Positions 1-64,000 of a stretch of DNA of 64,000 bases are shown in pieces. Numbering within the stretch: the first letter of the stretch is position 1; every line of letters begins with the position of its first letter. Source of the stretch: Seonamhaeicola sp. ML3 (GTDB lineage Bacteria; Bacteroidota; Bacteroidia; Flavobacteriales; Flavobacteriaceae). The notes beneath the pieces are model-generated. The model saw only the letters and a program-made list of their open reading frames with translations. It was not told the DNA's origin and did no database searches. The translations under genes and the position numbers were made by a program. The stretch is taken from assembly GCF_023273855.1 (NCBI RefSeq), contig NZ_CP096884.1, forward strand, positions 2,852,001 to 2,916,000, written 5' to 3'.

Positions 1-278
1 ATTTCTCCATTTTCTAAAGATGCAATATCTCTGATTTTAATAGGGTCTGACAACTTGTCGAGATACAGAAAATCTTGGTCAAATGAAAGTTCTGTTGGTT
101 TAGGAACTCGCTTTTTTAAAACATAAACTCCAAAAATCAAAAATAATGAACAGAAAATTATTGATTCGATTTCTTTTGTTATTAAACTGAAAATCAAAAA
201 TCCAATTCCACCTATTAAAATAATTCGAGCTACCAAATATTGAAAAAAATAAAATGTAGAGTTAATCTTTTTTTTCAT
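1..278 (-). CDS. Small membrane protein, 3' end cut by window edge
   Basis: I read this frame directly from the complement; it starts at the ATG whose complement lies at 276-278 and runs open to the window edge (92 codons visible). The start MKKKINSTFYFFQYLVARI leads into two hydrophobic segments, about residues 16-33 and 41-56, separated by a short charged loop (TKEIES). A soluble stretch rich in D, K and L follows. This suggests a small two-TM inner-membrane protein with a cytoplasmic C-terminal domain. I do not recognise the family. The gene is separated from the OmpA gene at 457 by a terminator, so it is probably transcribed on its own. Confidence 0.55.
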   Translation of the reverse strand, partial: MKKKINSTFYFFQYLVARIILIGGIGFLIFSLITKEIESIIFCSLFLIFGVYVLKKRVPKPTELSFDQDFLYLDKLSDPIKIRDIASLENGE

Positions 279-381
279 GATTAAATTAAAAAAATAGAAT
301 TTGAGCTCGTATTGAGCATTAAACACAAGAAATCGATAAATACACCTATTACTTCATATTTTTAAATTTAAAAAAATCGTA

Positions 382-415
382 CAAAAAAACCATCAAAAGA
401 AAATCTCTTGATGGC
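382..415 (-). terminator. Rho-independent terminator of the adhesin/OmpA operon
   Basis: Arms CCATCAAAAG (390-399) and CTCTTGATGG (405-414) pair around a 5-nt loop. On the minus strand a run of seven T follows (complement of 383-389). The orientation fits the end of the minus-strand operon whose last gene stops at 457. Confidence 0.7.
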
Positions 416-427
416 TTTTATTAAATG

Positions 428-453
428 GATTCTTGCTTTCGCAGGAATGACAA
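428..453. repeat. REP-like palindromic element (single copy)
   Basis: ATTCTTGC-TTTC-GCAGGAAT is a near-perfect 8-bp inverted repeat lying between the OmpA stop codon and the terminator. It resembles, from memory, an ATTCCTGC/GCAGGAAT palindrome dispersed in intergenic regions of many flavobacterial genomes. I saw only one intergenic copy in this window. Confidence 0.4.
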
Positions 454-456
454 GTT

Positions 457-2373
457 TTATTTCATCTTCACAACAATAAATTGTGTTCTTCTGTTTAATT
501 GGTGTTTATCTTCGGTACAGTTGGAACCATCTCCACAGTCGTTAGCTAATTTTTGTTCACCATAGCCTTGATAATCTGTAATTCTAGAAGCATCTACACC
601 ATTATTAACTAAATACTCGAAAGTAGCTTTGGCTCTTTCTTGAGATAACATGTTATTGTAGCTTTCTGTACCTCTGGAGTCTGTATGAGATTCTATTCTT
701 ATAACCATATTGGGGTAAACATTGGTCATAAGGTTTACAATCCTATCTAACTCAACAGTGCCGTCTCTTCTAATATTGTACTTGTTAAAGTCAAAATAAA
801 TAGGGTAGAGCTCTTCTATTGGGATATCTTCTGGTGCTGGCTGCAGCGCAATATTGTTAGTTAACTTGGTAATGCTATTTTTTATACCTTTTGAAGTAAT
901 GTTTTGTACGTTATCTATATACTCTTCTTTTTTAGTATCAAGAATATAGTCTGCATCTCTATCTATGTTTATCTCATAATACCCATCTTCATCAGAAATT
1001 AAGTCAGCAATTTTGTTTCCTTCGCTATCTTTTAAGGTAACGAGAGCGTTAGGAACTTGGCTATTATCATTGGCATTGGTTATGGTGCCTTCAATAACAA
1101 GTTGAGGAATTCTATCGTAAGCATAGATATCGTCACCGCCAACTCCACCATCTCTATTAGACGCAAAGAAACCAGATAAACCATCTTCGTTCATAAAGAA
1201 CGAAAAATCATCTTTATTGGAATTAACCGGTGTGCCTAAGTTTACAACATTTGTAATGGTATTATTTTTATCTGAAGCTGTTCCAAAAATATCTAGCATA
1301 CCTAAACCGGAATGCCCATCGGAAGAAAAGAATAGGGTTCCCTCGCTATTTACAAAAGGGAAGCTTTCATTCTTATCGGTATTTACAACATCTCCTAAGT
1401 TTTGAGGTGTTCCAAAAGTGCCATCATCGTTTATTTCTACAACGTAAATATCTGAACCTCCGTAGCCACCAGGCATATTGGAAGTAAAATACAGCTTGGT
1501 CTCATCTGGACTTAAAGCAGGATGCCCTGTTGAATAGTTATCGCTATTAAAAGCTAACTCTTCAATGTTAGTCCATTCACCTGTTACCAGAGAAGCTCTG
1601 TATATTTTAAGATTGGATACACCATTAGCGTCTTTTCCAAGGATATTTTCATTAAAATTATTTCTTGAAAAGTACATTGTATTTCCTTCTTTGGAGATAC
1701 TTAGTGGTCCTTCGTGATAAATGGAGTTAACATCACCTTTTACTCTAGATTTGTGGTCAACAATACTGTCAGTTCTACTTTGAGTTTTGTAAAGGTCTAA
1801 AAAAGGTTCTTCATTCCACCCGTAAATGTGTTTAGTTGATACCCCTGTGGTTCTAGAAGACGCAAAATATATGTCACCATAATGTTCGTAGGCCCCAAAA
1901 TCTGCGTATTCCGAATTAAAGTTTACATCGGTTAAAAAGTATTGTTGCTTAGCATTGAATATAGAACTAATAAAATCGTTGTCCTTAGTGAATTTGTTCT
2001 CATCAATCTTACCTCCGGCATTTTTAAACTTTTTTAACCAAATACGAGATTCTTTGTAGTCTTTAATTCCTCTTAAAGCCTGGGCATAATTATAATAATA
2101 TTCTATAGGGATATTTTCTTGGGCAACTGCCTTTTTGTAATATACAACGGCACTATCAGGATTACGCATTAATGCATAACTGTCTGCCAATTGCCTTGTT
2201 GCATAATCTGCATTGTAATTTTTATCTAAAAGTTCGTGATAAACTTCTGCAGCACTAACAAACGCAAATTTATTGAACAAATTATCAGCTCTTTTCTGAG
2301 AGCCATATTGTCCAAAGGCCATAAAGCCCAATAAAAAACAAGTAGTAGCTATTATGTAATTTTTTAATTTCAT
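457..2373 (-). CDS. PorE-like OmpA-family protein (TPR, PD40 propeller, CRD, OmpA), copy 2
   Basis: A predicted periplasmic protein that tethers an outer-membrane complex to peptidoglycan. A signal peptide covers about residues 1-21 (ends AFGQ). TPR-like helices at 25-130 include the YYKKAVAQ and YAQALRGIKDYKES stretches. A PD40/WD40-like beta-propeller at about 150-425 shows repeats such as LYFTSNMPGGYGGSDIYVV and FFASNRDGGVGGDDIYAYD. A carboxypeptidase-regulatory-like domain (about 430-505) is followed by the OmpA C-terminal domain (about 525-638) with peptidoglycan-contact motif TDSRG and the LSQERA arginine. This order matches P. gingivalis PorE. It is the last gene of the minus-strand adhesin operon and has exactly the same length (638 aa) as its upstream neighbour, of which it is a clear paralogue. 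It could serve the adhesin module or T9SS generally. Confidence 0.88.
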   Translation of the reverse strand: MKLKNYIIATTCFLLGFMAFGQYGSQKRADNLFNKFAFVSAAEVYHELLDKNYNADYATRQLADSYALMRNPDSAVVYYKKAVAQENIPIEYYYNYAQALRGIKDYKESRIWLKKFKNAGGKIDENKFTKDNDFISSIFNAKQQYFLTDVNFNSEYADFGAYEHYGDIYFASSRTTGVSTKHIYGWNEEPFLDLYKTQSRTDSIVDHKSRVKGDVNSIYHEGPLSISKEGNTMYFSRNNFNENILGKDANGVSNLKIYRASLVTGEWTNIEELAFNSDNYSTGHPALSPDETKLYFTSNMPGGYGGSDIYVVEINDDGTFGTPQNLGDVVNTDKNESFPFVNSEGTLFFSSDGHSGLGMLDIFGTASDKNNTITNVVNLGTPVNSNKDDFSFFMNEDGLSGFFASNRDGGVGGDDIYAYDRIPQLVIEGTITNANDNSQVPNALVTLKDSEGNKIADLISDEDGYYEINIDRDADYILDTKKEEYIDNVQNITSKGIKNSITKLTNNIALQPAPEDIPIEELYPIYFDFNKYNIRRDGTVELDRIVNLMTNVYPNMVIRIESHTDSRGTESYNNMLSQERAKATFEYLVNNGVDASRITDYQGYGEQKLANDCGDGSNCTEDKHQLNRRTQFIVVKMK

Positions 2374-2453
2374 GGGGTCTTTTTTAAATTAAAAATCTAC
2401 TGGTTAAAGTTCAATTATGTTTCAAAAGCAATCAGCTCTTGGTTACATGAGAT

Positions 2454-4370
2454 TTATTCCATTTTTACAACAATAAATTGTGTACGACGGTTTAATTGAT
2501 GTTCTTCTTCTTCACAATTCTGTCCATCTTCACAACCATTTGTTAATCTGCGTTCACCAAAACCTTCATGGGCAGTGATTCTGGCAGGGTCTATTCCATT
2601 ATTAATCAAGTATTCGTATGTAGAATTGGCTCGATCTATAGATAATTTATCATTATATGTTAATGCTCCTCTAGAATCTGTATGGGACTCAATTCTAATC
2701 ACCATTTCGGGATAATCGTTTGTCATTAAATCAACAATTTTATCTAATTCCTCGGCTGCATCTTTACGAATATTATGACTATCGAAATCAAAATAAATGG
2801 TATTAAGTTCAGCTAATTTTACAACATCCTGAACCGGATTCAACAGAAGATTAGCATCAATAGTAACAAGTTCAGTTTGAATGTTCTTAGAAGTAAAGTT
2901 TCTATAGTCTTCAATGTACTTGTCTTGATTGGCAACTATCTTGTAGTCTTGATTTCTATCTATGTTTATTTGGTAAAACCCATTCTCATCAGTCTCCATA
3001 TAGGCAATTTGATTGCCTTTATCGTCGAATAACGTAATTTTAGCTCCTGCAATAGGATTCATGTTTATAGCATCAGAAACAACACCTTCTACATGTAGTG
3101 TTGGTTCTCGATGATACGCGTAAATGTCATCAGATCCTCGACCTCCTGTTCTGTTAGAAGCGAAATATCCTGTAATACCATTAGGACTCATCGTAAATGA
3201 GAAATCATCTTTATTTGAGTTAATAGGTACACCTAAGTTCACTACGTCTACATAATCGCCTTCTTCATTCTTTATGGTAGCAAAAATGTCTAGTAAACCC
3301 AGACCTGTATGACCATCAGAAGAGAAGAAGAGTACATCTTCTTGATTTATGTATGGAAATCCTTCTGCACTTTCTGTGTTTATTATATTTCCAATGTTTT
3401 TTGGTTCACCTAGTGTGCCATCAGATTTAATATCTACGACGTATATGTCTGAACCGCCATATCCACCAGGTCTATCTGATGAAAAGTAAAGTTTGGAATC
3501 ATCGTTATTTAAAGCCGCATGTTGTGTAGAAAACAAATCACTATTTATTGATAAGTCTTCTATATCTGTCCAGATGCTGTCTTTATATGTTGCCCGGTAA
3601 ATTTTCATGTTGGTCATGCCTTTACGGTCTTTTTTCTCAATCTTATCCGTAAAGTTGTTACTTGAAAAATACATGTGTTTACCATCTTTGGTGATAGTAA
3701 CTGGGCCGTCATGGTAAATAGAATTTACATCTCCTTTTAATTTAAAAGTGTGATCCACCTTTTTTCTTGAACCAACATCGGTAACATAAACATCCAGAAA
3801 AGGTTGTTCATTCCAGCCATACAGTCGTTTTATGGATACGCCCTCATCTCTCGATGAAGCAAAATATACCTTACCATCATGTTCGAATGCTCCAAAATCG
3901 CTGTATTTTGAATTAAATCTTACACGATCTAGAAAGTACTGTTTTTTTGCATTGAAAATACTTGTTATAAAATTGATGTCTTTAGAAAAGTCATTCGCAT
4001 TTACAACACCACCTGAATCTTTAAATCGCTGTAGCCAAATATTAGATTCTTTATATTTTTTTATACCTCGTAATGCTTGCGCGTAACTATAGTAGTAATT
4101 AATAGGAACATTATCCTGTTTTACTACGCTTTTGTAATACCGTGCAGCGTTTTTAGGATCCCTTAGATAAGCGTAACAATCGGCTAATCTTCGAGTGGCA
4201 TAATCCTTATTGTAATTTTTTTGAATAAGTTCCCTGTATACTTCTGCAGCTTTAACAAACGAAAATTTATTAAAGAGCGTATCGGCTCTTCTTTGTTTGC
4301 CTTGCTGGGCATACGAAAAGGTACTTAGGGTTAGGGCGATACAAACTAATATGTAATGTTTTAATCTCAT
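2454..4370 (-). CDS. PorE-like OmpA-family protein (TPR, PD40 propeller, CRD, OmpA), copy 1
   Basis: A paralogue of the next gene with the same layout: signal peptide about 1-21 (ends SYAQ), TPR-like helices 25-130, PD40 beta-propeller about 150-425 (LYFSSDRPGGYGGSDIYVV), a CRD-like domain about 430-505, and an OmpA domain about 525-638 with TDSRG and RRTQFIVVK near the end. OmpA domains of this type bind the diaminopimelate stem of peptidoglycan. In the periplasm the propeller and TPR parts would contact partner proteins. Only 13 bases separate it from the PorP/SprF gene, so the two are probably co-transcribed and may form one complex. Divergence from copy 2 is spread over the whole length, which indicates an old tandem duplication. 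Confidence 0.88.
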   Translation of the reverse strand: MRLKHYILVCIALTLSTFSYAQQGKQRRADTLFNKFSFVKAAEVYRELIQKNYNKDYATRRLADCYAYLRDPKNAARYYKSVVKQDNVPINYYYSYAQALRGIKKYKESNIWLQRFKDSGGVVNANDFSKDINFITSIFNAKKQYFLDRVRFNSKYSDFGAFEHDGKVYFASSRDEGVSIKRLYGWNEQPFLDVYVTDVGSRKKVDHTFKLKGDVNSIYHDGPVTITKDGKHMYFSSNNFTDKIEKKDRKGMTNMKIYRATYKDSIWTDIEDLSINSDLFSTQHAALNNDDSKLYFSSDRPGGYGGSDIYVVDIKSDGTLGEPKNIGNIINTESAEGFPYINQEDVLFFSSDGHTGLGLLDIFATIKNEEGDYVDVVNLGVPINSNKDDFSFTMSPNGITGYFASNRTGGRGSDDIYAYHREPTLHVEGVVSDAINMNPIAGAKITLFDDKGNQIAYMETDENGFYQINIDRNQDYKIVANQDKYIEDYRNFTSKNIQTELVTIDANLLLNPVQDVVKLAELNTIYFDFDSHNIRKDAAEELDKIVDLMTNDYPEMVIRIESHTDSRGALTYNDKLSIDRANSTYEYLINNGIDPARITAHEGFGERRLTNGCEDGQNCEEEEHQLNRRTQFIVVKME

Positions 4371-4383
4371 ACAAAGATTTGGA

Positions 4384-5313
4384 TTAGAAATATCTTGGTG
4401 ATTTTAATTTAGAACTTAAGAATTTGAATTCGTATATCAACAGAACTTCATGGGTTCCAGAGGTATAAGAAGCAATATCAGATAAAGGTTTTTCATAAGC
4501 ATATCCAATTCTTAATTGTCTTGAAATTTGAAAGTCACTATATACACCATATGCCTCAGTAAATCTGTTAATTCGGAAAGTACCACCAATCCAGATTTTA
4601 TCATTAATTAATACGCTAGATGCTAGGTCTATAGAAATTGGAGCACCATTGGTTGCTTTTATAAGGCCGGATGGTTTATATTTTAGATTATCATTTATGA
4701 AAAATACTCCTCCTAATGTGAAATAATAACTTATTCTTTCTAAAGCTTCAAACTCATCAGACCTATTACTGAAGTCGTTATTAAGAATTCTAGGTGCAGA
4801 TAAACCTGCATAAATTCTATCGGTACTCCAATATACACCAGCACCAATGTTTGGGGTCCATCTGTCCTCAATACCAAAAATCAATGGGTCATTTATGTTA
4901 TTTTGGTCGAGTCTAAAATCTGTATCGAAACTAAATTGGGTAAATCCTCCTTTGATACCAAATGCTAATTTACCGTTGCTTCCTGTAGGAATGGCATATG
5001 AGAAATCGGCATACAAGTAAGTAAAGTTTTGAGGACCCAAATCATCTTCAATGAACGATAACCCTAGGCCTATCCTATCATTTCTAAGTGGTGTATGAAT
5101 CGATAACGTTTGTGTAATTGGACCGCCTCTAAAACCAACCCATTGGCTTCTATGTAATCCATTAATACTTAACGCTTCCCTGCTACCAGCATAAGCTGGG
5201 TTTATGGAAATAGTATTGTACATGTATTGTGTGAACTGGGGAAGCTGCTGAGCAATTCCCGAGGCACAACAAGTCAGTGCAATAGCGATTAAAAAATGTT
5301 TTATACGTTTCAT
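4384..5313 (-). CDS. PorP/SprF family T9SS outer-membrane protein
   Basis: A predicted outer-membrane beta-barrel of the PorP/SprF family, 309 aa, the usual length. The signal peptide is about residues 1-21 (ends GIAQ). The family start signature follows: LPQFTQYMYNTISINPAYAG and then RSQWVGFRGGP. Family members end with a bacterial-barrel strand; here the end is SYTSGTHEVLLIYEFKF. SprF in Flavobacterium johnsoniae is needed for surface localisation of SprB, and PorP-type proteins typically serve a type B sorting-domain cargo encoded next to them. The gene starts 12 bases after the giant adhesin ends, so this is most likely the dedicated membrane partner of that adhesin. Confidence 0.92.
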   Translation of the reverse strand: MKRIKHFLIAIALTCCASGIAQQLPQFTQYMYNTISINPAYAGSREALSINGLHRSQWVGFRGGPITQTLSIHTPLRNDRIGLGLSFIEDDLGPQNFTYLYADFSYAIPTGSNGKLAFGIKGGFTQFSFDTDFRLDQNNINDPLIFGIEDRWTPNIGAGVYWSTDRIYAGLSAPRILNNDFSNRSDEFEALERISYYFTLGGVFFINDNLKYKPSGLIKATNGAPISIDLASSVLINDKIWIGGTFRINRFTEAYGVYSDFQISRQLRIGYAYEKPLSDIASYTSGTHEVLLIYEFKFLSSKLKSPRYF

Positions 5314-5325
5314 AGGTTAAGGTTT

Positions 5326-8300
5326 TTATTTGGTTCCGACATAAACTGGTCCTGTAAATGGAGGCAATCCACTATCTTTTATATTTATGATATAATAATA
5401 TGTTCCGTTAGGTACTTGACCTGCGTTACCAAAAGAGGATCCAGAACTTGTTCCGTTCCAATCATTTTGATAGTTATCAGATTCATAAACCAAAGCACCC
5501 CATCTGTTAAAGATTTTTACTTCATATTCGAATCCACACAACTCAATTCCACCAATTTCGAAAGTCTCGTTGAATTGATCACCATTTGGTGTAATTGCCT
5601 TAGATATCACAACATCTTTCTCGCCACAAGGTAATACTACACAGTCGGCATGAACGTTCATGGTAACTTCTGTAATATTTATACAAGTACCATCGGTTGT
5701 TGTATATCTAAATCTATAATCAATACCACCATCATCTGGAAGGAAATCGAAACTTAACTCTAAGGTTGTTGGATTAAAAATATTTCCGTTTAGAGTAGCT
5801 GCGGTATCACCTTCAATCATTTCCCATGAACCATCTGTATTCAACTCAGAATCAATGAAATCATTTAGATTTACAATGCCTTCGTCGAAACACCAATCTG
5901 GTGCGGTAACATCTGTGATAACTTCATCAAGAGTGACATTAACAATTTGTGTATATACCGCCTCATTATTACATTCATCTCTTACAGTCCAAGTTCTGGT
6001 AATCGTGTAATCCTCGTACGCTAACTCTTCATAAGTACTGGTTTCATTGAAAACCACAGTAATATTTGAAGTACAATTGTCTGTGAATGTTAATTCTGGT
6101 GCTTCAGGGATATCTGTACAACTTACATCGATAACTTCTTCATAAGTAGAAGATGGTGTAGGTGCTGTTGTATCCTGAACAGTTATAATTTGAGTATGCG
6201 TTGTTGTTAAGCCACACTCATCTGTAGCAGTCCAAGTTCTTGAGATTATATAATTTGAAGGACAATCACCGTCTGTTCTTACATCTTCAACAGTAACTAC
6301 TGCTTCTCCACAATTATCAGAAGCCTCTATAGTTGAAACATCTGGTATTTCATCACATTCAACAGTCACATTACCAGGTAGGTCAGATTCGAAAACTGGT
6401 GCTGTTGTATCCTGGACTATAATTGTTTGAGTATGCGTTGTTGTCAATCCACATTCATCTGTAGCTGTCCACGTACGCGCTATAGTGTAATTGTTAGGGC
6501 ATGTACCATCTGTTCTTATATCCTCTACAGTTACACTAGCACTTCCACAATTATCAGTGGCAGTAAGTGTTTCTGCATCTGGCACAGAATCACATTCAAC
6601 AACTAATGTAGCTAGTGGTAAAGATTCTACGAACTCTGGAGCAGTAGTATCTTGTACTGTAATTATTTGAACATGTGTTTTGGTTAAACCACAATCATCG
6701 GTTGCTGTATATGTTCTTGTAATAGTATAGTTAGAAGGACAATTTCCATCGGTTCTAACATCTTCTACAGTAACAGTAGCATCGCCACAATTATCGGTTG
6801 CTGTTAAAGTTTCTGCACTTGGAACTCCTGTACATTCAACTGTAACATCTGCCGGTAATACACTCTGATCGAAATCTGGTGCTGTTGTATCTGAAGTGGA
6901 AATGATTTGATCTGCTGATATAGAATTTCCACAAGCATCAGTAGCAGTCCATGTACGTGTTATCGTAAATGTTCCAGAGCATTCTCCATCGGTTCTAACA
7001 TCGCTAAATGTTATTATCGGGTTTGTATCACAATTATCTGTTGCAGTTGCAACACCAAATGATACAGGAGATAAATCGTCACTACATTCTGCAGATACAT
7101 TTGCTGGTAATGTAAGTTCAGGAGCTGTTGTATCAACGATTGTTATAGTCTGAACAAAGTTTTCACTTACATTATCACATGCATCCGTAAAGTTCCATGT
7201 TCTTACTTGAACATAGGCGTTCGGACAATCTGGATCTTGAGTTGTAATATCACTTACTAGTTGTATAGTTACTTCACTACAATCATCACTTGCAGTTGGA
7301 GCTTGACTTAAGGCGTTTGATAATCCATCTACATCACTACATTCTATAGTAACATCTAATGCACCTTGAGCTGTATCTACAGTTGGGCCTTGCGTATCTT
7401 TTACAAGATATGTAGCTGTTGTTGTAGAAGCATTACCACATTCATCTGTAGCAGTGAAAGTAACTGTTATAGCTCCGTTATCACATTGAACAGAGGTGTC
7501 AGAACCATAGTTGTTACTCCAAGTCACCGTCCCACAAGTATCTGTTGCCGTTGCTCCTGCATTATTATTTAACCAGTTATCTAAATCTGATGCAGTATCT
7601 CCAATACCACACTCTATCTCGATGTTGGCTGTATTTGTATTGTCAATTACCGGCGGTGTCGTATCCACCACGGTAATGGTCTGTGTATTTGAAGTTTCGT
7701 TTCCACAGGCATCTGTAGCGGTCCAAGTCCTAGTAATGGTCTTGGTGTTCCCGCACGATTCCACAACGTTATCCGATTCAGTGATGGTCACGTCCCCACA
7801 AGTATCAGAAGCAGTTGCAACACCGTTATTTGCAGACGATTCATCCTCGGTACACTCAATAGTCACATCGGCAGGTACTGTTAACGTAGGAGGTGTCGTA
7901 TCTTCCGTTGTAATGGTCTGTACAGCAGAAGTGGCATTGCCACATTCATCCGTAGCGGTCCAAGTCCTTGTAATTACAACAGTATTCCCACAAAGTCCGG
8001 CCACGCTAACATCAGATTGAGTTATAGTAACGTTTCCACAGGTATCGGTACTTGTAGCGACCCCTGTATTGGCAGAAGAGGTATCGTCGGTACATTCCAC
8101 GGTCACATCATCGGGAAGCGTTAGGCTAGGAGCCGTAGTATCCTCAATGGTAAATGTAGCGGTAGTTGTACTTGTGTTTCCACAGGCATCTGTAGCGGTA
8201 AATGTCACAGTAGCCGAACCGGTCTCGCCACAGTCGTCGCTAAGCGCGCTGAAGTCGTTGGACCATGTTACGGTACTACAGGCATCTGTAGCCGTAGCCC

Positions 8301-11300
8301 CACCGTTGTTCGATAGCCAAGTGTTTAAATCGGAGGTATTGCCTGCACCATCGCATTCCACGGTCTCGTTAGAGGCCTGTTGTGTGATGGTCGGAGCATC
8401 TGTATCCTTTATTAGGTAGGTTGCGGTAGTCGAGCTAGAGTTTCCACATTCATCTGTAGCGGTGAACGTTACGGTAATGGCACCGTTGTCGCACTGTACT
8501 GAATTATCCGATCCATAATCGTTGCTCCATGCCACTATACCACAGGTATCCGTTGCCGTAGCGCCAGCGTTGTTGTTCAACCAGTCGTCTAGGTTGCTGA
8601 TATCTGTTACACCGCACTCTATCTCGATGTTGGCTGTATTTGTATTGTCAATTACCGGCGGTATTGTATCCACCACGGTAATGGTCTGTGTATTTGAAGT
8701 TTCGTTTCCACAGGCATCTGTAGCGGTCCAAGTCCTAGTAATGGTCTTGGTGTTCCCGCACGATTCCACAACGTTATCCGATTCAGTGATGGTCACGTCC
8801 CCACAAGTATCAGAAGCAGTTGCAACACCGTTATTTGCAGACGATTCATCCTCGGTACACTCAATAGTCACATCGGCAGGTACTGTTAACGTAGGAGGTG
8901 TCGTATCTTCCGTTGTAATGGTCTGTACAGCAGAAGTGGCATTGCCACATTCATCCGTAGCGGTCCAAGTCCTTGTAATTACAACAGTATTCCCACAAGG
9001 TCCGGCCACGCTAACATCAGATTGAGTTATAGTAACGTTTCCACAGGTATCGGTACTTGTAGCGACCCCTGTATTGGCAGAAGAGGTATCGTCGGTACAT
9101 TCCACGGTCACATCATCGGGAAGCGTTAGGCTAGGAGCCGTAGTATCCTCAATGGTAAATGTAGCGGTAGTTGTACTTGTGTTTCCACAGGCATCTGTAG
9201 CGGTAAATGTCACAGTAGCCGAACCGGTCTCGCCACAGTCGTCGCTAAGCGCGCTGAAGTCGTTGGACCATGTTACGGTACTACAGGCATCTGTAGCCGT
9301 AGCCCCACCGTTGTTCGATAGCCAAGTGTTTAAATCGGAGGTATTGCCTGCACCATCGCATTCCACGGTCTCGTTGGAGGCCTGTTGAGTGATGGTCGGA
9401 GCATCTGTATCCTTTATTAGGTAGGTTGCGGTAGTCGAGCTAGAGTTTCCACATTCATCTGTAGCGGTGAACGTTACGGTAATGGCACCGTTGTCGCACT
9501 GTACTGAATTATCCGATCCATAATCGTTGCTCCATGCCACTATACCACAGGTATCCGTTGCCGTAGCGCCAGCGTTGTTGTTCAACCAGTCGTCTAGGTT
9601 GCTGATATCTGTTACACCGCACTCTATCTCGATGTTGGCTGTATTTGTATTGTCAATTACCGGCGGTATTGTATCCACCACGGTAATGGTCTGTGTATTT
9701 GAAGTTTCGTTTCCACAGGCATCTGTAGCGGTCCAAGTCCTAGTAATGGTCTTGGTGTTCCCGCACGATTCCACAACGTTATCCGATTCAGTGATGGTCA
9801 CGTCCCCACAAGTATCAGAAGCAGTTGCAACACCGTTATTTGCAGACGATTCATCCTCGGTACACTCAATAGTCACATCGGCAGGTACTGTTAACGTAGG
9901 AGGTGTCGTATCTTCCGTTGTAATGGTCTGTACAGCAGAAGTGGCATTGCCACATTCATCCGTAGCGGTCCAAGTCCTTGTAATTACAACAGTATTCCCA
10001 CAAGGTCCGGCCACGCTAACATCAGATTGAGTTATAGTAACGTTTCCACAGGTATCGGTACTTGTAGCGACCCCTGTATTGGCAGAAGAGGTATCGTCGG
10101 TACATTCCACGGTCACATCATCGGGAAGCGTTAGGCTAGGAGCCGTAGTATCCTCAATGGTAAATGTAGCGGTAGTTGTACTTGTGTTTCCACAGGCATC
10201 TGTAGCGGTAAATGTCACAGTAGCCGAACCGGTCTCGCCACAGTCGTCGCTAAGCGCGCTGAAGTCGTTGGACCATGTTACGGTACTACAGGCATCTGTA
10301 GCCGTAGCCCCACCGTTGTTCGATAGCCAAGTGTTTAAATCGGAGGTATTGCCTGCACCATCGCATTCCACGGTCTCGTTGGAGGCCTGTTGAGTGATGG
10401 TCGGAGCATCTGTATCCTTTATTAGGTAGGTTGCGGTAGTCGAGCTAGAGTTCCCACATTCATCCGTAGCGGTGAACGTTACGGTAATGGCACCGTTGTC
10501 GCACTGTACTGAATTATCCGATCCATAATCGTTGCTCCATGCTACCGTACCACAGGTATCCGTTGCCGTAGCGCCAGCGTTATTGTTCAACCAGTCATCT
10601 AAGTCGGTAGGGTCTGTTACACCGCACTCTATCTCGATGTTGGCTGTATTTGTATTGTCAATTACCGGCGGTGTCGTATCCACCACGGTAATGGTCTGTG
10701 TATTTGAAGTTTCGTTCCCACAGGCATCTGTAGCGGTCCAAGTCCTAGTAATGGTCTTGGTGTTCCCGCACGATTCCACAACGTTATCCGATTCAGTGAT
10801 GGTCACGTCCCCACAGGTATCAGAAGCAGTTGCAACACCAGTATTGGCTGAGGATTCATCCTCGGTACACTCAATGGTCACATCGGCAGGTACTGTTAAC
10901 GTAGGAGGTGTTGTATCCTCAACAGTAATTGTTTGTGTTCCCGAAGTACTGTTCCCACAGGCATCCGTAGCTGTCCATGTTCTTGTGATGGTCTTGGAGT
11001 TACCGCAAGCAGTAACAACCGCATCACTTTCCGTAATGGTCACATCCCCACAGGTATCCGAACCAGTTGCAAGACCAGTATTGGCAGACGATTCATCTTC
11101 TGTACATTCAATAGTTACATCAGCAGGTACGTTTAAAGTAGGTGCTGTAGTATCTTCAGTCGTAATTGTTTGTGTTTGAGAAGTACTGTTGCCACAAGCA
11201 TCAGTAGCCGTCCATGTTCTTGTTATTATCACAGTATTACCACAAGGACCAGCAACGGTAGCATCGGATTGTGTGATTGTAACATCACCACAAGTATCAG

Positions 11301-14300
11301 AGCTAGTAGCTTCTCCTGTACTAGCAGAAGAGGTATCTGCAGTACATTCTACTGTGATATCGGCAGGCACTGTTAATGAAGGTGCCGTTGTGTCTTCAAT
11401 GGTGAATGTCGCCGTAGTAGTGCTCGAGTTTCCACAGTCATCTGTTGCTGTAAAGGTTACAGTAGCCGTACCGGTCTCTCCACAATCATCGCTAAGCGCG
11501 CTGAAGTCGTTGGACCAAGTGACATTGCTACAAGCATCTGAAGCTACAGCGCCACCGTTGTTTGCCAACCAGGTATTAAGGTCTGATGTATTTCCAGCCC
11601 CGTCACATTCCACAGTACTATTGCTAGCTGCTGTATTGATGGTAGGAGGCGTTGTGTCTTCAATAGTGAATGTCGCCGCAGTAGTGCTCGAGTTTCCACA
11701 GTCATCAGTTGCTGTGAAGGTTACAGTAGCCGTACCAGTCTCTCCACAATCATCGCTAAGTGCGCTGAAGTCGTTGGACCAAGTGACATTGCTACAAGCA
11801 TCTGAAGCTACAGCGCCACCGTTGTTTGCCAACCAGGTATTAAGGTCTGATGTATTTCCAGCTCCGTCACATTCCACAGTGCTATTGCTAGCTGCTGTAT
11901 CGATGGTAGCAGGCGTGGTGTCTTCAATAGTGAATGTCGCCGTAGTAGTGCTCGAGTTTCCACAGTCATCTGTTGCTGTAAAGGTAACAGTAGCCGTACC
12001 GGTCTCTCCACAATCATCGCTAAGTGCGCTGAAGTCGTTGGACCAAGTGACATTGCTACAAGTATCTGAAGCTACAGCGCCACCGTTATTTGCCAACCAA
12101 GTATTAAGGTCTGATGTATTTCCAGCTCCGTCACATTGTACAGTGTTATCACTAGCAGCAGTGTCAATTGTTGGAGGGGTATTGTCTGTAACAGTAAATG
12201 TTGCGGTTGTTGAATTAGAATTCCCACAATCGTCAGTAGCTGTGAAAACAATAGTTACTGAACCTGTCACTGCACAAATATAATTTATGTCAGTATAATC
12301 ATTCGACCATGTTACATCGCTACAAGAATCTGAGGCAGTTGCACCACCGTTAGAATTTAACCAAGCAGTTAATACAGCAATGGTGTCAGTTCCATCACAT
12401 TCGATAATACTATCGCTAGCAGCAGTATCGATTGTTGGAGGTGTAGTGTCTTCAATTGTAAAGATAGCTGTTGTCGTGCTCGTATTTCCACAGTCATCAG
12501 TTGCTGTAAATGTCACTGTAGCCGTACCGGTCTCACCACAATCATCGCTGAGTGTGCTAAAATCGTTAGACCAGGTTACACCACCACAAGTATCTGAAGC
12601 AGTAGCACCACCGTTGTTCGACAGCCAAGTATTTAAATCTGAAGTATTACCAGCACCGTCGCATTGTACAGTGCTATCGCTAGCAGGAGTGTCAATAGTT
12701 GGAGGTGTTGCGTCTTCAATGGTGAAGGTCGCTGTAGTTGTACTTGAATTTCCACAGTCATCTGTTGCTGTGAATGTCACAGTAGCCGAACCGGTTTCAC
12801 CACAGTCGTCACTAAGTGCGCTGAAGTCATTGGCCCAGGTTACGCCACCACAAGAATCTGAAGCGGTCGCCCCACCGTTGTTCGACAGCCAAGTATTTAA
12901 ATCTGAAGTATTACCGGCACCATCGCACTGCACAGTGCTATCACTAGCAGGAGTATCAATTGTAGGAGCGGTAGTATCTATTATTGTTATCGTTTGAGTA
13001 AAATTAGCTAATGTTTCACCACATTCATCAGTAAAACTCCAACTGTTTGTATAGGTTCCCGCATTTTGACAATTAACGTCTTCAACAAATGGTCCACTTG
13101 TTTTTACTAATGTAGGAGTACATATGTTAGTACTAGGGAATAGTGCTTGAGCATTATTCAATTCATTTATGTCATCACATTCAATCGTTCTATCTAGGCT
13201 GTTTGGTAGCGTTTGCCAAGATATACTCGGTTGATTTATGTTAATTAGTATAGGGTCTTTTATTCCTACACCACAGGCATCAAGATTTGCAGAACTGTTT
13301 GTAGTTACCACCTCTGGATTTTGTTCACCTGAATAACTAGCTATAAGTTGTAAATTAAAATCAAGATCACAGTTGTCTTCTAAGAAGAAACAGGCATCTT
13401 TAACTTGAAAATCAAAATCTATATTAAATCCAGGGTCACCGGCCTCAACAATATCGTCAGGAATTGAAAACTCAACAAAGTTAGTGACTGGATTATAAGT
13501 ATATGTCACTCCAGTAGGGAAAGATGGAGTAGGTATTAGGTTATCCTCAACTAACATTACTTGTGGAGGTAAAGTAGCTGATATTTTCAAGTCTTTGGCA
13601 TTATCATTTCCTTTATTCTCAATTGAAAAGCTTCCACCAAAAGTATCTCCAGGATTAAATGTGGTAGAGGCAGTATCTAAAGTTAATTGAATATTACTAA
13701 AGTCAGGGGCCCAAATATCAACAGATAAACCTAATAAAAATAAACCATACGTTTCTTGGTTTGAAGTTAGTCTTATTGTTGCAGATGTTTGGTTATTCCC
13801 TATTATTGTATTTCCAGGGTTGTCCAATTGAAACACAGCAGCATCAAAACCTAATGTGTTTGTACTTGCAGGAACCCTGTCTAAAAAGTTGTTGTTATCA
13901 ATTGTAATTCTACTATTGAAGAAATTTGATGTTGTTCTTATCGGAGCTGTTGGTGAGGTTGATAAATCAATAAATGTATTAGAAACATTTTCAATTTGTA
14001 GTCTATCCCCTCCATAACCTTGGTCTCCTTCCAAGGCACCAACTAATATGTTAGCACTAACATTACCAGTAGGTACAGTTTGGAATCCATTGAAGTCTAT
14101 ATTATAACTTCCACTGCCATTTTTTACATGGGCATACCCATCAAAGATTGCAATATTTTTTCTTGGTAGTGTTGGGCTTTCGTATACGAACACTATTTGC
14201 CATCCACCAGAAACACCTGTAGGTATTCCTGTTTGATAATCGTTCAACGAACCAATTTTACCTTCAACATTCGCTACCTGATAGGTTCCGTAAGGGCTAA

Positions 14301-14850
14301 TGCTGTTGTTCATTAAGTTAGTAACTTCAGTAGTAATCTCTTTCACACATATATAAGGAGCGTTACTAAATCTCGTATCTAGACCTCTGTAAATTACTTC
14401 ATCTGCTGTATAGGTTGTATAAGCAGTTTCAGATGGAAGCATTAGTTTAATATCATTAAAATTCCATGTTGGTTGGTTGTCCGATCCTGGACCAGAAGGT
14501 TCTTGATCGGCAGCAGCCCAATACAGATAAACTTTTTTGATATTTAAACAACTAGCTCCAGGGGCAGGGTTAGCAAAATCTGCATTACTGGAGTTAAAAG
14601 TGGTAGCATCATTGTCTATGTCAACATAGACCAGGTTTGAAAAACCATCGTTGTTGCCTCCTCCTGTATAGTTTCCCGTAGCCGAAGTAGAAATGGTATT
14701 GTTTGCTATGATTGTAAAATCCCCGTTTACGGCTTCATTAAATCTTGGCGTAAAAGCCTGCTGCAACTGTGCACTTACGTACACACTAGATAACAGAAAA
14801 ACTACAAGAGTAAGTTTTGAAGCGTTTATAGATTTGGTAAAAATTTTCAT
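5326..14850 (-). CDS. Giant T9SS type B adhesin with about 29 HYR-like modules
   Basis: A 3174-aa secreted surface protein. A signal peptide ends near residue 27 (VYVSAQ). An N-terminal beta-rich head (about 30-390) starts with FTPRFNEAVNGDFTII and contains VYLYWAAAD and WQIVFVYE. A DUF11-like domain (about 385-530) follows. About 29 HYR/Ig-like modules (about 550-2975) each begin with a DTTAP or DTTPP-type motif and carry about four cysteines in VEC, DTCG, CG and ATDxCGN contexts. The C-terminal about 95 residues form a type B (gliding-motility-associated) sorting domain: ITPNGDQFNETF, VKIFNRWGALVYES, NGTYYYIINIKD. I expect T9SS export and attachment at the surface through the PorP/SprF protein encoded just downstream. 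Long near-identical DNA repeats in the stalk could make its length variable. Ligand unknown; adhesion is inferred. Confidence 0.9.
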   Translation of the reverse strand: MKIFTKSINASKLTLVVFLLSSVYVSAQLQQAFTPRFNEAVNGDFTIIANNTISTSATGNYTGGGNNDGFSNLVYVDIDNDATTFNSSNADFANPAPGASCLNIKKVYLYWAAADQEPSGPGSDNQPTWNFNDIKLMLPSETAYTTYTADEVIYRGLDTRFSNAPYICVKEITTEVTNLMNNSISPYGTYQVANVEGKIGSLNDYQTGIPTGVSGGWQIVFVYESPTLPRKNIAIFDGYAHVKNGSGSYNIDFNGFQTVPTGNVSANILVGALEGDQGYGGDRLQIENVSNTFIDLSTSPTAPIRTTSNFFNSRITIDNNNFLDRVPASTNTLGFDAAVFQLDNPGNTIIGNNQTSATIRLTSNQETYGLFLLGLSVDIWAPDFSNIQLTLDTASTTFNPGDTFGGSFSIENKGNDNAKDLKISATLPPQVMLVEDNLIPTPSFPTGVTYTYNPVTNFVEFSIPDDIVEAGDPGFNIDFDFQVKDACFFLEDNCDLDFNLQLIASYSGEQNPEVVTTNSSANLDACGVGIKDPILININQPSISWQTLPNSLDRTIECDDINELNNAQALFPSTNICTPTLVKTSGPFVEDVNCQNAGTYTNSWSFTDECGETLANFTQTITIIDTTAPTIDTPASDSTVQCDGAGNTSDLNTWLSNNGGATASDSCGGVTWANDFSALSDDCGETGSATVTFTATDDCGNSSTTTATFTIEDATPPTIDTPASDSTVQCDGAGNTSDLNTWLSNNGGATASDTCGGVTWSNDFSTLSDDCGETGTATVTFTATDDCGNTSTTTAIFTIEDTTPPTIDTAASDSIIECDGTDTIAVLTAWLNSNGGATASDSCSDVTWSNDYTDINYICAVTGSVTIVFTATDDCGNSNSTTATFTVTDNTPPTIDTAASDNTVQCDGAGNTSDLNTWLANNGGAVASDTCSNVTWSNDFSALSDDCGETGTATVTFTATDDCGNSSTTTATFTIEDTTPATIDTAASNSTVECDGAGNTSDLNTWLANNGGAVASDACSNVTWSNDFSALSDDCGETGTATVTFTATDDCGNSSTTAATFTIEDTTPPTINTAASNSTVECDGAGNTSDLNTWLANNGGAVASDACSNVTWSNDFSALSDDCGETGTATVTFTATDDCGNSSTTTATFTIEDTTAPSLTVPADITVECTADTSSASTGEATSSDTCGDVTITQSDATVAGPCGNTVIITRTWTATDACGNSTSQTQTITTEDTTAPTLNVPADVTIECTEDESSANTGLATGSDTCGDVTITESDAVVTACGNSKTITRTWTATDACGNSTSGTQTITVEDTTPPTLTVPADVTIECTEDESSANTGVATASDTCGDVTITESDNVVESCGNTKTITRTWTATDACGNETSNTQTITVVDTTPPVIDNTNTANIEIECGVTDPTDLDDWLNNNAGATATDTCGTVAWSNDYGSDNSVQCDNGAITVTFTATDECGNSSSTTATYLIKDTDAPTITQQASNETVECDGAGNTSDLNTWLSNNGGATATDACSTVTWSNDFSALSDDCGETGSATVTFTATDACGNTSTTTATFTIEDTTAPSLTLPDDVTVECTDDTSSANTGVATSTDTCGNVTITQSDVSVAGPCGNTVVITRTWTATDECGNATSAVQTITTEDTTPPTLTVPADVTIECTEDESSANNGVATASDTCGDVTITESDNVVESCGNTKTITRTWTATDACGNETSNTQTITVVDTIPPVIDNTNTANIEIECGVTDISNLDDWLNNNAGATATDTCGIVAWSNDYGSDNSVQCDNGAITVTFTATDECGNSSSTTATYLIKDTDAPTITQQASNETVECDGAGNTSDLNTWLSNNGGATATDACSTVTWSNDFSALSDDCGETGSATVTFTATDACGNTSTTTATFTIEDTTAPSLTLPDDVTVECTDDTSSANTGVATSTDTCGNVTITQSDVSVAGPCGNTVVITRTWTATDECGNATSAVQTITTEDTTPPTLTVPADVTIECTEDESSANNGVATASDTCGDVTITESDNVVESCGNTKTITRTWTATDACGNETSNTQTITVVDTIPPVIDNTNTANIEIECGVTDISNLDDWLNNNAGATATDTCGIVAWSNDYGSDNSVQCDNGAITVTFTATDECGNSSSTTATYLIKDTDAPTITQQASNETVECDGAGNTSDLNTWLSNNGGATATDACSTVTWSNDFSALSDDCGETGSATVTFTATDACGNTSTTTATFTIEDTTAPSLTLPDDVTVECTDDTSSANTGVATSTDTCGNVTITQSDVSVAGLCGNTVVITRTWTATDECGNATSAVQTITTEDTTPPTLTVPADVTIECTEDESSANNGVATASDTCGDVTITESDNVVESCGNTKTITRTWTATDACGNETSNTQTITVVDTTPPVIDNTNTANIEIECGIGDTASDLDNWLNNNAGATATDTCGTVTWSNNYGSDTSVQCDNGAITVTFTATDECGNASTTTATYLVKDTQGPTVDTAQGALDVTIECSDVDGLSNALSQAPTASDDCSEVTIQLVSDITTQDPDCPNAYVQVRTWNFTDACDNVSENFVQTITIVDTTAPELTLPANVSAECSDDLSPVSFGVATATDNCDTNPIITFSDVRTDGECSGTFTITRTWTATDACGNSISADQIISTSDTTAPDFDQSVLPADVTVECTGVPSAETLTATDNCGDATVTVEDVRTDGNCPSNYTITRTYTATDDCGLTKTHVQIITVQDTTAPEFVESLPLATLVVECDSVPDAETLTATDNCGSASVTVEDIRTDGTCPNNYTIARTWTATDECGLTTTHTQTIIVQDTTAPVFESDLPGNVTVECDEIPDVSTIEASDNCGEAVVTVEDVRTDGDCPSNYIISRTWTATDECGLTTTHTQIITVQDTTAPTPSSTYEEVIDVSCTDIPEAPELTFTDNCTSNITVVFNETSTYEELAYEDYTITRTWTVRDECNNEAVYTQIVNVTLDEVITDVTAPDWCFDEGIVNLNDFIDSELNTDGSWEMIEGDTAATLNGNIFNPTTLELSFDFLPDDGGIDYRFRYTTTDGTCINITEVTMNVHADCVVLPCGEKDVVISKAITPNGDQFNETFEIGGIELCGFEYEVKIFNRWGALVYESDNYQNDWNGTSSGSSFGNAGQVPNGTYYYIINIKDSGLPPFTGPVYVGTK
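7605..10915. repeat. Near-identical 1005-bp tandem array inside the adhesin gene
   Basis: The sequence ATTACCGGCGGT recurs at 7646, 8651, 9656 and 10661, exactly 1005 bp apart. The intervening bases are almost identical: differences I saw include AAAGTCC versus AAGGTCC near 7989/8996 and GTGTCG versus GTATTG after the anchor. There are three full units and a fourth partial unit of about 250 bp. Each unit encodes 335 residues made of four different HYR-like modules, so whole units can be gained or lost in frame. The array appears richer in G+C than the flanking modules. Confidence 0.95.
11390..12180. repeat. 264-bp tandem repeats (three copies) inside the adhesin gene
   Basis: The TGGACCAAGTGACATTGCTA stretch recurs at 11511, 11775 and 12039, a period of 264 bp (88 codons, one HYR-like module). 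The copies are very similar in DNA but differ at scattered third positions, so this array looks older or less homogenised than the 1005-bp one. Confidence 0.9.
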
Positions 14851-14880
14851 AAGCCTATACTTAATGATTTGTTTGTGTTT

Positions 14881-15426
14881 TTAGTGACCCAATAAGTTCG
14901 GATTAGGTATTACGGTTCTTATTATAACATGCTCTCTAATAGAAGAATCATCGGGACCTACTATAATCTTATGATATAAAGATGAGCCTTGTTCTGTGTT
15001 ATTAGTTCTCAAAACTTTTACGTAAAATTTAACTTCAGAAAATGAATCAACCGTTATGAAATTTATAACGGCATTTTTACTTTCATTTAAAAAACTGATT
15101 GTTAAACTTTCAGATTCTTGAATTTCTGAGTTATCCTCTTGATAACTTTTCCCTTCTTTATTATTAATTACGTCTTCATATTCTAATTTGGGTTTAACAC
15201 CTAAACTAGATAGAGAGTAATTTACTTTTGAAGATGTATTGTTTGTAACAGAGAGTAAATGTACATGCTCTGCATTAATATCAGGTTGATCACTGTAGTT
15301 TAAAATCTCTAGTTTGAAATCATCAACTGTTTGTGCCAACACTACTTGGGTATTAAGCAAAAAAGTAGACAATAAAAAAGTTGAAAGAAGACCTTTTCCT
15401 AATTTTACTAAGAATTTAATTCCCAT
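14881..15426 (-). CDS. Small secreted protein of unknown function, head of the adhesin operon
   Basis: A 181-aa exported protein. A long signal peptide spans about residues 1-31 and ends VVLAQ; it includes an internal duplication (STFLLSTFLL). The mature part is beta-rich with no cysteine, for example VHLLSVTNNTSSKVNYSL and EVKFYVKVLRT, which resembles an immunoglobulin-like fold, but I do not recognise a family. It lacks a T9SS sorting domain, so it is probably periplasmic. It lies 30 bases upstream of the giant adhesin on the same strand. That makes it the first gene of the operon and a candidate chaperone or accessory of the adhesin; this role is inferred from position only. Confidence 0.75.
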   Translation of the reverse strand: MGIKFLVKLGKGLLSTFLLSTFLLNTQVVLAQTVDDFKLEILNYSDQPDINAEHVHLLSVTNNTSSKVNYSLSSLGVKPKLEYEDVINNKEGKSYQEDNSEIQESESLTISFLNESKNAVINFITVDSFSEVKFYVKVLRTNNTEQGSSLYHKIIVGPDDSSIREHVIIRTVIPNPNLLGH

Positions 15427-15878
15427 ACTTCAATGTGTTTTGTTAATCAATTTATTATAAAGACACAATAGCAAAAAAATTGTCACTACTATTGGCTAAT
15501 GTCTCATAGTTAATTTAAACAACGATAAAGTTTTCGAGGGAAAAACTGAGAAGGAGCAGTACTATTTATTGTACTGTATATAGAGTCGAAATTTAGATTT
15601 GGGGTCATAATTTTGAATAATTATATACAATAACAAAAAAAACAACTACAGGTTATTAGCTCAAAAATTCGAGTTAAACCACTTAATTATTCGATTAACA
15701 GTATTAAGAATACTTTTAATCTGCCGATAAGTGCTCTTAAACGAAAACTGCATTGTTGTTTATATTAACTCCATTATCAAGTTTAAATATTATTTCATTT
15801 AAATTTACGTCACAAATAAATTGAATTAAATCGAGAAAAACAACTTTTTGTCGATAAAAAACGCATTTAATCGAAATA
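15427..15878. other. Intergenic region between the divergent adhesin and sixA/spr loci
   Basis: This 452-bp AT-rich gap separates divergent transcription units. I see a perfect 6-bp inverted repeat CAGTAC-N8-GTACTG (15557-15576) and a plus-strand -7 box TAGATTTG at 15594-15601. I found no convincing minus-strand promoter and no ORF worth calling. Confidence 0.5.
15594..15601 (+). promoter_or_regulatory. Putative -7 box for the sixA-like gene
   Basis: TAGATTTG matches the Bacteroidota -7 consensus TAnnTTTG. A TTG at 15569-15571 sits 22 bases upstream, longer than the usual 19, and overlaps the CAGTAC inverted repeat. It would give a leader of about 270 bases before the gene at 15879. Confidence 0.3.
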
Positions 15879-16370
15879 ATGAAATCTTTAACTATAGTAA
15901 GACATGCCAAGTCATCATGGAAATATGATGTAATTGATTACGAGCGACCTCTGAAAGAAAGAGGCATAAACGATGCTAAAACAATAGCACAATGTTTAAG
16001 AAAAAAAAGCATTCATTATGATAAGATTTTATCTAGTGATGCATTGAGAGCCAGGTCTACTGCTGAAATATTCATCAAAAATTTAGATCTAAACTCAGAG
16101 CTTTTAGAGTTTAATCACAAATTATATGATTTTGAAGGCAGGGACTTAATAAATGTTATTAAGAAGTGTGATGATAAGATTAATAATTTACTGTTGTTTG
16201 GTCATAACCATGCTATAACAGCGTTTGTTAATAGTTATGGTAGCATATTTATTGATAATATTCCTACAAGTGGTGTAGTGATTATTGAATTTAAAATTAA
16301 TTCTTGGCAAGAACTGAAACCAGGTAATACATTAGTTAAATTGTTTCCTAAAGAATTAAATATGAAGTAA
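15879..16370 (+). CDS. sixA: SixA-type histidine phosphatase family protein
   Basis: A 163-aa cytoplasmic phosphatase of the histidine (RHG) phosphatase superfamily. The catalytic motif VRHAKSSW places the phospho-accepting His at residue 9, and the second His lies in LFGHNHAI (about residues 106-112). The KSSW extension and the short size are typical of SixA, which dephosphorylates phosphohistidine in Hpt domains in E. coli; the substrate here is unknown. It begins the plus-strand gene run that leads to the spr operon. A SixA-type gene upstream of sprBCDF-like genes agrees with the F. johnsoniae arrangement as I remember it. Function as a phosphatase is well supported; the physiological target is not. 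Confidence 0.85.
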   Translation: MKSLTIVRHAKSSWKYDVIDYERPLKERGINDAKTIAQCLRKKSIHYDKILSSDALRARSTAEIFIKNLDLNSELLEFNHKLYDFEGRDLINVIKKCDDKINNLLLFGHNHAITAFVNSYGSIFIDNIPTSGVVIIEFKINSWQELKPGNTLVKLFPKELNMK

Positions 16371-16472
16371 AAACCTACTTATTACCGATTAAAAGTAAAA
16401 TAATTAGACAAAATGATTGTTTTTTACGTTAAAATGTATAAATTAGCCAACTAAACCACAAATCTTACCATA

Positions 16473-16919
16473 ATGAAATTTAAATTAATCCTGGTTTTTC
16501 TTGGTTGCTTCCTTTTCTTTGGGACAAGTTTTGCACAAAAAAAGAAAGACCCGAAAAGTATAATCAGTGATAGAGTTGCTATAAAGAAATATCATAGTAA
16601 ATCTGAATTGGATGGCAAGCAAAAGGGAGAGTTATTAGTACTTTATGTAGAAAGAATAGAAAGCTTAGTTCAATTATTACCATATATAGCATTTGCAACA
16701 AAGCCAGGTATAACATTATCAACTTTGGGCATTCCTAATGATAGTGATAATAGGAAAGCTCTTGACGATCAATTTGATGCTACATCAGAGTTTTTAAAAC
16801 AAAATGAAGAGTTTCAAAAGAGAATATTACCATATTCGGATACTGATGATTTAATTTCTGCTATTTTATTTTATGAGGACACTTTAAAATCCTTACATGA
16901 ATATAGTGAGTTTCATTAA
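16473..16919 (+). CDS. Small exported protein of unknown function
   Basis: A 148-aa protein with a clear signal peptide (about 1-21, ends TSFAQ) followed by a basic patch KKKDPK. The mature part is mostly helical and acidic (ERIESLVQLLPYIAF, DDQFDATSEFLKQNEEFQKR). There is no cysteine and no T9SS sorting domain, so it should be periplasmic. I do not recognise a family. It lies about 100 bases after the phosphatase gene and is followed by a terminator, which separates it from the spr-like operon. Its position next to that operon is the only hint of function. Confidence 0.8.
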   Translation: MKFKLILVFLGCFLFFGTSFAQKKKDPKSIISDRVAIKKYHSKSELDGKQKGELLVLYVERIESLVQLLPYIAFATKPGITLSTLGIPNDSDNRKALDDQFDATSEFLKQNEEFQKRILPYSDTDDLISAILFYEDTLKSLHEYSEFH

Positions 16920-16945
16920 AAATCTTTTTCTGTAAATACAATATC

Positions 16946-16971
16946 AAGGGCCTTTATGGGCTCTTTTTTTT
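16946..16971 (+). terminator. Rho-independent terminator before the spr-like operon
   Basis: AAGGGCC and GGCTCTT (one G-U pair) enclose the loop TTTATG and are followed by a run of T to 16971. It ends the sixA / small exported protein unit. Confidence 0.7.
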
Positions 16972-17052
16972 GATTCAACACTCGATAAAAGGCATAATAT
17001 TATTTTTTTTGAAAGATTATTATTTCAAAATAAAAGTATTTCGTCGATTTTT

Positions 17053-17082
17053 TTTGTGTTTTGTGGATTTTATCTATATTTG
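17053..17082 (+). promoter_or_regulatory. Promoter of the sprCDBF-like operon
   Basis: TTTG at 17053-17056, an 18-base spacer, then TATATTTG at 17075-17082 match the Bacteroidota sigma-A consensus (-33 TTTG, -7 TAnnTTTG). It lies between the terminator at 16946-16971 and the ATG at 17127, giving a leader of about 35-40 bases. Confidence 0.65.
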
Positions 17083-17126
17083 AAACAGAAACCCAATTCT
17101 ATCAAAATAATTTAAAATGATTCGCC

Positions 17127-18449
17127 ATGAAAAATTTTAAAGGTTTAGCCTATATATTTTTATTGTTTATAATAACTGGTCTAGAAGCACAACAAGAGAA
17201 AGGCATTGTTGGTGCCTCCAATTGGTTAGATAATTGGACTGAATTCAATCCAAAGCAAGTTTATCACAGGGAACCAACTACAATCATTTCAGGAAATATA
17301 ACCCAAGACACGAAACTCTACAAAAGAGACACGTATTTACTCGTTGGTAGTGTATTTGTATCAAATAATGCTATTCTCAGTATAGAGCCAGGAACGGTTA
17401 TTCTTGCTGATTATACTTCAAGCGCTTCATTGACTATATCTAAAGGTGCCAAAATTTTGGCTGAGGGTACAGAAACTGATCCAATAATTTTTTCTTCCAA
17501 CAGAAGTATTAAACATTCTGGTGATTGGGGTGGTTTAATATTGTTAGGTGATGCACCTCTCAATAAATTCGGAAATGGCTCGGTATCAAGTTTGTATACT
17601 AATTTAGATTCGTCCAACTATACCAATGTGAACTATGGAGGTGAAGATATGTGTAGTGATTCGGGGATATTAAAATACGTTAGAATTGAATATGCTGGAA
17701 AGCGAGTTCGAGGCGCTGGTTATCTTAATGGGTTGCTGTTAGCTGGTGTAGGAAATAAAACGACACTAGAAAATATAATGGTTAGCCATAGTGCCGGCGA
17801 TGGTTTTGAAATTTTAGGAGGAGAAGTTAATCTAAATAAAGCTATTAGTTTCAAGAATAGCAGTAATGACTTTAAATTCAATTACGGTGCCCAATGTAAG
17901 TTGGACAATTCTTTAGTTATAAGGTCTCCATATGTGTCTAGCAGCGAGGGGTCTAGATGTCTTCAAATACTTTCTTATGATAATAAAGGTGAAATGGATT
18001 TCTCAAAAAAGGAAACTTATGTTCAGGCAGAAAACCTCACCATGTTAAACGATAGTAGAAATTTAGAGGAAGATATTGAAAAAGGATTAGTAAATGAAGC
18101 CCTTTATGTCGCTACTAATGCAAAGTTGGAGATGAACAAAACGGTAATCTCGGGTTTTAATCCGGCTGTTGTTCTAGACGATGAAATTAGCATTAATCAG
18201 GAGAATCTAGAAAAAATAAAGTTTACAGGTATGTATTTTAATAACTGTAACGGTAACATTTTTGTTGAAAATAACAGTAATAATGATGATTTAGAGAATT
18301 GGTATGGCAATGCATCATTCTTCAATGTATATTCTAAAAGTAATAACAACGAAACTTTTATTGACATAGAAAATAAAAGAAAACCTGATTATAGGTTGAG
18401 AATAAACAAGATTATTGCTACAAACAAAGATCCAGATTTAGAAGATTAA
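17127..18449 (+). CDS. Secreted right-handed beta-helix protein, first gene of the spr-like operon
   Basis: A 440-aa exported protein. The signal peptide is about residues 1-21 (ends GLEAQ). The body looks like a parallel beta-helix: ILSIEPGTVILADYTSSASL, then TISKGAKILAEGTETDPI, GDWGGLILLGDAPLN, ILKYVRIEYAG, TTLENIMVSHSAGDGFEILG. This type is common in surface proteins of Bacteroidota. It lacks a recognisable type A or B T9SS sorting domain; the C-terminus simply ends NKDPDLED, so it may stay periplasmic or be carried by a partner. A promoter lies directly upstream and the SprC-like gene follows after 52 bases. I infer a role in building or anchoring the SprB-type surface complex. Confidence 0.8.
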   Translation: MKNFKGLAYIFLLFIITGLEAQQEKGIVGASNWLDNWTEFNPKQVYHREPTTIISGNITQDTKLYKRDTYLLVGSVFVSNNAILSIEPGTVILADYTSSASLTISKGAKILAEGTETDPIIFSSNRSIKHSGDWGGLILLGDAPLNKFGNGSVSSLYTNLDSSNYTNVNYGGEDMCSDSGILKYVRIEYAGKRVRGAGYLNGLLLAGVGNKTTLENIMVSHSAGDGFEILGGEVNLNKAISFKNSSNDFKFNYGAQCKLDNSLVIRSPYVSSSEGSRCLQILSYDNKGEMDFSKKETYVQAENLTMLNDSRNLEEDIEKGLVNEALYVATNAKLEMNKTVISGFNPAVVLDDEISINQENLEKIKFTGMYFNNCNGNIFVENNSNNDDLENWYGNASFFNVYSKSNNNETFIDIENKRKPDYRLRINKIIATNKDPDLED

Positions 18450-18501
18450 TTAATGTGTGATTTGAAATAAATGATAATTAAAAGAGTACAAATAATATTT
18501 A

Positions 18502-19932
18502 ATGAAGAAACTTATACCCATAGTACTCCTTCTTATTGTGTTTACGGTTTCAGTAAATGCTCAAATAGTTATTAGTAAACCTAATTTAAGTTTTACTCAG
18601 GCTTGTGCCAGTGCTTCATTTAATTCTTATAACGTAACTTTTTCATTCTCTCCAGAATCTGGAATATCGAGTTCCAATACATTTATAATTGAACTTTCAG
18701 ATGCTACGGGTGATTTTTCTAATGCACAAACTATCTTTACTTCAGCATCAGGAAGTATATCAACTTCCCCTGCGACTATAAGTTTTTCATTACCTGTTGA
18801 TACTGCGGGTGAAGCTTATAAACTCAGAATAAAAAGCACTTCTCCTGTAGCAACTAGTAGTGCATCTGATGCTTTTGCTGCTTACTATAAAGTTCAAGAT
18901 ACTCCATTTACTATTAACAACTTAATTGAAAACGCGGTTTTTTGTTCTGGAGATAGTTATTTGTTAACAATAGATAATCCGGGAGGACCTTTAAATGACT
19001 CCCCGCTTCAATATGATTTCTTAACTTTTAACTGGTATAAGGAAACCAGTGAGACCACATCTGTATTCGTCGCTTCAGGAGATAGTTTGGAAGTTACAGA
19101 ATCGGGTACATATTTCGTTGAGACAAATTACGGATCATGTACTTCAGATTCGTTTTCTAATCGAGTTACAGTTGCAGAAGCATCTTCAGAGGAAACGAGT
19201 ACCTCTATAAATTCATCATTGGGAAACCCATACTGTTTTGAGAATGGACCTACTACTTTAAGTGCTATTTCGGGTGACTCATACCAGTGGTTTAAAGATG
19301 GTGAGGCTATTGATGGTGCTACAGCACAAATGTATATTACTAATGAATCCGGAAGGTATTCAGTTATTGTAGATTTAGGTGATTGCTCGGCAACGGCAAG
19401 TATCAATTTAGAAAATACTGGGTTTACAAGTAGTATTGATGTTGATGAAACTATTAGATTGGAAGAAGGAGAAACTCTTGTTGTAAACATAACTACCTCA
19501 GCTACTAACCCAACTTTTCAATGGCTTAGAGATGGTAATTCATTGCCCTCTGCGTCATCGAATAGTTATGAGATTGCAGAATCTGGAAATTATAGGGTGA
19601 TTATTACCCAAAATATTGGTTGTGCTTCGACCAAAGAGTTTGTTTTCAGAGTAACAGAACAATTTCCTGATGTTGCAGAAATCCCCAATTTAATTAGCCC
19701 TAATGGAGATGATATTAATGACACTTGGATTATACCACAGCAGTTTACAAGTGGCACTAATACAAAGGTTATGATTTTGAATTCGCAAGGTAAAATAGTT
19801 TTAAACACAAATGATTATGAAAACAATTGGCCTGCTAATTTAAATTTTAAGGACATCAACCCAGTTTACTATTATATTATCACAACCTCAAACAACCAGA
19901 CACGTAAAGGATCGATTACGGTAGTCAAATAA
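18502..19932 (+). CDS. sprC: SprC-like secreted protein with Ig-like domains and type B sorting domain
   Basis: A 476-aa T9SS cargo. A signal peptide ends near residue 20 (VSVNAQ). A beta-sandwich at about 25-135 is followed by Ig-like domains at about 140-390 (YQWFKDGEAIDGATAQMYI and FQWLRDGNSLPSASSNSYEI). The last about 80 residues form a type B sorting domain (LISPNGDDINDTWIIPQQF, VMILNSQGKIVL, INPVYYYIITTS). In F. johnsoniae sprC lies in one operon with sprD, sprB and sprF; mutants have motility defects. I assign the symbol from gene order and architecture, not alignment. The stop codon is one base before the ATG of the next gene, so translation is probably coupled. Confidence 0.7.
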   Translation: MKKLIPIVLLLIVFTVSVNAQIVISKPNLSFTQACASASFNSYNVTFSFSPESGISSSNTFIIELSDATGDFSNAQTIFTSASGSISTSPATISFSLPVDTAGEAYKLRIKSTSPVATSSASDAFAAYYKVQDTPFTINNLIENAVFCSGDSYLLTIDNPGGPLNDSPLQYDFLTFNWYKETSETTSVFVASGDSLEVTESGTYFVETNYGSCTSDSFSNRVTVAEASSEETSTSINSSLGNPYCFENGPTTLSAISGDSYQWFKDGEAIDGATAQMYITNESGRYSVIVDLGDCSATASINLENTGFTSSIDVDETIRLEEGETLVVNITTSATNPTFQWLRDGNSLPSASSNSYEIAESGNYRVIITQNIGCASTKEFVFRVTEQFPDVAEIPNLISPNGDDINDTWIIPQQFTSGTNTKVMILNSQGKIVLNTNDYENNWPANLNFKDINPVYYYIITTSNNQTRKGSITVVK

Positions 19933-19933
19933 C

Positions 19934-22495
19934 ATGAATAAATATTTACTTTATTTAATATTATTTGTTTCAATAACACAATGCATCCATTCTCAAGAGA
20001 ATGGTGTTGTGGCTTTAGACCTTCCTGTAAGAAACTCTTTGAAGTTTAATCGATATGTAATAAACCCAACATTTAGCTTTGTTCGTGAGCAGAATAAGGT
20101 CATTAGTTTTAGTAATAAGCGCCAATGGGTTCAATTCGATAATGCGCCTCAAGCCTATTTATTTGGTTATTCGGGAAGATTTAGTGAGAATATAGGAGCT
20201 GGTATTGGTTTATTTCAACAAGACTATGGGGTTCAAACGGTTTTTGGAGGTATAGTTAACTTGGCTTATAATGCAGTTCTTAATAGAGATAACAACCTAA
20301 CTTTTGGATTGAATGTTGGTGCATATCAGAGTGGTATAAATGAGGCCAAGGTTATAACTAATTTCCCAGATCCTTCATTACAGAATATTCCCGAACATTT
20401 TATTTTAACGGTGAATCCCGGAATTAATTATGGAACAACATTTTTTGACTTTGGAGTATCGATTAATAATCTGGTTTCTTACAACCTAAGTCAATCTAAA
20501 TTGATTGAGGATAATCCTGAACAAAGCATTCAGGCTCATATTATGTATACTGGCTACATGGATAGTCGTGGTTTTTTTGATGAGAGTAAGTTTTCTACGT
20601 TAATACGTTCTGAATTTAAAAGTGAAACAACAGTTATCTCAGGCCTTGCAATGCTCACAATACCAAAAGGTATTTGGGCTCAAGTAGGTTACAATACTTT
20701 ATATGGAGCTTCGGCTGGCTTAGGGTTTAATATAAGTTCTGAAATAGCCTTAGAGTATAATTATGAACAATCTGTGGGAGAGCTATCAGATTTTGGTAAT
20801 TCACATGAGTTCACCGTGGCATATAGATTTAAAAACAATAACAGGTATGTTTACAGTGGTGATGATGAAGAGCGATCTGTTTTTGTTCCAAAAAGAAAAA
20901 AACGCACTATTTCCAAGCGTAAAACCTCTAATAGTAATCCAAGTAGGCCTGATCCAAGAAAATCCAAAACTGAAGATATTCAGGTTGCCGACAATAATTC
21001 TGATAAAGCTCAAACCACTAATGATAATGCTGTAGTTGAAAACGATAAGAAAACAGTTATTGACGAAACTTCTAAACCGGTAGAAAACTCAACACCAGAA
21101 GTAACCCAAAATAAAGCAGAAACAGCTTCTACATTAGAGGCTGAAAGAATAGCTAAAGAAGAAGCAGACCGAATAGCAGCTGAAGAACTAAAAGCTGTTG
21201 AAATAGAAAAAGCCAGAATAGCCAAAGAGCTGGAGGAAAAGCAAAGATTAGAAGCAATAAAACGTAAAAAGGAAGCTGAAGCGAGAGCTAAAGCAGAAGC
21301 GGTTAAACGAAAAGAAGAATTAGAAGAAAAAGCTAGAATTGAGGCCTTACAAAGAAAACAAGAAGCCGAAAAGCAAGCCAAGGCCGAAGCATTGAAACTT
21401 CAACAAGAATTAGAGGCCAAAGCACGTGAAGAAGCAAGATTAAAAGCTGAAGCAGAAAGGCAAACACAGTTAGAGGAAGAAAAACGTAATGCTGAAGAAG
21501 CTGATCGTATTAGGGTAGAAGAAGCCGAAAAAGCGCGATTAGAAGCTGAACGACAAAAATTAGCAGAGGACTCTAAAATTGAAGAAGAAAAAGTTTTAAA
21601 ATCTGATGAGAAAGCCAATCTTGATGAGGAAACCAAAAATTCAATTGATGAATTAAATCAGTCTGCTGAAAGTTCTGTAACGGTTCAAAAGAATTTAATA
21701 AGTAGATTAACCGAAAAGGTGGCAATCAAGCAAAAAGATTTAGATGATTTAAAAGAAGAAAATGATTTAAGTGAGCAAGGTATTTATATTGAACCAAAAG
21801 CATTTAAAAGTGTAACCGCCGAAAATACAGAAATAGAAACTTTAAAAGATGAATTAGATAAGGTCATTGAAAACCAGCGTATTCAAATTGAGGAATTAGA
21901 GGCTGTATTGATAATAAGAAAACGAAAAGTTAGAGATGAAAATGACCCTTTAATTTCAGCATACACAAAATCTATTGAAAAACTTAAATTGGAACTAGAT
22001 AGAACTGTCCAGATAAAAGCAGATTTAGAGGCTTCTTTAGATAGGATAAAGGAGGCCACTGATGTTGAACGTAAACGTAGAATAAGGCGAGCTGCTTACG
22101 ATAATCAAAAGGATAGATTCTTTAAGGATAGTACCACATTGGCTAATATTAAAAAAAGTACAAAGCCTTCCTCCAAAGCATTAACTGTTGATGAGTTAGA
22201 TTTTGGTGAAGAACAAAATGGGAATATTCAAATTATAAAGAATAATGGACATTATAAAAGTGGCTATTATATGGTCATAGCTGTACATGAAGATAATACT
22301 AAGCGTGATGAATTTCTAGAAAAAGTCATTGCTTCTGGAAACAAAGAAATTAACTTCTTTTTCGATGTAAACACTAATAAGTATTTTATTTACAGCAAAA
22401 GATTCAATTCCATCGAAGATGCTCAAAGAACATTGGGGTCTGATGATAGAAAGGCTTATGAGGCTAAAATGTCCATCGTTAAAATTGAAAATTAA
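19934..22495 (+). CDS. sprD: SprD-like protein: PorP/SprF domain fused to coiled coil and SPOR-like domain
   Basis: An 853-aa protein with a signal peptide about 1-20 (ends CIHSQ). A PorP/SprF-like barrel domain (about 22-300) contains FSFVREQNKVISFSNKRQWV and ends in FTVAYRFKNN. A basic and Ser/Lys/Asn-rich linker (about 310-395) precedes a long charged coiled coil (about 399-560, rich in EAERIAKEEADRIAAEE-type heptads) and a second coiled coil (about 572-725). A SPOR-like fold closes the protein (about 760-853: GYYMVIAVHEDNTKRDEFLE, FFDVNTNKYFIYSKRF). The barrel should sit in the outer membrane with the coiled coil reaching into the periplasm, perhaps to peptidoglycan through the last domain. 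The symbol is assigned by its place between sprC- and sprB-like genes. Confidence 0.75.
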   Translation: MNKYLLYLILFVSITQCIHSQENGVVALDLPVRNSLKFNRYVINPTFSFVREQNKVISFSNKRQWVQFDNAPQAYLFGYSGRFSENIGAGIGLFQQDYGVQTVFGGIVNLAYNAVLNRDNNLTFGLNVGAYQSGINEAKVITNFPDPSLQNIPEHFILTVNPGINYGTTFFDFGVSINNLVSYNLSQSKLIEDNPEQSIQAHIMYTGYMDSRGFFDESKFSTLIRSEFKSETTVISGLAMLTIPKGIWAQVGYNTLYGASAGLGFNISSEIALEYNYEQSVGELSDFGNSHEFTVAYRFKNNNRYVYSGDDEERSVFVPKRKKRTISKRKTSNSNPSRPDPRKSKTEDIQVADNNSDKAQTTNDNAVVENDKKTVIDETSKPVENSTPEVTQNKAETASTLEAERIAKEEADRIAAEELKAVEIEKARIAKELEEKQRLEAIKRKKEAEARAKAEAVKRKEELEEKARIEALQRKQEAEKQAKAEALKLQQELEAKAREEARLKAEAERQTQLEEEKRNAEEADRIRVEEAEKARLEAERQKLAEDSKIEEEKVLKSDEKANLDEETKNSIDELNQSAESSVTVQKNLISRLTEKVAIKQKDLDDLKEENDLSEQGIYIEPKAFKSVTAENTEIETLKDELDKVIENQRIQIEELEAVLIIRKRKVRDENDPLISAYTKSIEKLKLELDRTVQIKADLEASLDRIKEATDVERKRRIRRAAYDNQKDRFFKDSTTLANIKKSTKPSSKALTVDELDFGEEQNGNIQIIKNNGHYKSGYYMVIAVHEDNTKRDEFLEKVIASGNKEINFFFDVNTNKYFIYSKRFNSIEDAQRTLGSDDRKAYEAKMSIVKIEN

Positions 22496-22829
22496 AACCT
22501 AAGCACTTTTTTAGTAGAAAACATAGTAACTCATTTACAAAACCTATTCCTTAATTACATAAGTAGTTGTATTTTTTGTAGTATAAAAACTTCATTTATG
22601 TTGTTTTATCGAGTTTAAATACTTAAAATACCGATGAAATGCATAAAAAATGGTTATTTGCTTTCATCTTTCAAAATTATTTCACGATATTTACGCAGAC
22701 GATAAGTGTGTGTCTTCGTTTATTTAAAGTTAAAGAGAAGCATACTTGCGTTTTTGATGAATTTGGTCAAAAATATTACCGGGAATATTTCTTTTTACGC
22801 CCCTAAAAAGAAGTACAAAAAAGACGCCC
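22496..22829. other. Intergenic region between sprD- and sprB-like genes
   Basis: A 334-bp gap without a credible ORF. It holds an AT-rich hairpin AAATATT-ACCGGG-AATATTT at 22771-22790 followed by CTTTTT, which looks like a weak terminator or attenuator 30-50 bases before the sprB-like start. I found no convincing promoter. Confidence 0.45.
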
Positions 22830-25800
22830 ATGAATAAAACTACTTATGTAAGGTTTAGCATCTGTTTAGTCCTATTTTTAGTAGGGTTACAAATGTTTTC
22901 ACAAAATTATGTGCCATTTACTCCTAGATTTGACCAAGATCTAAAAGGCGATATTGTTTTAATTGGAAACAATATTTTAGGTCCTGATAACAACGCCTTC
23001 AACAACAATTCTGTTTACAATCACAATGTTGATATGAGATATATCGACATTGATAGTGATCCCACAACATTCAGTTCATCAAGTGCAGATTTAGTAATTC
23101 CAAATCCTGGATGCTACAGAATAGTTCACGCAGGACTCTACTGGGGTGCAGTAACTAATGGTCCTGAACCTATAACAGATGTAAAGTTTAGTGGCCCTTT
23201 AGGAGGATATACCGATATTACAGGAACAGTAATTTTTGAAGCTAACGGAAGCTCAGTAGATGGAGGTGATAGTTTTTCTTATGCTTGTTATGCAGATGTT
23301 ACCAGTATAGTAACTTCATTTGCTACAGACTTAGGAACATATACCATAGCTAACGTGTCTAGTGCACAAGGGCAGACCTCAACTTTTAGTCCGTTTAACG
23401 GAACTGGATACTCGGCCGGCTGGTCCTTATTCATTGTTTATGAAGACCCGACAGTTCCGGGTAAATCTATTACAAGTTTTGATGGTTTTAGTGCTATTAG
23501 TGTTCCTGGAGCAAATCCAAACTTAGATATTCCCGTTTCAGGATTTAGAACAGTACCAGCACCAGCACCAGTAAGAGCAAACTTTGCCTTTGCAACATTA
23601 GAGGGAGATAAGCCAATTTTAGGAGACCGTCTTTTACTTAATGGAACTAGACTATCAGCTGCCGATAGGCTAGAGACTAACTTTTTTAATAGTTCGGTAA
23701 CACAATTGAGTGCTTTGCCTGTAAATAATAGAAATCCAAATAGTACTAATACATTAGGTTTTGATACAGGTGTAATGGTAGTTCCAAATCCTGGAAACAC
23801 AATTATAGCCAATGATGATACCTCTGCTGTTGTGAGATTAGAAACATCGGGAGATACATTCTTTCCATACTTTTTCGCTTTAGCAGTTGATATTATAGAG
23901 CCCAATATTGTGTTAACTAAAATTGTTGAAGATATATCTGGAAATAATATTGGTGGTCAGGTAGTAAACCTGGGCGATGAACTTAATTATGTAATTGGCT
24001 TTCAGAATACAGGAAATGATAACGCTACTGATTTTACTATAAGAGACATTCTTCCTACAAACATTGTATTTAACTATCCAGCAGATATTGTATCATTGCC
24101 CGCAGGAGTAACCGTAGACAGTTATAATCCAGTTACAAGAGAAATTGTTTTTAGAATAGACGATTCTGTTGTTGAAGAATTTGATCCCGTATTGGAAATA
24201 AGGTTCAGGGTAACCGTTGTAGCAAACTGTAGTTTATTGGATGATGCTTGTTCTAATATCATCAATAATCAGGCTTATGCAACTTATAATGGTACCTTAA
24301 ACCCAAGTTTTACAATATCAGATGACCCTAGTATTAATAGCAATACAGGATGTTTACTCACGCCTGGAGCGACCAATTTTCTTTCCGATTTAAATTGTCA
24401 ATTCAGAGAAGATGTTATACTCTGTGGTGACAATGTAGAGTTAAGAGCTGGTGATGGTTATGATGCATATACTTGGTCTTCAAGCCCTACTGGGACACCA
24501 GTAATAGGTACTGGGCAAACACTTACAGTAAATGCTATAGGAACTTATTATGTTCATAATGAGGCTATTGCACCTTGTCAATCAATCGATCAAATTTTTG
24601 ATGTGATTACTTATGGAGCTGGCGTTCCAAATCCTGTAATTCCATTTGCAGACCAAGTCGTTGTTTGTCCAAATGACGGTAAAGAATTACCAAATTTCTT
24701 TCTATGTGGTGCCAATGACTCAAGATATATTCAAACAGGGATTACAGATACCTCCTCTATGATATGGGAACGATTAGACGAATCGAGCTGTGCTGCTGTA
24801 CTAAACCAAGATTGTGCAAACGAAGATGCTGCATGTACTTGGAATCAGGTAGCCACAGGACCAGATTATCTAATAGAGGGTGCAGGACAATATAGATTAA
24901 CGCTTAATTATACTGGAGGGTGTTTTAATCAATACTACTTTAATGTTTACGAAAATGTATTAGTACCAACGGTATCTTCAAGAGATATTATCTGTACAAC
25001 TCCTGGAGAGATAGTAATTGGAGGTGTGCCTAGTGGTTATGAGTATAGTATTGATGGTGTTAATTACCAAGTGAGTAATACATTTTCGGTAACGACTGCT
25101 GGTATTTATACAGCATTCATTAGACAAATAGGCGTTTCTCCAAATCCTTGTATCTTTCAGGTGCCGGATATTCAGATAAGAGAACGGGACTTTACGGTAT
25201 CTACTACTATTAATCAGCCTTTGTGTTTTGGTGAATTAGGAAGTGTAGTACTTGCAGCTAATGATGTAAGGCCACAATACTTCTTTTCAATCTATCAGGG
25301 AGGCACTTTAGTAAATAGTGTAGGACCAATTACGTCTAATAATTATACATTTAGTAACCTCAATCCGGGAACATATACAGTAAATATTTCAACAGAAGAC
25401 GGTTGTACCTACTCAGGTGATATCGATATTATTGAACCGCCTTTATTAACTGCTACAGCAGCCATAACACAACCTTTAACTTGTACAAATGGTGAAATAA
25501 CAGTGTATCCAAACGGAGGAACACCACCATATTTCTACTTCGTAAATAGTACGACGTCATTCCAAACGGTACCAACAATAGATGTTTCAACTGCAGGAAC
25601 TTACAATATTACAGTTGTCGATTCTAATAACTGTTCTACAGATGTTTCTATAGATATTGATGCGGTTAATCAGCCAGATTTTAATATATCGACAACAGAT
25701 ATATCATGTGCTGAAGACCCCAATAGTGGAGGTATAACTATCAATGTTTTGAATGCCAATGGTAACACATTAAGGTATAGTATCGACAATGGAGTAACCT

Positions 25801-28800
25801 ATTCTAACTCACCAGTATTTAATGGTTTAACCGCTGGGAGTTATGATGTTGTTGTTGAATACACATTTGATTCTGATGTATGTGAAACGGTTCCCCAAAA
25901 CATCACTATTACTTCGGCAACTGCTATAGATGGTACAGCTACTCTGACCACACCTTTTACGTGTAACACCAATGGTGTTATCACTGTTTCTGGTGTAACG
26001 GGAGGAACAACACCTTATACATACAGTATTGACGGAATCAACTATCAACTTGGTAATGTTTTTAGTGGTTTAACAGATGGGACATATACTATCTCTATAA
26101 GAGATGCCAGTAGTTGTACATTTATAACTGCTCCAGTCGTTATTGACCCATTAAATCCTCCAACCGATTTAGATTTTAGTCATACAACTTTAAGTTGTCC
26201 TGCAAATACAACTACAGTCACTGTAAACGCTACGGGAGGGACTGTTCCTTTAGAATATCAAATTATTGCACCCGCTGGTTCTATAACGCCATATCAGTCT
26301 GGTAATTCATTCTCGGGATTGTCTCCTGGAACATATACTTTCCAAGTTAGGGATGCCAATAATTGTAAATATGCAGAGACATACACGGTTACACCATTAC
26401 CGCCGGTTACGGTCGATATGGTATTGACCAAAGATTTAGATTGTACAGCTTCCCCAGATGCTATCATTACAGGATCAGTTGCTGGAGGTACAGCACCATA
26501 CAGTTATTCGGTATCTTATAACAGTGGCGGTTACGGAGCGTCAACTAGCATAACAGGTACTACTTTTACTTATACCACACCAAATGATGGTACCTACGAA
26601 TTTGAGGTTACAGATTCAAGAGGGTGTACTGTTCAATCAGGAGTCATAATTGTGGCTGCTATATCATTACCCGAAATTACTTCGGTTGTTCAAACTCAGG
26701 ATATTTTATGTCATGGTGACAATAATGCAGCTATAGATGTAACCATAAATAATACGGTTGGAACTCCGCCATTCACCATTAATGTAAATAATGATACAAC
26801 AGCAACAAATTATGGGACACAAACCTCTGGTTTAACTGCGGGAACTTATACCATTACCTTGACAGATGCTAAATCTTGTACAGATACAGAAACTATTGTT
26901 ATTTCTGAACCATCTCCTATTAATGTTACACACTCTTCGGTAGATATTACGTGTGGAGCAGGAGGGGTTTCTTTTGGTTCTGTTATTATTGACAATGTTA
27001 CAGGAGGAACAGCACCATATAATTATTTTGTAACCGGTACTAACGGTTATTCGAATTCTGAGCTTAATACCACTGGTACAACCTCAGTGTCGTTTAATGT
27101 TGTTGATTTCGGACTATACCAAATAAACGTTGTAGATAGTAATGGATGTTCTGTGCTAATTCAGGATGTTCTCGTAGCCTCGCCACCAGATGACTTAGAT
27201 ATAAATATCAATACTACGGTAGATTGTACAACAGGAGGTACTGCAGTTGTAAATATTGGAACTTCTTTGGTAAGTACTGGTCCGTTTTACTTCGATATCT
27301 ATACGGGCGTTATTCCGCCTCCGCCACCCGGTGGTACATGGGTTGCCGAAGACGCACCCGGAAGTCAGTCTGCTACTTTTACAGGGTTAACACCCGGCTT
27401 GACCTATACATTTATAGTTTATGATACCGCTACCAATTGTAGTTACTATGAAACTGCATCGGCATCTGTACCAACAAATTCAACATTAACAACTTCAGCA
27501 TTAACTTCAAATAATATTACTTGTGTTGGTAGTGCAGATGGAAATGTATCTTTTACGGTTAATAGCATATATGCCTCTTCGGTAGATATAACTTATGAAA
27601 TATTTAATTCATTATCATTAATCTCAACTGGAGTAAGCGGCACAGGAACAATTCCTGCAGGAGCTTCTATATCTGTTTCTAATCTTGGACCATTGCCATT
27701 TGGCACTTATTATGTTTCGATAACAGAAACTTCTGGTCCAAATGCAGGTTGTGGTGTAATCACTATACCATTTAATATCACAGAATCGGCTAGAGATTTA
27801 AATATATCGGCATCTATTGATAGAAATGCTAATTGTAATCCTAATTCTGGGCTAATTAGTGCCGTTGCACAAGATGGAACAGCACCGTACGTATTCCAAA
27901 TTACAACTAGTTCTTCAGCACCAGCTATAACAGATCCATCGTGGAATTCATCAAATACGTTTAATGTAAATGCCAATACATATTATGTACACGTAAAGGA
28001 TGCTTATAATTGTGTAAGAACAACTTCTGCAATTGTTTTACCGGCAGATCCAGAACCTGTTGTTGCTGCAACTTTAACTAATCAATGTACCGTAACTGAA
28101 GGGAACTTTGAAGTTGATGTAACATTGACTGCAATAGGAATAGCGCCGTATAGTTATAGTATTGATGGAGGGGCTTACCAGACTCGAACAGCTCCATTTA
28201 CGTTAACTAATTTATCCTCTGGGGTTCATACTATTGAAGTTCAGGATGCCAACGGCTGTGGTAATATGGTTTCTGTTAATATAGCTCCCCCGGTAGATAT
28301 TGTTCCAACACTTACGGTTTTACCAACTTGTAATAACAATGATGGAGAAATTACCGTAACAGGTAATGGAGGTTCTGGCACGTATAACTATAGTATTAGC
28401 CCTAATCCAGTTTCAATAAGTTTAACCAGTAACGTTTTTTCAGGAGTGCCCTCGGGGACATATACTGTAACAATAACAGATGCTGTAACAACATGTTCTG
28501 CAGATGCCACTATTATAGTTCCTGAAGCCAACCCATTAACATTTACAACTACAACAACTCCTGTTACCTGTTTTGGAGATAACAATGGTTCTATTTCAAT
28601 TAATATAAATGGTTATTCTGGACCTTATACCTATGAAGTTTTTGATAGTTCTAGTGCTTCAGTATTCGGTCTTGTTGCTGCAAATACAAGTACAAACCCA
28701 CATATAATTTCAGGCTTATCAGCCGATAATTATACAATTACTGTTATTGAAACAGCAAGTCCGTTTTGTTCAACAAGTTCAGGGACAATTAGTGTTGGAG

Positions 28801-31055
28801 GACCTCCAAGTGCACTGACGCTAGTAGCTTCAGAAACTTCTAATGTAACTTGTGATAACGATAAGGGAACAATTACTGCAGTCGCTAGTGGCGGATGGGG
28901 AGATTACCAATACGAATTAACAGGTACTTCAACAATAGCGTATTCCAATAATGCCACATTTACAGATTTATCTGCCGGGGCTTACATTGTTAATGTTCGT
29001 GATGCCGGTGGTTGTGTTGCTTCGTATAATATCACACTAGATTTACCAACTCCTATTAATGCTACTATAGCAGCATCACCATCAACCTTAGCTTGTTTTG
29101 ATGATGATAATGCAACAATAACTGTAACAAGTATATCAGGTGGACAAGGCAATAATTATAGTTATGTGTTGAATATGGTTGCTCCAACAGTGAGTTCATC
29201 AGGGCCACAAACATCAAATATATTTACAAATTTAAGTGCGGGAACTTACAATGTAACCGTTAACGATGGCTTTAATTGTGAATTTACAACGGCAAACATC
29301 GTTATAACAGAGCCTACTCAGCTCGAAGCTAGTTTAGTTAAAGCTACATCTCAAACCTGTACTACAGATGCTACGCTTACCTTAAGCGCCACAGGAGGAA
29401 CAGGAAATTATGAGTACAGTAATACATCAAGTTTTACTGCAATTTTAGGAACATTTAGTTCATCGACTTCATTTTCCGTTACTCCCGGAGATTATATGTA
29501 TTATGTTCGAGATGCCAATGGGTGCGTATCTGGAGTTTCAAATCAAATAGCGATAGATCCATTACCTGCTTTAACTTTAGATTTAGACACTTCAAACGCT
29601 ACGATAAACTGTTCTGGAGATACAACGGGAGTTATTGTTGCTAATGCTCAAGGCGGTTTGGGAAGTTATATTTATACACTACAAGATACTTTAGGAAATC
29701 CAATTCCAGCCACTCAAACAACACCAGGAGTATTTACAGATTTACCTGTTGGAGATTACCAGATAAGGGTAGAAAGTGGCGACTGTTTATTTACATCGTC
29801 AACAGTAGCAATTTCAGAACCAAATTTACAGCTTCAAGTAACTTTTAACGTATCTGATGTGAGTTGTAGTGGAGAGAATAACGGTATATTAGAGATACTC
29901 GCAACAGGAGGTACAGGAATTCTTAAATATGCCATTTCACCTCAATTGAATCAGTTTTTTGATACACCAATATTCGAAGATTTAGCTCCAGGAAATTATC
30001 AAGCCATAGCGCAAGACGAACTAGGGTGTTTTGTATTGTTTGATTTTACTATAGATGAACCTTTACCGGTGATGATTACCATAGTACCAAACTCCTTAAT
30101 TCCTGAGGTCTGTGAAGGCGATATGAATGGTGAGTTTAGTATTGATATTTCGGGAGGGACACTTCCTTACAGTATAGCTTTAGATGATCCGAATGGTACT
30201 TACATAACAGGTACTGCAACTCAAACAATATTTGATTTTACAGGTTTAAGTGGTGGTGACCATCTTGTTTATGTAAGAGATGCTGAAGGTTGTGAATCTG
30301 AATGGAATATCACTTTTCCAGAATCGGTTCTTCTCGACCCTGAGGTACGTGTAGAGTATTGTACCGATGTTACTGATGCCATGAGTAATGCAGTTACGGT
30401 AACAGTAGACGAGAGTGTAGATGTTTCTCAGCTAGATTATTCTTTGGATGGTATTAATTATCAAACCAGTAATGTTTTTATAGATGTGCCTGCAGGTTTA
30501 AACAAGACAATAACAGTTAGACATACTAATGGTTGTCAGCAGGAGGTTTTGTTTGATGTGAATCAATATCAGCCTTTACAAATAGCACTAGACGATGGAC
30601 AGGGTATTAATGAAATAGAGGCAAGAGCTAGCGGTGGTTCTGGTAATTATGAATTTGCTGTTCAACGTGTTAATGAAACCAGTTTTGAACCTTACCAAGA
30701 TACAGGAACATTCATAATTTATGAGTCAGGAGAGTATACGGTAACTGTTACCGATAGTAATGGTTGTGTTGCTACTGCTTCAAGATTCTTTGAATTTGTA
30801 GATGTATGTGTTACAAACTATTTCGTACCAGCTAATGGCGGATGGGGACCGGGTTGTACATCACAGTACAGAAATTTAACATTCGATATTTTTGATCGAT
30901 ATGGAAGGAAAATAGCAACCCTAGGAGTAGATGATAAATGGGATGGAACATACAATGGTAAAGAATTGCCATCGGGTGATTATTGGTATGTTGTTAAGTT
31001 AAACGACACAACAGATGACAGGAGTTTTGTTGGTCATTTTACCCTTTACAGGTAG
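22830..31055 (+). CDS. sprB: SprB-like giant cell-surface adhesin
   Basis: A 2741-aa predicted mobile adhesin of gliding motility. A signal peptide ends near residue 24 (QMFSQ). The N-terminal head (about 26-365) begins with FTPRFDQDLKGDIVLI and has AGLYWGAVT and WSLFIVYEDPTVPGKSIT; it is homologous to the head of the minus-strand adhesin. A DUF11-like domain follows (about 366-480), then an Ig-like region, then 23 SprB-type repeats (about 718-2660; pattern GGTxPYxYSIDG ... GTYTVxVxDxxGC). A C-terminal type B-like sorting domain follows (about 2660-2741: FDIFDRYGRKIATL, LPSGDYWYVVKLND), but its usual TPNGDGxND box is replaced by VPANGGWGPGC. F. johnsoniae SprB is about twice as long. The SprF-like gene follows immediately. 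Confidence 0.8.
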   Translation: MNKTTYVRFSICLVLFLVGLQMFSQNYVPFTPRFDQDLKGDIVLIGNNILGPDNNAFNNNSVYNHNVDMRYIDIDSDPTTFSSSSADLVIPNPGCYRIVHAGLYWGAVTNGPEPITDVKFSGPLGGYTDITGTVIFEANGSSVDGGDSFSYACYADVTSIVTSFATDLGTYTIANVSSAQGQTSTFSPFNGTGYSAGWSLFIVYEDPTVPGKSITSFDGFSAISVPGANPNLDIPVSGFRTVPAPAPVRANFAFATLEGDKPILGDRLLLNGTRLSAADRLETNFFNSSVTQLSALPVNNRNPNSTNTLGFDTGVMVVPNPGNTIIANDDTSAVVRLETSGDTFFPYFFALAVDIIEPNIVLTKIVEDISGNNIGGQVVNLGDELNYVIGFQNTGNDNATDFTIRDILPTNIVFNYPADIVSLPAGVTVDSYNPVTREIVFRIDDSVVEEFDPVLEIRFRVTVVANCSLLDDACSNIINNQAYATYNGTLNPSFTISDDPSINSNTGCLLTPGATNFLSDLNCQFREDVILCGDNVELRAGDGYDAYTWSSSPTGTPVIGTGQTLTVNAIGTYYVHNEAIAPCQSIDQIFDVITYGAGVPNPVIPFADQVVVCPNDGKELPNFFLCGANDSRYIQTGITDTSSMIWERLDESSCAAVLNQDCANEDAACTWNQVATGPDYLIEGAGQYRLTLNYTGGCFNQYYFNVYENVLVPTVSSRDIICTTPGEIVIGGVPSGYEYSIDGVNYQVSNTFSVTTAGIYTAFIRQIGVSPNPCIFQVPDIQIRERDFTVSTTINQPLCFGELGSVVLAANDVRPQYFFSIYQGGTLVNSVGPITSNNYTFSNLNPGTYTVNISTEDGCTYSGDIDIIEPPLLTATAAITQPLTCTNGEITVYPNGGTPPYFYFVNSTTSFQTVPTIDVSTAGTYNITVVDSNNCSTDVSIDIDAVNQPDFNISTTDISCAEDPNSGGITINVLNANGNTLRYSIDNGVTYSNSPVFNGLTAGSYDVVVEYTFDSDVCETVPQNITITSATAIDGTATLTTPFTCNTNGVITVSGVTGGTTPYTYSIDGINYQLGNVFSGLTDGTYTISIRDASSCTFITAPVVIDPLNPPTDLDFSHTTLSCPANTTTVTVNATGGTVPLEYQIIAPAGSITPYQSGNSFSGLSPGTYTFQVRDANNCKYAETYTVTPLPPVTVDMVLTKDLDCTASPDAIITGSVAGGTAPYSYSVSYNSGGYGASTSITGTTFTYTTPNDGTYEFEVTDSRGCTVQSGVIIVAAISLPEITSVVQTQDILCHGDNNAAIDVTINNTVGTPPFTINVNNDTTATNYGTQTSGLTAGTYTITLTDAKSCTDTETIVISEPSPINVTHSSVDITCGAGGVSFGSVIIDNVTGGTAPYNYFVTGTNGYSNSELNTTGTTSVSFNVVDFGLYQINVVDSNGCSVLIQDVLVASPPDDLDININTTVDCTTGGTAVVNIGTSLVSTGPFYFDIYTGVIPPPPPGGTWVAEDAPGSQSATFTGLTPGLTYTFIVYDTATNCSYYETASASVPTNSTLTTSALTSNNITCVGSADGNVSFTVNSIYASSVDITYEIFNSLSLISTGVSGTGTIPAGASISVSNLGPLPFGTYYVSITETSGPNAGCGVITIPFNITESARDLNISASIDRNANCNPNSGLISAVAQDGTAPYVFQITTSSSAPAITDPSWNSSNTFNVNANTYYVHVKDAYNCVRTTSAIVLPADPEPVVAATLTNQCTVTEGNFEVDVTLTAIGIAPYSYSIDGGAYQTRTAPFTLTNLSSGVHTIEVQDANGCGNMVSVNIAPPVDIVPTLTVLPTCNNNDGEITVTGNGGSGTYNYSISPNPVSISLTSNVFSGVPSGTYTVTITDAVTTCSADATIIVPEANPLTFTTTTTPVTCFGDNNGSISININGYSGPYTYEVFDSSSASVFGLVAANTSTNPHIISGLSADNYTITVIETASPFCSTSSGTISVGGPPSALTLVASETSNVTCDNDKGTITAVASGGWGDYQYELTGTSTIAYSNNATFTDLSAGAYIVNVRDAGGCVASYNITLDLPTPINATIAASPSTLACFDDDNATITVTSISGGQGNNYSYVLNMVAPTVSSSGPQTSNIFTNLSAGTYNVTVNDGFNCEFTTANIVITEPTQLEASLVKATSQTCTTDATLTLSATGGTGNYEYSNTSSFTAILGTFSSSTSFSVTPGDYMYYVRDANGCVSGVSNQIAIDPLPALTLDLDTSNATINCSGDTTGVIVANAQGGLGSYIYTLQDTLGNPIPATQTTPGVFTDLPVGDYQIRVESGDCLFTSSTVAISEPNLQLQVTFNVSDVSCSGENNGILEILATGGTGILKYAISPQLNQFFDTPIFEDLAPGNYQAIAQDELGCFVLFDFTIDEPLPVMITIVPNSLIPEVCEGDMNGEFSIDISGGTLPYSIALDDPNGTYITGTATQTIFDFTGLSGGDHLVYVRDAEGCESEWNITFPESVLLDPEVRVEYCTDVTDAMSNAVTVTVDESVDVSQLDYSLDGINYQTSNVFIDVPAGLNKTITVRHTNGCQQEVLFDVNQYQPLQIALDDGQGINEIEARASGGSGNYEFAVQRVNETSFEPYQDTGTFIIYESGEYTVTVTDSNGCVATASRFFEFVDVCVTNYFVPANGGWGPGCTSQYRNLTFDIFDRYGRKIATLGVDDKWDGTYNGKELPSGDYWYVVKLNDTTDDRSFVGHFTLYR
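24985..30790. repeat. Coding repeats: 23 SprB-type units
   Basis: About 23 degenerate units of roughly 80-90 codons, recognised in protein by a C near the unit start, GGTAPYTYS-like cores and GTYTVTVTDANGC-like ends. The DNA copies are strongly diverged, unlike the homogenised array in the opposite adhesin. Confidence 0.8.
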
Positions 31056-31070
31056 TTTAAAGAAAATAAA

Positions 31071-32048
31071 ATGCAAAAGTTAGTTACATATTTATTGTTT
31101 TTCACGGCAGTTTTAAGTTACGGCCAAGAATTAAATTTACCTGTATTTACTCAGTATCTGGCAGATAATAACTTTGTAATAGCACCAACATATGCCGGTA
31201 TTGGGGACAATGTAAAAATTCGGGCCAACGGACTAACGCAATGGGTTGGTATAAAAGGAGCTCCAGATAATCAATCGGTTTATGGAGATATACGAATCGC
31301 CGATAGATCGGGGGTAGGTTTATCATTCTACAGTGATAGAAATGGTAACACCATCCAATCTGGAGCAAAGTTTTCTTTTGCGCATCATCTTACATTAGAT
31401 TATTATTCAAAAATTTATCTGTCGTTAGGTATTTCTTATAACCTGAATAATTTTCGGATAGATATTAATAACTTCAACACAACTCACGAAGCGCCAATTA
31501 TAGATCCGCTAGTTACAGACGATAGAAGAAATACAAATCATAACTTCGATTTAGGGGCTTTATTCCGTTGGAAAGCTTTCTTTATGAGTTTAAACATAAA
31601 CAATGTATTGGATAAGGATTTCGATTCGTCAATACGGTTCAAGGAACCTAATTTACTGTTAAACTATCAAATCTATACTGGTTACACATTTAGGGGCCCA
31701 AAAAAATCTGGACTTGAGTTCGAACCTTCTATATTCTATCAAATGTTTACCAGTGATAAGCGATCGGCAACAGATTTAAATTTTAAATTCCGAAAGTATA
31801 ATAGAAACGATGATTATTTCTGGGGAGGTATATCTTATAGGTTCTTGAACGACCAACTTCTTAAGCCTTTAAATATAGGTCCTATGGTGGGGTTCAAGAA
31901 ATCGATATTTTATTTTGGCTACGCCTACCAGATTACCACCAACGATTTATCTGCCTATAATTCCGGAACTCATGTTATTACTGTGGGGATAGACTTTTTA
32001 CAAGGTATAAGTAATTGTCCTTGTACTCAAGACCCTGTACATCACTAA
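31071..32048 (+). CDS. sprF: SprF-like PorP/SprF family T9SS membrane protein
   Basis: A 325-aa predicted outer-membrane barrel starting 15 bases after the SprB-like gene. The signal peptide is about 1-18 (ends SYGQE). The PorP/SprF opening is LPVFTQYLADNNFVIAPTYA, then LTQWVGIKGAPDN. Strands alternate to the end, where SAYNSGTHVITVGIDFL matches the barrel-closing strand of the paralogue at 4384. A short tail with two cysteines follows (ISNCPCTQDPVHH). In F. johnsoniae, sprF mutants make SprB but do not place it on the surface, so this protein should export or anchor the SprB-like adhesin. Confidence 0.85.
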   Translation: MQKLVTYLLFFTAVLSYGQELNLPVFTQYLADNNFVIAPTYAGIGDNVKIRANGLTQWVGIKGAPDNQSVYGDIRIADRSGVGLSFYSDRNGNTIQSGAKFSFAHHLTLDYYSKIYLSLGISYNLNNFRIDINNFNTTHEAPIIDPLVTDDRRNTNHNFDLGALFRWKAFFMSLNINNVLDKDFDSSIRFKEPNLLLNYQIYTGYTFRGPKKSGLEFEPSIFYQMFTSDKRSATDLNFKFRKYNRNDDYFWGGISYRFLNDQLLKPLNIGPMVGFKKSIFYFGYAYQITTNDLSAYNSGTHVITVGIDFLQGISNCPCTQDPVHH

Positions 32049-32127
32049 AATTTAGACTTCTTAATACCACAGGAAATTTTAAAGGAAATTTAAAGTAAAC
32101 TTCCATAATTCTTTTACTTAAATAAAA

Positions 32128-32135
32128 TATATTTG
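32128..32135 (+). promoter_or_regulatory. -7 box of the ppk1-ppx operon
   Basis: TATATTTG fits TAnnTTTG. Its last three bases (TTG, 32133-32135) could be mistaken for a start codon. Transcription would begin near 32141-32143, leaving about 18 bases to the ATG at 32160. The -33 region is poor. Confidence 0.5.
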
Positions 32136-32159
32136 TTAGGAATACATAGCCTAATAGAT

Positions 32160-34223
32160 ATGATTACTACCGAGACAACCAAAAACACCTATTTAAATCG
32201 AGAAATAAGTTGGCTTCAGTTTAATGCTAGAGTACTTCAAGAGGCTTCTGATCAAAATGTACCGCTTATTGAAAGGTTGAGGTTTCTTGGAATTTTTTCT
32301 AATAACCTAGACGAGTTTTTTAAAGTTAGATATGCTACGGTTAAGCGTATAGTAGAGGCTGGAAAGGCAGGTAAAAATCAGTTAGGAGGTATCAAAGCAA
32401 AAGAGCTTCTGGAGATTATTACCAAAATTGTAATTGATCAGCAAGCAGAAAGTATTAAGGTTCTGGATGAAATTGATGATAAACTAAAGGAAGAAAATAT
32501 TTTCCTAATAGACGAAACCGAGGTAGATAGCAATCAACATGATTTTATAAAGGATTACTATTTTCAAAATGTAAGCTCGGCTTTGGTTACCATAGTGCTT
32601 AATGATTTGGTTGCCCTGCCAAATTTAAAGGATAGTGCGGCTTATTTGGCAGTAAAGATGCAGGTAAAGGATGGCGATAATCAGTACGCTCTTTTAGAAA
32701 TCCCCAAAGGTGTCGACCGGTTTATAGTATTGCCAAAGCAAAATGATCAGAATTACATCATCATGTACGATGATCTTTTAAGATACTGTTTAAGTGATAT
32801 TTTCAGTTTTTTCGAATACGAGAAAATCTCTGCTCATATGATTAAAATCACCAGGGATGCAGAACTAGATTTTGATGGCGATTTAAGTAAGAGTTTTATA
32901 GAAAAGCTATCAGATAGTGTAAAACATCGTGAGATTGGAGATCCTGTTCGCTTTGTTTTCGATAAAACTATCGATAGAGATACTCTCGAACACTTAATGG
33001 ATATAATGAATATCGAAAATACGGATAGTATAATTCCTGGTGGCCGGTATCATAACAAACGAGACTATATGAGTTTTCCTAGTCTTGGGAGAACAGATTT
33101 AATGTATGAAAGAATAACGCCTCTGCCAGTTAAAGGGCTTAGTTTGAAAAGTAGCATTTTTAAGGCAATAGCCGAGAAGGATTATATGATTCATGCTCCT
33201 TATCATACATTTGACTATGTTGTTAGGTTTCTTCGTGAAGCAGCCATAGACCCTAAGGTGAGAACCATAAAAATCACTATTTATAGATTAGCTCAAATTT
33301 CACACATTGCTAGTGCTTTAATAAACGCAGCAATTAACGGTAAAGCAGTCACTGTAGTTATAGAGTTAAGAGCTAGGTTCGATGAAGAGGCCAATATACA
33401 CTATGCCAACTTAATGAAAAAAGAAGGGGTTAACCTGAGGTTTGGTATTCCTGGATTAAAAGTTCATAGTAAAATGTGTGTTATTGAAAGAGAAGAGGGG
33501 AAAAAGTTTAAGCGTTATGGTTTTATAAGTACTGGTAACTTTAATGAATCTACGGCAAAAATTTACACAGATTATACTTTATTCACTTATAATCAGCCTA
33601 TATTGAAAGAAGTTAATAAGATTTTTAACTTTTTTGAGGCTAATTATCGTGTTTACTCCTACAAACATTTGATAGTTTCCCCCAATTATACCGAAAAACG
33701 AATCTTTAATTTGATCGATGAACAAATTGAATTATGTCAAAATGGTCAAGAAGGTTATATTAGAGTGAAGATGAACAGTATATCTAATTATGCCATGGTC
33801 GATAAACTTTATGAAGCCAGTAATGCGGGGGTTAAAATAGATATGATTGTTCGCGGAATTTGTTGTTTAGTGCCCGGTGTAGAAGGCATGAGCGAAAATA
33901 TTGAAGTGATTAGTGTGGTAGATAAATTTTTAGAACATCCAAGAGTTTATATGTTTGGAAAAGGCGAGGATGTTAAAATTTTTATATCTTCGGCAGACTG
34001 GATGACCAGAAATATACACAATAGAGTAGAAGTGAGTTGTCCGATTTACGATCCAGAAATCAAAAAAGAAATAATAGATACGTTCAACTTGTGTTGGAAT
34101 GATAATGTAAAGGCTAGGATAATCAATACATCTACAGAAAATATATACCGTAAAAACGATGGCCCAGAAATACGATCGCAAGTGGCTATCTACGATTATT
34201 ATTTAGATAAGCTCAAAGATTAA
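32160..34223 (+). CDS. ppk1: Polyphosphate kinase 1
   Basis: Reversibly polymerises the gamma-phosphate of ATP into polyphosphate. The 687-aa product shows the N-domain start YLNREISWLQFNARVLQEA, the RVxDxR-like core, and the two PPK1 histidines in HSKMCVIE (residue 436 with this start) and EHPRVYMFG (residue 593). These lie one position from E. coli H435 and H592, which supports the start. I chose the ATG at 32160 because the longer TTG start at 32133 lies inside a -7 promoter box and adds nine non-conserved residues. It is followed after one base by ppx. The gene sits directly behind the spr-like operon on the same strand but has its own promoter. Confidence 0.95.
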   Translation: MITTETTKNTYLNREISWLQFNARVLQEASDQNVPLIERLRFLGIFSNNLDEFFKVRYATVKRIVEAGKAGKNQLGGIKAKELLEIITKIVIDQQAESIKVLDEIDDKLKEENIFLIDETEVDSNQHDFIKDYYFQNVSSALVTIVLNDLVALPNLKDSAAYLAVKMQVKDGDNQYALLEIPKGVDRFIVLPKQNDQNYIIMYDDLLRYCLSDIFSFFEYEKISAHMIKITRDAELDFDGDLSKSFIEKLSDSVKHREIGDPVRFVFDKTIDRDTLEHLMDIMNIENTDSIIPGGRYHNKRDYMSFPSLGRTDLMYERITPLPVKGLSLKSSIFKAIAEKDYMIHAPYHTFDYVVRFLREAAIDPKVRTIKITIYRLAQISHIASALINAAINGKAVTVVIELRARFDEEANIHYANLMKKEGVNLRFGIPGLKVHSKMCVIEREEGKKFKRYGFISTGNFNESTAKIYTDYTLFTYNQPILKEVNKIFNFFEANYRVYSYKHLIVSPNYTEKRIFNLIDEQIELCQNGQEGYIRVKMNSISNYAMVDKLYEASNAGVKIDMIVRGICCLVPGVEGMSENIEVISVVDKFLEHPRVYMFGKGEDVKIFISSADWMTRNIHNRVEVSCPIYDPEIKKEIIDTFNLCWNDNVKARIINTSTENIYRKNDGPEIRSQVAIYDYYLDKLKD

Positions 34224-34224
34224 T

Positions 34225-35145
34225 ATGCTTTCAATAAAAAAATATGCAGCAATCGATATTGGTTCGAATGCTGTAAGGTTACTAATATCTAATATTATAG
34301 AGGAAACGGGCAAACCTGTGAGGTTTAAAAAGAACTCGCTTGTGCGTGTGCCTATTCGTTTGGGTGCCGATGTATTCATTAATAAGAGAATTTCAGAGGA
34401 GAACAAAGTACGTATGGTAGATACCATGCTTGCTTTTAGGTTGCTAATGAAATCCCACAAGGTAGTAAAATACAAAGCTTGTGCCACTTCAGCTATGCGA
34501 GAATCCAAAAATGGAAAGCAATTGGTTGATTTAATTTTAAATGAAGCAGGCATTAAAATTGATATTATAGGTGGTAAAGAAGAGGCTACTATAATCGCAG
34601 AAACCGATTTAAATAAATTTATTGACCCTAATAAAACATATTTATATGTTGATGTGGGTGGAGGTAGTACCGAATTTACGGTAATTCATAATGGTATAAA
34701 AAGAGCCTCAAAATCGTTTAAAATTGGTACCGTACGCCTCTTGAATGATATGGTTACCGATGAAGCTTGGCAAAAATTGGAGAAGTGGATAAAAACACAT
34801 ACGTCGGCCTACGATAAGATGGATTTACTAGGGTCTGGAGGAAACATAAACAAAATATTCAAAGTTTCAGGAAAGGCTTTAGGTAAACCGCTTACTTATT
34901 TTTATTTAACCAATTATTTTAAAACTCTTCAAAGTTATACTTATGAGGAACGTATTACCGAATTAGAGCTTAACCAAGACAGGGCAGATGTGATTATTCC
35001 AGCTATGAGAATTTACCTTTCTGCAATGAAATGGAGTGCTTCAAAGCACATATATGTACCTAAAATAGGTTTGGCAGATGGTATAATTAAAAGCATCTAT
35101 TATGATACCGTTTCTAGTAATACACAGTTAAATTCTGCATTTTGA
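34225..35145 (+). CDS. ppx: Exopolyphosphatase (Ppx/GppA family)
   Basis: Hydrolyses terminal phosphates from polyphosphate or the 5'-phosphate of pppGpp. The 306-aa protein has the ASKHA-fold signatures: phosphate-1 loop AAIDIGSNAVRLLIS (about 8-22), KACATSAMRES, the phosphate-2 loop YVDVGGGSTEFTV (about 140-152) and GSGGNINKIF. It has only the short Ppx form and lacks the C-terminal HD-like domain of E. coli Ppx. The ATG follows the ppk1 stop by one base, so synthesis and breakdown of polyphosphate are encoded in one operon. It could equally act as GppA. Confidence 0.9.
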   Translation: MLSIKKYAAIDIGSNAVRLLISNIIEETGKPVRFKKNSLVRVPIRLGADVFINKRISEENKVRMVDTMLAFRLLMKSHKVVKYKACATSAMRESKNGKQLVDLILNEAGIKIDIIGGKEEATIIAETDLNKFIDPNKTYLYVDVGGGSTEFTVIHNGIKRASKSFKIGTVRLLNDMVTDEAWQKLEKWIKTHTSAYDKMDLLGSGGNINKIFKVSGKALGKPLTYFYLTNYFKTLQSYTYEERITELELNQDRADVIIPAMRIYLSAMKWSASKHIYVPKIGLADGIIKSIYYDTVSSNTQLNSAF

Positions 35146-35227
35146 CTTTGAAAAGATAGCTTTTTGATAATAAAACATATATTCGTGGCAGTATAATTAC
35201 AAAATTATAGACCCAAATTTATTAATT

Positions 35228-35812
35228 ATGAAAAAAGTTTTACTATTCACATTACTACTTACGCTCTCATTTTATGGATTTTCCCAGGATAAAGTAAAAG
35301 ATAGTACTCAAGTAAAAGAAGAAACCTATGTACCTACAGGCATTAAGTTTGGTGTGCGTGGCGGTTACAATATTTCTAATGTTGATTTAGACGACGGTAC
35401 AGTTGTTAATGTACCAAACAAACACAGAAACAGTTTCTATATTGGTTTTTTTGCAAACATAGGTTTGTCAAGAACCTTATCATTAATGCCAGAACTTCAA
35501 TTTTCTCCTGAAGGAGCCAATGATGAAAAATTACATTTAGATTATATCCAAGCTCCTGTTTTGTTGAGAATTAAAATGAGTGAAAAACTCCATATTGCTG
35601 CTGGACCTCAAGTAAGTATTAAATCTCATAAAACCCAAGATGGTGTAAAGAATATGGCGTATTCTGCAGTAGGAGGTTTCGAGTACAAAATCAACTATGC
35701 ATTATTTGCAGATCTAAGATATACTTACGGATTAAGAAATATTTTTGATGATGCTTCTGGAAACTCTGCCACAAATACCAATATTCAGATTGGTATTGGC
35801 TATAAGTTTTAG
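35228..35812 (+). CDS. Outer-membrane beta-barrel protein (PorT/OMP_b-brl family)
   Basis: A 194-aa protein with a signal peptide about 1-20 (ends YGFSQ), a short charged linker (DKVKDSTQVKEET) and an eight-stranded-barrel pattern: FGVRGGYNISNVDL, FYIGFFANIGLSR, LMPELQFSPEG, LDYIQAPVLLRI, HIAAGPQVSI, ending in TNIQIGIGYKF with a terminal aromatic residue typical of outer-membrane barrels. The family is the PorT-like porin group common in Bacteroidota; PorT itself acts in T9SS, but many paralogues have no known role. It ends just before a strong bidirectional terminator. Confidence 0.85.
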   Translation: MKKVLLFTLLLTLSFYGFSQDKVKDSTQVKEETYVPTGIKFGVRGGYNISNVDLDDGTVVNVPNKHRNSFYIGFFANIGLSRTLSLMPELQFSPEGANDEKLHLDYIQAPVLLRIKMSEKLHIAAGPQVSIKSHKTQDGVKNMAYSAVGGFEYKINYALFADLRYTYGLRNIFDDASGNSATNTNIQIGIGYKF

Positions 35813-35840
35813 GTGTTTAAATTTAAAATAGAAAACATAA

Positions 35841-35873
35841 AAAAACTAGACTCAAAAGGTCTAGTTTTTTTTG
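35841..35873. terminator. Bidirectional terminator between the barrel gene and miaE
   Basis: A perfect 11-bp stem AAAAACTAGAC / GTCTAGTTTTT encloses TCAAAAG, with T-runs on both strands. It serves the plus-strand gene ending at 35812 and the minus-strand operon ending at 35916. Confidence 0.9.
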
Positions 35874-35915
35874 TTAATGAAATTAATTAGGTATTTCTCT
35901 TTAATTTTTTTGATA

Positions 35916-36497
35916 TTAGCCGTGTACGGTTTCTTTTTTACCCAAATCAGTCATTATTTTGGCTTCATACTCAAGTAATTCTTGCCATTTGATATCAACC
36001 TCTTTTTTGTCTCCATATTTTCTAGCAAAACCCAAGAACATAGTGTAATGGTTGGCTTCACTTACCATGAGATTCCTGTAAAATGTTGCAAGTTCTTTAT
36101 CTTCTAATTCTTCAGAAAGTAATCTAAAACGCTCGCAACTTCTGGCTTCAATTAGTGCGGCGTATAATAACCTATGAACTAATTGTGTGGTTCTGCTGCC
36201 TCCTTTGGGAAAGAATTTCATTAATTTAACGACATATTCGTCTTTGCGATCTCTTCCCAAAGTCCAGCCTCGTTTCAAAATTATGTCATGAACCATTTTA
36301 AAATGGCTTATTTCTTCCTTGACTAACGCTACCATTTCCTGAACTAATTCGGTGTATTCTGGGAAACTTACAATCAACGAAATTGCAGTACTAGTGGCCT
36401 TTTGTTCACAAAATGCATGATCGGTTAAAATCTCTTCAATGTTCTTTTCAACAATATTCACCCATCTAGGGTCTGTTGGTAATTTAAGTCCTAGCAT
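35916..36497 (-). CDS. miaE: tRNA-(ms2io6A37) hydroxylase MiaE
   Basis: A non-haem di-iron monooxygenase that hydroxylates the isopentenyl group of ms2i6A37 in tRNA. The 193-aa helical protein carries ferritin-like ligand motifs: EEISHFKMVH (about 72-81), LIEARSCERF (about 114-123) and SEANHYTMFL (about 148-157). The N-terminus KLPTDPRWVNIVEKNIEEIL is typical of MiaE. It is the last gene of the dnaX / lipoprotein / miaE group and overlaps the lipoprotein gene by 14 bases, which suggests translational coupling. Confidence 0.92.
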   Translation of the reverse strand: MLGLKLPTDPRWVNIVEKNIEEILTDHAFCEQKATSTAISLIVSFPEYTELVQEMVALVKEEISHFKMVHDIILKRGWTLGRDRKDEYVVKLMKFFPKGGSRTTQLVHRLLYAALIEARSCERFRLLSEELEDKELATFYRNLMVSEANHYTMFLGFARKYGDKKEVDIKWQELLEYEAKIMTDLGKKETVHG

Positions 36498-37095
36498 GTT
36501 TAATCTTGTTTTCGTAAGCCCGCCACCTGTTTAGTGTGTAGCTTCCGTTTGTGTCTATTTTTAAATTAAAGAAATAGTGTGTATATAGTTCCGGAGTAAC
36601 ACTTACAATATCTGTTGTTAGATATAAACTATCCCCAGTAGATAGTTCTTGATTTACCTCCACACTATTACATAGCGTATTTTTTAAGTGTTCTTTTGGG
36701 ATTTCTCCATTATCGTAGTAAAAATTAAAATCGATTATTTTGTCAAATATGATTTTGTCATTTTTCTTAACAATAACTTGAGAAGATTTTTTTCTAAAAA
36801 CATCCTTAACAGTGGTTGTTTTGTTTGCTCTATATGTATTGCTGATACTATCGGTCATATCAACAATGGTCTTTATACTAACTGAATAGCCGTTACTTAA
36901 AACGGTATCTTTAAGATGCTCCCTGTAACTTTCTGGATAAAATGTTGTAATCTGAATAGGGTCAATAGAATCATTAAACTCAGCAACAGATGCTTTAAAT
37001 AAATCATTTTTAGATTTCCTACCATCGCAACTGCAAAAACCAATTGCAATTACAATAATAAATAAGGGTAAGCGGCGTATTAACTTTCTAAACAT
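36484..37095 (-). CDS. Lipoprotein of unknown function
   Basis: About 203 aa. A lipoprotein signal peptide ends in the lipobox GFCSC (Cys at about residue 24), followed by DGRKSKND. The mature part is a mixed alpha/beta domain of about 175 residues without recognised motifs (IQITTFYPESYREHLKDTVL, IDFNFYYDNGEIPKEHLK). It is anchored in a membrane on the periplasmic side. I chose the ATG at 37095 over the TTG one codon upstream. It overlaps the 3' end of dnaX by 8 bases and the start of miaE by 14 bases. No link to replication or tRNA modification is evident. Confidence 0.75.
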   Translation of the reverse strand: MFRKLIRRLPLFIIVIAIGFCSCDGRKSKNDLFKASVAEFNDSIDPIQITTFYPESYREHLKDTVLSNGYSVSIKTIVDMTDSISNTYRANKTTTVKDVFRKKSSQVIVKKNDKIIFDKIIDFNFYYDNGEIPKEHLKNTLCNSVEVNQELSTGDSLYLTTDIVSVTPELYTHYFFNLKIDTNGSYTLNRWRAYENKIKHART

Positions 37096-38830
37096 CAAGA
37101 TTAAAGGTTTTTCTTAATAACTCAATATTAGGGTTTTTTTCTTTAAGTTTTTCAAATTTTTCTAGGGTAGTATAAGCATATTGTTTTTCCATGACCTCGT
37201 TTACAGTAATTGAGAGGTTAATATCGAAATTATTAAGCGATTTTCTAATAAAGGCTAATAAATCATACTGGTTTCGTTCAACTTCGACTTTATTGGTGGC
37301 ATTAGGAAATTCTAAATGAATGGTAGTATCTATAACTTTAGGCGTGTCTATGGATAAAATAGAGGCTAAATTACGTTTTCCTTCTTTCTGGATTTTCTCA
37401 ATATAGGTATTCCATTGTGCTACAAGCTCTTGTTCTGTAAACGCTTCTTGTGGCAAGTCTTCCTCATCAATAATAACATTCATCTGTTTTATTTGATGAG
37501 CTTTCTTAGCTTTTAAGCTACTCAGCGAAAGACCAGACGTGCGTTTAGTATCTTGTTTTAGGATTATTTTAGGAGGAGTAACAGCTTTAAAAGCCTTAAT
37601 ATTTTCAGCTTCTTTACTAGAAATCGCTTCTTTTGCACTTTCATTTCCTTCGTTAATTGACGTTTTCGTGTTTGAGTTATCCTCAATTTTTGAATTTGTA
37701 ACCGCAACAGGGGTAATGCCTTTGTTTTTAAAATATGAAGCAGGGATTATGTAGTGTCTGCTATTTTTTTTTTCTCCATCAAAAGTGATAGAGGCAAGTT
37801 GCATAAGGCATAGTTCAACCAAAAGACGTTGGTTTTTACTGCTTTTGTATTTGAGGTCGCAGTCGTTTGCCAAATTAATGCCTTGTATTAAAAAGTCTCG
37901 GGAAGCTTTTCGGGATTGCTCTAGGTACTTTACTTTAGTTTGTTCCCCAACTTCTAAAAGCTCTATGGTGTTTTCGGTTTTACTTACCAATAAATCCCTA
38001 AAATGAGATGCTAATCCTGAAATATAGTGGTGACCATCGAAGCCTTTGGAAAGCGTATTGTTAAACAACAATAACAATTTGGGTATATTGTTTTCTAAAA
38101 TAAGATCGGTTGTTTCAAAGTAAGTCTCGTAATCTAAAACATTTAAATTTTCTGTAACTGCTTTTCTAGTTAGGTTCTTACCCGAGAAACTCACAACACG
38201 GTCGAAAATAGAGAGTGCATCTCGCATGGCACCATCTGCCTTTTGGGCTATGATATGTAAAGCATCGTCTTCGGCTGTAATGCCCTGTTCCTCGGCGATG
38301 TACTTTAAGTAGGCTTTGGCATCTGTGACAGTAATGCGTTTAAAATCAAAAATCTGACAACGCGATAAAATAGTTGGTATTATTTTATGTTTCTCTGTGG
38401 TTGCTAGAATAAAAATACAGTGTTTTGGAGGTTCTTCTAATGTCTTTAAAAAAGCATTAAAAGCTGCCTGCGATAACATGTGCACCTCGTCTATAATATA
38501 CACTTTATATTTACCAACTTGCGGCGGAATTCTAACCTGATCGGTTAGATTTCTAATATCATCTACCGAGTTGTTAGAAGCGGCATCTAACTCAAAAATA
38601 TTGAAAGCAAAATCTTCATCGGTATCGTTTCCATCGCTATTGATCATTTTGGCAAGAATACGTGCACACGATGTTTTACCGACCCCTCTGGGACCAGTGA
38701 ACAAAAGCGCTTGGGCTAAATGGTTATTTTCTATAGCATTTAGAAGTGTATTTGTAATAGCCTGCTGCCCAACAACGTCTTTAAACGATTGTGGTCTATA
38801 TTTTCTAGCCGATACTACAAAATGTTCCAA
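37088..38830 (-). CDS. dnaX: DNA polymerase III subunit gamma/tau
   Basis: The clamp-loader ATPase, 580 aa. Conserved elements are SARKYRPQSFKDVVGQQ, Walker A GPRGVGKTS (about 45-53), Walker B / DEAH-like IIDEVHMLS, the sensor LATTEKHKI and the arginine-finger SRCQIFDF. The Cys4 zinc module that normally lies after Walker A is absent: MINSDGNDTDEDFAFNIFE replaces it. The start is a TTG; an in-frame TAA lies three codons upstream and there is no ATG before the conserved region, so TTG is genuine. The C-terminal third is variable and carries the tau-specific part. It begins the dnaX-lipoprotein-miaE group. Confidence 0.95.
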   Translation of the reverse strand: MEHFVVSARKYRPQSFKDVVGQQAITNTLLNAIENNHLAQALLFTGPRGVGKTSCARILAKMINSDGNDTDEDFAFNIFELDAASNNSVDDIRNLTDQVRIPPQVGKYKVYIIDEVHMLSQAAFNAFLKTLEEPPKHCIFILATTEKHKIIPTILSRCQIFDFKRITVTDAKAYLKYIAEEQGITAEDDALHIIAQKADGAMRDALSIFDRVVSFSGKNLTRKAVTENLNVLDYETYFETTDLILENNIPKLLLLFNNTLSKGFDGHHYISGLASHFRDLLVSKTENTIELLEVGEQTKVKYLEQSRKASRDFLIQGINLANDCDLKYKSSKNQRLLVELCLMQLASITFDGEKKNSRHYIIPASYFKNKGITPVAVTNSKIEDNSNTKTSINEGNESAKEAISSKEAENIKAFKAVTPPKIILKQDTKRTSGLSLSSLKAKKAHQIKQMNVIIDEEDLPQEAFTEQELVAQWNTYIEKIQKEGKRNLASILSIDTPKVIDTTIHLEFPNATNKVEVERNQYDLLAFIRKSLNNFDINLSITVNEVMEKQYAYTTLEKFEKLKEKNPNIELLRKTFNLDV

Positions 38831-39155
38831 GTGTTCTTACTTTATTGTGTTGAGATTATAATAGCATCGTGCATCTTGAAGTTGCTTTTACATGCTAATA
38901 ACAAAGTTAAAAATTCAACCAAGAAATTAGAATTCTGAAGTTAGAAATTAAAAGGAGTTATTAACAGGTACTTGACAGGTTGTAGTTTGAATTTTAGTTT
39001 AAAAAGCCAATTGATTCATCAGAAAAAATAAAAAATTATATTGATTTCATTTTCAATATTATTGATAATCATTGGCATTGTCATTTTTCCTGATTTATCA
39101 TTCCACTATACTTTCTGAAAACTCGATTAAACAGTATTAATTTCAATAACTATCG
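38831..39155. other. Intergenic region between dnaX and rnpB
   Basis: A 325-bp AT-rich gap between divergent genes. Apart from the rnpB promoter at its right end I see no ORF, no strong hairpin and no clear -7 box for dnaX. Confidence 0.4.
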
Positions 39156-39163
39156 TACATTTG
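39156..39163 (+). promoter_or_regulatory. -7 box of rnpB
   Basis: TACATTTG fits TAnnTTTG exactly and lies five bases before the start of the P1 helix at 39168, the spacing expected for a Bacteroidota transcription start. No clear -33 box is visible. Confidence 0.65.
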
Positions 39164-39167
39164 CATC

Positions 39168-39464
39168 AAGTAAATTGCCTTATCGCTGCGCCTTTGGCGT
39201 GGAGGAAAGTCCGAACACCATAGTGCAATATAGTGGTTAACGGCCACCAGTTGTAAAGCTAGGAAAAGTGCAACAGAAAGTATGTACAGGTAATGCTGTA
39301 GTGAAATCAGGTAAACTCTATATGGTGCAATGTCATGTATACCAACGTTTAAGGGTGGCACGTCCAATGTTGGAGGGTAGGCAGCTAAAGTATATTGGTA
39401 ACAATATATTAAGATAAATGATAAGGGCTCGCAAGAGTACAGAATTCGGCTTATAAATTTACTT
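39168..39464 (+). ncRNA. rnpB: RNase P RNA (bacterial class A)
   Basis: The catalytic RNA that removes 5' leaders from tRNA precursors. Conserved elements are in order: GAGGAAAGTCCGAACACC, GTGCAACAGAAAG, CAGGTAAACTC, GATAAATGATAAGGGC and ACAGAATTCGGCTTA. The ends pair as helix P1 (AAGTAAATT at 39168 with AATTTACTT ending at 39464). Length about 297 nt. I chose the ends from P1 and the promoter position. Confidence 0.97.
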
Positions 39465-39474
39465 ACATATAATA

Positions 39475-39508
39475 ATAAACCCTTCTTAAAACTAAGAAGG
39501 GTTTATAG
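39475..39508. terminator. Bidirectional terminator after rnpB
   Basis: ATAAACCCTTCTTA pairs with TAAGAAGGGTTTAT around a four-base loop, an almost perfect 13-15-bp stem. The T-richer tail is on the minus strand, so it also ends the gene at 39528. Confidence 0.8.
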
Positions 39509-39527
39509 TTTGTGGAGAATATTACAA

Positions 39528-40283
39528 TTATTCCTTTTTAGGTGAGTAAGAGAGGTCTCGTCTTATTTCCCCGGTAACTTCTTCCATTTTTGTAGCATAA
39601 TCCATAACCTTTTTAAAGGTTTCGAAACGCTCTGGGCCTAATAACTCCTCATTAGCTTTTTCCTTTGTTGCCGAGTCTATTTCGTCTTTGCTCGACATGG
39701 CCACAAGATAATAACTATCCATGGTACCAAACCCTGTTCTGTAAATACGATAATAGTTTTTAGAAGCCTTAGAGGCGAACATATCTTTTACAGCTTTCAT
39801 TCCTTCTCTAAGATTCTTTTCGTCTTTAGGATTAAAATAAATAAAGTAATAGTCTCTGTAATCTTCGCCTTCTTGAGTTTGTGAAATACCGTCGGGCATA
39901 TAAGTCAACTCTTCATCTAGCATAATAATATAACTTCCATGAGAATCGTAGCATTGGTCAAAATCTTGAAACATTTTTGCAAATTCATCACCCATAGCTT
40001 TTGCCATATCTGCAAAGGGGCGTTTATCTAAATCTGCAAAACTTTCTATTGGTGTAACGTAAAGATAGGTCATATCATCCATGGTAGCACACAGCCAGGA
40101 TGCTTCAGGGTTATGCTCTAAACAGGCATCATGAAACGCTTTTGCGGTTTTTTCATAATCCCAGATTTTAGAGGGTTTTACATTGTCTTGGTGTACTTGA
40201 AACATCTGCTGATACGCAGAAGCTACATTGAAAGAAAATAATAGAGCTAAAGAAAATAGTAAGATTAATTTAATTGATTTCAT
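39528..40283 (-). CDS. Exported protein of unknown function (possible tandem dimeric alpha/beta-barrel)
   Basis: A 251-aa protein with a signal peptide about 1-23 (ends NVASAY). Two halves look alike in pattern: QMFQVHQDNVKPSKIWDYEK in the first and YYRIYRTGFGTMDSYYLVAM in the second, each followed by an amphipathic helix and a D/F-rich stretch. This pattern of strand, helix and aromatic residues recalls the dimeric alpha/beta-barrel (ABM/NIPSNAP) fold, but I cannot confirm it. There are two cysteines close together (DACLEHNPEASWLCA). It lies 17 bases after the NTF2-like lipoprotein gene and is probably co-transcribed with it. Confidence 0.7.
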   Translation of the reverse strand: MKSIKLILLFSLALLFSFNVASAYQQMFQVHQDNVKPSKIWDYEKTAKAFHDACLEHNPEASWLCATMDDMTYLYVTPIESFADLDKRPFADMAKAMGDEFAKMFQDFDQCYDSHGSYIIMLDEELTYMPDGISQTQEGEDYRDYYFIYFNPKDEKNLREGMKAVKDMFASKASKNYYRIYRTGFGTMDSYYLVAMSSKDEIDSATKEKANEELLGPERFETFKKVMDYATKMEEVTGEIRRDLSYSPKKE

Positions 40284-40300
40284 AAGATTATATAATTTAG

Positions 40301-41209
40301 TTAGTTTAAAGTTTTACCTATTTGCTGCATAAGCGGCAATTGGTCGAAATATAAATGCTCGTAAATCATTTTTCCGCTATCGTTAAACTGAAGTCGTGAT
40401 AGTCCATTAACAGAAACTTCTTTACCTGTTGCTGGAGTTTCTGCAAATTCACCTGTATGGGTACCTGTAAATTTCCAATGCACAAAAATTGCATTATTCA
40501 CAACAGTAGATTTGTGTAATAACTCAATATTTAAATCTGGAAAACCGTTAAAGAAAGGTTTAAGATTGGCTTTTAGTTCTTCTGCTCCTGTAGCTACTTT
40601 GGTATCGTTATGAAATCTCATAAAATCATCAGCTAGGATATTTTCTAAAACCGAATCGTCTTTTTTGTTTAGAAAATCCTCAACAAAAGATTCAATGTTT
40701 GTAAGTATGGTCTTTTCGTTATCTGGCATATTTATTACCTCAGCTATAGCTTCTTGGAGTTCAGAAGGGTTATAATATACATGCTCGTTAACAATTTTAT
40801 CTTCAACAAATTCTGCAGTTATATGAACAGGAATAATAATTTCTTTGTTTGTTACTTTGGTAGTTCCTTTCCATGCATTCCAGTAGTTTACCCAGGTTTT
40901 TCCATCTTTATCTTCAATCATTTCGAAAACAGCATTGTCTTTCGAGAAACCGTAAGAAGATAAATTAGATACCATGCCAGAAAGCATACTGGCAACTTCA
41001 TCTTTAGATGCCCCTTTAAGGCTATTGTGATGAATTTTTGCTGTGTCTGCAAAATGCGATTTCCAGGCCTCAAAATCTCCGGCCTCATAGGCTTCAATTC
41101 CAGATATAAGTTTATCAATCTGTGGTGAACTCTCGAAATAGCGTTGTGGTTGATTTTGACACGATAAAAAAAGAGCCAAAACCAGTGTTAATAAAAAAAG
41201 TTTTTTCAT
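40301..41209 (-). CDS. Lipoprotein with two SnoaL/NTF2-like domains
   Basis: A 302-aa lipoprotein: signal peptide with lipobox LFLSC (Cys17). Two tandem NTF2-like cone domains follow. The first is about 30-155 (YEAGDFEAWKSHFADTAKIH, WVNYWNAWKGTTKV). The second is about 165-300 with the SnoaL-type pattern FLNKKDDSVLENILADDFMR, FVHWKFTGTHTGEF, ATGKEVSVNGLSRLQF and DQLPLMQQIG. SnoaL-like proteins include small-molecule cyclases and hydrolases, but most are uncharacterised; no function can be assigned. It is the first gene of a two-gene minus-strand unit with the exported protein at 39528. Confidence 0.8.
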   Translation of the reverse strand: MKKLFLLTLVLALFLSCQNQPQRYFESSPQIDKLISGIEAYEAGDFEAWKSHFADTAKIHHNSLKGASKDEVASMLSGMVSNLSSYGFSKDNAVFEMIEDKDGKTWVNYWNAWKGTTKVTNKEIIIPVHITAEFVEDKIVNEHVYYNPSELQEAIAEVINMPDNEKTILTNIESFVEDFLNKKDDSVLENILADDFMRFHNDTKVATGAEELKANLKPFFNGFPDLNIELLHKSTVVNNAIFVHWKFTGTHTGEFAETPATGKEVSVNGLSRLQFNDSGKMIYEHLYFDQLPLMQQIGKTLN

Positions 41210-41374
41210 TTTAATTATGGTTTTAAGAGTTAGTATTAGAGTTTATACCATAACTAAAATTCACATAAAGCGTTATGCTTGTATGAGCATTAAGGAAATC
41301 AGAGTATTTAAGGGACTCTTAGGAAGAACTCTAATATACTGAAAAAAAGGGGATTATTAAAGTCAATACACTAT

Positions 41375-41914
41375 TTATGTATATTCAAAGAAACTGAAAA
41401 CACATCCGCCATAGCTTTTGGAATGGCTATAGTAGTTTAAACTGGAGAGGTCTGTGTGTTTAGAGTGCTCGACAATTAAAAGGCCATTTTCGAGCAATAA
41501 TTCATTTTCAAAAACTAACTCGGGTATTTTAGAAAATTGTTCTGTTGTAAAGCTGTAAGGTGGGTCTGCAAAAACAATATTAGATTTTAAAGTCGTTTTT
41601 TCCAGGAATTTAAAAACATCACTTTTAATAGTTTGAATGGGCATTTCGAAAGCCTCAGCTGTTTTATTTATAAACTTAATACAATTGAAATTTTGGTCAA
41701 TACAAACTATTTGTTCTGTACCTCTGGAAGCGAATTCATAACTAATATTACCTGTGCCAGCAAATAAGTCTAAAACAGATATATCTTCAAAATAGTAGTG
41801 ATTATTGAGAATATTAAAAAGCGATTCTTTAGCCATATCTGTGGTAGGTCGAACAGGTAGGTTTTTTGGGGTTTCAATTCTTCTTCTTTTATATGTTCCT
41901 GATATTATGCGCAT
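41375..41914 (-). CDS. rsmD: 16S rRNA (guanine(966)-N(2))-methyltransferase RsmD
   Basis: A 179-aa SAM-dependent methyltransferase that modifies G966 of 16S rRNA. The start RIISGTYKRRRIETP and VRPTTDMAKESLFNIL are family hallmarks. The SAM site is LDLFAGTGNISYE (about 48-60) and the catalytic motif IV is ADPPY (about 115-119). The start codon overlaps the stop of the DUF3822 gene by one base (TAATG), so translation is coupled. Confidence 0.95.
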   Translation of the reverse strand: MRIISGTYKRRRIETPKNLPVRPTTDMAKESLFNILNNHYYFEDISVLDLFAGTGNISYEFASRGTEQIVCIDQNFNCIKFINKTAEAFEMPIQTIKSDVFKFLEKTTLKSNIVFADPPYSFTTEQFSKIPELVFENELLLENGLLIVEHSKHTDLSSLNYYSHSKSYGGCVFSFFEYT

Positions 41915-42744
41915 TATATATTTTTAATTAATGCATAATTTGAATGCTTAGAATCTATGTTGTCTTTAATTGTATAAATATCATTCCTAGAGCCAAAGCT
42001 TATATGTCTCACATATTTATAAGTGATTTCATGGAGTGTGTCTTCTTCATTTATGTCCCCTAGAAATACCAAGTTAAACGTCTCTGGGTTTAAGTTTAGT
42101 TGTTCTGCTGTAAATAAAATGTAATAGATGAAATCCTCTTTCGTGGAATACTCAAAACTATTACAAAACAGCAACTTAGACTTTTCTATGATTACGAGCT
42201 CAAAGTTTTTAGCATTTACATGTACAAACAGTTTTGTTTTTTCTGAGTTTTTTTCAGACTGTAGTACAGATTCTATTAAAACAGAGCTAATGTGTTTAAA
42301 CGTAAACTCACCAAATTTTTCGTAAAGGAAGTTATTTATATTTACAAAAGGCACATAAACACACATGCAATTACCTAACTGAATTTCATCATAAGTAATA
42401 TAATCAGACTTCAAAATTTTGGAGTTGAATTTCAAGTAATCGGCTAATGATTCCTCTTGAAATAACGATTTGGGTACAAGTGTGGATAATTCGTTATTGT
42501 AAACAACAGAAACTTTATTGAAATTAACTTTTAGGGGTTCTTCAGAATGAAATAGATTTCTTAATTGATCTAAAAGTTCTATAGGGTTTAACTTTTTTTC
42601 GAAATCAAATTCACGAAGGTAAGTTAAGGTATTGGTGTCTTGGTTTAGAACACAAAAAGAAAGTCCATTCAAACTAATTTGAATGGACAGTTGTTGATTA
42701 GTTAGTTTGGTAGTTATATCTTTTGTGCTATTCGTTATCGCCAT
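41914..42744 (-). CDS. DUF3822 family protein
   Basis: About 276 aa, cytoplasmic. The family is restricted to Bacteroidota and regularly sits upstream of rsmD, as here. Visible parts are LSIQISLNGLSFCVLNQDT at the start and LFVHVNAKNFELVIIEKSKL in the middle, a layout that recalls the duplicated ASKHA (actin-like) fold of PilM/FtsA relatives, but without clear nucleotide-binding residues. I chose the ATG at 42744 (MAITNST); a start seven codons upstream is possible and would increase overlap with the preceding gene. Function unknown. Confidence 0.8.
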   Translation of the reverse strand: MAITNSTKDITTKLTNQQLSIQISLNGLSFCVLNQDTNTLTYLREFDFEKKLNPIELLDQLRNLFHSEEPLKVNFNKVSVVYNNELSTLVPKSLFQEESLADYLKFNSKILKSDYITYDEIQLGNCMCVYVPFVNINNFLYEKFGEFTFKHISSVLIESVLQSEKNSEKTKLFVHVNAKNFELVIIEKSKLLFCNSFEYSTKEDFIYYILFTAEQLNLNPETFNLVFLGDINEEDTLHEITYKYVRHISFGSRNDIYTIKDNIDSKHSNYALIKNI

Positions 42745-43465
42745 AGGTTTTAGGCCAGTTACCAATAGTTTTCACTTCATCCATAGAACCCACTTTCAAA
42801 GCATCTCCATTAACGCCGTCTACAGAAACAACCTGATTCTCTTGCACTAGTAAATCTTTATTTTGATCGTGTAAAATGGCATTTTTTAATACTGAAGCTT
42901 CGAATACAGGAATCTTAATACCGTTCTGTTCCAAGTAACCGGCTTGAAGCTTAAATTTCTCTCCAGGTTTCCCAACAGGAACATTCATCATCGTCTTATA
43001 CCTGTCTGAGTTTTTGAATAAAGAATCTTTTACAGACTCAAAACCTAGTGTATCAATAATCACGATTTCCTTGAACATGTCTACACCAAATCTCTTAGTC
43101 ATTGCTTCATCTAAAACACTAGAATCTCTTCGTTGTGTGATTGTGAATTTAGCAGTGTCTAAAAACTTGATTAAACCATCAAAATCTTTAGAGAAATTTC
43201 CATTAACGGTTCTGTGTGCTAATTGAGCATCTCTAATATCGATTAAGCTCTCAATTACCTGAGCATATCGTTTTTTCTTAACCTTATTGAATTGTATTGG
43301 CTCATAAATAGATTGGTAAGTTTGGTAACCTAGAAAACCAATTAATAACCACAAAACTATGGTTAATATGGGTTTTACTTTTGGAGGTAAAAATTTATCT
43401 ACTACTTTAACTAAAACAAAAGCCAAAACAATAGCGCCAACTGCAATAAGAATAAAATTTAACAT
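42728..43465 (-). CDS. Membrane protein of unknown function
   Basis: A 245-aa protein with two N-terminal transmembrane segments (about 3-20 and 33-50), connected by a short basic and proline-rich loop (DKFLPPKVKP). A soluble domain of about 190 residues follows, starting KVKKKRYAQVIESLIDIRDA and AHRTVNGNFSKDFDGLIKFL. The helix-then-FxGLxxFL pattern resembles pseudopilin-like periplasmic domains, but this is only a resemblance. It heads the unit with DUF3822 and rsmD; its end overlaps the DUF3822 start by 17 bases. Confidence 0.75.
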   Translation of the reverse strand: MLNFILIAVGAIVLAFVLVKVVDKFLPPKVKPILTIVLWLLIGFLGYQTYQSIYEPIQFNKVKKKRYAQVIESLIDIRDAQLAHRTVNGNFSKDFDGLIKFLDTAKFTITQRRDSSVLDEAMTKRFGVDMFKEIVIIDTLGFESVKDSLFKNSDRYKTMMNVPVGKPGEKFKLQAGYLEQNGIKIPVFEASVLKNAILHDQNKDLLVQENQVVSVDGVNGDALKVGSMDEVKTIGNWPKTYGDNE

Positions 43466-43558
43466 TGTTATTTTTTAATTAAAAAGTTATAATAGGTCTC
43501 AGGCAAATCTACAATTTTTTTTTAATCGTTAAAACCTACAGTGAATAAAAATCATTTC

Positions 43559-43566
43559 TATATTTG
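43559..43566 (+). promoter_or_regulatory. -7 box of the RecD-like helicase gene
   Basis: TATATTTG fits TAnnTTTG. Its last bases form the TTG at 43564, which a gene caller could take as a start. Transcription would begin near 43572, about 22 bases before the ATG at 43594. Confidence 0.5.
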
Positions 43567-43593
43567 AATAATTTATTTTTTGAGAATTATTTA

Positions 43594-45018
43594 ATGACCT
43601 CCTCAGATTTTTACGCTTTAATAAAGCAGCAATTCCCTTTTAATCCAACATTAAAACAAGATATTGTTCTGCAACAATTGGCTGGTTTTATTTTCAGTAA
43701 GGAGTCTAATATATTGTATCTCTTAAAAGGATATGCAGGAACAGGAAAGACCACAATAGTAAGTGCTATTGTCTCCAATTTATGGAAGGCTAAAAAGAGT
43801 GCTGTTCTAATGGCACCTACAGGAAGGGCAGCTAAAGTAATTTCTAATTATTCTAAAAAAGAGGCGTTTACCATTCATAAAAAGATTTATTTTCCCAGAA
43901 AGGAGAAGGGTGGTGGTGTTAAGTTTGTTTTACAGCCTAATAAGCATAAAGACACCATTTTTATTGTTGATGAGGCTTCTATGATTTCAGATACACTAGG
44001 AGATTCTAAACATTTTGAAAACGGTTCTTTATTAGACGATTTAATGCAGTATGTTTATTCAGGTCACAGGTGTAAATTGCTTTTAATTGGTGATACGGCA
44101 CAATTGCCACCAGTAAAATTAGATATTAGTCCAGCTTTAGATGAAAATTCATTGGGTTTACAATACAACAAAGAGGTTAGCCGAATGGAATTGGATGAAG
44201 TAGTTAGACAAGAATTAGATTCTGGTATTTTAGCCAATGCGACTGTTTTAAGAGAAGCGCTATCTAATGCTGTTTACGATTATTTTAAATTTGATTTGAA
44301 TGGTTACGCAGACATCATAAGACTTGTTGATGGTCACGAAATCATGGATGCCATAAATGATGCTTATAGTGATTTAGGTAATGAGGAGACTACTATTATT
44401 GTAAGGAGTAACAAACGTGCAAATCTATACAATCAGCAAATTCGAAACAGAATTCTGTTTAATGAAAATGAGTTATCTGCGGGTGATTATCTTATGGTTG
44501 TTAAGAACAATTATTTTTGGGTAAAACCAAATAGTGAGGCAGGATTTATCGCAAATGGTGATATTGTAGAGGTATTGGAGATTTTTCGAATAGAAGAACT
44601 TTATGGCTTTAGATTTGCAACTGTAAAAATACGAATGGTTGATTACCCAAGAATGCGCCCTTTAGAAACGGTTTTGCTGTTGGACACCATTAATGCTGAA
44701 ACACCATCGTTATCTTACGAGGAATCTAACCGTTTGTACCAAGAGGTGGCTAAAGATTTCGAGGGTGAAAGTAATTATAAGCGCTTTTTAAAAATAAAAA
44801 GCAATAAATATTTCAATGCACTACAGGTTAAGTTTTCTTATGCCATTACTTGTCATAAATCGCAGGGTGGACAATGGGATACCGTTTTTGTAGAACAGCC
44901 TTATTTACCCAATGGCATAGATAAAGATTATTTACGATGGTTATATACTGCGGTGACCAGAGCCAAAGAAAAATTATACCTTATTGGCTTTAAAGACGAT
45001 TTTTTTGAAGAAGAATAA
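43594..45018 (+). CDS. RecD-like superfamily 1 DNA helicase
   Basis: A 474-aa ATP-dependent helicase. Walker A is LKGYAGTGKTT (about 44-54), motif II is FIVDEASM, motif III is LLIGDTAQLPPV, and the C-terminal UvrD-like half holds ITCHKSQGGQWDTVFVEQ and WLYTAVTRAKEKLYLIG. It matches the stand-alone RecD2/Dda-like helicases of Bacteroidota that lack RecBC partners. The ATG at 43594 was preferred over a TTG ten codons upstream, which overlaps a -7 box. A role in DNA repair or replication restart is inferred from the family. Confidence 0.9.
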   Translation: MTSSDFYALIKQQFPFNPTLKQDIVLQQLAGFIFSKESNILYLLKGYAGTGKTTIVSAIVSNLWKAKKSAVLMAPTGRAAKVISNYSKKEAFTIHKKIYFPRKEKGGGVKFVLQPNKHKDTIFIVDEASMISDTLGDSKHFENGSLLDDLMQYVYSGHRCKLLLIGDTAQLPPVKLDISPALDENSLGLQYNKEVSRMELDEVVRQELDSGILANATVLREALSNAVYDYFKFDLNGYADIIRLVDGHEIMDAINDAYSDLGNEETTIIVRSNKRANLYNQQIRNRILFNENELSAGDYLMVVKNNYFWVKPNSEAGFIANGDIVEVLEIFRIEELYGFRFATVKIRMVDYPRMRPLETVLLLDTINAETPSLSYEESNRLYQEVAKDFEGESNYKRFLKIKSNKYFNALQVKFSYAITCHKSQGGQWDTVFVEQPYLPNGIDKDYLRWLYTAVTRAKEKLYLIGFKDDFFEEE

Positions 45019-45042
45019 TATAGTTTCAAAAAATTAATTAGT

Positions 45043-45050
45043 TACTTTTG
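45043..45050 (+). promoter_or_regulatory. -7 box upstream of kdsB
   Basis: TACTTTTG fits TAnnTTTG. It lies 23 bases before the kdsB ATG at 45074. No clear -33 element is visible. Confidence 0.4.
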
Positions 45051-45073
45051 AAATCTATTTCAGTATTGTATAT

Positions 45074-45802
45074 ATGAAGATAATTTCAATGATTCCTGCG
45101 CGTTATGCGGCTTCTAGGTTTCCAGCCAAGCTCATGCAAGACCTCAATGGAAAATCTGTTATTTTAAGGACTTATGAGGCTACTGTTGCTACAAGGCTAT
45201 TTGATGATGTTTTTGTAGTTACCGATAGTGATATTATTTTCAATGAAATTGTAAATAATGGTGGTAAGGCGATTATGAGTCTTAAAGAGCATAATTCTGG
45301 TAGCGACCGCATAGCCGAGGCAGTAGAAAACTTAGATATAGATATTGTTATTAATGTTCAAGGCGATGAACCTTTTACAGATAAGGAGTCTTTAAGTAAA
45401 TTAATAGAAGTCTTTAAAACCGATGATAAAAAAGAGGTGGATCTAGCATCTTTAATGGTTCACATTAAGGATAAAGATGAAATAAACAATCCTAACACTG
45501 TAAAGGTTGTAGTAGACCAATCTCAATTTGCATTGTACTTTTCACGTAGTCCAATACCTTATCCTAGAGATGAAAATGTAGGGGTAAAATACTATAAACA
45601 TAAAGGTGTTTATGCTTTTAGAAAGGAAGCCATACTTAATTTTTCTAAGTTGCCTATGCAAACTTTAGAGGCTTCTGAGAAATTGGAACAGTTAAGATAT
45701 TTGGAATATAGCAAAAGAATTAAAATGGTAGAAACAGATGTTCAGGGTATAGAAATCGATACACCTGAGGATTTAGAACGCGCAAAACTAGCTTGGAAAT
45801 AG
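45074..45802 (+). CDS. kdsB: 3-deoxy-manno-octulosonate cytidylyltransferase
   Basis: Activates Kdo (or an 8-amino derivative) with CTP to give CMP-Kdo for lipopolysaccharide core synthesis. The 242-aa protein starts with the nucleotide-binding loop [16 protein letters not shown] and has NVQGDEPF (Mg/CTP-binding), [10 protein letters not shown] and a terminal [13 protein letters not shown]. It is cytoplasmic. The end overlaps the HAD hydrolase start by 10 bases. A kdnB gene (Kdo 8-oxidase) two genes further suggests that the natural substrate may be 8-amino-Kdo, as in Shewanella; this is inference. Confidence 0.95.
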
Positions 45803-46497
45803 ACTATCAAAATATAAAATCCATAGGCTTTGATGCCGATGACACGCTTTGGGTAAACGAAACCTTTTTCAGAGAAGCAGAGGAGGAGTTCTGTAGGTTA
45901 TTATCAGATTATGAAACACCAAATAAAATAGATCAAGAGCTCTTCAAAATGGAGATTAAAAATTTAGAGCTTTATGGCTATGGTGTAAAGGCCTTCATGC
46001 TCTCTATGGTGCAATCTGCCTTAGAAATTTCGAATTACAATGTCCCGAATACTACTTTAAACAAGATACTGCAAATCGGTAAAGACATGCTAAATAAACC
46101 TGTAGATTTACTAGATGGTGTTGAAGAGGTTTTACATGAGCTATCAAAGAAATACAGACTTATTTTGGCAACTAAAGGCGATTTGTTGGACCAAGAACGT
46201 AAATTAGAAAGATCTGGATTGACCGATTATTTTCATCACATAGAAGTTTTAAGTGAGAAAAAAGAAGCTAACTATGCTAAGTTGCTGAAACACTTGAATA
46301 TAGAGCCTTCAGAGTTTTTAATGGTTGGAAATTCATTAAAGTCTGATATTTTACCCCTAGTTAATCTTGGTGCTAAGGCTATTCATGTTCCATTCCATAC
46401 AACTTGGGCCCACGAACAGGTGTCGGAAAGAGAAACAAATGGTAAAGACTATAAAACGATTGGTTCTTTAAGAGAGCTTCTAAAATTTCTAGGGTAA
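45793..46497 (+). CDS. HAD-superfamily phosphatase (YjjG-like)
   Basis: A 234-aa cytoplasmic HAD hydrolase. Motif I is [10 protein letters not shown] (nucleophile D14, acid/base D16), motif II lies in LILATKGD, motif III is the Lys in SEKKEANY, and motif IV is [14 protein letters not shown] helical cap lies between motifs I and II (about 30-105), as in YjjG-type nucleotidases. The start is TTG, 10 bases inside kdsB; motif I begins at residue 11 and there is no upstream ATG, so this start is needed. It is not the short KdsC type, so it probably does not supply Kdo-8-P phosphatase activity. Substrate unknown. Confidence 0.85.
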
Positions 46498-46502
46498 TCA
46501 TA

Positions 46503-47123
46503 ATGAAAGTGATTGATATAGAACAATGGAATAGAAAGGCTCATTATGAACATTTTAGTGCTTTAAAAGATCCTTATTTCTCCCTAACAATCCCTTTCGA
46601 TGTCACAAAGGCTCATGCTTTTTCTAAAGCTAATGGTATTAGCTTTTTTGCAAAATATTTACACGATTGCACAAAGGCAATCAATCGTGTTGAAAATTTG
46701 AAGTTTAGAATAGAAAATGAAAATATTGTGTCTTATGATGTTATACACGCTTCTGCAACTATTATGAGAACCAATAATACATTTGGATTTTCATTTATTG
46801 ATTTCAATGAAAATTTAGATGAATTTATAAAAAATATAGAACAAGAAAAAAAACGTATTGAGCACACCAGCGATTTATACCCTCCAAAAAACGGTTTAGA
46901 TTGTATTCATTGTTCGGCAATGCCTTGGGTTAATTTTACAGGGCAGAAAGAACCTATTTCAGGTAAAACAGAATCTGTGCCTAAGCTGGCTTTTAGTAAA
47001 ATGGATAGGTTAGGAGGCGGTAAATTAAAAATGAATGTAGCGATTAGTGTTAACCACGCACTGGTCGATGGCTATCATGTAGGTTTGTTTTCTGAGAAAT
47101 TTCAACAGTATTTAAATGAGTAA
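46503..47123 (+). CDS. Chloramphenicol acetyltransferase-like protein
   Basis: A 206-aa member of the trimeric CAT family. It shows the family framework ending in VNHALVDGYHVGLF, where the HxxxDG motif supplies the catalytic His (H185) and Asp (D189). FSFIDFNENLDEFIKNI and SAMPWVNFTG also fit CAT. Known enzymes transfer acetyl from acetyl-CoA to chloramphenicol, but chromosomal homologues in Bacteroidota, next to core envelope genes as here, often have unknown acceptors. I would not call resistance from sequence alone. Confidence 0.8.
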   Translation: MKVIDIEQWNRKAHYEHFSALKDPYFSLTIPFDVTKAHAFSKANGISFFAKYLHDCTKAINRVENLKFRIENENIVSYDVIHASATIMRTNNTFGFSFIDFNENLDEFIKNIEQEKKRIEHTSDLYPPKNGLDCIHCSAMPWVNFTGQKEPISGKTESVPKLAFSKMDRLGGGKLKMNVAISVNHALVDGYHVGLFSEKFQQYLNE

Positions 47124-47171
47124 GTATCAAAATAGTCTTATTTTTACATTTCGAAAAAGAGAATATATTAG

Positions 47172-48254
47172 ATGAGTTATAAAAACTTTCCCATGGTGCC
47201 AAGAGTCGTTTTTGGCAGAGGTAGTTTCAATCAATTAGGCGAAATATTAGCTCCAAAGCGCTTAAATATTAATGCTCCTTTTATATTTTTAGTTGATGAT
47301 GTTTTTAAATCGGACTCTTGGCTTACCTCAAGAATACCATTGGCTTACAATGACCAAATCATTTTTGTTTCCGCTGCCGAAGAACCTAAGACAGAACAGG
47401 TTGATGAATTGGTTGAAAGTATTATTTTAAAATTTAATGAGCGGCCTTCAGGTATCATAGGCATAGGAGGTGGTACTTTATTAGATTTAGCCAAAGCAGT
47501 TTCAATCATGCTCACCAATAAGGGCAAAGCACAAGATTATCAAGGTTGGGACCTAGTTAAGAATAAGGCGATTTACCATGTAGGCATTCCAACCATTTCT
47601 GGAACAGGAGCAGAGGTTTCTAGAACAACAGTATTAACGGGGCCAGATAAAAAACTTGGAATAAATTCCGATTTCACACCTTTCGATCAAGTTGTCTTAG
47701 ACTCAGAATTAACACAGAGCGTACCTAAAAACCAATGGTTTTATACCGGTATGGATTGTTATATTCATTGTATAGAATCATTAGAAGGTACTTACTTAAA
47801 CACTTTTAGTCAAAGCTATGGCGATATGGCATTATCGTTGTGTGAAGAGATATTTCTTGATGACGATTTGAGTGTTACAGAGTCCCAAGAAAAACTCATG
47901 ATGGCATCTTGGCATGGCGGTATGAGTATTGTTTACTCTCAAGTAGGTGTGGCCCATGCTATGAGTTATGGTTTGTCTTACTTGTTGGGAATTAAGCATG
48001 GTATAGGTAACTGTATAGTATTTGACCAATTGGAAGAGTTCTACCCAGAAGGCGTAAAGGTTTTTAAGGAAATGAAAGCAAAACATAATATTGTTTTGCC
48101 TCAAGGTATTTGTTCCAAATTAAACGATCAAGAACTTGATACAATGATAGATATTTCATTAGGTTTGGTGCCGCTTTGGGAAAATGCATTAGGTAAAAAC
48201 TGGAAAAGGACAATTACAAGAAAAAAACTAAAAGCGCTTTACCTAAGAATGTAG
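47172..48254 (+). CDS. kdnB: 3-deoxy-manno-octulosonate 8-oxidase (KdnB)
   Basis: A 360-aa iron-containing alcohol-dehydrogenase family enzyme that oxidises C8 of Kdo, the first step of 8-amino-Kdo synthesis in Shewanella oneidensis. Family parts are the dinucleotide loop GIGGGTLLDLAKAVS (about 96-110), PTISGTGAEVSRTTVLTGP, and metal-site histidines in GVAHAMSYGL (about residue 262) and IKHGIGN (about 276). The VVFGRGSFNQL start, YQGWDL and FYTGMDCYIHCIESL agree closely with Shewanella KdnB as I remember it. The partner aminotransferase KdnA is not in this window. kdsB lies two genes upstream and a PlsC-like gene follows after one base. Confidence 0.85.
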   Translation: MSYKNFPMVPRVVFGRGSFNQLGEILAPKRLNINAPFIFLVDDVFKSDSWLTSRIPLAYNDQIIFVSAAEEPKTEQVDELVESIILKFNERPSGIIGIGGGTLLDLAKAVSIMLTNKGKAQDYQGWDLVKNKAIYHVGIPTISGTGAEVSRTTVLTGPDKKLGINSDFTPFDQVVLDSELTQSVPKNQWFYTGMDCYIHCIESLEGTYLNTFSQSYGDMALSLCEEIFLDDDLSVTESQEKLMMASWHGGMSIVYSQVGVAHAMSYGLSYLLGIKHGIGNCIVFDQLEEFYPEGVKVFKEMKAKHNIVLPQGICSKLNDQELDTMIDISLGLVPLWENALGKNWKRTITRKKLKALYLRM

Positions 48255-48255
48255 T

Positions 48256-48804
48256 ATGCAATGGCTAGCAAAACTCATTTACCATAATCTTTTAGGTTGG
48301 AAAGTAGTCGGAAACTCTAATCTTTCCAAAGAGCACATAAAGAAGGCTGTTATTATAGCAGCACCTCACACCAGTTGGCATGACTTTTACATAGGGATTC
48401 TTCTCAGAGCAGTCATAGGTGTCAAAACAAATTTTATTGGTAAGAAAAGTTTATTTCATTTTCCTGTTGGTTGGTTTTTTAGAGCCTTGGGAGGGATACC
48501 CGTAAATAGGTTTTCCAGTGAGAATAAAGTTGAACAAATAATCAATATTTTTAACAGTAAAGAAGAATTTAGATTGGGGATGTCTCCTGAAGGAACACGC
48601 AAGAAGGTTTCTAAATGGCGAACAGGATTTTACTATATAGCCAAGGAAGCCAAAGTACCTATTATTATGTTTACATTAGATTTTGAAAATAAACAAAATA
48701 AGATTTCACAACCTTTTTTCCCTTCAAATGACATAGAAGCCGATTTTGAGTTCATTCGTGGGTTTTTTAAAGGTGTGAAGGGAAAGATAATTGAATATTC
48801 GTAA
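48256..48804 (+). CDS. PlsC-like 1-acyl-glycerol-3-phosphate acyltransferase family protein
   Basis: A 182-aa small acyltransferase. The HX4D catalytic motif is HTSWHD (H38, D43). Block III is SPEGTRKK, and GWFFRALGGIPVNR matches the second block. A hydrophobic stretch near the N-terminus should bind the membrane surface. The short size fits stand-alone PlsC-like proteins whose acceptor is uncertain (lysophosphatidate, ornithine lipid or others). The ATG follows the kdnB stop by one base, so they are co-translated. An envelope role is inferred. Confidence 0.85.
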   Translation: MQWLAKLIYHNLLGWKVVGNSNLSKEHIKKAVIIAAPHTSWHDFYIGILLRAVIGVKTNFIGKKSLFHFPVGWFFRALGGIPVNRFSSENKVEQIINIFNSKEEFRLGMSPEGTRKKVSKWRTGFYYIAKEAKVPIIMFTLDFENKQNKISQPFFPSNDIEADFEFIRGFFKGVKGKIIEYS

Positions 48805-48927
48805 AATCCTATAGATTAGGAAATAATGGCATGAATATTGCGATACAATTTATGTATTTGTAGATGAAACATAAAGTAAACAGAATTTGTCCCTAAAAAG
48901 AAACATTCACTTTTACATTAAAAAAGC

Positions 48928-48961
48928 AAAAAGCTATTTCCACAGAAATAGCTTTTTTTTT
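48928..48961. terminator. Bidirectional terminator between the kdnB operon and the metalloprotease
   Basis: AAAAGCTATTTC / GAAATAGCTTTT forms a 12-bp stem with loop CACA; a T-run follows on the plus strand and an A-rich arm gives a T-rich tail on the minus strand. Confidence 0.85.
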
Positions 48962-48971
48962 ACTCTGTGTG

Positions 48972-51572
48972 CTACTTAATTTCTTTAAAGGCATTATCAA
49001 TTAATGTTCTTAAGTGTTGTTTGTGGGCTTTAGAGCTAATATTTCCAGTATTAGTAGCCATAGATTTAATTCGCTTTAAATTATAGAGTGCCATAGATTT
49101 AGAGGTATTAGAAAACATGCTGTTTTGCTTACCTGTTAAGATATTAATTAATCTGTTGGTGTAGGCTAGTTGTAAGTTTTGTCTAAACGAATTTACATTA
49201 CCATAAATATCCTTACTAAAAATAGATGCATTTAAATCGCTCATAAATTGAGATAGTTTATATTCATTGCCGTAAAGTTGAGAATCTGTAATACGCTGCA
49301 GTGTGTTAGGGTGTAGCAAATGACTCAAAACATTTTGTTGATAAGCCAGAATTTGCTTGTGAATTTTAGGGTCTTCAGGTTCATTTAAGAAGTCAAAACC
49401 TCGTCTTTGTCTGGCTAAGTAATTGTATAGATCATTCGGGGCATTAAACGCATCGGGTGCAAAAACATACATCTCCAAAGCCTTCATGGCCCGTTTTTGA
49501 TCTTCTAATTTTACAGGAGTGTAGGGCTGTGTGGCGCCTTCCTGTCCAGCCATGGCCCGGTCTACATAAACACCACCAATATATCTTGAAATGATGTTTG
49601 CCGCGCCAGATTTTTGACCGCTTAGTAGCAAGTATACACGTCTTAGGTCTTCATACGATTTTCCGTCTCTTATAAAATTGTCTTTTGCAGTTTTCATCAG
49701 GTTCTGCGAGAGTTCAATTCTATCTATTGAATATTGGATAGCGTCGTTAGATTGATCGTGGATCATAACTCTTGGGTCTATAGCCTTTCCTGGAGAACGC
49801 ATATCATCAGCGTCATTTCCAAATATAAGCTCAGGTTCGGTCGATCGATTAAGTAGACGGTTTTTTTCCTCTTCAGATTTAAAAGGAGTGTAACCAAATT
49901 GAATTGCCCAGATATCATAGGGGCCAACAGCTACGTCATCATATTGCCCCTGTTTTGTTCTATCTTTTGTAATATTTAAAGTAGCATAATCCATTACAGA
50001 ACCGGTGAGGCATTTACCATCAATAAATTCAGGATTGCTTAATTCTGCTGGAGAGAATAACTGACTGGCTTTCATATTGTGGTTCAACCCTAAGGTATGG
50101 CCAATTTCGTGCATAATAAGAGCTGTCATGGATTCTTTTTTTATGCGTTCCATTTCTAAATCCGATGCTCCGGTTACAGAAGCTACTGCAGAGGCAAACA
50201 TTATATCTTGATGCATAAATTTTCCAAGAGTACAATGTTCATGATTGTGCTCGTTCGAGTTATCATGGTTTTTAAATGGTTTTTCCAAACCGTGTAGGTT
50301 ATAAATTTTGTCATAAAACACACGATTGGTAAAATGTACATATTCTAACATGATATCTGCACCCAAAATTTGCCCGGTCCTTGGATTTACTAAAATAGGT
50401 CCGTAACCTCCAAAGGGCGGTTGTGGAGATGAAGTCCACCGTAAAACGTTATAACGGATATCTCCTGCATCCCAATCAGCATCATCAGGTTGTTGTTTTA
50501 CTACCATAGCATTTTTAAAACCTGCTTTTTCAAAAGCCTTGTTCCATTGCAAAACGCCATTTTTAATGGTCTCTCTCCATTCTAGAGGTGTAGAGTTTTC
50601 CATCCACCAAACGATAGGCTCTACAGGCTCTGAAATTTTTGCATTAGGATCTTTCTTTTGTAAGTTCCACCGGTGGATTAAATCTCTATATGGTGTTGAT
50701 GATGTTGATGTTTGATCATCAACTTTAGTCATGAAATAGCCAACTCTGGGGTCGTCATATCTTGGTTCATAATTATTTTCAGGCATAGCAATAAGACTAT
50801 GGAAAACCTTAATGCTCACATTTCTAGGGTCAGCTAAGGCGTTGGAACCATTACTAATTGTTGATGGATTTGAGTATACATATTCAATTTTAATATTAGT
50901 ATTCTCGGGATAGTTTTTAATACTGTTTATTTTAGTTTTATTTTTATCTAAAGCTCCTAATTTAAATGAAAGTGATGAGCTTCCTGGTCGAGACGGGGAC
51001 TTGATTCTTGAAAAAGTTTCCTTTAAAAACAAATCATTGGCCTTTATTAGGTAGCTTCCTGTTTTAGAATCTGAAGCTTCTATTTTTACACTAGCAATCG
51101 TACCATTGCTAGTATTTGCATTTTCAGATTTGGAAATAGGATTATTTGGGTCGAAATAAAACGATGTGTTTTGAACTATAAACTCAATTTTATCGAAATA
51201 TTTTTCGATTTTGAATATTTTGGAGCCTCTGTAAGAGCCTCTATTAGCTTTTCCTTCTAGAACACCATCGGCTATTTGACTAAAATAAATGTATTCTTTT
51301 CCAATTTGATTTTCAGAAATGAGCATTTGTAGCGATCCATTTGTGGTATCTTGATAAATTGTAAAAAGCCCCTCTATTTTCTTGCTTTTTTTAACAAGGT
51401 CGGCAATACTTTTCTTTTTGGTTGTTTTAGGTTTGGGTGCTAAAGCTGTGGTGTTGGCTTTTTTCTTTTTACTCTTTTTATTTTGAGAATTTGAGGTTAG
51501 CGGAAAGACAAGTAGTATGATAGTGAGGAACATTAAGAAATACTGAGAAGTCTTGTTTTTAATAAAAATCAT
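48972..51572 (-). CDS. Large exported zinc-dependent metalloprotease (DUF5117/DUF5118 type)
   Basis: An 866-aa protein with a signal peptide (about 1-30, ends SNSQ) and a Lys-rich linker (KKSKKKKAN). The N-terminal DUF5118/5117-type beta region (about 60-430) includes GLFTIYQDTTNGSLQMLIS and YGPILVNPRTGQILGADIML. The metzincin zinc site is HEIGHTLGLNHN (first His at residue 488), followed by GSVMDYA, the Met-turn. The C-terminal third is helical. No T9SS sorting domain is visible, so it is probably periplasmic. I chose the ATG at 51572 (MIFIKNKTS); a TTG eight codons upstream would lie close to the predicted transcription start. Its substrate is unknown. Confidence 0.9.
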   Translation of the reverse strand: MIFIKNKTSQYFLMFLTIILLVFPLTSNSQNKKSKKKKANTTALAPKPKTTKKKSIADLVKKSKKIEGLFTIYQDTTNGSLQMLISENQIGKEYIYFSQIADGVLEGKANRGSYRGSKIFKIEKYFDKIEFIVQNTSFYFDPNNPISKSENANTSNGTIASVKIEASDSKTGSYLIKANDLFLKETFSRIKSPSRPGSSSLSFKLGALDKNKTKINSIKNYPENTNIKIEYVYSNPSTISNGSNALADPRNVSIKVFHSLIAMPENNYEPRYDDPRVGYFMTKVDDQTSTSSTPYRDLIHRWNLQKKDPNAKISEPVEPIVWWMENSTPLEWRETIKNGVLQWNKAFEKAGFKNAMVVKQQPDDADWDAGDIRYNVLRWTSSPQPPFGGYGPILVNPRTGQILGADIMLEYVHFTNRVFYDKIYNLHGLEKPFKNHDNSNEHNHEHCTLGKFMHQDIMFASAVASVTGASDLEMERIKKESMTALIMHEIGHTLGLNHNMKASQLFSPAELSNPEFIDGKCLTGSVMDYATLNITKDRTKQGQYDDVAVGPYDIWAIQFGYTPFKSEEEKNRLLNRSTEPELIFGNDADDMRSPGKAIDPRVMIHDQSNDAIQYSIDRIELSQNLMKTAKDNFIRDGKSYEDLRRVYLLLSGQKSGAANIISRYIGGVYVDRAMAGQEGATQPYTPVKLEDQKRAMKALEMYVFAPDAFNAPNDLYNYLARQRRGFDFLNEPEDPKIHKQILAYQQNVLSHLLHPNTLQRITDSQLYGNEYKLSQFMSDLNASIFSKDIYGNVNSFRQNLQLAYTNRLINILTGKQNSMFSNTSKSMALYNLKRIKSMATNTGNISSKAHKQHLRTLIDNAFKEIK

Positions 51573-51966
51573 AACATTTAATTTGGGATTAGTCAATACT
51601 GTTTTTAAAATGACACCAAAATTAACCTTTAAGGCTAAAAAATGTTACAAAAAAATGTTAAAGTATAATATTTTATAAGTTGATATGTGGTCTATATCTC
51701 CCCAAATAGTAAAATATTTAAGTACATGTTTCGATGTAGATTCTATACTCTAAACCCATTAATTATCATAAATCTACTTCAAAACACCTGTGTAGAAAGT
51801 GGTTTATTTCCAATTAAATAGATTTTTTACTGGGTAAGGGGATAAATAAAGGACATTATCGGTCATATCATTGACTATGACCATCACCAATAATTCCCTA
51901 TTTAGTTAGTTTTCGGGTTTTAAAGAGTTCTGTTTGAATAATAATAACTTAATTAAACCTAATAGG
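51573..51966. other. Intergenic region between the metalloprotease and yebC
   Basis: A 394-bp gap. It holds a minus-strand -7 box (51617-51624) for the metalloprotease and a perfect 7-bp inverted repeat GGTCATA-N8-TATGACC at 51861-51882 of unknown role. I see no ORF and no clear terminator for yebC. Confidence 0.45.
51617..51624 (-). promoter_or_regulatory. -7 box of the metalloprotease gene
   Basis: TAATTTTG on the minus strand fits TAnnTTTG. A TTTG lies 23 bases upstream, a longer spacer than usual. Transcription would start near 51610, giving a leader of about 38 bases to the ATG at 51572. Confidence 0.45.
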
Positions 51967-52707
51967 TTAAAGTTCCTGCATGGTGTGATATACGTTTTGT
52001 ACATCGTCGTCTTCTTCAAGTTTTTCAAGAAGTTTTTCTACATCTGCTACTTTTTCGGCATCTAAAGGTTTGGTTACTTGAGGGATACGCTCAAATCCTG
52101 ATGATAGGATTTCAATATTATTTTCTTCGAGGTAAGATTGAATTTTTCCAAAACTTTCAAAAGGCGCATAAATAATGATACTGTTCACTTCATTTCCATC
52201 GGCATCTTCATCGGTGTCTTCAAAAATTTCCTCAACGCCAAAATCGATAAGTTCTAGTTCTAATTCTTCTAGATCTAAATCATCGCCTTTTATCTTAAAA
52301 TTACAAGTGTGATCAAACATGAAAACTACAGAACCTGAAGTTCCAAGACTACCATCACATTTATTAAAATAACTTCTAACATTGGCAACTGTTCTTGTGT
52401 TGTTATCTGTTGCCGTTTCTACTAAAATGGCAATACCATGAGGCGCATAGCCTTCAAAAATCACTTCTTTATAATCCCCTTGGCTTTTATCTGAAGCTCG
52501 TTTTATAGCTCGCTCAATGTTGTCTTTTGGCATATTAACAGACTTGGCATTCTGTATAACTGCACGTAATCGGGAATTACTATCTGGGTCAGGACCTCCT
52601 TCTTTTACAGCCATTACTATATCTTTACCAATACGTGTAAAGGCTTTGCTCATTGCCGACCAACGCTTCATTTTTCTTGCCTTTCTGAACTCAAAAGCTC
52701 TTCCCAT
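51967..52707 (-). CDS. yebC: YebC/PmpR family DNA-binding regulatory protein
   Basis: A 246-aa protein of the YebC/TACO1 family. The start MGRAFEFRKARKMKRWSAMS, AVKEGGPDPDSNSRLRAVIQ and NMPKDNIERAIKRA are signature stretches of domain I. GTSGSVVFMFDH marks the next domain, and the acidic C-terminal part (LEEDDDVQNVYHTM) is typical. Members have been described as transcription regulators and more recently as ribosome-associated factors that relieve stalling at proline stretches; sequence does not decide between these. Confidence 0.93.
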   Translation of the reverse strand: MGRAFEFRKARKMKRWSAMSKAFTRIGKDIVMAVKEGGPDPDSNSRLRAVIQNAKSVNMPKDNIERAIKRASDKSQGDYKEVIFEGYAPHGIAILVETATDNNTRTVANVRSYFNKCDGSLGTSGSVVFMFDHTCNFKIKGDDLDLEELELELIDFGVEEIFEDTDEDADGNEVNSIIIYAPFESFGKIQSYLEENNIEILSSGFERIPQVTKPLDAEKVADVEKLLEKLEEDDDVQNVYHTMQEL

Positions 52708-52764
52708 AATCTAAATTTTAATTTTAATAAGCGAAAATAATTCGTTTTTCAGTTAGAGGCAAAT

Positions 52765-53055
52765 TTATTCAACAGGCTCAACAATATTTTCAATAGCTTC
52801 AGCTAATTTAAAATCTTTTTCAGAAACCCCGTCAACATCGTGAGTGGAGAGTGAAATTGTTAATACATTATAGACGTTGCTCCAGTTAGGGTGATGGTTC
52901 AATGCTTCACATTCAAAAGCTATTCTGCTCATGGCGCTAAAACAATCCCTAAAATTGTCAAATTCAAATTCTGCGTGAATGGCGTTATCAAAATATTCCC
53001 AATCTGGGAAATGCAATAATCTTTTTTCAATGTCTTGTGTTGTCAATTTACTCAT
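52765..53055 (-). CDS. phhB: 4a-hydroxytetrahydrobiopterin dehydratase
   Basis: A 96-aa pterin-4a-carbinolamine dehydratase that recycles the pterin cofactor of aromatic amino acid hydroxylases. The active-site core is EALNHHPNWSNVYNVLTISL, with the two adjacent histidines, then THDVDGVSEKDFKLA. W19 and the start LTTQDIEKRLLHFPDWEY also fit. No hydroxylase gene is in this window. Confidence 0.92.
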   Translation of the reverse strand: MSKLTTQDIEKRLLHFPDWEYFDNAIHAEFEFDNFRDCFSAMSRIAFECEALNHHPNWSNVYNVLTISLSTHDVDGVSEKDFKLAEAIENIVEPVE

Positions 53056-53107
53056 TAAAAGTATTTTAGAATTACTTGAACTAATTTAATGAATTCTACT
53101 GTTGCAA

Positions 53108-53941
53108 TCAATTAATTTTTAAATCTTCTAAAATGTCGTTACTAACTATTTGCAAATGTTTGGGTAGCTTATTGGTTTTTGTAAGTACCGCTAAATAACG
53201 TTCTTCGTTTGTGGTATATACCCGTTTGTATATGGGTTTCTTATCTGTTAATTCTATAATTATTTCTTTTATAAAATCATCATGATGTACTAGGTCGGTA
53301 CTGCCTAAATGAAATACACCATACTTACTTCTGTTAATTATATAATGTACTTGTTGGGTGAATTTATCGGCATTCGTAACATTCATAACCAGATTGGGAA
53401 AGACTTCAATAGGCTCTTGTTGTTTTATATTTTCGAGAATCTCCATTACACGGGGTGATTGTGAGCCAAAAACCATAGGCAATCTTAAAATTGCTACTTG
53501 TTTTTTGGGTAACCTTAGTAGCATATTTTCTATTTTTATCTTAAAGTGTCCGTAAATGCTGTTGCTCAAAGTTTTGTCATCTTCATAACTAGGGAATTTA
53601 CTGTACGCATCGAATACATTGGCCGAGGACAGAAATATAATTTTTATTTTTTTAGAAAACACATATTCTGCTAGGTGTAAATGTAAAATTACCTGTTTAG
53701 AAAATTCACCACGTAGCGCAGAAATTATAATGGTAGGTCTTACAATATCTAGGATTTCATAAATATCATCTTCTTCAAAGTCATATTGATAAAACTGATG
53801 ATTCTTTTCAAAATGCCTATTTGAAGTTCTGTAAGTACCATGAGTTTTAAAGTAAGGACAAAGCTCTTTATAAATAGCATTGCCAAGAAACCCGCTTGCT
53901 CCAAGGATTAATATTCTATGTTTACTTTCCGCGTTTTTCAT
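53108..53941 (-). CDS. NAD(P)-dependent sugar-epimerase/RmlD-like SDR protein
   Basis: A 277-aa extended short-chain dehydrogenase. The Rossmann loop ILGASGFLGNAIY lies at about 12-24. The active-site pair is YGHFK (Tyr and Lys, about 130-134), preceded by FLSSANVFDA. IRPT-type RPTIIISALRG resembles RmlD (dTDP-4-dehydrorhamnose reductase), so a nucleotide-sugar substrate is possible. Neighbours phhB and glsA do not point to a pathway. Substrate not assigned. Confidence 0.8.
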   Translation of the reverse strand: MKNAESKHRILILGASGFLGNAIYKELCPYFKTHGTYRTSNRHFEKNHQFYQYDFEEDDIYEILDIVRPTIIISALRGEFSKQVILHLHLAEYVFSKKIKIIFLSSANVFDAYSKFPSYEDDKTLSNSIYGHFKIKIENMLLRLPKKQVAILRLPMVFGSQSPRVMEILENIKQQEPIEVFPNLVMNVTNADKFTQQVHYIINRSKYGVFHLGSTDLVHHDDFIKEIIIELTDKKPIYKRVYTTNEERYLAVLTKTNKLPKHLQIVSNDILEDLKIN

Positions 53942-53964
53942 ACGTCATTTACAATGAAACCATT

Positions 53965-54876
53965 CTAAAAAATGGATAATTGTGTTTTTGTTGTAAACTG
54001 TTCTAAAGCGAGCATGCCTAACTTTGAGTTCCCTTTTTTATTTAGCCCAGGAGACCAGGTGGTAATTACGTAATGATCTGGCAATAGCGCAACGATTCCT
54101 CCGCCAACACCACTTTTACCGGGGAGGCCAACTTCGAAAGCAAATTCACCCGCTTCGTCGTAAAAACCACAGGTTAACATAATAGCGTTAATACGCTTTG
54201 CTTGTTGTTCGGAAAGTTGAGATTTTTCGAACAGACATTTTCCTTTGTTGGCAAAAAGATGAAAGGATTTAGTTATTTGTTGACAAGTCATCTCTAGAGC
54301 ACATTGCATGAAATAGTAATCTAGAACTTCCTCGACAGGGTTTTCTAAGTTTCCAAAAGATTTTAGAAGATTAGCTGCTGCATAATTTCTAAAACCGGTT
54401 TCCTTTTCTGATTTAGCTATATTGAGATTATAGTGAATATTGTCATCTCCTGTGAGATTTCTAACATAATTGAGAAACTCAACCTTAGGATCATTGAATA
54501 AAGAAACAATAATATCCGCAACGACAATAGCACCTGAGTTTATGAAAGGGTTTCTAGGAATGCCATTTTCAATTTCAAGCAAAGCCAATTGATTGAAAGG
54601 GTGGCCTGATGGCTCTACACCCAACCGATTTAGAATAGTGCTTCCTTTTTTTGATGCCGCCAATGCCAAAGCGAGTACTTTAGAGATGCTTTGAATAGAA
54701 AAAGGTTTGTTACAATCTCCAACACCATACTCTTCACCGTTTTTTGTTCTTAAGTGAAGTCCAAAATTATTAATATCGATAAGTGCCAATTCTGGAATGT
54801 AAGAGGCAACCGTGCCTTTGTCTTTTTCCGAAATTACATGGGCATGAATATCATTTAAAATAGACTGATAATCCAT
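53965..54876 (-). CDS. glsA: Glutaminase
   Basis: Hydrolyses L-glutamine to glutamate and ammonia. The 303-aa protein has the serine-dependent beta-lactamase-like fold with catalytic SISK in FSIQSISKVLALALA (about 59-73), GVEPSGHPFNQL, NPFINSGAIV (about 111-120) and the end-site GLPGKSGVGGGIVALLP. Length matches family GlsA. The start is two bases before the end of gcvT on the same strand (gap of two bases), so the pair is co-transcribed. Confidence 0.95.
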   Translation of the reverse strand: MDYQSILNDIHAHVISEKDKGTVASYIPELALIDINNFGLHLRTKNGEEYGVGDCNKPFSIQSISKVLALALAASKKGSTILNRLGVEPSGHPFNQLALLEIENGIPRNPFINSGAIVVADIIVSLFNDPKVEFLNYVRNLTGDDNIHYNLNIAKSEKETGFRNYAAANLLKSFGNLENPVEEVLDYYFMQCALEMTCQQITKSFHLFANKGKCLFEKSQLSEQQAKRINAIMLTCGFYDEAGEFAFEVGLPGKSGVGGGIVALLPDHYVITTWSPGLNKKGNSKLGMLALEQFTTKTQLSIF

Positions 54877-54878
54877 AA

Positions 54879-55961
54879 TTAAATATTGTAAAATGGCAAC
54901 TTTACCACGGTTGCAGGAATTACTTTTTTACGAATTTGAATATTAATTTTGCTTCCAGCATTAGCAAATACAGTTGGTACGTAGCCTAACCCAATGCCTT
55001 TTCCTAAACTGGGAGACATGGTACCAGATGTAACTCGTCCAATTTTGTTACCATTGCCATCGACTATATCGTAGTCTTTTCGTGGAATACCACGTTCGTC
55101 TAATTCAAAAGCTACAAGTTTGTTTTCTGGTCCACGGTGTTTTTCGTCTTCTAAAGCTTTAGAATTTGTAAATGATTTTGTAAATTTAGTAATCCATCCT
55201 AAGCCAGCTTCAATAGGAGAGGTGGTATCGTCAATATCATTTCCATAAAGACAGTAGCCCATTTCTAGACGTAATGTGTCTCTAGCAGCCAATCCAATGG
55301 GTTTAATTCCGTAATCTGCTCCAGCTTGAAATACTTTGTCCCATATTTGTTTTACTTCAGAATTCTTACAATAAATCTCGAAACCACCGCTTCCTGTATA
55401 TCCTGTGGCCGAAATAATAACATAATCTATACCTGCAAAATCTCCAACAATAAAATTGTAAAACTTAATAGCCGATAAATCATGACTGCTAAGGCTTTGC
55501 ATGGCTTCAACTGCTTTTGGACCTTGTATGGCCAATAAAGCATAATCATCGCTTAAATCTCGCATGATTGCTCCCACATCATTTTTAGATGAAATCCAAT
55601 TCCAATCCTTTTCAATATTACTGGCGTTTACTACCAACAAATAGGTGTTTTCTTTTACACGGTATATAATCAAGTCATCGACTATACCTCCTGTTTCATT
55701 GGGCATGCAGCTATATTGTGCTTTACCAATAGTAAGATTGGAAGCATCATTACTACTCACTTTTTGGATTAAATCCAGAGCACGGTCGCCTTCAATTAAA
55801 AATTCACCCATATGCGATACGTCAAATACTCCAAGGGCTTTTCTAACGGTTTCATGTTCAATGTTTACTCCTTCATATTGAACGGGCATATTAAACCCGG
55901 CAAACGGTACCATTTTGGCACCTAAGGCTTCATGTGTTGAAGTTAAGGCAGTTTTTTTCAT
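54879..55961 (-). CDS. gcvT: Aminomethyltransferase (glycine cleavage T protein)
   Basis: The T protein of the glycine cleavage system, which transfers the aminomethyl carbon from the H protein to tetrahydrofolate. The 360-aa sequence shows [16 protein letters not shown] at the start, [13 protein letters not shown], and the folate-site stretch [13 protein letters not shown], then GYCLYGNDI and the C-terminal [20 protein letters not shown]. No other gcv genes are here, which is usual for the dispersed arrangement in this group. I saw no glycine riboswitch in the short upstream gap. Confidence 0.96.
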
Positions 55962-56051
55962 TTATTGAATATTTAGATTTGAGTAAATCAACTTTACGTT
56001 GAGTACCAAGAGATATATTTCTGTGAAAAGTAAAGCATTTCTTTTTTAGTC

Positions 56052-56085
56052 CAAAAAAAAAGAGCCAATTTCCATTGACTCTTTC
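56052..56085 (-). terminator. Terminator of the T9SS type A secreted protein gene
   Basis: On the minus strand AAAGAGTCAAT pairs with ATTGGCTCTTT (one G-U pair) around a four-base loop and is followed by a T-run (complement of 56053-56060). The G-U pair forms only in the minus-strand RNA, which supports this direction. Confidence 0.8.
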
Positions 56086-56107
56086 TGAAATTTTTAAAGC
56101 AATTACT

Positions 56108-57121
56108 TTATAGTTTTATTAATTTCTTAGTGAAATCTCTTCCGTTGCCTGTTTCAGAAATGAAATAAATACCACTACCAAGTCGACTAATATCTAGAGT
56201 TAACTTAGTGGCGTTATAATTTTTTCTGGTTATTACTGCGCCATGAATATTCGTAATGGTTATTACACCTCCGGTGACCGGCAAATTACTCAAATTTACT
56301 ATTCCGCTTGTGGGGTTGGGAGATACTTTTATTGGGTTTGCTTTATCAAATTCGGTTGCAGATAAAGAACTGTCGAAACACAAGGATTCACTGTTGTTTA
56401 AGTTGAAAGCATTTGAGTCGCTTACACTTGTTCTTCTCAATACCATCTTGTCCATAAAGAAGAAACTAGATCTAGCATCGACTATAATCGAGTAATTTCC
56501 TGGGGTATTAAATGTTGCCCAAATAAACCTTTGAGAGACTCCATTGGACTTGGAATTGGTTACAAAACCCCAGCGGCTTGTAATAGGACCTGTAGGGTCA
56601 CGATTCATAAACGCTTTGATATAGCCATTCACTTTGGCATCATCTGGACACCCTCTATTAGGATTAGAATTGCAGGTTGGTATGGGTTCTATAGCAGTTT
56701 CGTTAGGATTACCGTTTTGTGTCATGTACCAATCGTCGGCAACTATTCTTAGCCATGCATCATTATGTTCACCACGAGATGTTCCCGTTCCAATTCTACC
56801 TCGCCAGGCAAAACGATAAGTACCTGTTGTATTAATTTTAATATTGTAGGTTATTTGAGCATTATTAAGGGCGTTGAACGATTGTGTGCCATCCCAGTAA
56901 ATATAGGTAATTGTAGAACCAGATAAGTTTGGGTCTGCTTCAGTACCTGTTTTCCAGTTTGAATTAGAGGGTAGAACACCAGATTCCATTTCAATAGTTA
57001 GAAGTCCGTTTAGTTCCTCAAAAGGCAAAGTGCCATCACATGCTGCTGTTTGAGCTGAAATGTATAGGTTAAATACAAAGGCAATAACAAATAGATTGTT
57101 TTTGAAAATAGTGTTTCTCAT
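56108..57121 (-). CDS. Secreted protein with T9SS type A sorting domain
   Basis: A 337-aa secreted protein. A signal peptide spans about 1-23 (ends YISAQ). The body (about 25-255) looks like a carbohydrate-binding-module-type jelly roll: GLLTIEMESGVLPSNSNWK, YNIKINTTGTYRFAWRGRI, and FIWATFNTPGNYSIIVDARS, as in CBM6/malectin-like domains. The last about 75 residues form a type A sorting domain: IKVSPNPTSGIVNLSNLP, then LDISRLGSGIYFIS and a basic end (FTKKLIKL). It should be exported by T9SS and processed at the surface. A glycan-binding role is inferred. It stands alone between a terminator and the sigma-factor unit. Confidence 0.85.
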   Translation of the reverse strand: MRNTIFKNNLFVIAFVFNLYISAQTAACDGTLPFEELNGLLTIEMESGVLPSNSNWKTGTEADPNLSGSTITYIYWDGTQSFNALNNAQITYNIKINTTGTYRFAWRGRIGTGTSRGEHNDAWLRIVADDWYMTQNGNPNETAIEPIPTCNSNPNRGCPDDAKVNGYIKAFMNRDPTGPITSRWGFVTNSKSNGVSQRFIWATFNTPGNYSIIVDARSSFFFMDKMVLRRTSVSDSNAFNLNNSESLCFDSSLSATEFDKANPIKVSPNPTSGIVNLSNLPVTGGVITITNIHGAVITRKNYNATKLTLDISRLGSGIYFISETGNGRDFTKKLIKL

Positions 57122-57189
57122 GAGTTATATTTTATTGTGATTTCTTAAAACTAGACTTAAAACTACCATATGTTGTCCTGTGGCTTTTA

Positions 57190-57819
57190 TTATTCACTAG
57201 CTCTTAGTTCTTCCATATCATTTATCAATTCTCTCAACTTGTTAATTTCTTTGCCATAAATTAAGTCTAATATTTTTTTATAAAATGGAACGCTAAAAAC
57301 CCAAATTAAGATAACAAAAGTAATAAAACCTAAACCAATATAAATAGCAACTGAATCATTTATAATCTGGTTAAAGCGTATTGGATGTCTTAATGATAAA
57401 TTAAATAACTCGAGTAAAATTATCATTAATACAATCAAGGGTAACAAGTATTTTAAGACTCTTGAATATTTAGAAACATTACTTTGCCACCAAGAGTAGA
57501 AATTTTTCAAATATTCATAGGAGTTGGTTCCAAAATCAACTTGTTCTACAGATATTAACTGTTTTTTTCCAATAAAATATGCCACAGTACAAACTGCAAA
57601 AATAATACAGCCTGTTAAAATTTGTCCAAATATTATATACACAACTAAAAGTGTAAAAGCGACTACTATAGTACCTTTGTTGTTTGAATACATAGTGTTT
57701 TTTATTCTAGTTATAAGGTGTTTTGATTTCTGATTATAAAAGTTGATAAGTATAGGTACATCAAGGTTTTCGTTTTTGGTAAAACCTTCTTTCCAAATTT
57801 TTTCAATATTGTTATCCAT
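57190..57819 (-). CDS. Membrane protein, candidate anti-sigma factor
   Basis: A 209-aa protein with an N-terminal cytoplasmic stretch (about 1-45, IEKIWKEGFTKNENLDVPI) and four transmembrane segments (about 50-67, 68-84, 122-140 and 157-180). A basic helical tail follows (KILDLIYGKEINKLRELIND). It overlaps the ECF sigma gene by eight bases, so the two are co-translated. The position and the soluble N-terminal domain before the first TM agree with an anti-sigma factor, but I do not see a recognised zinc or ASD motif. The pairing is inferred from gene order. Confidence 0.65.
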   Translation of the reverse strand: MDNNIEKIWKEGFTKNENLDVPILINFYNQKSKHLITRIKNTMYSNNKGTIVVAFTLLVVYIIFGQILTGCIIFAVCTVAYFIGKKQLISVEQVDFGTNSYEYLKNFYSWWQSNVSKYSRVLKYLLPLIVLMIILLELFNLSLRHPIRFNQIINDSVAIYIGLGFITFVILIWVFSVPFYKKILDLIYGKEINKLRELINDMEELRASE

Positions 57820-58291
57820 CTAATATTTTTTTTAATCGTTCTTTAATTCTTTTAACTCTTGTGCTAATGTTTGATGCTGAAGTACCAATAATTTCAGCTA
57901 TTTCTTTATAAGGTTTATCTTCTAAATATAGCAGTATTACTGCCCTGTCTATTTCAGATAATTGTTTGATAGCGTCATAAAGTTTATTAAGTGATTCATC
58001 ACTAAAAACTTGATTTTCTTCTGTTATATTATTAGTTATATAATTTGATGCAAAAATATTCTCATTCCTCTTCTTTTTTAGTAATGTTAAAGAAGTATTA
58101 AGTGATATCTTGTATATCCATGTTGACCATTTTGCTTTTTTAGAAAAGTTATTTCTACTTTTCCATATTTGAAGGCATACTTCCTGATAATAATCTTCAA
58201 AATCTTCCTCTGTATTAGTGTAAGCTCTACAAATTTTTATGATTATTGCAGAATAAGGAAAGATATATTTCTGATAAAAACCGTCACTCAA
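57812..58291 (-). CDS. ECF-type RNA polymerase sigma factor
   Basis: A 159-aa sigma-70 family factor. Region 2 lies at about 15-80 (EDFEDYYQEVCLQIWKSRNN, WSTWIYKISLNTSLTLLKKK) and region 4 at about 100-155 (LSEIDRAVILLYLEDKPYKE, then IAEIIGTSASNISTRVKRIK, the helix-turn-helix). There is no region 1 or 3. The start is TTG: an in-frame stop lies five codons upstream with no ATG between. It is the first gene of a two-gene unit with the membrane protein. The regulon is unknown. Confidence 0.9.
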   Translation of the reverse strand: MSDGFYQKYIFPYSAIIIKICRAYTNTEEDFEDYYQEVCLQIWKSRNNFSKKAKWSTWIYKISLNTSLTLLKKKRNENIFASNYITNNITEENQVFSDESLNKLYDAIKQLSEIDRAVILLYLEDKPYKEIAEIIGTSASNISTRVKRIKERLKKILDG

Positions 58292-58426
58292 AACATTGTT
58301 TTCTTAGTTAGTGGCGAAAATTAAAAAATATCACACTTTTATTTGAAGAATTTTGATTGCTGTATTTAATCTTGCAAAGTAGTATTCAAATTAGATAAAA
58401 AATATAATATAGCTAAATAATACAAT

Positions 58427-58461
58427 AAAAAAATGCCAAAGCAAAGCCAAGGCATTTTTTG
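58427..58461 (-). terminator. Terminator of the thr operon
   Basis: AAAAAATGCC pairs with GGCATTTTTT around a 13-base loop, giving a T-run on the minus strand after thrC (ends 58486). Confidence 0.75.
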
Positions 58462-58485
58462 AAAATTTCATATAAAGGGAAAGCA

Positions 58486-59778
58486 TTACTTCAACAAAAA
58501 CGCCTTTAAATCTTCATAAGTAGAAATTACAACCGACTCCTTTTCTCTACCCATAACCTCTTGAATTTGTGCTGGTAGAGGCTGTTCTTCTTTAATTACT
58601 TTTTCAACCACATCTAAAAACTTGGTTGGGTGTGCTGTTTCCAAAAAGGCACAATGCGCATTTGGGTTGTCTTTTAAGTATGCTTTGCTTCCTAAGTAGC
58701 CAACGGCTCCATGTGGGTCTGCTACATAATTAAAGTCATTATGCATCTCCAACATGGCTTCTTTGGTCTCATCATCAGTGAAACTGAAAGAGGACACGTT
58801 TTCTTTTAGGTTTTCGAACTGATTTTTGTAAATTTCTTGGATACGAATAAAGTTACTTGGTGCTCCAACATCCATAGCGTTGCTGATAGTTTGGATTGAT
58901 GGTTTTGGTTCGTATAGTTGTGATTGTAAATAGCGCGTCACAACATTATTTACATTATTTGAAGCTATAAAATGTTTAATTGGTAGTCCTAGTTGTTGCG
59001 CCATCATACCTGCACAGATGTTTCCAAAGTTTCCGCTTGGCACCGAAAACACAATATCATCATAAGTTCTATGAAGCTGTTTATAGGCGAACATAAAATA
59101 GAACAATTGGGGCAACCAACGTGCTACATTGATAGAGTTGGCAGAGGTTAATTGCATTTTGCTTGTTAAAGCCTCATCTAAAAAGGCGGTTTTAACCATG
59201 GCTTGACAATCGTCAAAAGTGCCATTAACTTCTAAAGCTTTGATGTTTTGACCTAAAGTGGTTAACTGCTTCTCTTGAATATCACTTACTTTTCCGCTAG
59301 GGTAGAGTATCACTACATTAACACCTTTTACACCTAAAAAACCATTGGCTACAGCACCTCCAGTATCTCCAGAGGTAGCAACTAGAACAGTAACCTCATT
59401 ATCATTATCCTTGTTGAAATAGCCCAGGCATCTTGCCATAAAGCGTGCACCTACATCTTTAAACGCCATGGTTGGTCCATGGAACAATTCTAAAGTAGAA
59501 ATGTTGTCATTAAGTTTTACAACCGGAAACTCAAAAGACAAGGTCTCCTCTACAATAGTTCTTAATACATCTTCCGGAATTTCAGGATACACAAATTGTT
59601 TGATAGCCTCAAATGCTATTTCCGAGTTTGATAAACTATCTATATTTTTGAAAAAATCTTCAGATAAAGGTGTAATGCTTTCTGGAAAATACAATCCTTT
59701 GTCTGGCGCCAATCCTTTTACAACGGCGTTTTCAAATGTTGAATCTGGTGCTTGTTTATTTAATGAATAGTAGTTCAT
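58486..59778 (-). CDS. thrC: Threonine synthase
   Basis: Converts O-phospho-L-homoserine to L-threonine with pyridoxal phosphate, the last step of the pathway. The 430-aa protein has the PLP lysine in HGPTMAFKDVGARF (K107, the same number as in E. coli ThrC), VATSGDTGGAVANGF, and SVPSGNFGNICAGMM for phosphate binding. The N-terminus MNYYSLNKQAP matches the short, E. coli-like class. It follows thrB after two bases and closes the thrA-thrB-thrC operon. Confidence 0.96.
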   Translation of the reverse strand: MNYYSLNKQAPDSTFENAVVKGLAPDKGLYFPESITPLSEDFFKNIDSLSNSEIAFEAIKQFVYPEIPEDVLRTIVEETLSFEFPVVKLNDNISTLELFHGPTMAFKDVGARFMARCLGYFNKDNDNEVTVLVATSGDTGGAVANGFLGVKGVNVVILYPSGKVSDIQEKQLTTLGQNIKALEVNGTFDDCQAMVKTAFLDEALTSKMQLTSANSINVARWLPQLFYFMFAYKQLHRTYDDIVFSVPSGNFGNICAGMMAQQLGLPIKHFIASNNVNNVVTRYLQSQLYEPKPSIQTISNAMDVGAPSNFIRIQEIYKNQFENLKENVSSFSFTDDETKEAMLEMHNDFNYVADPHGAVGYLGSKAYLKDNPNAHCAFLETAHPTKFLDVVEKVIKEEQPLPAQIQEVMGREKESVVISTYEDLKAFLLK

Positions 59779-59780
59779 TT

Positions 59781-60704
59781 CTAATTCAATATTTTAATTC
59801 CTTGGGTATTAATTTTTGATACGTGAATATCAAAATCAATCCCTGTTTTAGAATATATTTTTTCTATAGCATCTTTCACATTTAATGCTGTTTCTTGTCC
59901 TTTACTTAGAGAAAAGATTGAAGGTCCAGAACCTGAAATACCAGAGCCTAAAGCCCCTGCATTTAAAGCTGCTTTTTTCACGTGGTTAAAATGAGGAATC
60001 AATTTGCTTCTATGTGGTTCTACAATCACGTCTTGCAACGAGCTTTTTATAACCTCATAATCGCCAGTATGCAGTCCATGAACCAAACCTCCAAGATTAG
60101 CCCATTGTTTAATGGCATCTTGTAATGATACTTCTTTTGGTAAAAGTGCTCTAGCATCAGCTGTTTTTATTTCAATCTGCGGATGTATTATTGTAGCATA
60201 CAAATCAATAGGTGAGGGAATTTCTAATATTTGCAATGGCGAAACACTTTTGGCTAATATGAACCCTCCAAAAATAGCTGGACCAATATTATCGGCATGT
60301 TCGCTTTTGCTAATAAACGCTTCACCTTTCATGGCAAACTCGGTTAATTCCGTTTTATTGAATGGTCTATTCAAAAGCTCATTCATGCCAAAAACACTAC
60401 CTACGGCACTTGCGGCACTACTGCCAATACCACTTCCTGGCTTGATTTTTTTATAGATTTCAATTTCAAAACCAAAATCGAGGTTAAGTGCCTCATACAT
60501 CGCTAAAGCTGAAATACCTGCAACATTTTTGTCTACCTCGTAAGGCAAATCAAATCCTTCAATCTTGCTAATGCGAATGCCTTTTTGGTCAATTTTTCTA
60601 ATGACCATTTCGTCACCAACATTATCGAGGCAAAAGCCCATGACGTCAAAACCACAAGACACGTTGGCAACTGTACCAGGAGAAAATATTTTTATTTCGT
60701 TCAT
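59781..60704 (-). CDS. thrB: Homoserine kinase
   Basis: A GHMP kinase that phosphorylates homoserine, about 307 aa with the chosen start. The N-terminal signature is IKIFSPGTVANVSCGFDVMG, the ATP loop is PGSGIGSSAASAVGSVFG (about 88-105) and the C-terminal GHMP motif is ALGSGISGSGPSIFSL. I prefer the ATG at 60704 (MNEIKIF), because family members begin directly at this point. An ATG 22 codons upstream (60770) is also open, and would add a non-conserved stretch (MELHKESD). It lies between thrA and thrC. Confidence 0.93.
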   Translation of the reverse strand: MNEIKIFSPGTVANVSCGFDVMGFCLDNVGDEMVIRKIDQKGIRISKIEGFDLPYEVDKNVAGISALAMYEALNLDFGFEIEIYKKIKPGSGIGSSAASAVGSVFGMNELLNRPFNKTELTEFAMKGEAFISKSEHADNIGPAIFGGFILAKSVSPLQILEIPSPIDLYATIIHPQIEIKTADARALLPKEVSLQDAIKQWANLGGLVHGLHTGDYEVIKSSLQDVIVEPHRSKLIPHFNHVKKAALNAGALGSGISGSGPSIFSLSKGQETALNVKDAIEKIYSKTGIDFDIHVSKINTQGIKILN

Positions 60705-60847
60705 TTTATCTATCAAATAACTTTCGGCTGCACTGGAGCAAGAAATATCACTTTCTTTATGTAATTCCATTTTTAGTATTCAGTTTTTCAGTAAGTATTA
60801 GTTAGCAGCTGTCTTTAACTTGGCTTATGCTTACTATCTCCTAAAAT

Positions 60848-63295
60848 TTAATCATTCCCTAACCGTATTATGTCCGCAAACAATCCAGAAGCTGTCACAT
60901 CGGCACCAGCACCAGCTCCTTTAATTATCATAGGTTGTTTAGGGTAACGCTCAGTATAGAACATTACAATATTATCACTTCCCTCTAAATTATAGAATGG
61001 ATGGCCTAAAGGGATTTCCTGTAAACTTACGCTAGCTTTACCTTCGTCAAATTTGGCAACATATTTTAATTGACAATTTTTTACTTTTGCAGAAGCGTAA
61101 AGACTTTGGTAATGCGCTTCATCTTGAATTAAAGTATCATAGAAATCATCAACCGTATCGCTTTTCAGACCAGCTTCTGACAGGAAAGAAGTATTTTCAA
61201 TATCCTCTAAGTTCATTTCAACACCACTTTCTCTAGCAAGAATTAAAATCTTTCTAGCAACATCTACACCACTTAAATCTATTCTTGGGTCTGGTTCTGT
61301 ATAACCTTCTGCTGCAGCTTGTTTTACAACATCGTAAAACTTAACTGTATCATTAAAGTTATTAAATACAAAGTTTAAACTCCCCGATAATACCGCTTGT
61401 ATGGAATTAACCTTATCACCAGAAGCAATCAAGTTATTTAAGGTGTCAATTACCGGTAAACCCGCGCCAACATTAGTTTCAAACAAGAATGGCGCATTGT
61501 ATTTAAGCGATAAACGCTTTAATTCTTTATAGTTTAAATAATCACTAGAACATGCAATTTTATTACAGGCTACAACAGAAATACTCTCTCTTAAATATTG
61601 AGCGTATAAGTCTGCTACATCTTTATTTGCAGTAACATCAACAAAAATACTGTTGCGTAGATTTAGTGATTTGGCCTTTTCGAAGAAGCCCTGTAACGAG
61701 GCTTGTTCTCCTTCTGCTAATTGCTCTTTCCATGATTTTAAGTCGATACCGCTTTGATCAAAAATCATTTTTCGTGAATTAGACAAACCAACAACACGCA
61801 TGCTAATTTTAAGGTTTTCCTTTAAATATTTACGCTGTTGCTTTATTTGTTCAACTAAACGCTCACCTACATTGCCTACTCCTGTAATAAATACATTGAG
61901 TTGTTTTGTTTTGGCTTCAAAAAATTGTTCGTGCAGTACGTTTAATGCTTTCTTTACATCATTTTCAGCGATAACCACAGAGATGTTTTTTTCTGAAGCA
62001 CCCTGAGCAATAGCTCTTACATTTACATTGTTTTTACCCAAAGCACTAAACAGCTTACCACTAATGCCCTGGTGATTTTTCATATTGTCTCCAACCAAAG
62101 CAACTATTGATAAATTGTTTTCAATAATTATTGGGTTTATTTTATGAAGCGCAATTTCGTTCTCAAACGTAGCATCAATGGCTTCTTTTGCAGCTTCAGC
62201 ATCTTTAGCTTCGATTCCTAAGCAAATAGAATGTTCTGAAGAGGCTTGCGTAATTAAAATAATATTGATTTTCTCTTGCGATAACGTTTCGAATAAACGC
62301 TTTGAAAACCCAGGAATACCAACCATACCGCTCCCTTCGAGCGTTAGCAATGAAATATTACCAATATTACTAATGCCCTTAACAGGTGTACTAGACTTTA
62401 AAGCATCATTAGAAATTTTAGTCCCAGGCGCTTCTGGCTCCAAAGTATTCTTGATATAAATCGGAATTTCTAAATCTAAAACTGGCTGAACTGTAGGTGG
62501 ATAAAGTACTTTTGCGCCAAAATGAGATAACTCCATGGCCTCTTGATACGAAATCTCCTGAATAGGATAAGCCTGTTTTACCATTTTGGGGTTAGTTGTA
62601 AACATACCGCTTACATCGGTCCAAATTTCTAATTGATTCACTTTTAATGCGGCAGCCACAATTGCAGCAGTAAAATCTGAACCACCGCGTCCTAAAGTTG
62701 TTTGTTCTCCAATAACAGATTTCGATACAAACCCCGGAAGAATTGTGATTTGTTGTGAAGCTGCACCAAAATAATCTTGAATATTTTTATTTGTGATACT
62801 ATAATTAACTTCTGCTTTCGTGAAAACCGAATTGGTAACCACAAGTTCTTGAGAATTTTTACGTTCAGCAGAGAGACCTCTACTTTTCATAGTTTCGGCA
62901 ATAATGAACGACGATAATAATTCACCGAAACTTACTAACTTATCAGATGTTTTAGGGGACAGTTCGTTAATCAAGAAAATACCGTTTAGCAAATTTTCTA
63001 GCTCCTCTAATTTTTCACTAACCACAGGGGCGATAGCAGACCCATCATCATCAGGATTTAATTCATAAATTATATCAAAGTGAATTTTAGCTATTTCTTC
63101 AAAAGTCTCTGTATAAGACTTGTCTTTGTTCTGTGCTTGTTTACCAGCTAAAAGTAACTTGTCGGTTATACCGCCAACTGCAGAAACCACACATATTACA
63201 GTATCACTTTTAGAATAATCTTCTAAAATATTTATAACGTTATTTATGTTTTTTGAAGAACCTACAGAAGTTCCTCCAAATTTTAAAACCTTCAT
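60848..63295 (-). CDS. thrA: Bifunctional aspartate kinase / homoserine dehydrogenase
   Basis: An 815-aa fusion that catalyses the first and third steps from aspartate to threonine. The kinase half (about 1-300) begins MKVLKFGGTSVGSSKNI and has TLGRGGSDFTAA. Two ACT domains (about 310-455) include GMVGIPGFSKRLFETLSQEK and VALVGDNMKNHQGISGKLFS; these sense threonine in related enzymes. The dehydrogenase half (about 465-815) begins VFITGVGNVGERLVEQI and holds SVVACNKIACS, LFETNVGAGLP and GYTEPDPRIDLSG. It is the first structural gene of the operon and lies 82 bases behind the threonine leader peptide. Confidence 0.97.
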   Translation of the reverse strand: MKVLKFGGTSVGSSKNINNVINILEDYSKSDTVICVVSAVGGITDKLLLAGKQAQNKDKSYTETFEEIAKIHFDIIYELNPDDDGSAIAPVVSEKLEELENLLNGIFLINELSPKTSDKLVSFGELLSSFIIAETMKSRGLSAERKNSQELVVTNSVFTKAEVNYSITNKNIQDYFGAASQQITILPGFVSKSVIGEQTTLGRGGSDFTAAIVAAALKVNQLEIWTDVSGMFTTNPKMVKQAYPIQEISYQEAMELSHFGAKVLYPPTVQPVLDLEIPIYIKNTLEPEAPGTKISNDALKSSTPVKGISNIGNISLLTLEGSGMVGIPGFSKRLFETLSQEKINIILITQASSEHSICLGIEAKDAEAAKEAIDATFENEIALHKINPIIIENNLSIVALVGDNMKNHQGISGKLFSALGKNNVNVRAIAQGASEKNISVVIAENDVKKALNVLHEQFFEAKTKQLNVFITGVGNVGERLVEQIKQQRKYLKENLKISMRVVGLSNSRKMIFDQSGIDLKSWKEQLAEGEQASLQGFFEKAKSLNLRNSIFVDVTANKDVADLYAQYLRESISVVACNKIACSSDYLNYKELKRLSLKYNAPFLFETNVGAGLPVIDTLNNLIASGDKVNSIQAVLSGSLNFVFNNFNDTVKFYDVVKQAAAEGYTEPDPRIDLSGVDVARKILILARESGVEMNLEDIENTSFLSEAGLKSDTVDDFYDTLIQDEAHYQSLYASAKVKNCQLKYVAKFDEGKASVSLQEIPLGHPFYNLEGSDNIVMFYTERYPKQPMIIKGAGAGADVTASGLFADIIRLGND

Positions 63296-63331
63296 TTTTT
63301 AATGAATTGATAATTGAAAATATATTTTGAG

Positions 63332-63355
63332 TTGTGATTGATATAGAAACCACAA
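63332..63355 (-). promoter_or_regulatory. Hairpin between the thr leader and thrA
   Basis: On the minus strand TTGTGGTT pairs with AATCACAA (one G-U pair, formed only in the minus-strand RNA) around an eight-base loop. It lies between the leader stop and thrA. No U-run follows directly, so it is not a classical terminator; a role as an attenuation or translation-control structure is possible. Confidence 0.3.
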
Positions 63356-63377
63356 AAATAGCCTGAAGTATATATTA

Positions 63378-63482
63378 TTAACAACCCCAAAGGGTAGTCG
63401 TTGTAGTAGTACCAATGAAAGAAGTCGTTCCTTTAGAAAAAGAAGCGGAAACAAATCTTGTATTTTGGTCTAAATGGTTCAT
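63378..63482 (-). CDS. Threonine operon leader peptide
   Basis: A 34-codon ORF read from the complement: ATG at 63482, TAA at 63378. It begins MNHLDQNTRF and ends IGTTTTTTLWGC, with six consecutive Thr codons (ACT ACT ACA ACG ACT ACC, using all four Thr codons) and nine Thr in 34 residues. It lies 82 bases upstream of thrA and starts about 15 bases behind a predicted transcription start. This is the layout of a leader peptide at which ribosomes pause when charged Thr-tRNA is scarce, as for E. coli thrL. The sequence is not related to the E. coli peptide, so the match is by design only. An ORF on the opposite strand here is the shadow. Confidence 0.85.
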   Translation of the reverse strand: MNHLDQNTRFVSASFSKGTTSFIGTTTTTTLWGC

Positions 63483-63503
63483 AAAAGCTATGATAATGCA
63501 AGC

Positions 63504-63511
63504 CAAAAGTA
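63504..63511 (-). promoter_or_regulatory. -7 box of the thr leader/thrABC operon
   Basis: TACTTTTG on the minus strand fits TAnnTTTG. It places the transcription start near 63497, just before the leader ATG at 63482. The -33 region is T-rich without a perfect TTTG. Confidence 0.5.
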
Positions 63512-63726
63512 TTACATTTAGCCTAATAAAAAAACTAAATTTAATTTTTTATAATATTCTTAAACAGAACTTCTTTTCTTTCAATAAAATCAATGTATTT
63601 TAACAAGAATTGGAAAATCAATAATCAAAAAAAATAATAAAAAGCGCCCTGCCTTTATGTTTTTAATGTAACAGGTAGTGACATGGTGAATTACATCTAA
63701 CCGATGAAAATAACTAATAAAAACAA

Positions 63727-64000
63727 ATGAAAATATTCTCTAAGGAGCAGGTTTACGAGGGAGATAGACTAACTGCAGAAAGACAACAAATTACATCTAC
63801 CGAATTAATGGAGCGTGCCGCAACCCAAATTTTCAATTGGATGCACATGCGTATGCAAGGTGCTCAAGTACCTGTGCATGTGTTCTGTGGTATAGGGAAT
63901 AATGGTGGTGACGGACTCGTTTTAGCCAGGCATTTAATAACTCACGGCTATAATGTGAAAACCTATATCGTAAACTATAGTGACAAACGATCAAAGGATT
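63727..64000 (+). CDS. nnrE: NAD(P)H-hydrate epimerase (Nnr), 3' end cut by window edge
   Basis: Ninety-one codons are visible from the ATG at 63727. The start MKIFSKEQVYEGDRLTAERQ and the YjeF_N signature VFCGIGNNGGDGLVLARHL identify the epimerase half of the NAD(P)HX repair enzyme, which interconverts the R and S forms of damaged hydrated NAD(P)H. In most bacteria it is fused to the ADP/ATP-dependent dehydratase (NnrD); the cut hides whether that applies here. It is transcribed divergently from the thr operon. Confidence 0.92.
   Translation, partial: MKIFSKEQVYEGDRLTAERQQITSTELMERAATQIFNWMHMRMQGAQVPVHVFCGIGNNGGDGLVLARHLITHGYNVKTYIVNYSDKRSKD

Follow-up and report, generated by a model that had tools for sequence, protein, structure and literature searches.

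A candidate threonine leader peptide upstream of thrABC in Seonamhaeicola sp. ML3 and other Bacteroidota, without a detected intrinsic terminator in the window

The thrABC genes of Seonamhaeicola sp. ML3 are preceded by a short open reading frame (ORF) with six consecutive Thr codons which, judged from its sequence and those of its relatives, appears to encode a real and deeply conserved threonine leader peptide. The ribosome translating this leader very probably senses Thr/Ile charging. We further propose that thrABC is controlled by a ribosome-sensed threonine (plus isoleucine) attenuator whose readout is not an intrinsic terminator but Rho, a tentative reading that falls a little short of an even balance. 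The relevant features lie in a 64-kb stretch of DNA from this organism (the window), all on the minus strand:

63504-63511, minus strand: -7 element TACTTTTG (TAnnTTTG) of the leader promoter, assigned from sequence and conservation
63378-63482, minus strand: putative threonine leader ORF, 34 aa plus stop, ending GTTTTTTLWGC*, assigned from sequence, frame conserved
63393-63410, minus strand: six consecutive Thr codons, putatively regulatory; relatives mix Thr, Ile and Asn
63380-63399, minus strand: hairpin P1, core ACCC-UUUG-GGGU (63395-63384), -7.7 kcal/mol including its extension
63361-63375, minus strand: conserved motif M (AUAUAUACUUCAGGC), whose AUAU begins 9 nt past the last G of P1
63332-63355, minus strand: hairpin P2, 8 bp with no U run after it, -5.9 kcal/mol, z -4.3, with covariation
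63296-63334, minus strand: G-free stretch up to the thrA start, of rut-like composition, 0 G in 39
60848-63295, minus strand: thrA, fused aspartokinase-homoserine dehydrogenase, 815 aa, named from sequence and operon order
59781-60770, minus strand: thrB-like homoserine kinase ORF, named from operon order and sequence
58486-59778, minus strand: thrC-like threonine synthase ORF, named from operon order and sequence

The leader ORF reads MNHLDQNTRFVSASFSKGTTSFIGTTTTTTLWGC* from an ATG at 63482-63480 to a stop at 63380-63378 (minus strand), 82 nt from the thrA ATG at 63295; the automatic ORF list shows a 42-aa version in which an upstream TTG is taken as the start. A preliminary description of this DNA had reported a 34-codon ORF with six Thr codons in a row, 82 bases upstream of thrA and behind a TAnnTTTG promoter, and had called it a threonine leader peptide. 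Its coordinates proved exact, distance and promoter were confirmed, and the identification is supported by the deep conservation of Thr/Ile codons, frame and promoter. Across six frames of the 64 kb, the leader holds the only run of at least six Thr; one run of five occurs elsewhere.

Relatives were drawn from 381 thrA-encoding stretches, one genome per species, of which the best 80 are the named loci (mostly Flavobacteriaceae, by their titles) and form, with the window, the main comparison set of 81 loci. Loci, genomes and Bacteroidota families carry L-, G- and f-numbers, respectively, and related sequences in the counts and tests are not independent of each other. The comparison of thrA upstream regions that the preliminary description had suggested bore out the leader. 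In the window plus the best 80 of 381, Thr and Ile together fill five or more of the nine codons that end at the ACC of P1 in 73/78 loci, and Thr alone does so in 58/78. The leader frame has no stop within the 26 codons before P1 in any of 78 loci (the window and 77 relatives from the best 80 of 381), as against 65/78 and 35/78 with a stop in the other two frames of the same stretch. In this set the leader stop lies 82 nt from the ATG in 34/78 and 79-86 nt in at least 66/78; the authors of a study of leader genes state, in the accessible part of the article, that the stop-to-gene distance in attenuators is not under stabilising selection (PMC4833913). TAnnTTTG occurs 85-130 nt upstream of P1 in 76/78 (window plus best 80 of 381, window included), and the two misses, L024 and L035, are extracted stretches too short to reach the box. 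By analogy with Flavobacterium johnsoniae, as described in the available part of PMC6847099, transcription may start about 4-5 nt downstream of the promoter box.

The start position is GTG in two relatives (L027 and L029). Diversity at the three codon positions in the middle of the leader is about equal (0.53, 0.55 and 0.49), so third positions are no more variable than the others; the frame is kept, but by this measure there is no hint that the peptide is selected beyond its Thr run. No leader was seen in L064 and L076, and that of L002 lies about 190 nt further upstream of thrA. As a separate observation, in L002, L024, L035 and genome G389 about 65-190 additional nt separate the start of thrA from the leader module, and no Rfam match was listed for L035. 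A second TAnnTTTG-like box is found inside the leader, 20-40 nt before ACCC, in 34/78 loci (window plus best 80 of 381) and is absent from the window; it may act as a promoter within the leader or have arisen by chance in sequence so rich in A and T.

P1, which the preliminary description did not contain, takes in the final Thr codon as well as LWG and the stop codon, and it looks like a protector or pause-type hairpin. It lies within 260 nt of thrA in 78/81 loci (window plus best 80 of 381), the exceptions being L064, L076 and L002. The preliminary description had regarded the LW end of the peptide as a feature to look for in relatives. As peptide it is indeed frequent, with TLWG or TPWG plus 0-1 residue following from the last Thr codon in 71/78 (window plus best 80 of 381), but the better account is that it forms the 3' side of an RNA hairpin: ACCC-GUUU-GGGU persists in L080 and L081 while the codons are shifted to TRLG, which indicates that the P1 helix outlives the peptide.

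Two wider samples extend P1 beyond the close relatives. The first comprised 60 upstream regions, picked by hand and mostly from better matches, out of 152 ThrA-matching genomes (158 searched). The ACCC...GGG form was present in 21 (families f1, f2, f4 and f21), and four from family f8 had ACGGGGU-type ends, among them L105, L106 and L111 with an inverted, self-complementary ACGGG...CCCGU hairpin (f8 form ACGGG-GURA-CCCGU). Six were of another type by eye (L103, L107, L109, L110, L112 and L126), combining a leader that contains Thr codons with a strong hairpin close to thrA. In the remaining 29 of these 60 regions we recognised no Thr leader. The second sample, 20 more regions from 47 genomes of the class with a strong match (197 searched), yielded P1- or f8-type loci L229, L230, L233 and L238, L225 with P1 plus a terminator, and L235 of the f3 terminator type; in 14 of these 20 regions no Thr leader was recognised. 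The leader stop codon sits inside the P1 loop in 14/21 distant ACCC-type loci, and also in L225, L238, L105, L106 and L111. P1 is under constraint as RNA: recoding leaves the helix intact, f8 carries it inverted, and the stop codon often lies within its loop. Family f21 belongs to another class than the window, so the arrangement of P1 and leader is either old or arose repeatedly.

The single locus L225 (f9) bears on the role of P1. Its leader ends in ACCCGG-UAA-CCGGG, followed by a strong, full terminator (by eye) with a 5' arm, GCAGCCCG, complementary to the 3' arm of P1, CCGGGCUGC (also by eye). This is the textbook 1:2, 2:3, 3:4 layout, and P1 elsewhere is thus best read as a 1:2 hairpin, one that would hold its place while the terminator was lost or never gained.

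Downstream of P1, AUAU occurs within 6-18 nt of the hairpin in 66/76 named loci from the best 80 of 381 (shuffle mean 15.3, at most 28) and in 19/21 distant loci (shuffle mean 3.1, at most 10); the shuffles kept composition, and L024, L035 and the three loci without P1 were left out. In the his and trp leaders of E. coli, the polymerase pause has its 3' end some 11-12 nt beyond the 1:2 hairpin. This is roughly the location of AUAU, and by this analogy we infer that AUAU is a pause site.

The weaker hairpin that the preliminary description had placed at 63332-63355 exists and is P2. In the named loci (best 80 of 381) it mostly lies 26-30 nt after GGGGTT and 36-41 nt before the ATG, with many sequences forming one shape of about -2 to -9 kcal/mol where found; it is absent or not recognisable in L069, L073, L074, L075, L077 and L079. 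In an alignment of 36 sequences, in which the window row is about three columns out of register at P2, 91.4% of the P1 and P2 cells are paired and the covariation score is 0.173, which none of 500 shuffles reached and slid versions of the structure did not approach (at most 0.058). One of the five measures was not beyond shuffles: five P1 and P2 pairs are changed on both sides, and 55/500 shuffles were as high. Placed on the thrA tree with the window left out, P2 shows six simultaneous pair-to-pair changes, one change from pair to mismatch and 46 one-sided changes. A covariance model of P1, M and P2 gave a single match in each of 45/199 genomes of the family at E <= 0.001 and none in the others, under search filters by which weak matches are missed; each of the 45 is located at thrA, either across its start or upstream of it by 24 nt (G343) or 88 nt (G389).

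No alternative, antiterminator-like pairing emerged: the P1 3' arm paired with the spacer no better than with a shuffled spacer. When motif M was matched against thrA codons 5-11 or the P1 3' arm, cognate partners paired no better than swapped ones, a comparison of little power because the partners are nearly invariant.

The preliminary description had noted the absence of a classical attenuator terminator between leader and thrA, and this observation holds. A single uniform scan over all thr, his, trp and ilv regions matched an intrinsic terminator in 1/78 thr loci (window plus best 80 of 381) and none in the window; the one match, in L062, is its P2, weak at -6.1 kcal/mol. Among distant P1- or f8-type loci there were matches in 3/25, all weak and all P1 itself. 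The same scan matched 15/20 his, 16/20 trp and 6/20 ilv regions; it misses terminators with long loops, as in the trp regions L188 and L190, which look terminator-like by eye. It also matched 5/6 of the other-type thr loci (4/4 in f3), which shows merely that the scan works, since these loci were picked by eye for their terminator look.

The control operons carry their own leaders. In 20/20 his regions (own genome and 19 picked by hand), the leading candidate was a short ORF rich in His, and WWW leaders were found upstream of trpE in 17/20. In the genome of the window, the his leader MTFIQLHHHFHICSQAK (L159, G000:C1:2963548-2964278) and the trp leader ...NNTWWWCSRN (L191, G000:C1:214325-215055) are each followed by a strong terminator with a U run. 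Their complementary leader segments measure 9 bp for his, a length reached by 0.6% of shuffles, and 7 bp for trp, the latter a weak control because 24% of shuffles reach it. With classical his and trp leaders of its own, the organism appears to use classical attenuation, to which the thr leader is an exception. No ilv leader was seen in the window's own genome. Separately, Ile/Val-rich leaders with terminators occur before ilvD in some f1 and f21 genomes (L163, L167, L169, L177, L180 and L182).

P2 (or P1) could be an intrinsic terminator of an unusual kind, active in these bacteria with no U run next to it, which we consider improbable. P2 covaries and is nearly fixed in place, many loci have a U-rich patch 10-20 nt past it, and a short U patch follows three distant P1 hairpins; however, P2 is weak and not recognisable in six loci, and standard terminators serve his and trp in the same genome. 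Far less credible still is a leader that no longer regulates, a decayed classical attenuator that has lost its terminator. The absence of the terminator, the loci L064 and L076 without a leader and the many distant genomes in which none was recognised would suit such decay, but in relatives selection still acts on the frame, Thr codons, P1, AUAU and P2, and in other families and another class it also acts on P1 and AUAU.

A different readout, for which the preliminary description had named Rho-dependent or translational mechanisms, is therefore well supported as a negative statement; as to which one, composition leans towards Rho, and a fold test gives occlusion of the start site no support. 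The last 39 nt before thrA contain at most one G in 61/76 named loci (best 80 of 381), against 1/17 other intergenic gene fronts of the window, and C exceeds G before thrA in 76/76 of these loci against 11/17 control fronts. In a paired test over 18 distant genomes, with approximate gene starts, the thr tails have 3.5 G per 45 nt and the his, ilv and trp tails of the same genomes 5.35 (p 0.016); C was not significantly higher in that test (p 0.16), and several of its Flavobacteriaceae are not G-poor (5-6 G). Rut sites are YC-rich and unstructured with a high C:G ratio, according to the accessible part of PMC12121999, and a rho gene is present in the genome. P2 interrupts the G-poor stretch after the leader, and low G before a start codon also suits translation start.

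Rho-dependent termination is our best guess for the readout, held with slightly less than even confidence, and translational control comes second. The relatives keep both order and spacing of promoter, open leader frame, P1, AUAU, P2, G-poor tract and thrA, and a mechanism is proposed on this basis. With charged tRNA-Thr, the leader ribosome would reach the stop codon in or behind P1 and then leave. P1 would close behind a polymerase paused at AUAU, at about the 3' end expected of a hairpin-stabilised pause, and the ribosome-free, G-poor stretch of 82 nt would let Rho load and end transcription at the thrA start. When Thr is short, a ribosome parked on the Thr codons would cover the 5' arm of P1, so that P1 would stay open and transcription would continue. 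The Rho step, and how a parked ribosome would prevent it, are the least certain parts. A ribosome parked far behind the polymerase would not alone stop Rho, and because the P1 3' arm has no alternative pairing above shuffle, the Rho model leaves the action of the open state without explanation. The many genomes of the phylum without a recognised Thr leader (29/60 and 14/20) also count against it.

Translational attenuation, where the position of the leader ribosome would alter access to the thrA start as in erm-type leaders, is unlikely on balance. It would account for the missing terminator and the conserved stop-to-start distance, and it gains from the lower synonymous variation of thrA codons 2-20 (0.38 at fourfold sites, n=7, vs 0.62, n=25) and from a hairpin at codons 7-14. 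The predicted accessibility of the thrA start, however, is equal in the free, stalled and at-stop states (0.48-0.49; a thermodynamic folding model and a weak test), and in most loci P2 stops some 36-41 nt short of the AUG, leaving the start uncovered.

Readout by Rho may have a parallel at his. In the f21 his leaders L143, L145, L160 and L162 no terminator was found, and the stop codon sits in a hairpin loop; three of these hairpins were folded (-3.8 to -4.9 kcal/mol) and the fourth was identified by eye. The his tails have 0-1 G in 45 nt and are pyrimidine-rich up to hisG, against 5-13 G for the ilv and trp tails of the same genomes. These leaders are of the same style as the thr leader. Bacteroidota might, as a doubtful generalisation, possess a second, terminator-free class of amino-acid attenuator, with P1 holding the leader end (often the stop), an AUAU pause at a nearly constant distance, a G-poor tract and readout by Rho, used for thr in several families and for his in f21 beside classical attenuators.

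Leader-peptide attenuation is a textbook mechanism, and the thr leader of E. coli has a 1:2-type hairpin at its end. The window leader resembles the enterobacterial Thr_leader (RF00506, E. coli thrL) in its Thr/Ile-rich ORF directly before thrA, its clustered regulatory codons and a hairpin (P1) at the leader end; it differs in having no terminator and no detected antiterminator. RF00506 did not match the window, nor the P1-type loci among 20 loci scanned. Sub-threshold matches in L103, L109 and L112 (f3; 31.7-36.5 bits against a 55-bit cut-off) show that the classical form exists elsewhere in the phylum. With terminator, antiterminator and model match all failing, the element is classed here as a leader-peptide attenuator by function and not as a member of RF00506. 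An Rfam match to ACEA_U3 in the window (18 bits, E 0.67) was rejected as chance. The organism's own his and trp leaders likewise have short leaders with cognate codons before the operon; unlike the thr leader, they have strong terminators with U runs and complementary segments.

Other leaders, too, act without an intrinsic terminator. The E. coli tnaC leader is Rho-dependent: its short ORF controls premature termination with no intrinsic terminator involved, and it senses free Trp at its stop codon. The short upstream ORF of toiL-topAI likewise governs early Rho-dependent termination; toiL senses ribosome-targeting antibiotics and acts via topAI translation, as given in the accessible text of PMC12121999. 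Neither leader senses uncharged tRNA for the product of its operon. Mycobacterial poly-Cys leaders before cys operons share the amino-acid run and the lack of a terminator, and their authors suggest Rho; the pyrimidine motifs there lack conservation, and in the authors' own words the prediction is "rather weak" (PMC1262725, in the part available). In the thr leader, by comparison, hairpins, motif and spacing are conserved.

Our literature search found no description of a Bacteroidota threonine leader; subscription papers lay largely outside its scope. Lopatovskaya et al. (2010) reportedly may list Bacteroidetes attenuators. In the accessible portion of a B. thetaiotaomicron transcriptome study, some long 5' UTRs have short ORFs reminiscent of leader peptides (PMC7366714), and the accessible portion of a 2021 study on his genes of the superphylum does not use the word "leader" (PMC8305728). 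Candidate thr, his, trp and ilv leaders occur in various genomes of the Bacteroidota, and the one for thr lacks the very element by which the classical readout is defined. One genome with one sensor logic and, as it appears, two outputs would be a natural experiment on how a stalled ribosome signals to RNA polymerase in Bacteroidota.

The hairpin at thrA codons 7-14 (63255-63276, minus strand) has 9 bp and -9.1 kcal/mol. Wobble bases favor it (Gly8 is GGA in 68/79 and Gly12 is GGT in 72/79), and its base 20 with base 39 forms AT in 40, TG in 11, CG in 10 and other combinations in 20 of 81 loci; on the tree it shows four simultaneous pair-to-pair changes against 28 one-sided ones. Outside the window, the genome holds a second aspartokinase-homoserine dehydrogenase-like paralogue (G000:C1:1839066-1841465), which shows 35% identity and lies in an open frame 1142 codons long. 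Paralogues similar to this second copy are listed in many genomes of the family, and in the second-aspartokinase paralogues of Flavobacteriaceae the motif differs from the thrA codon 7-14 hairpin.
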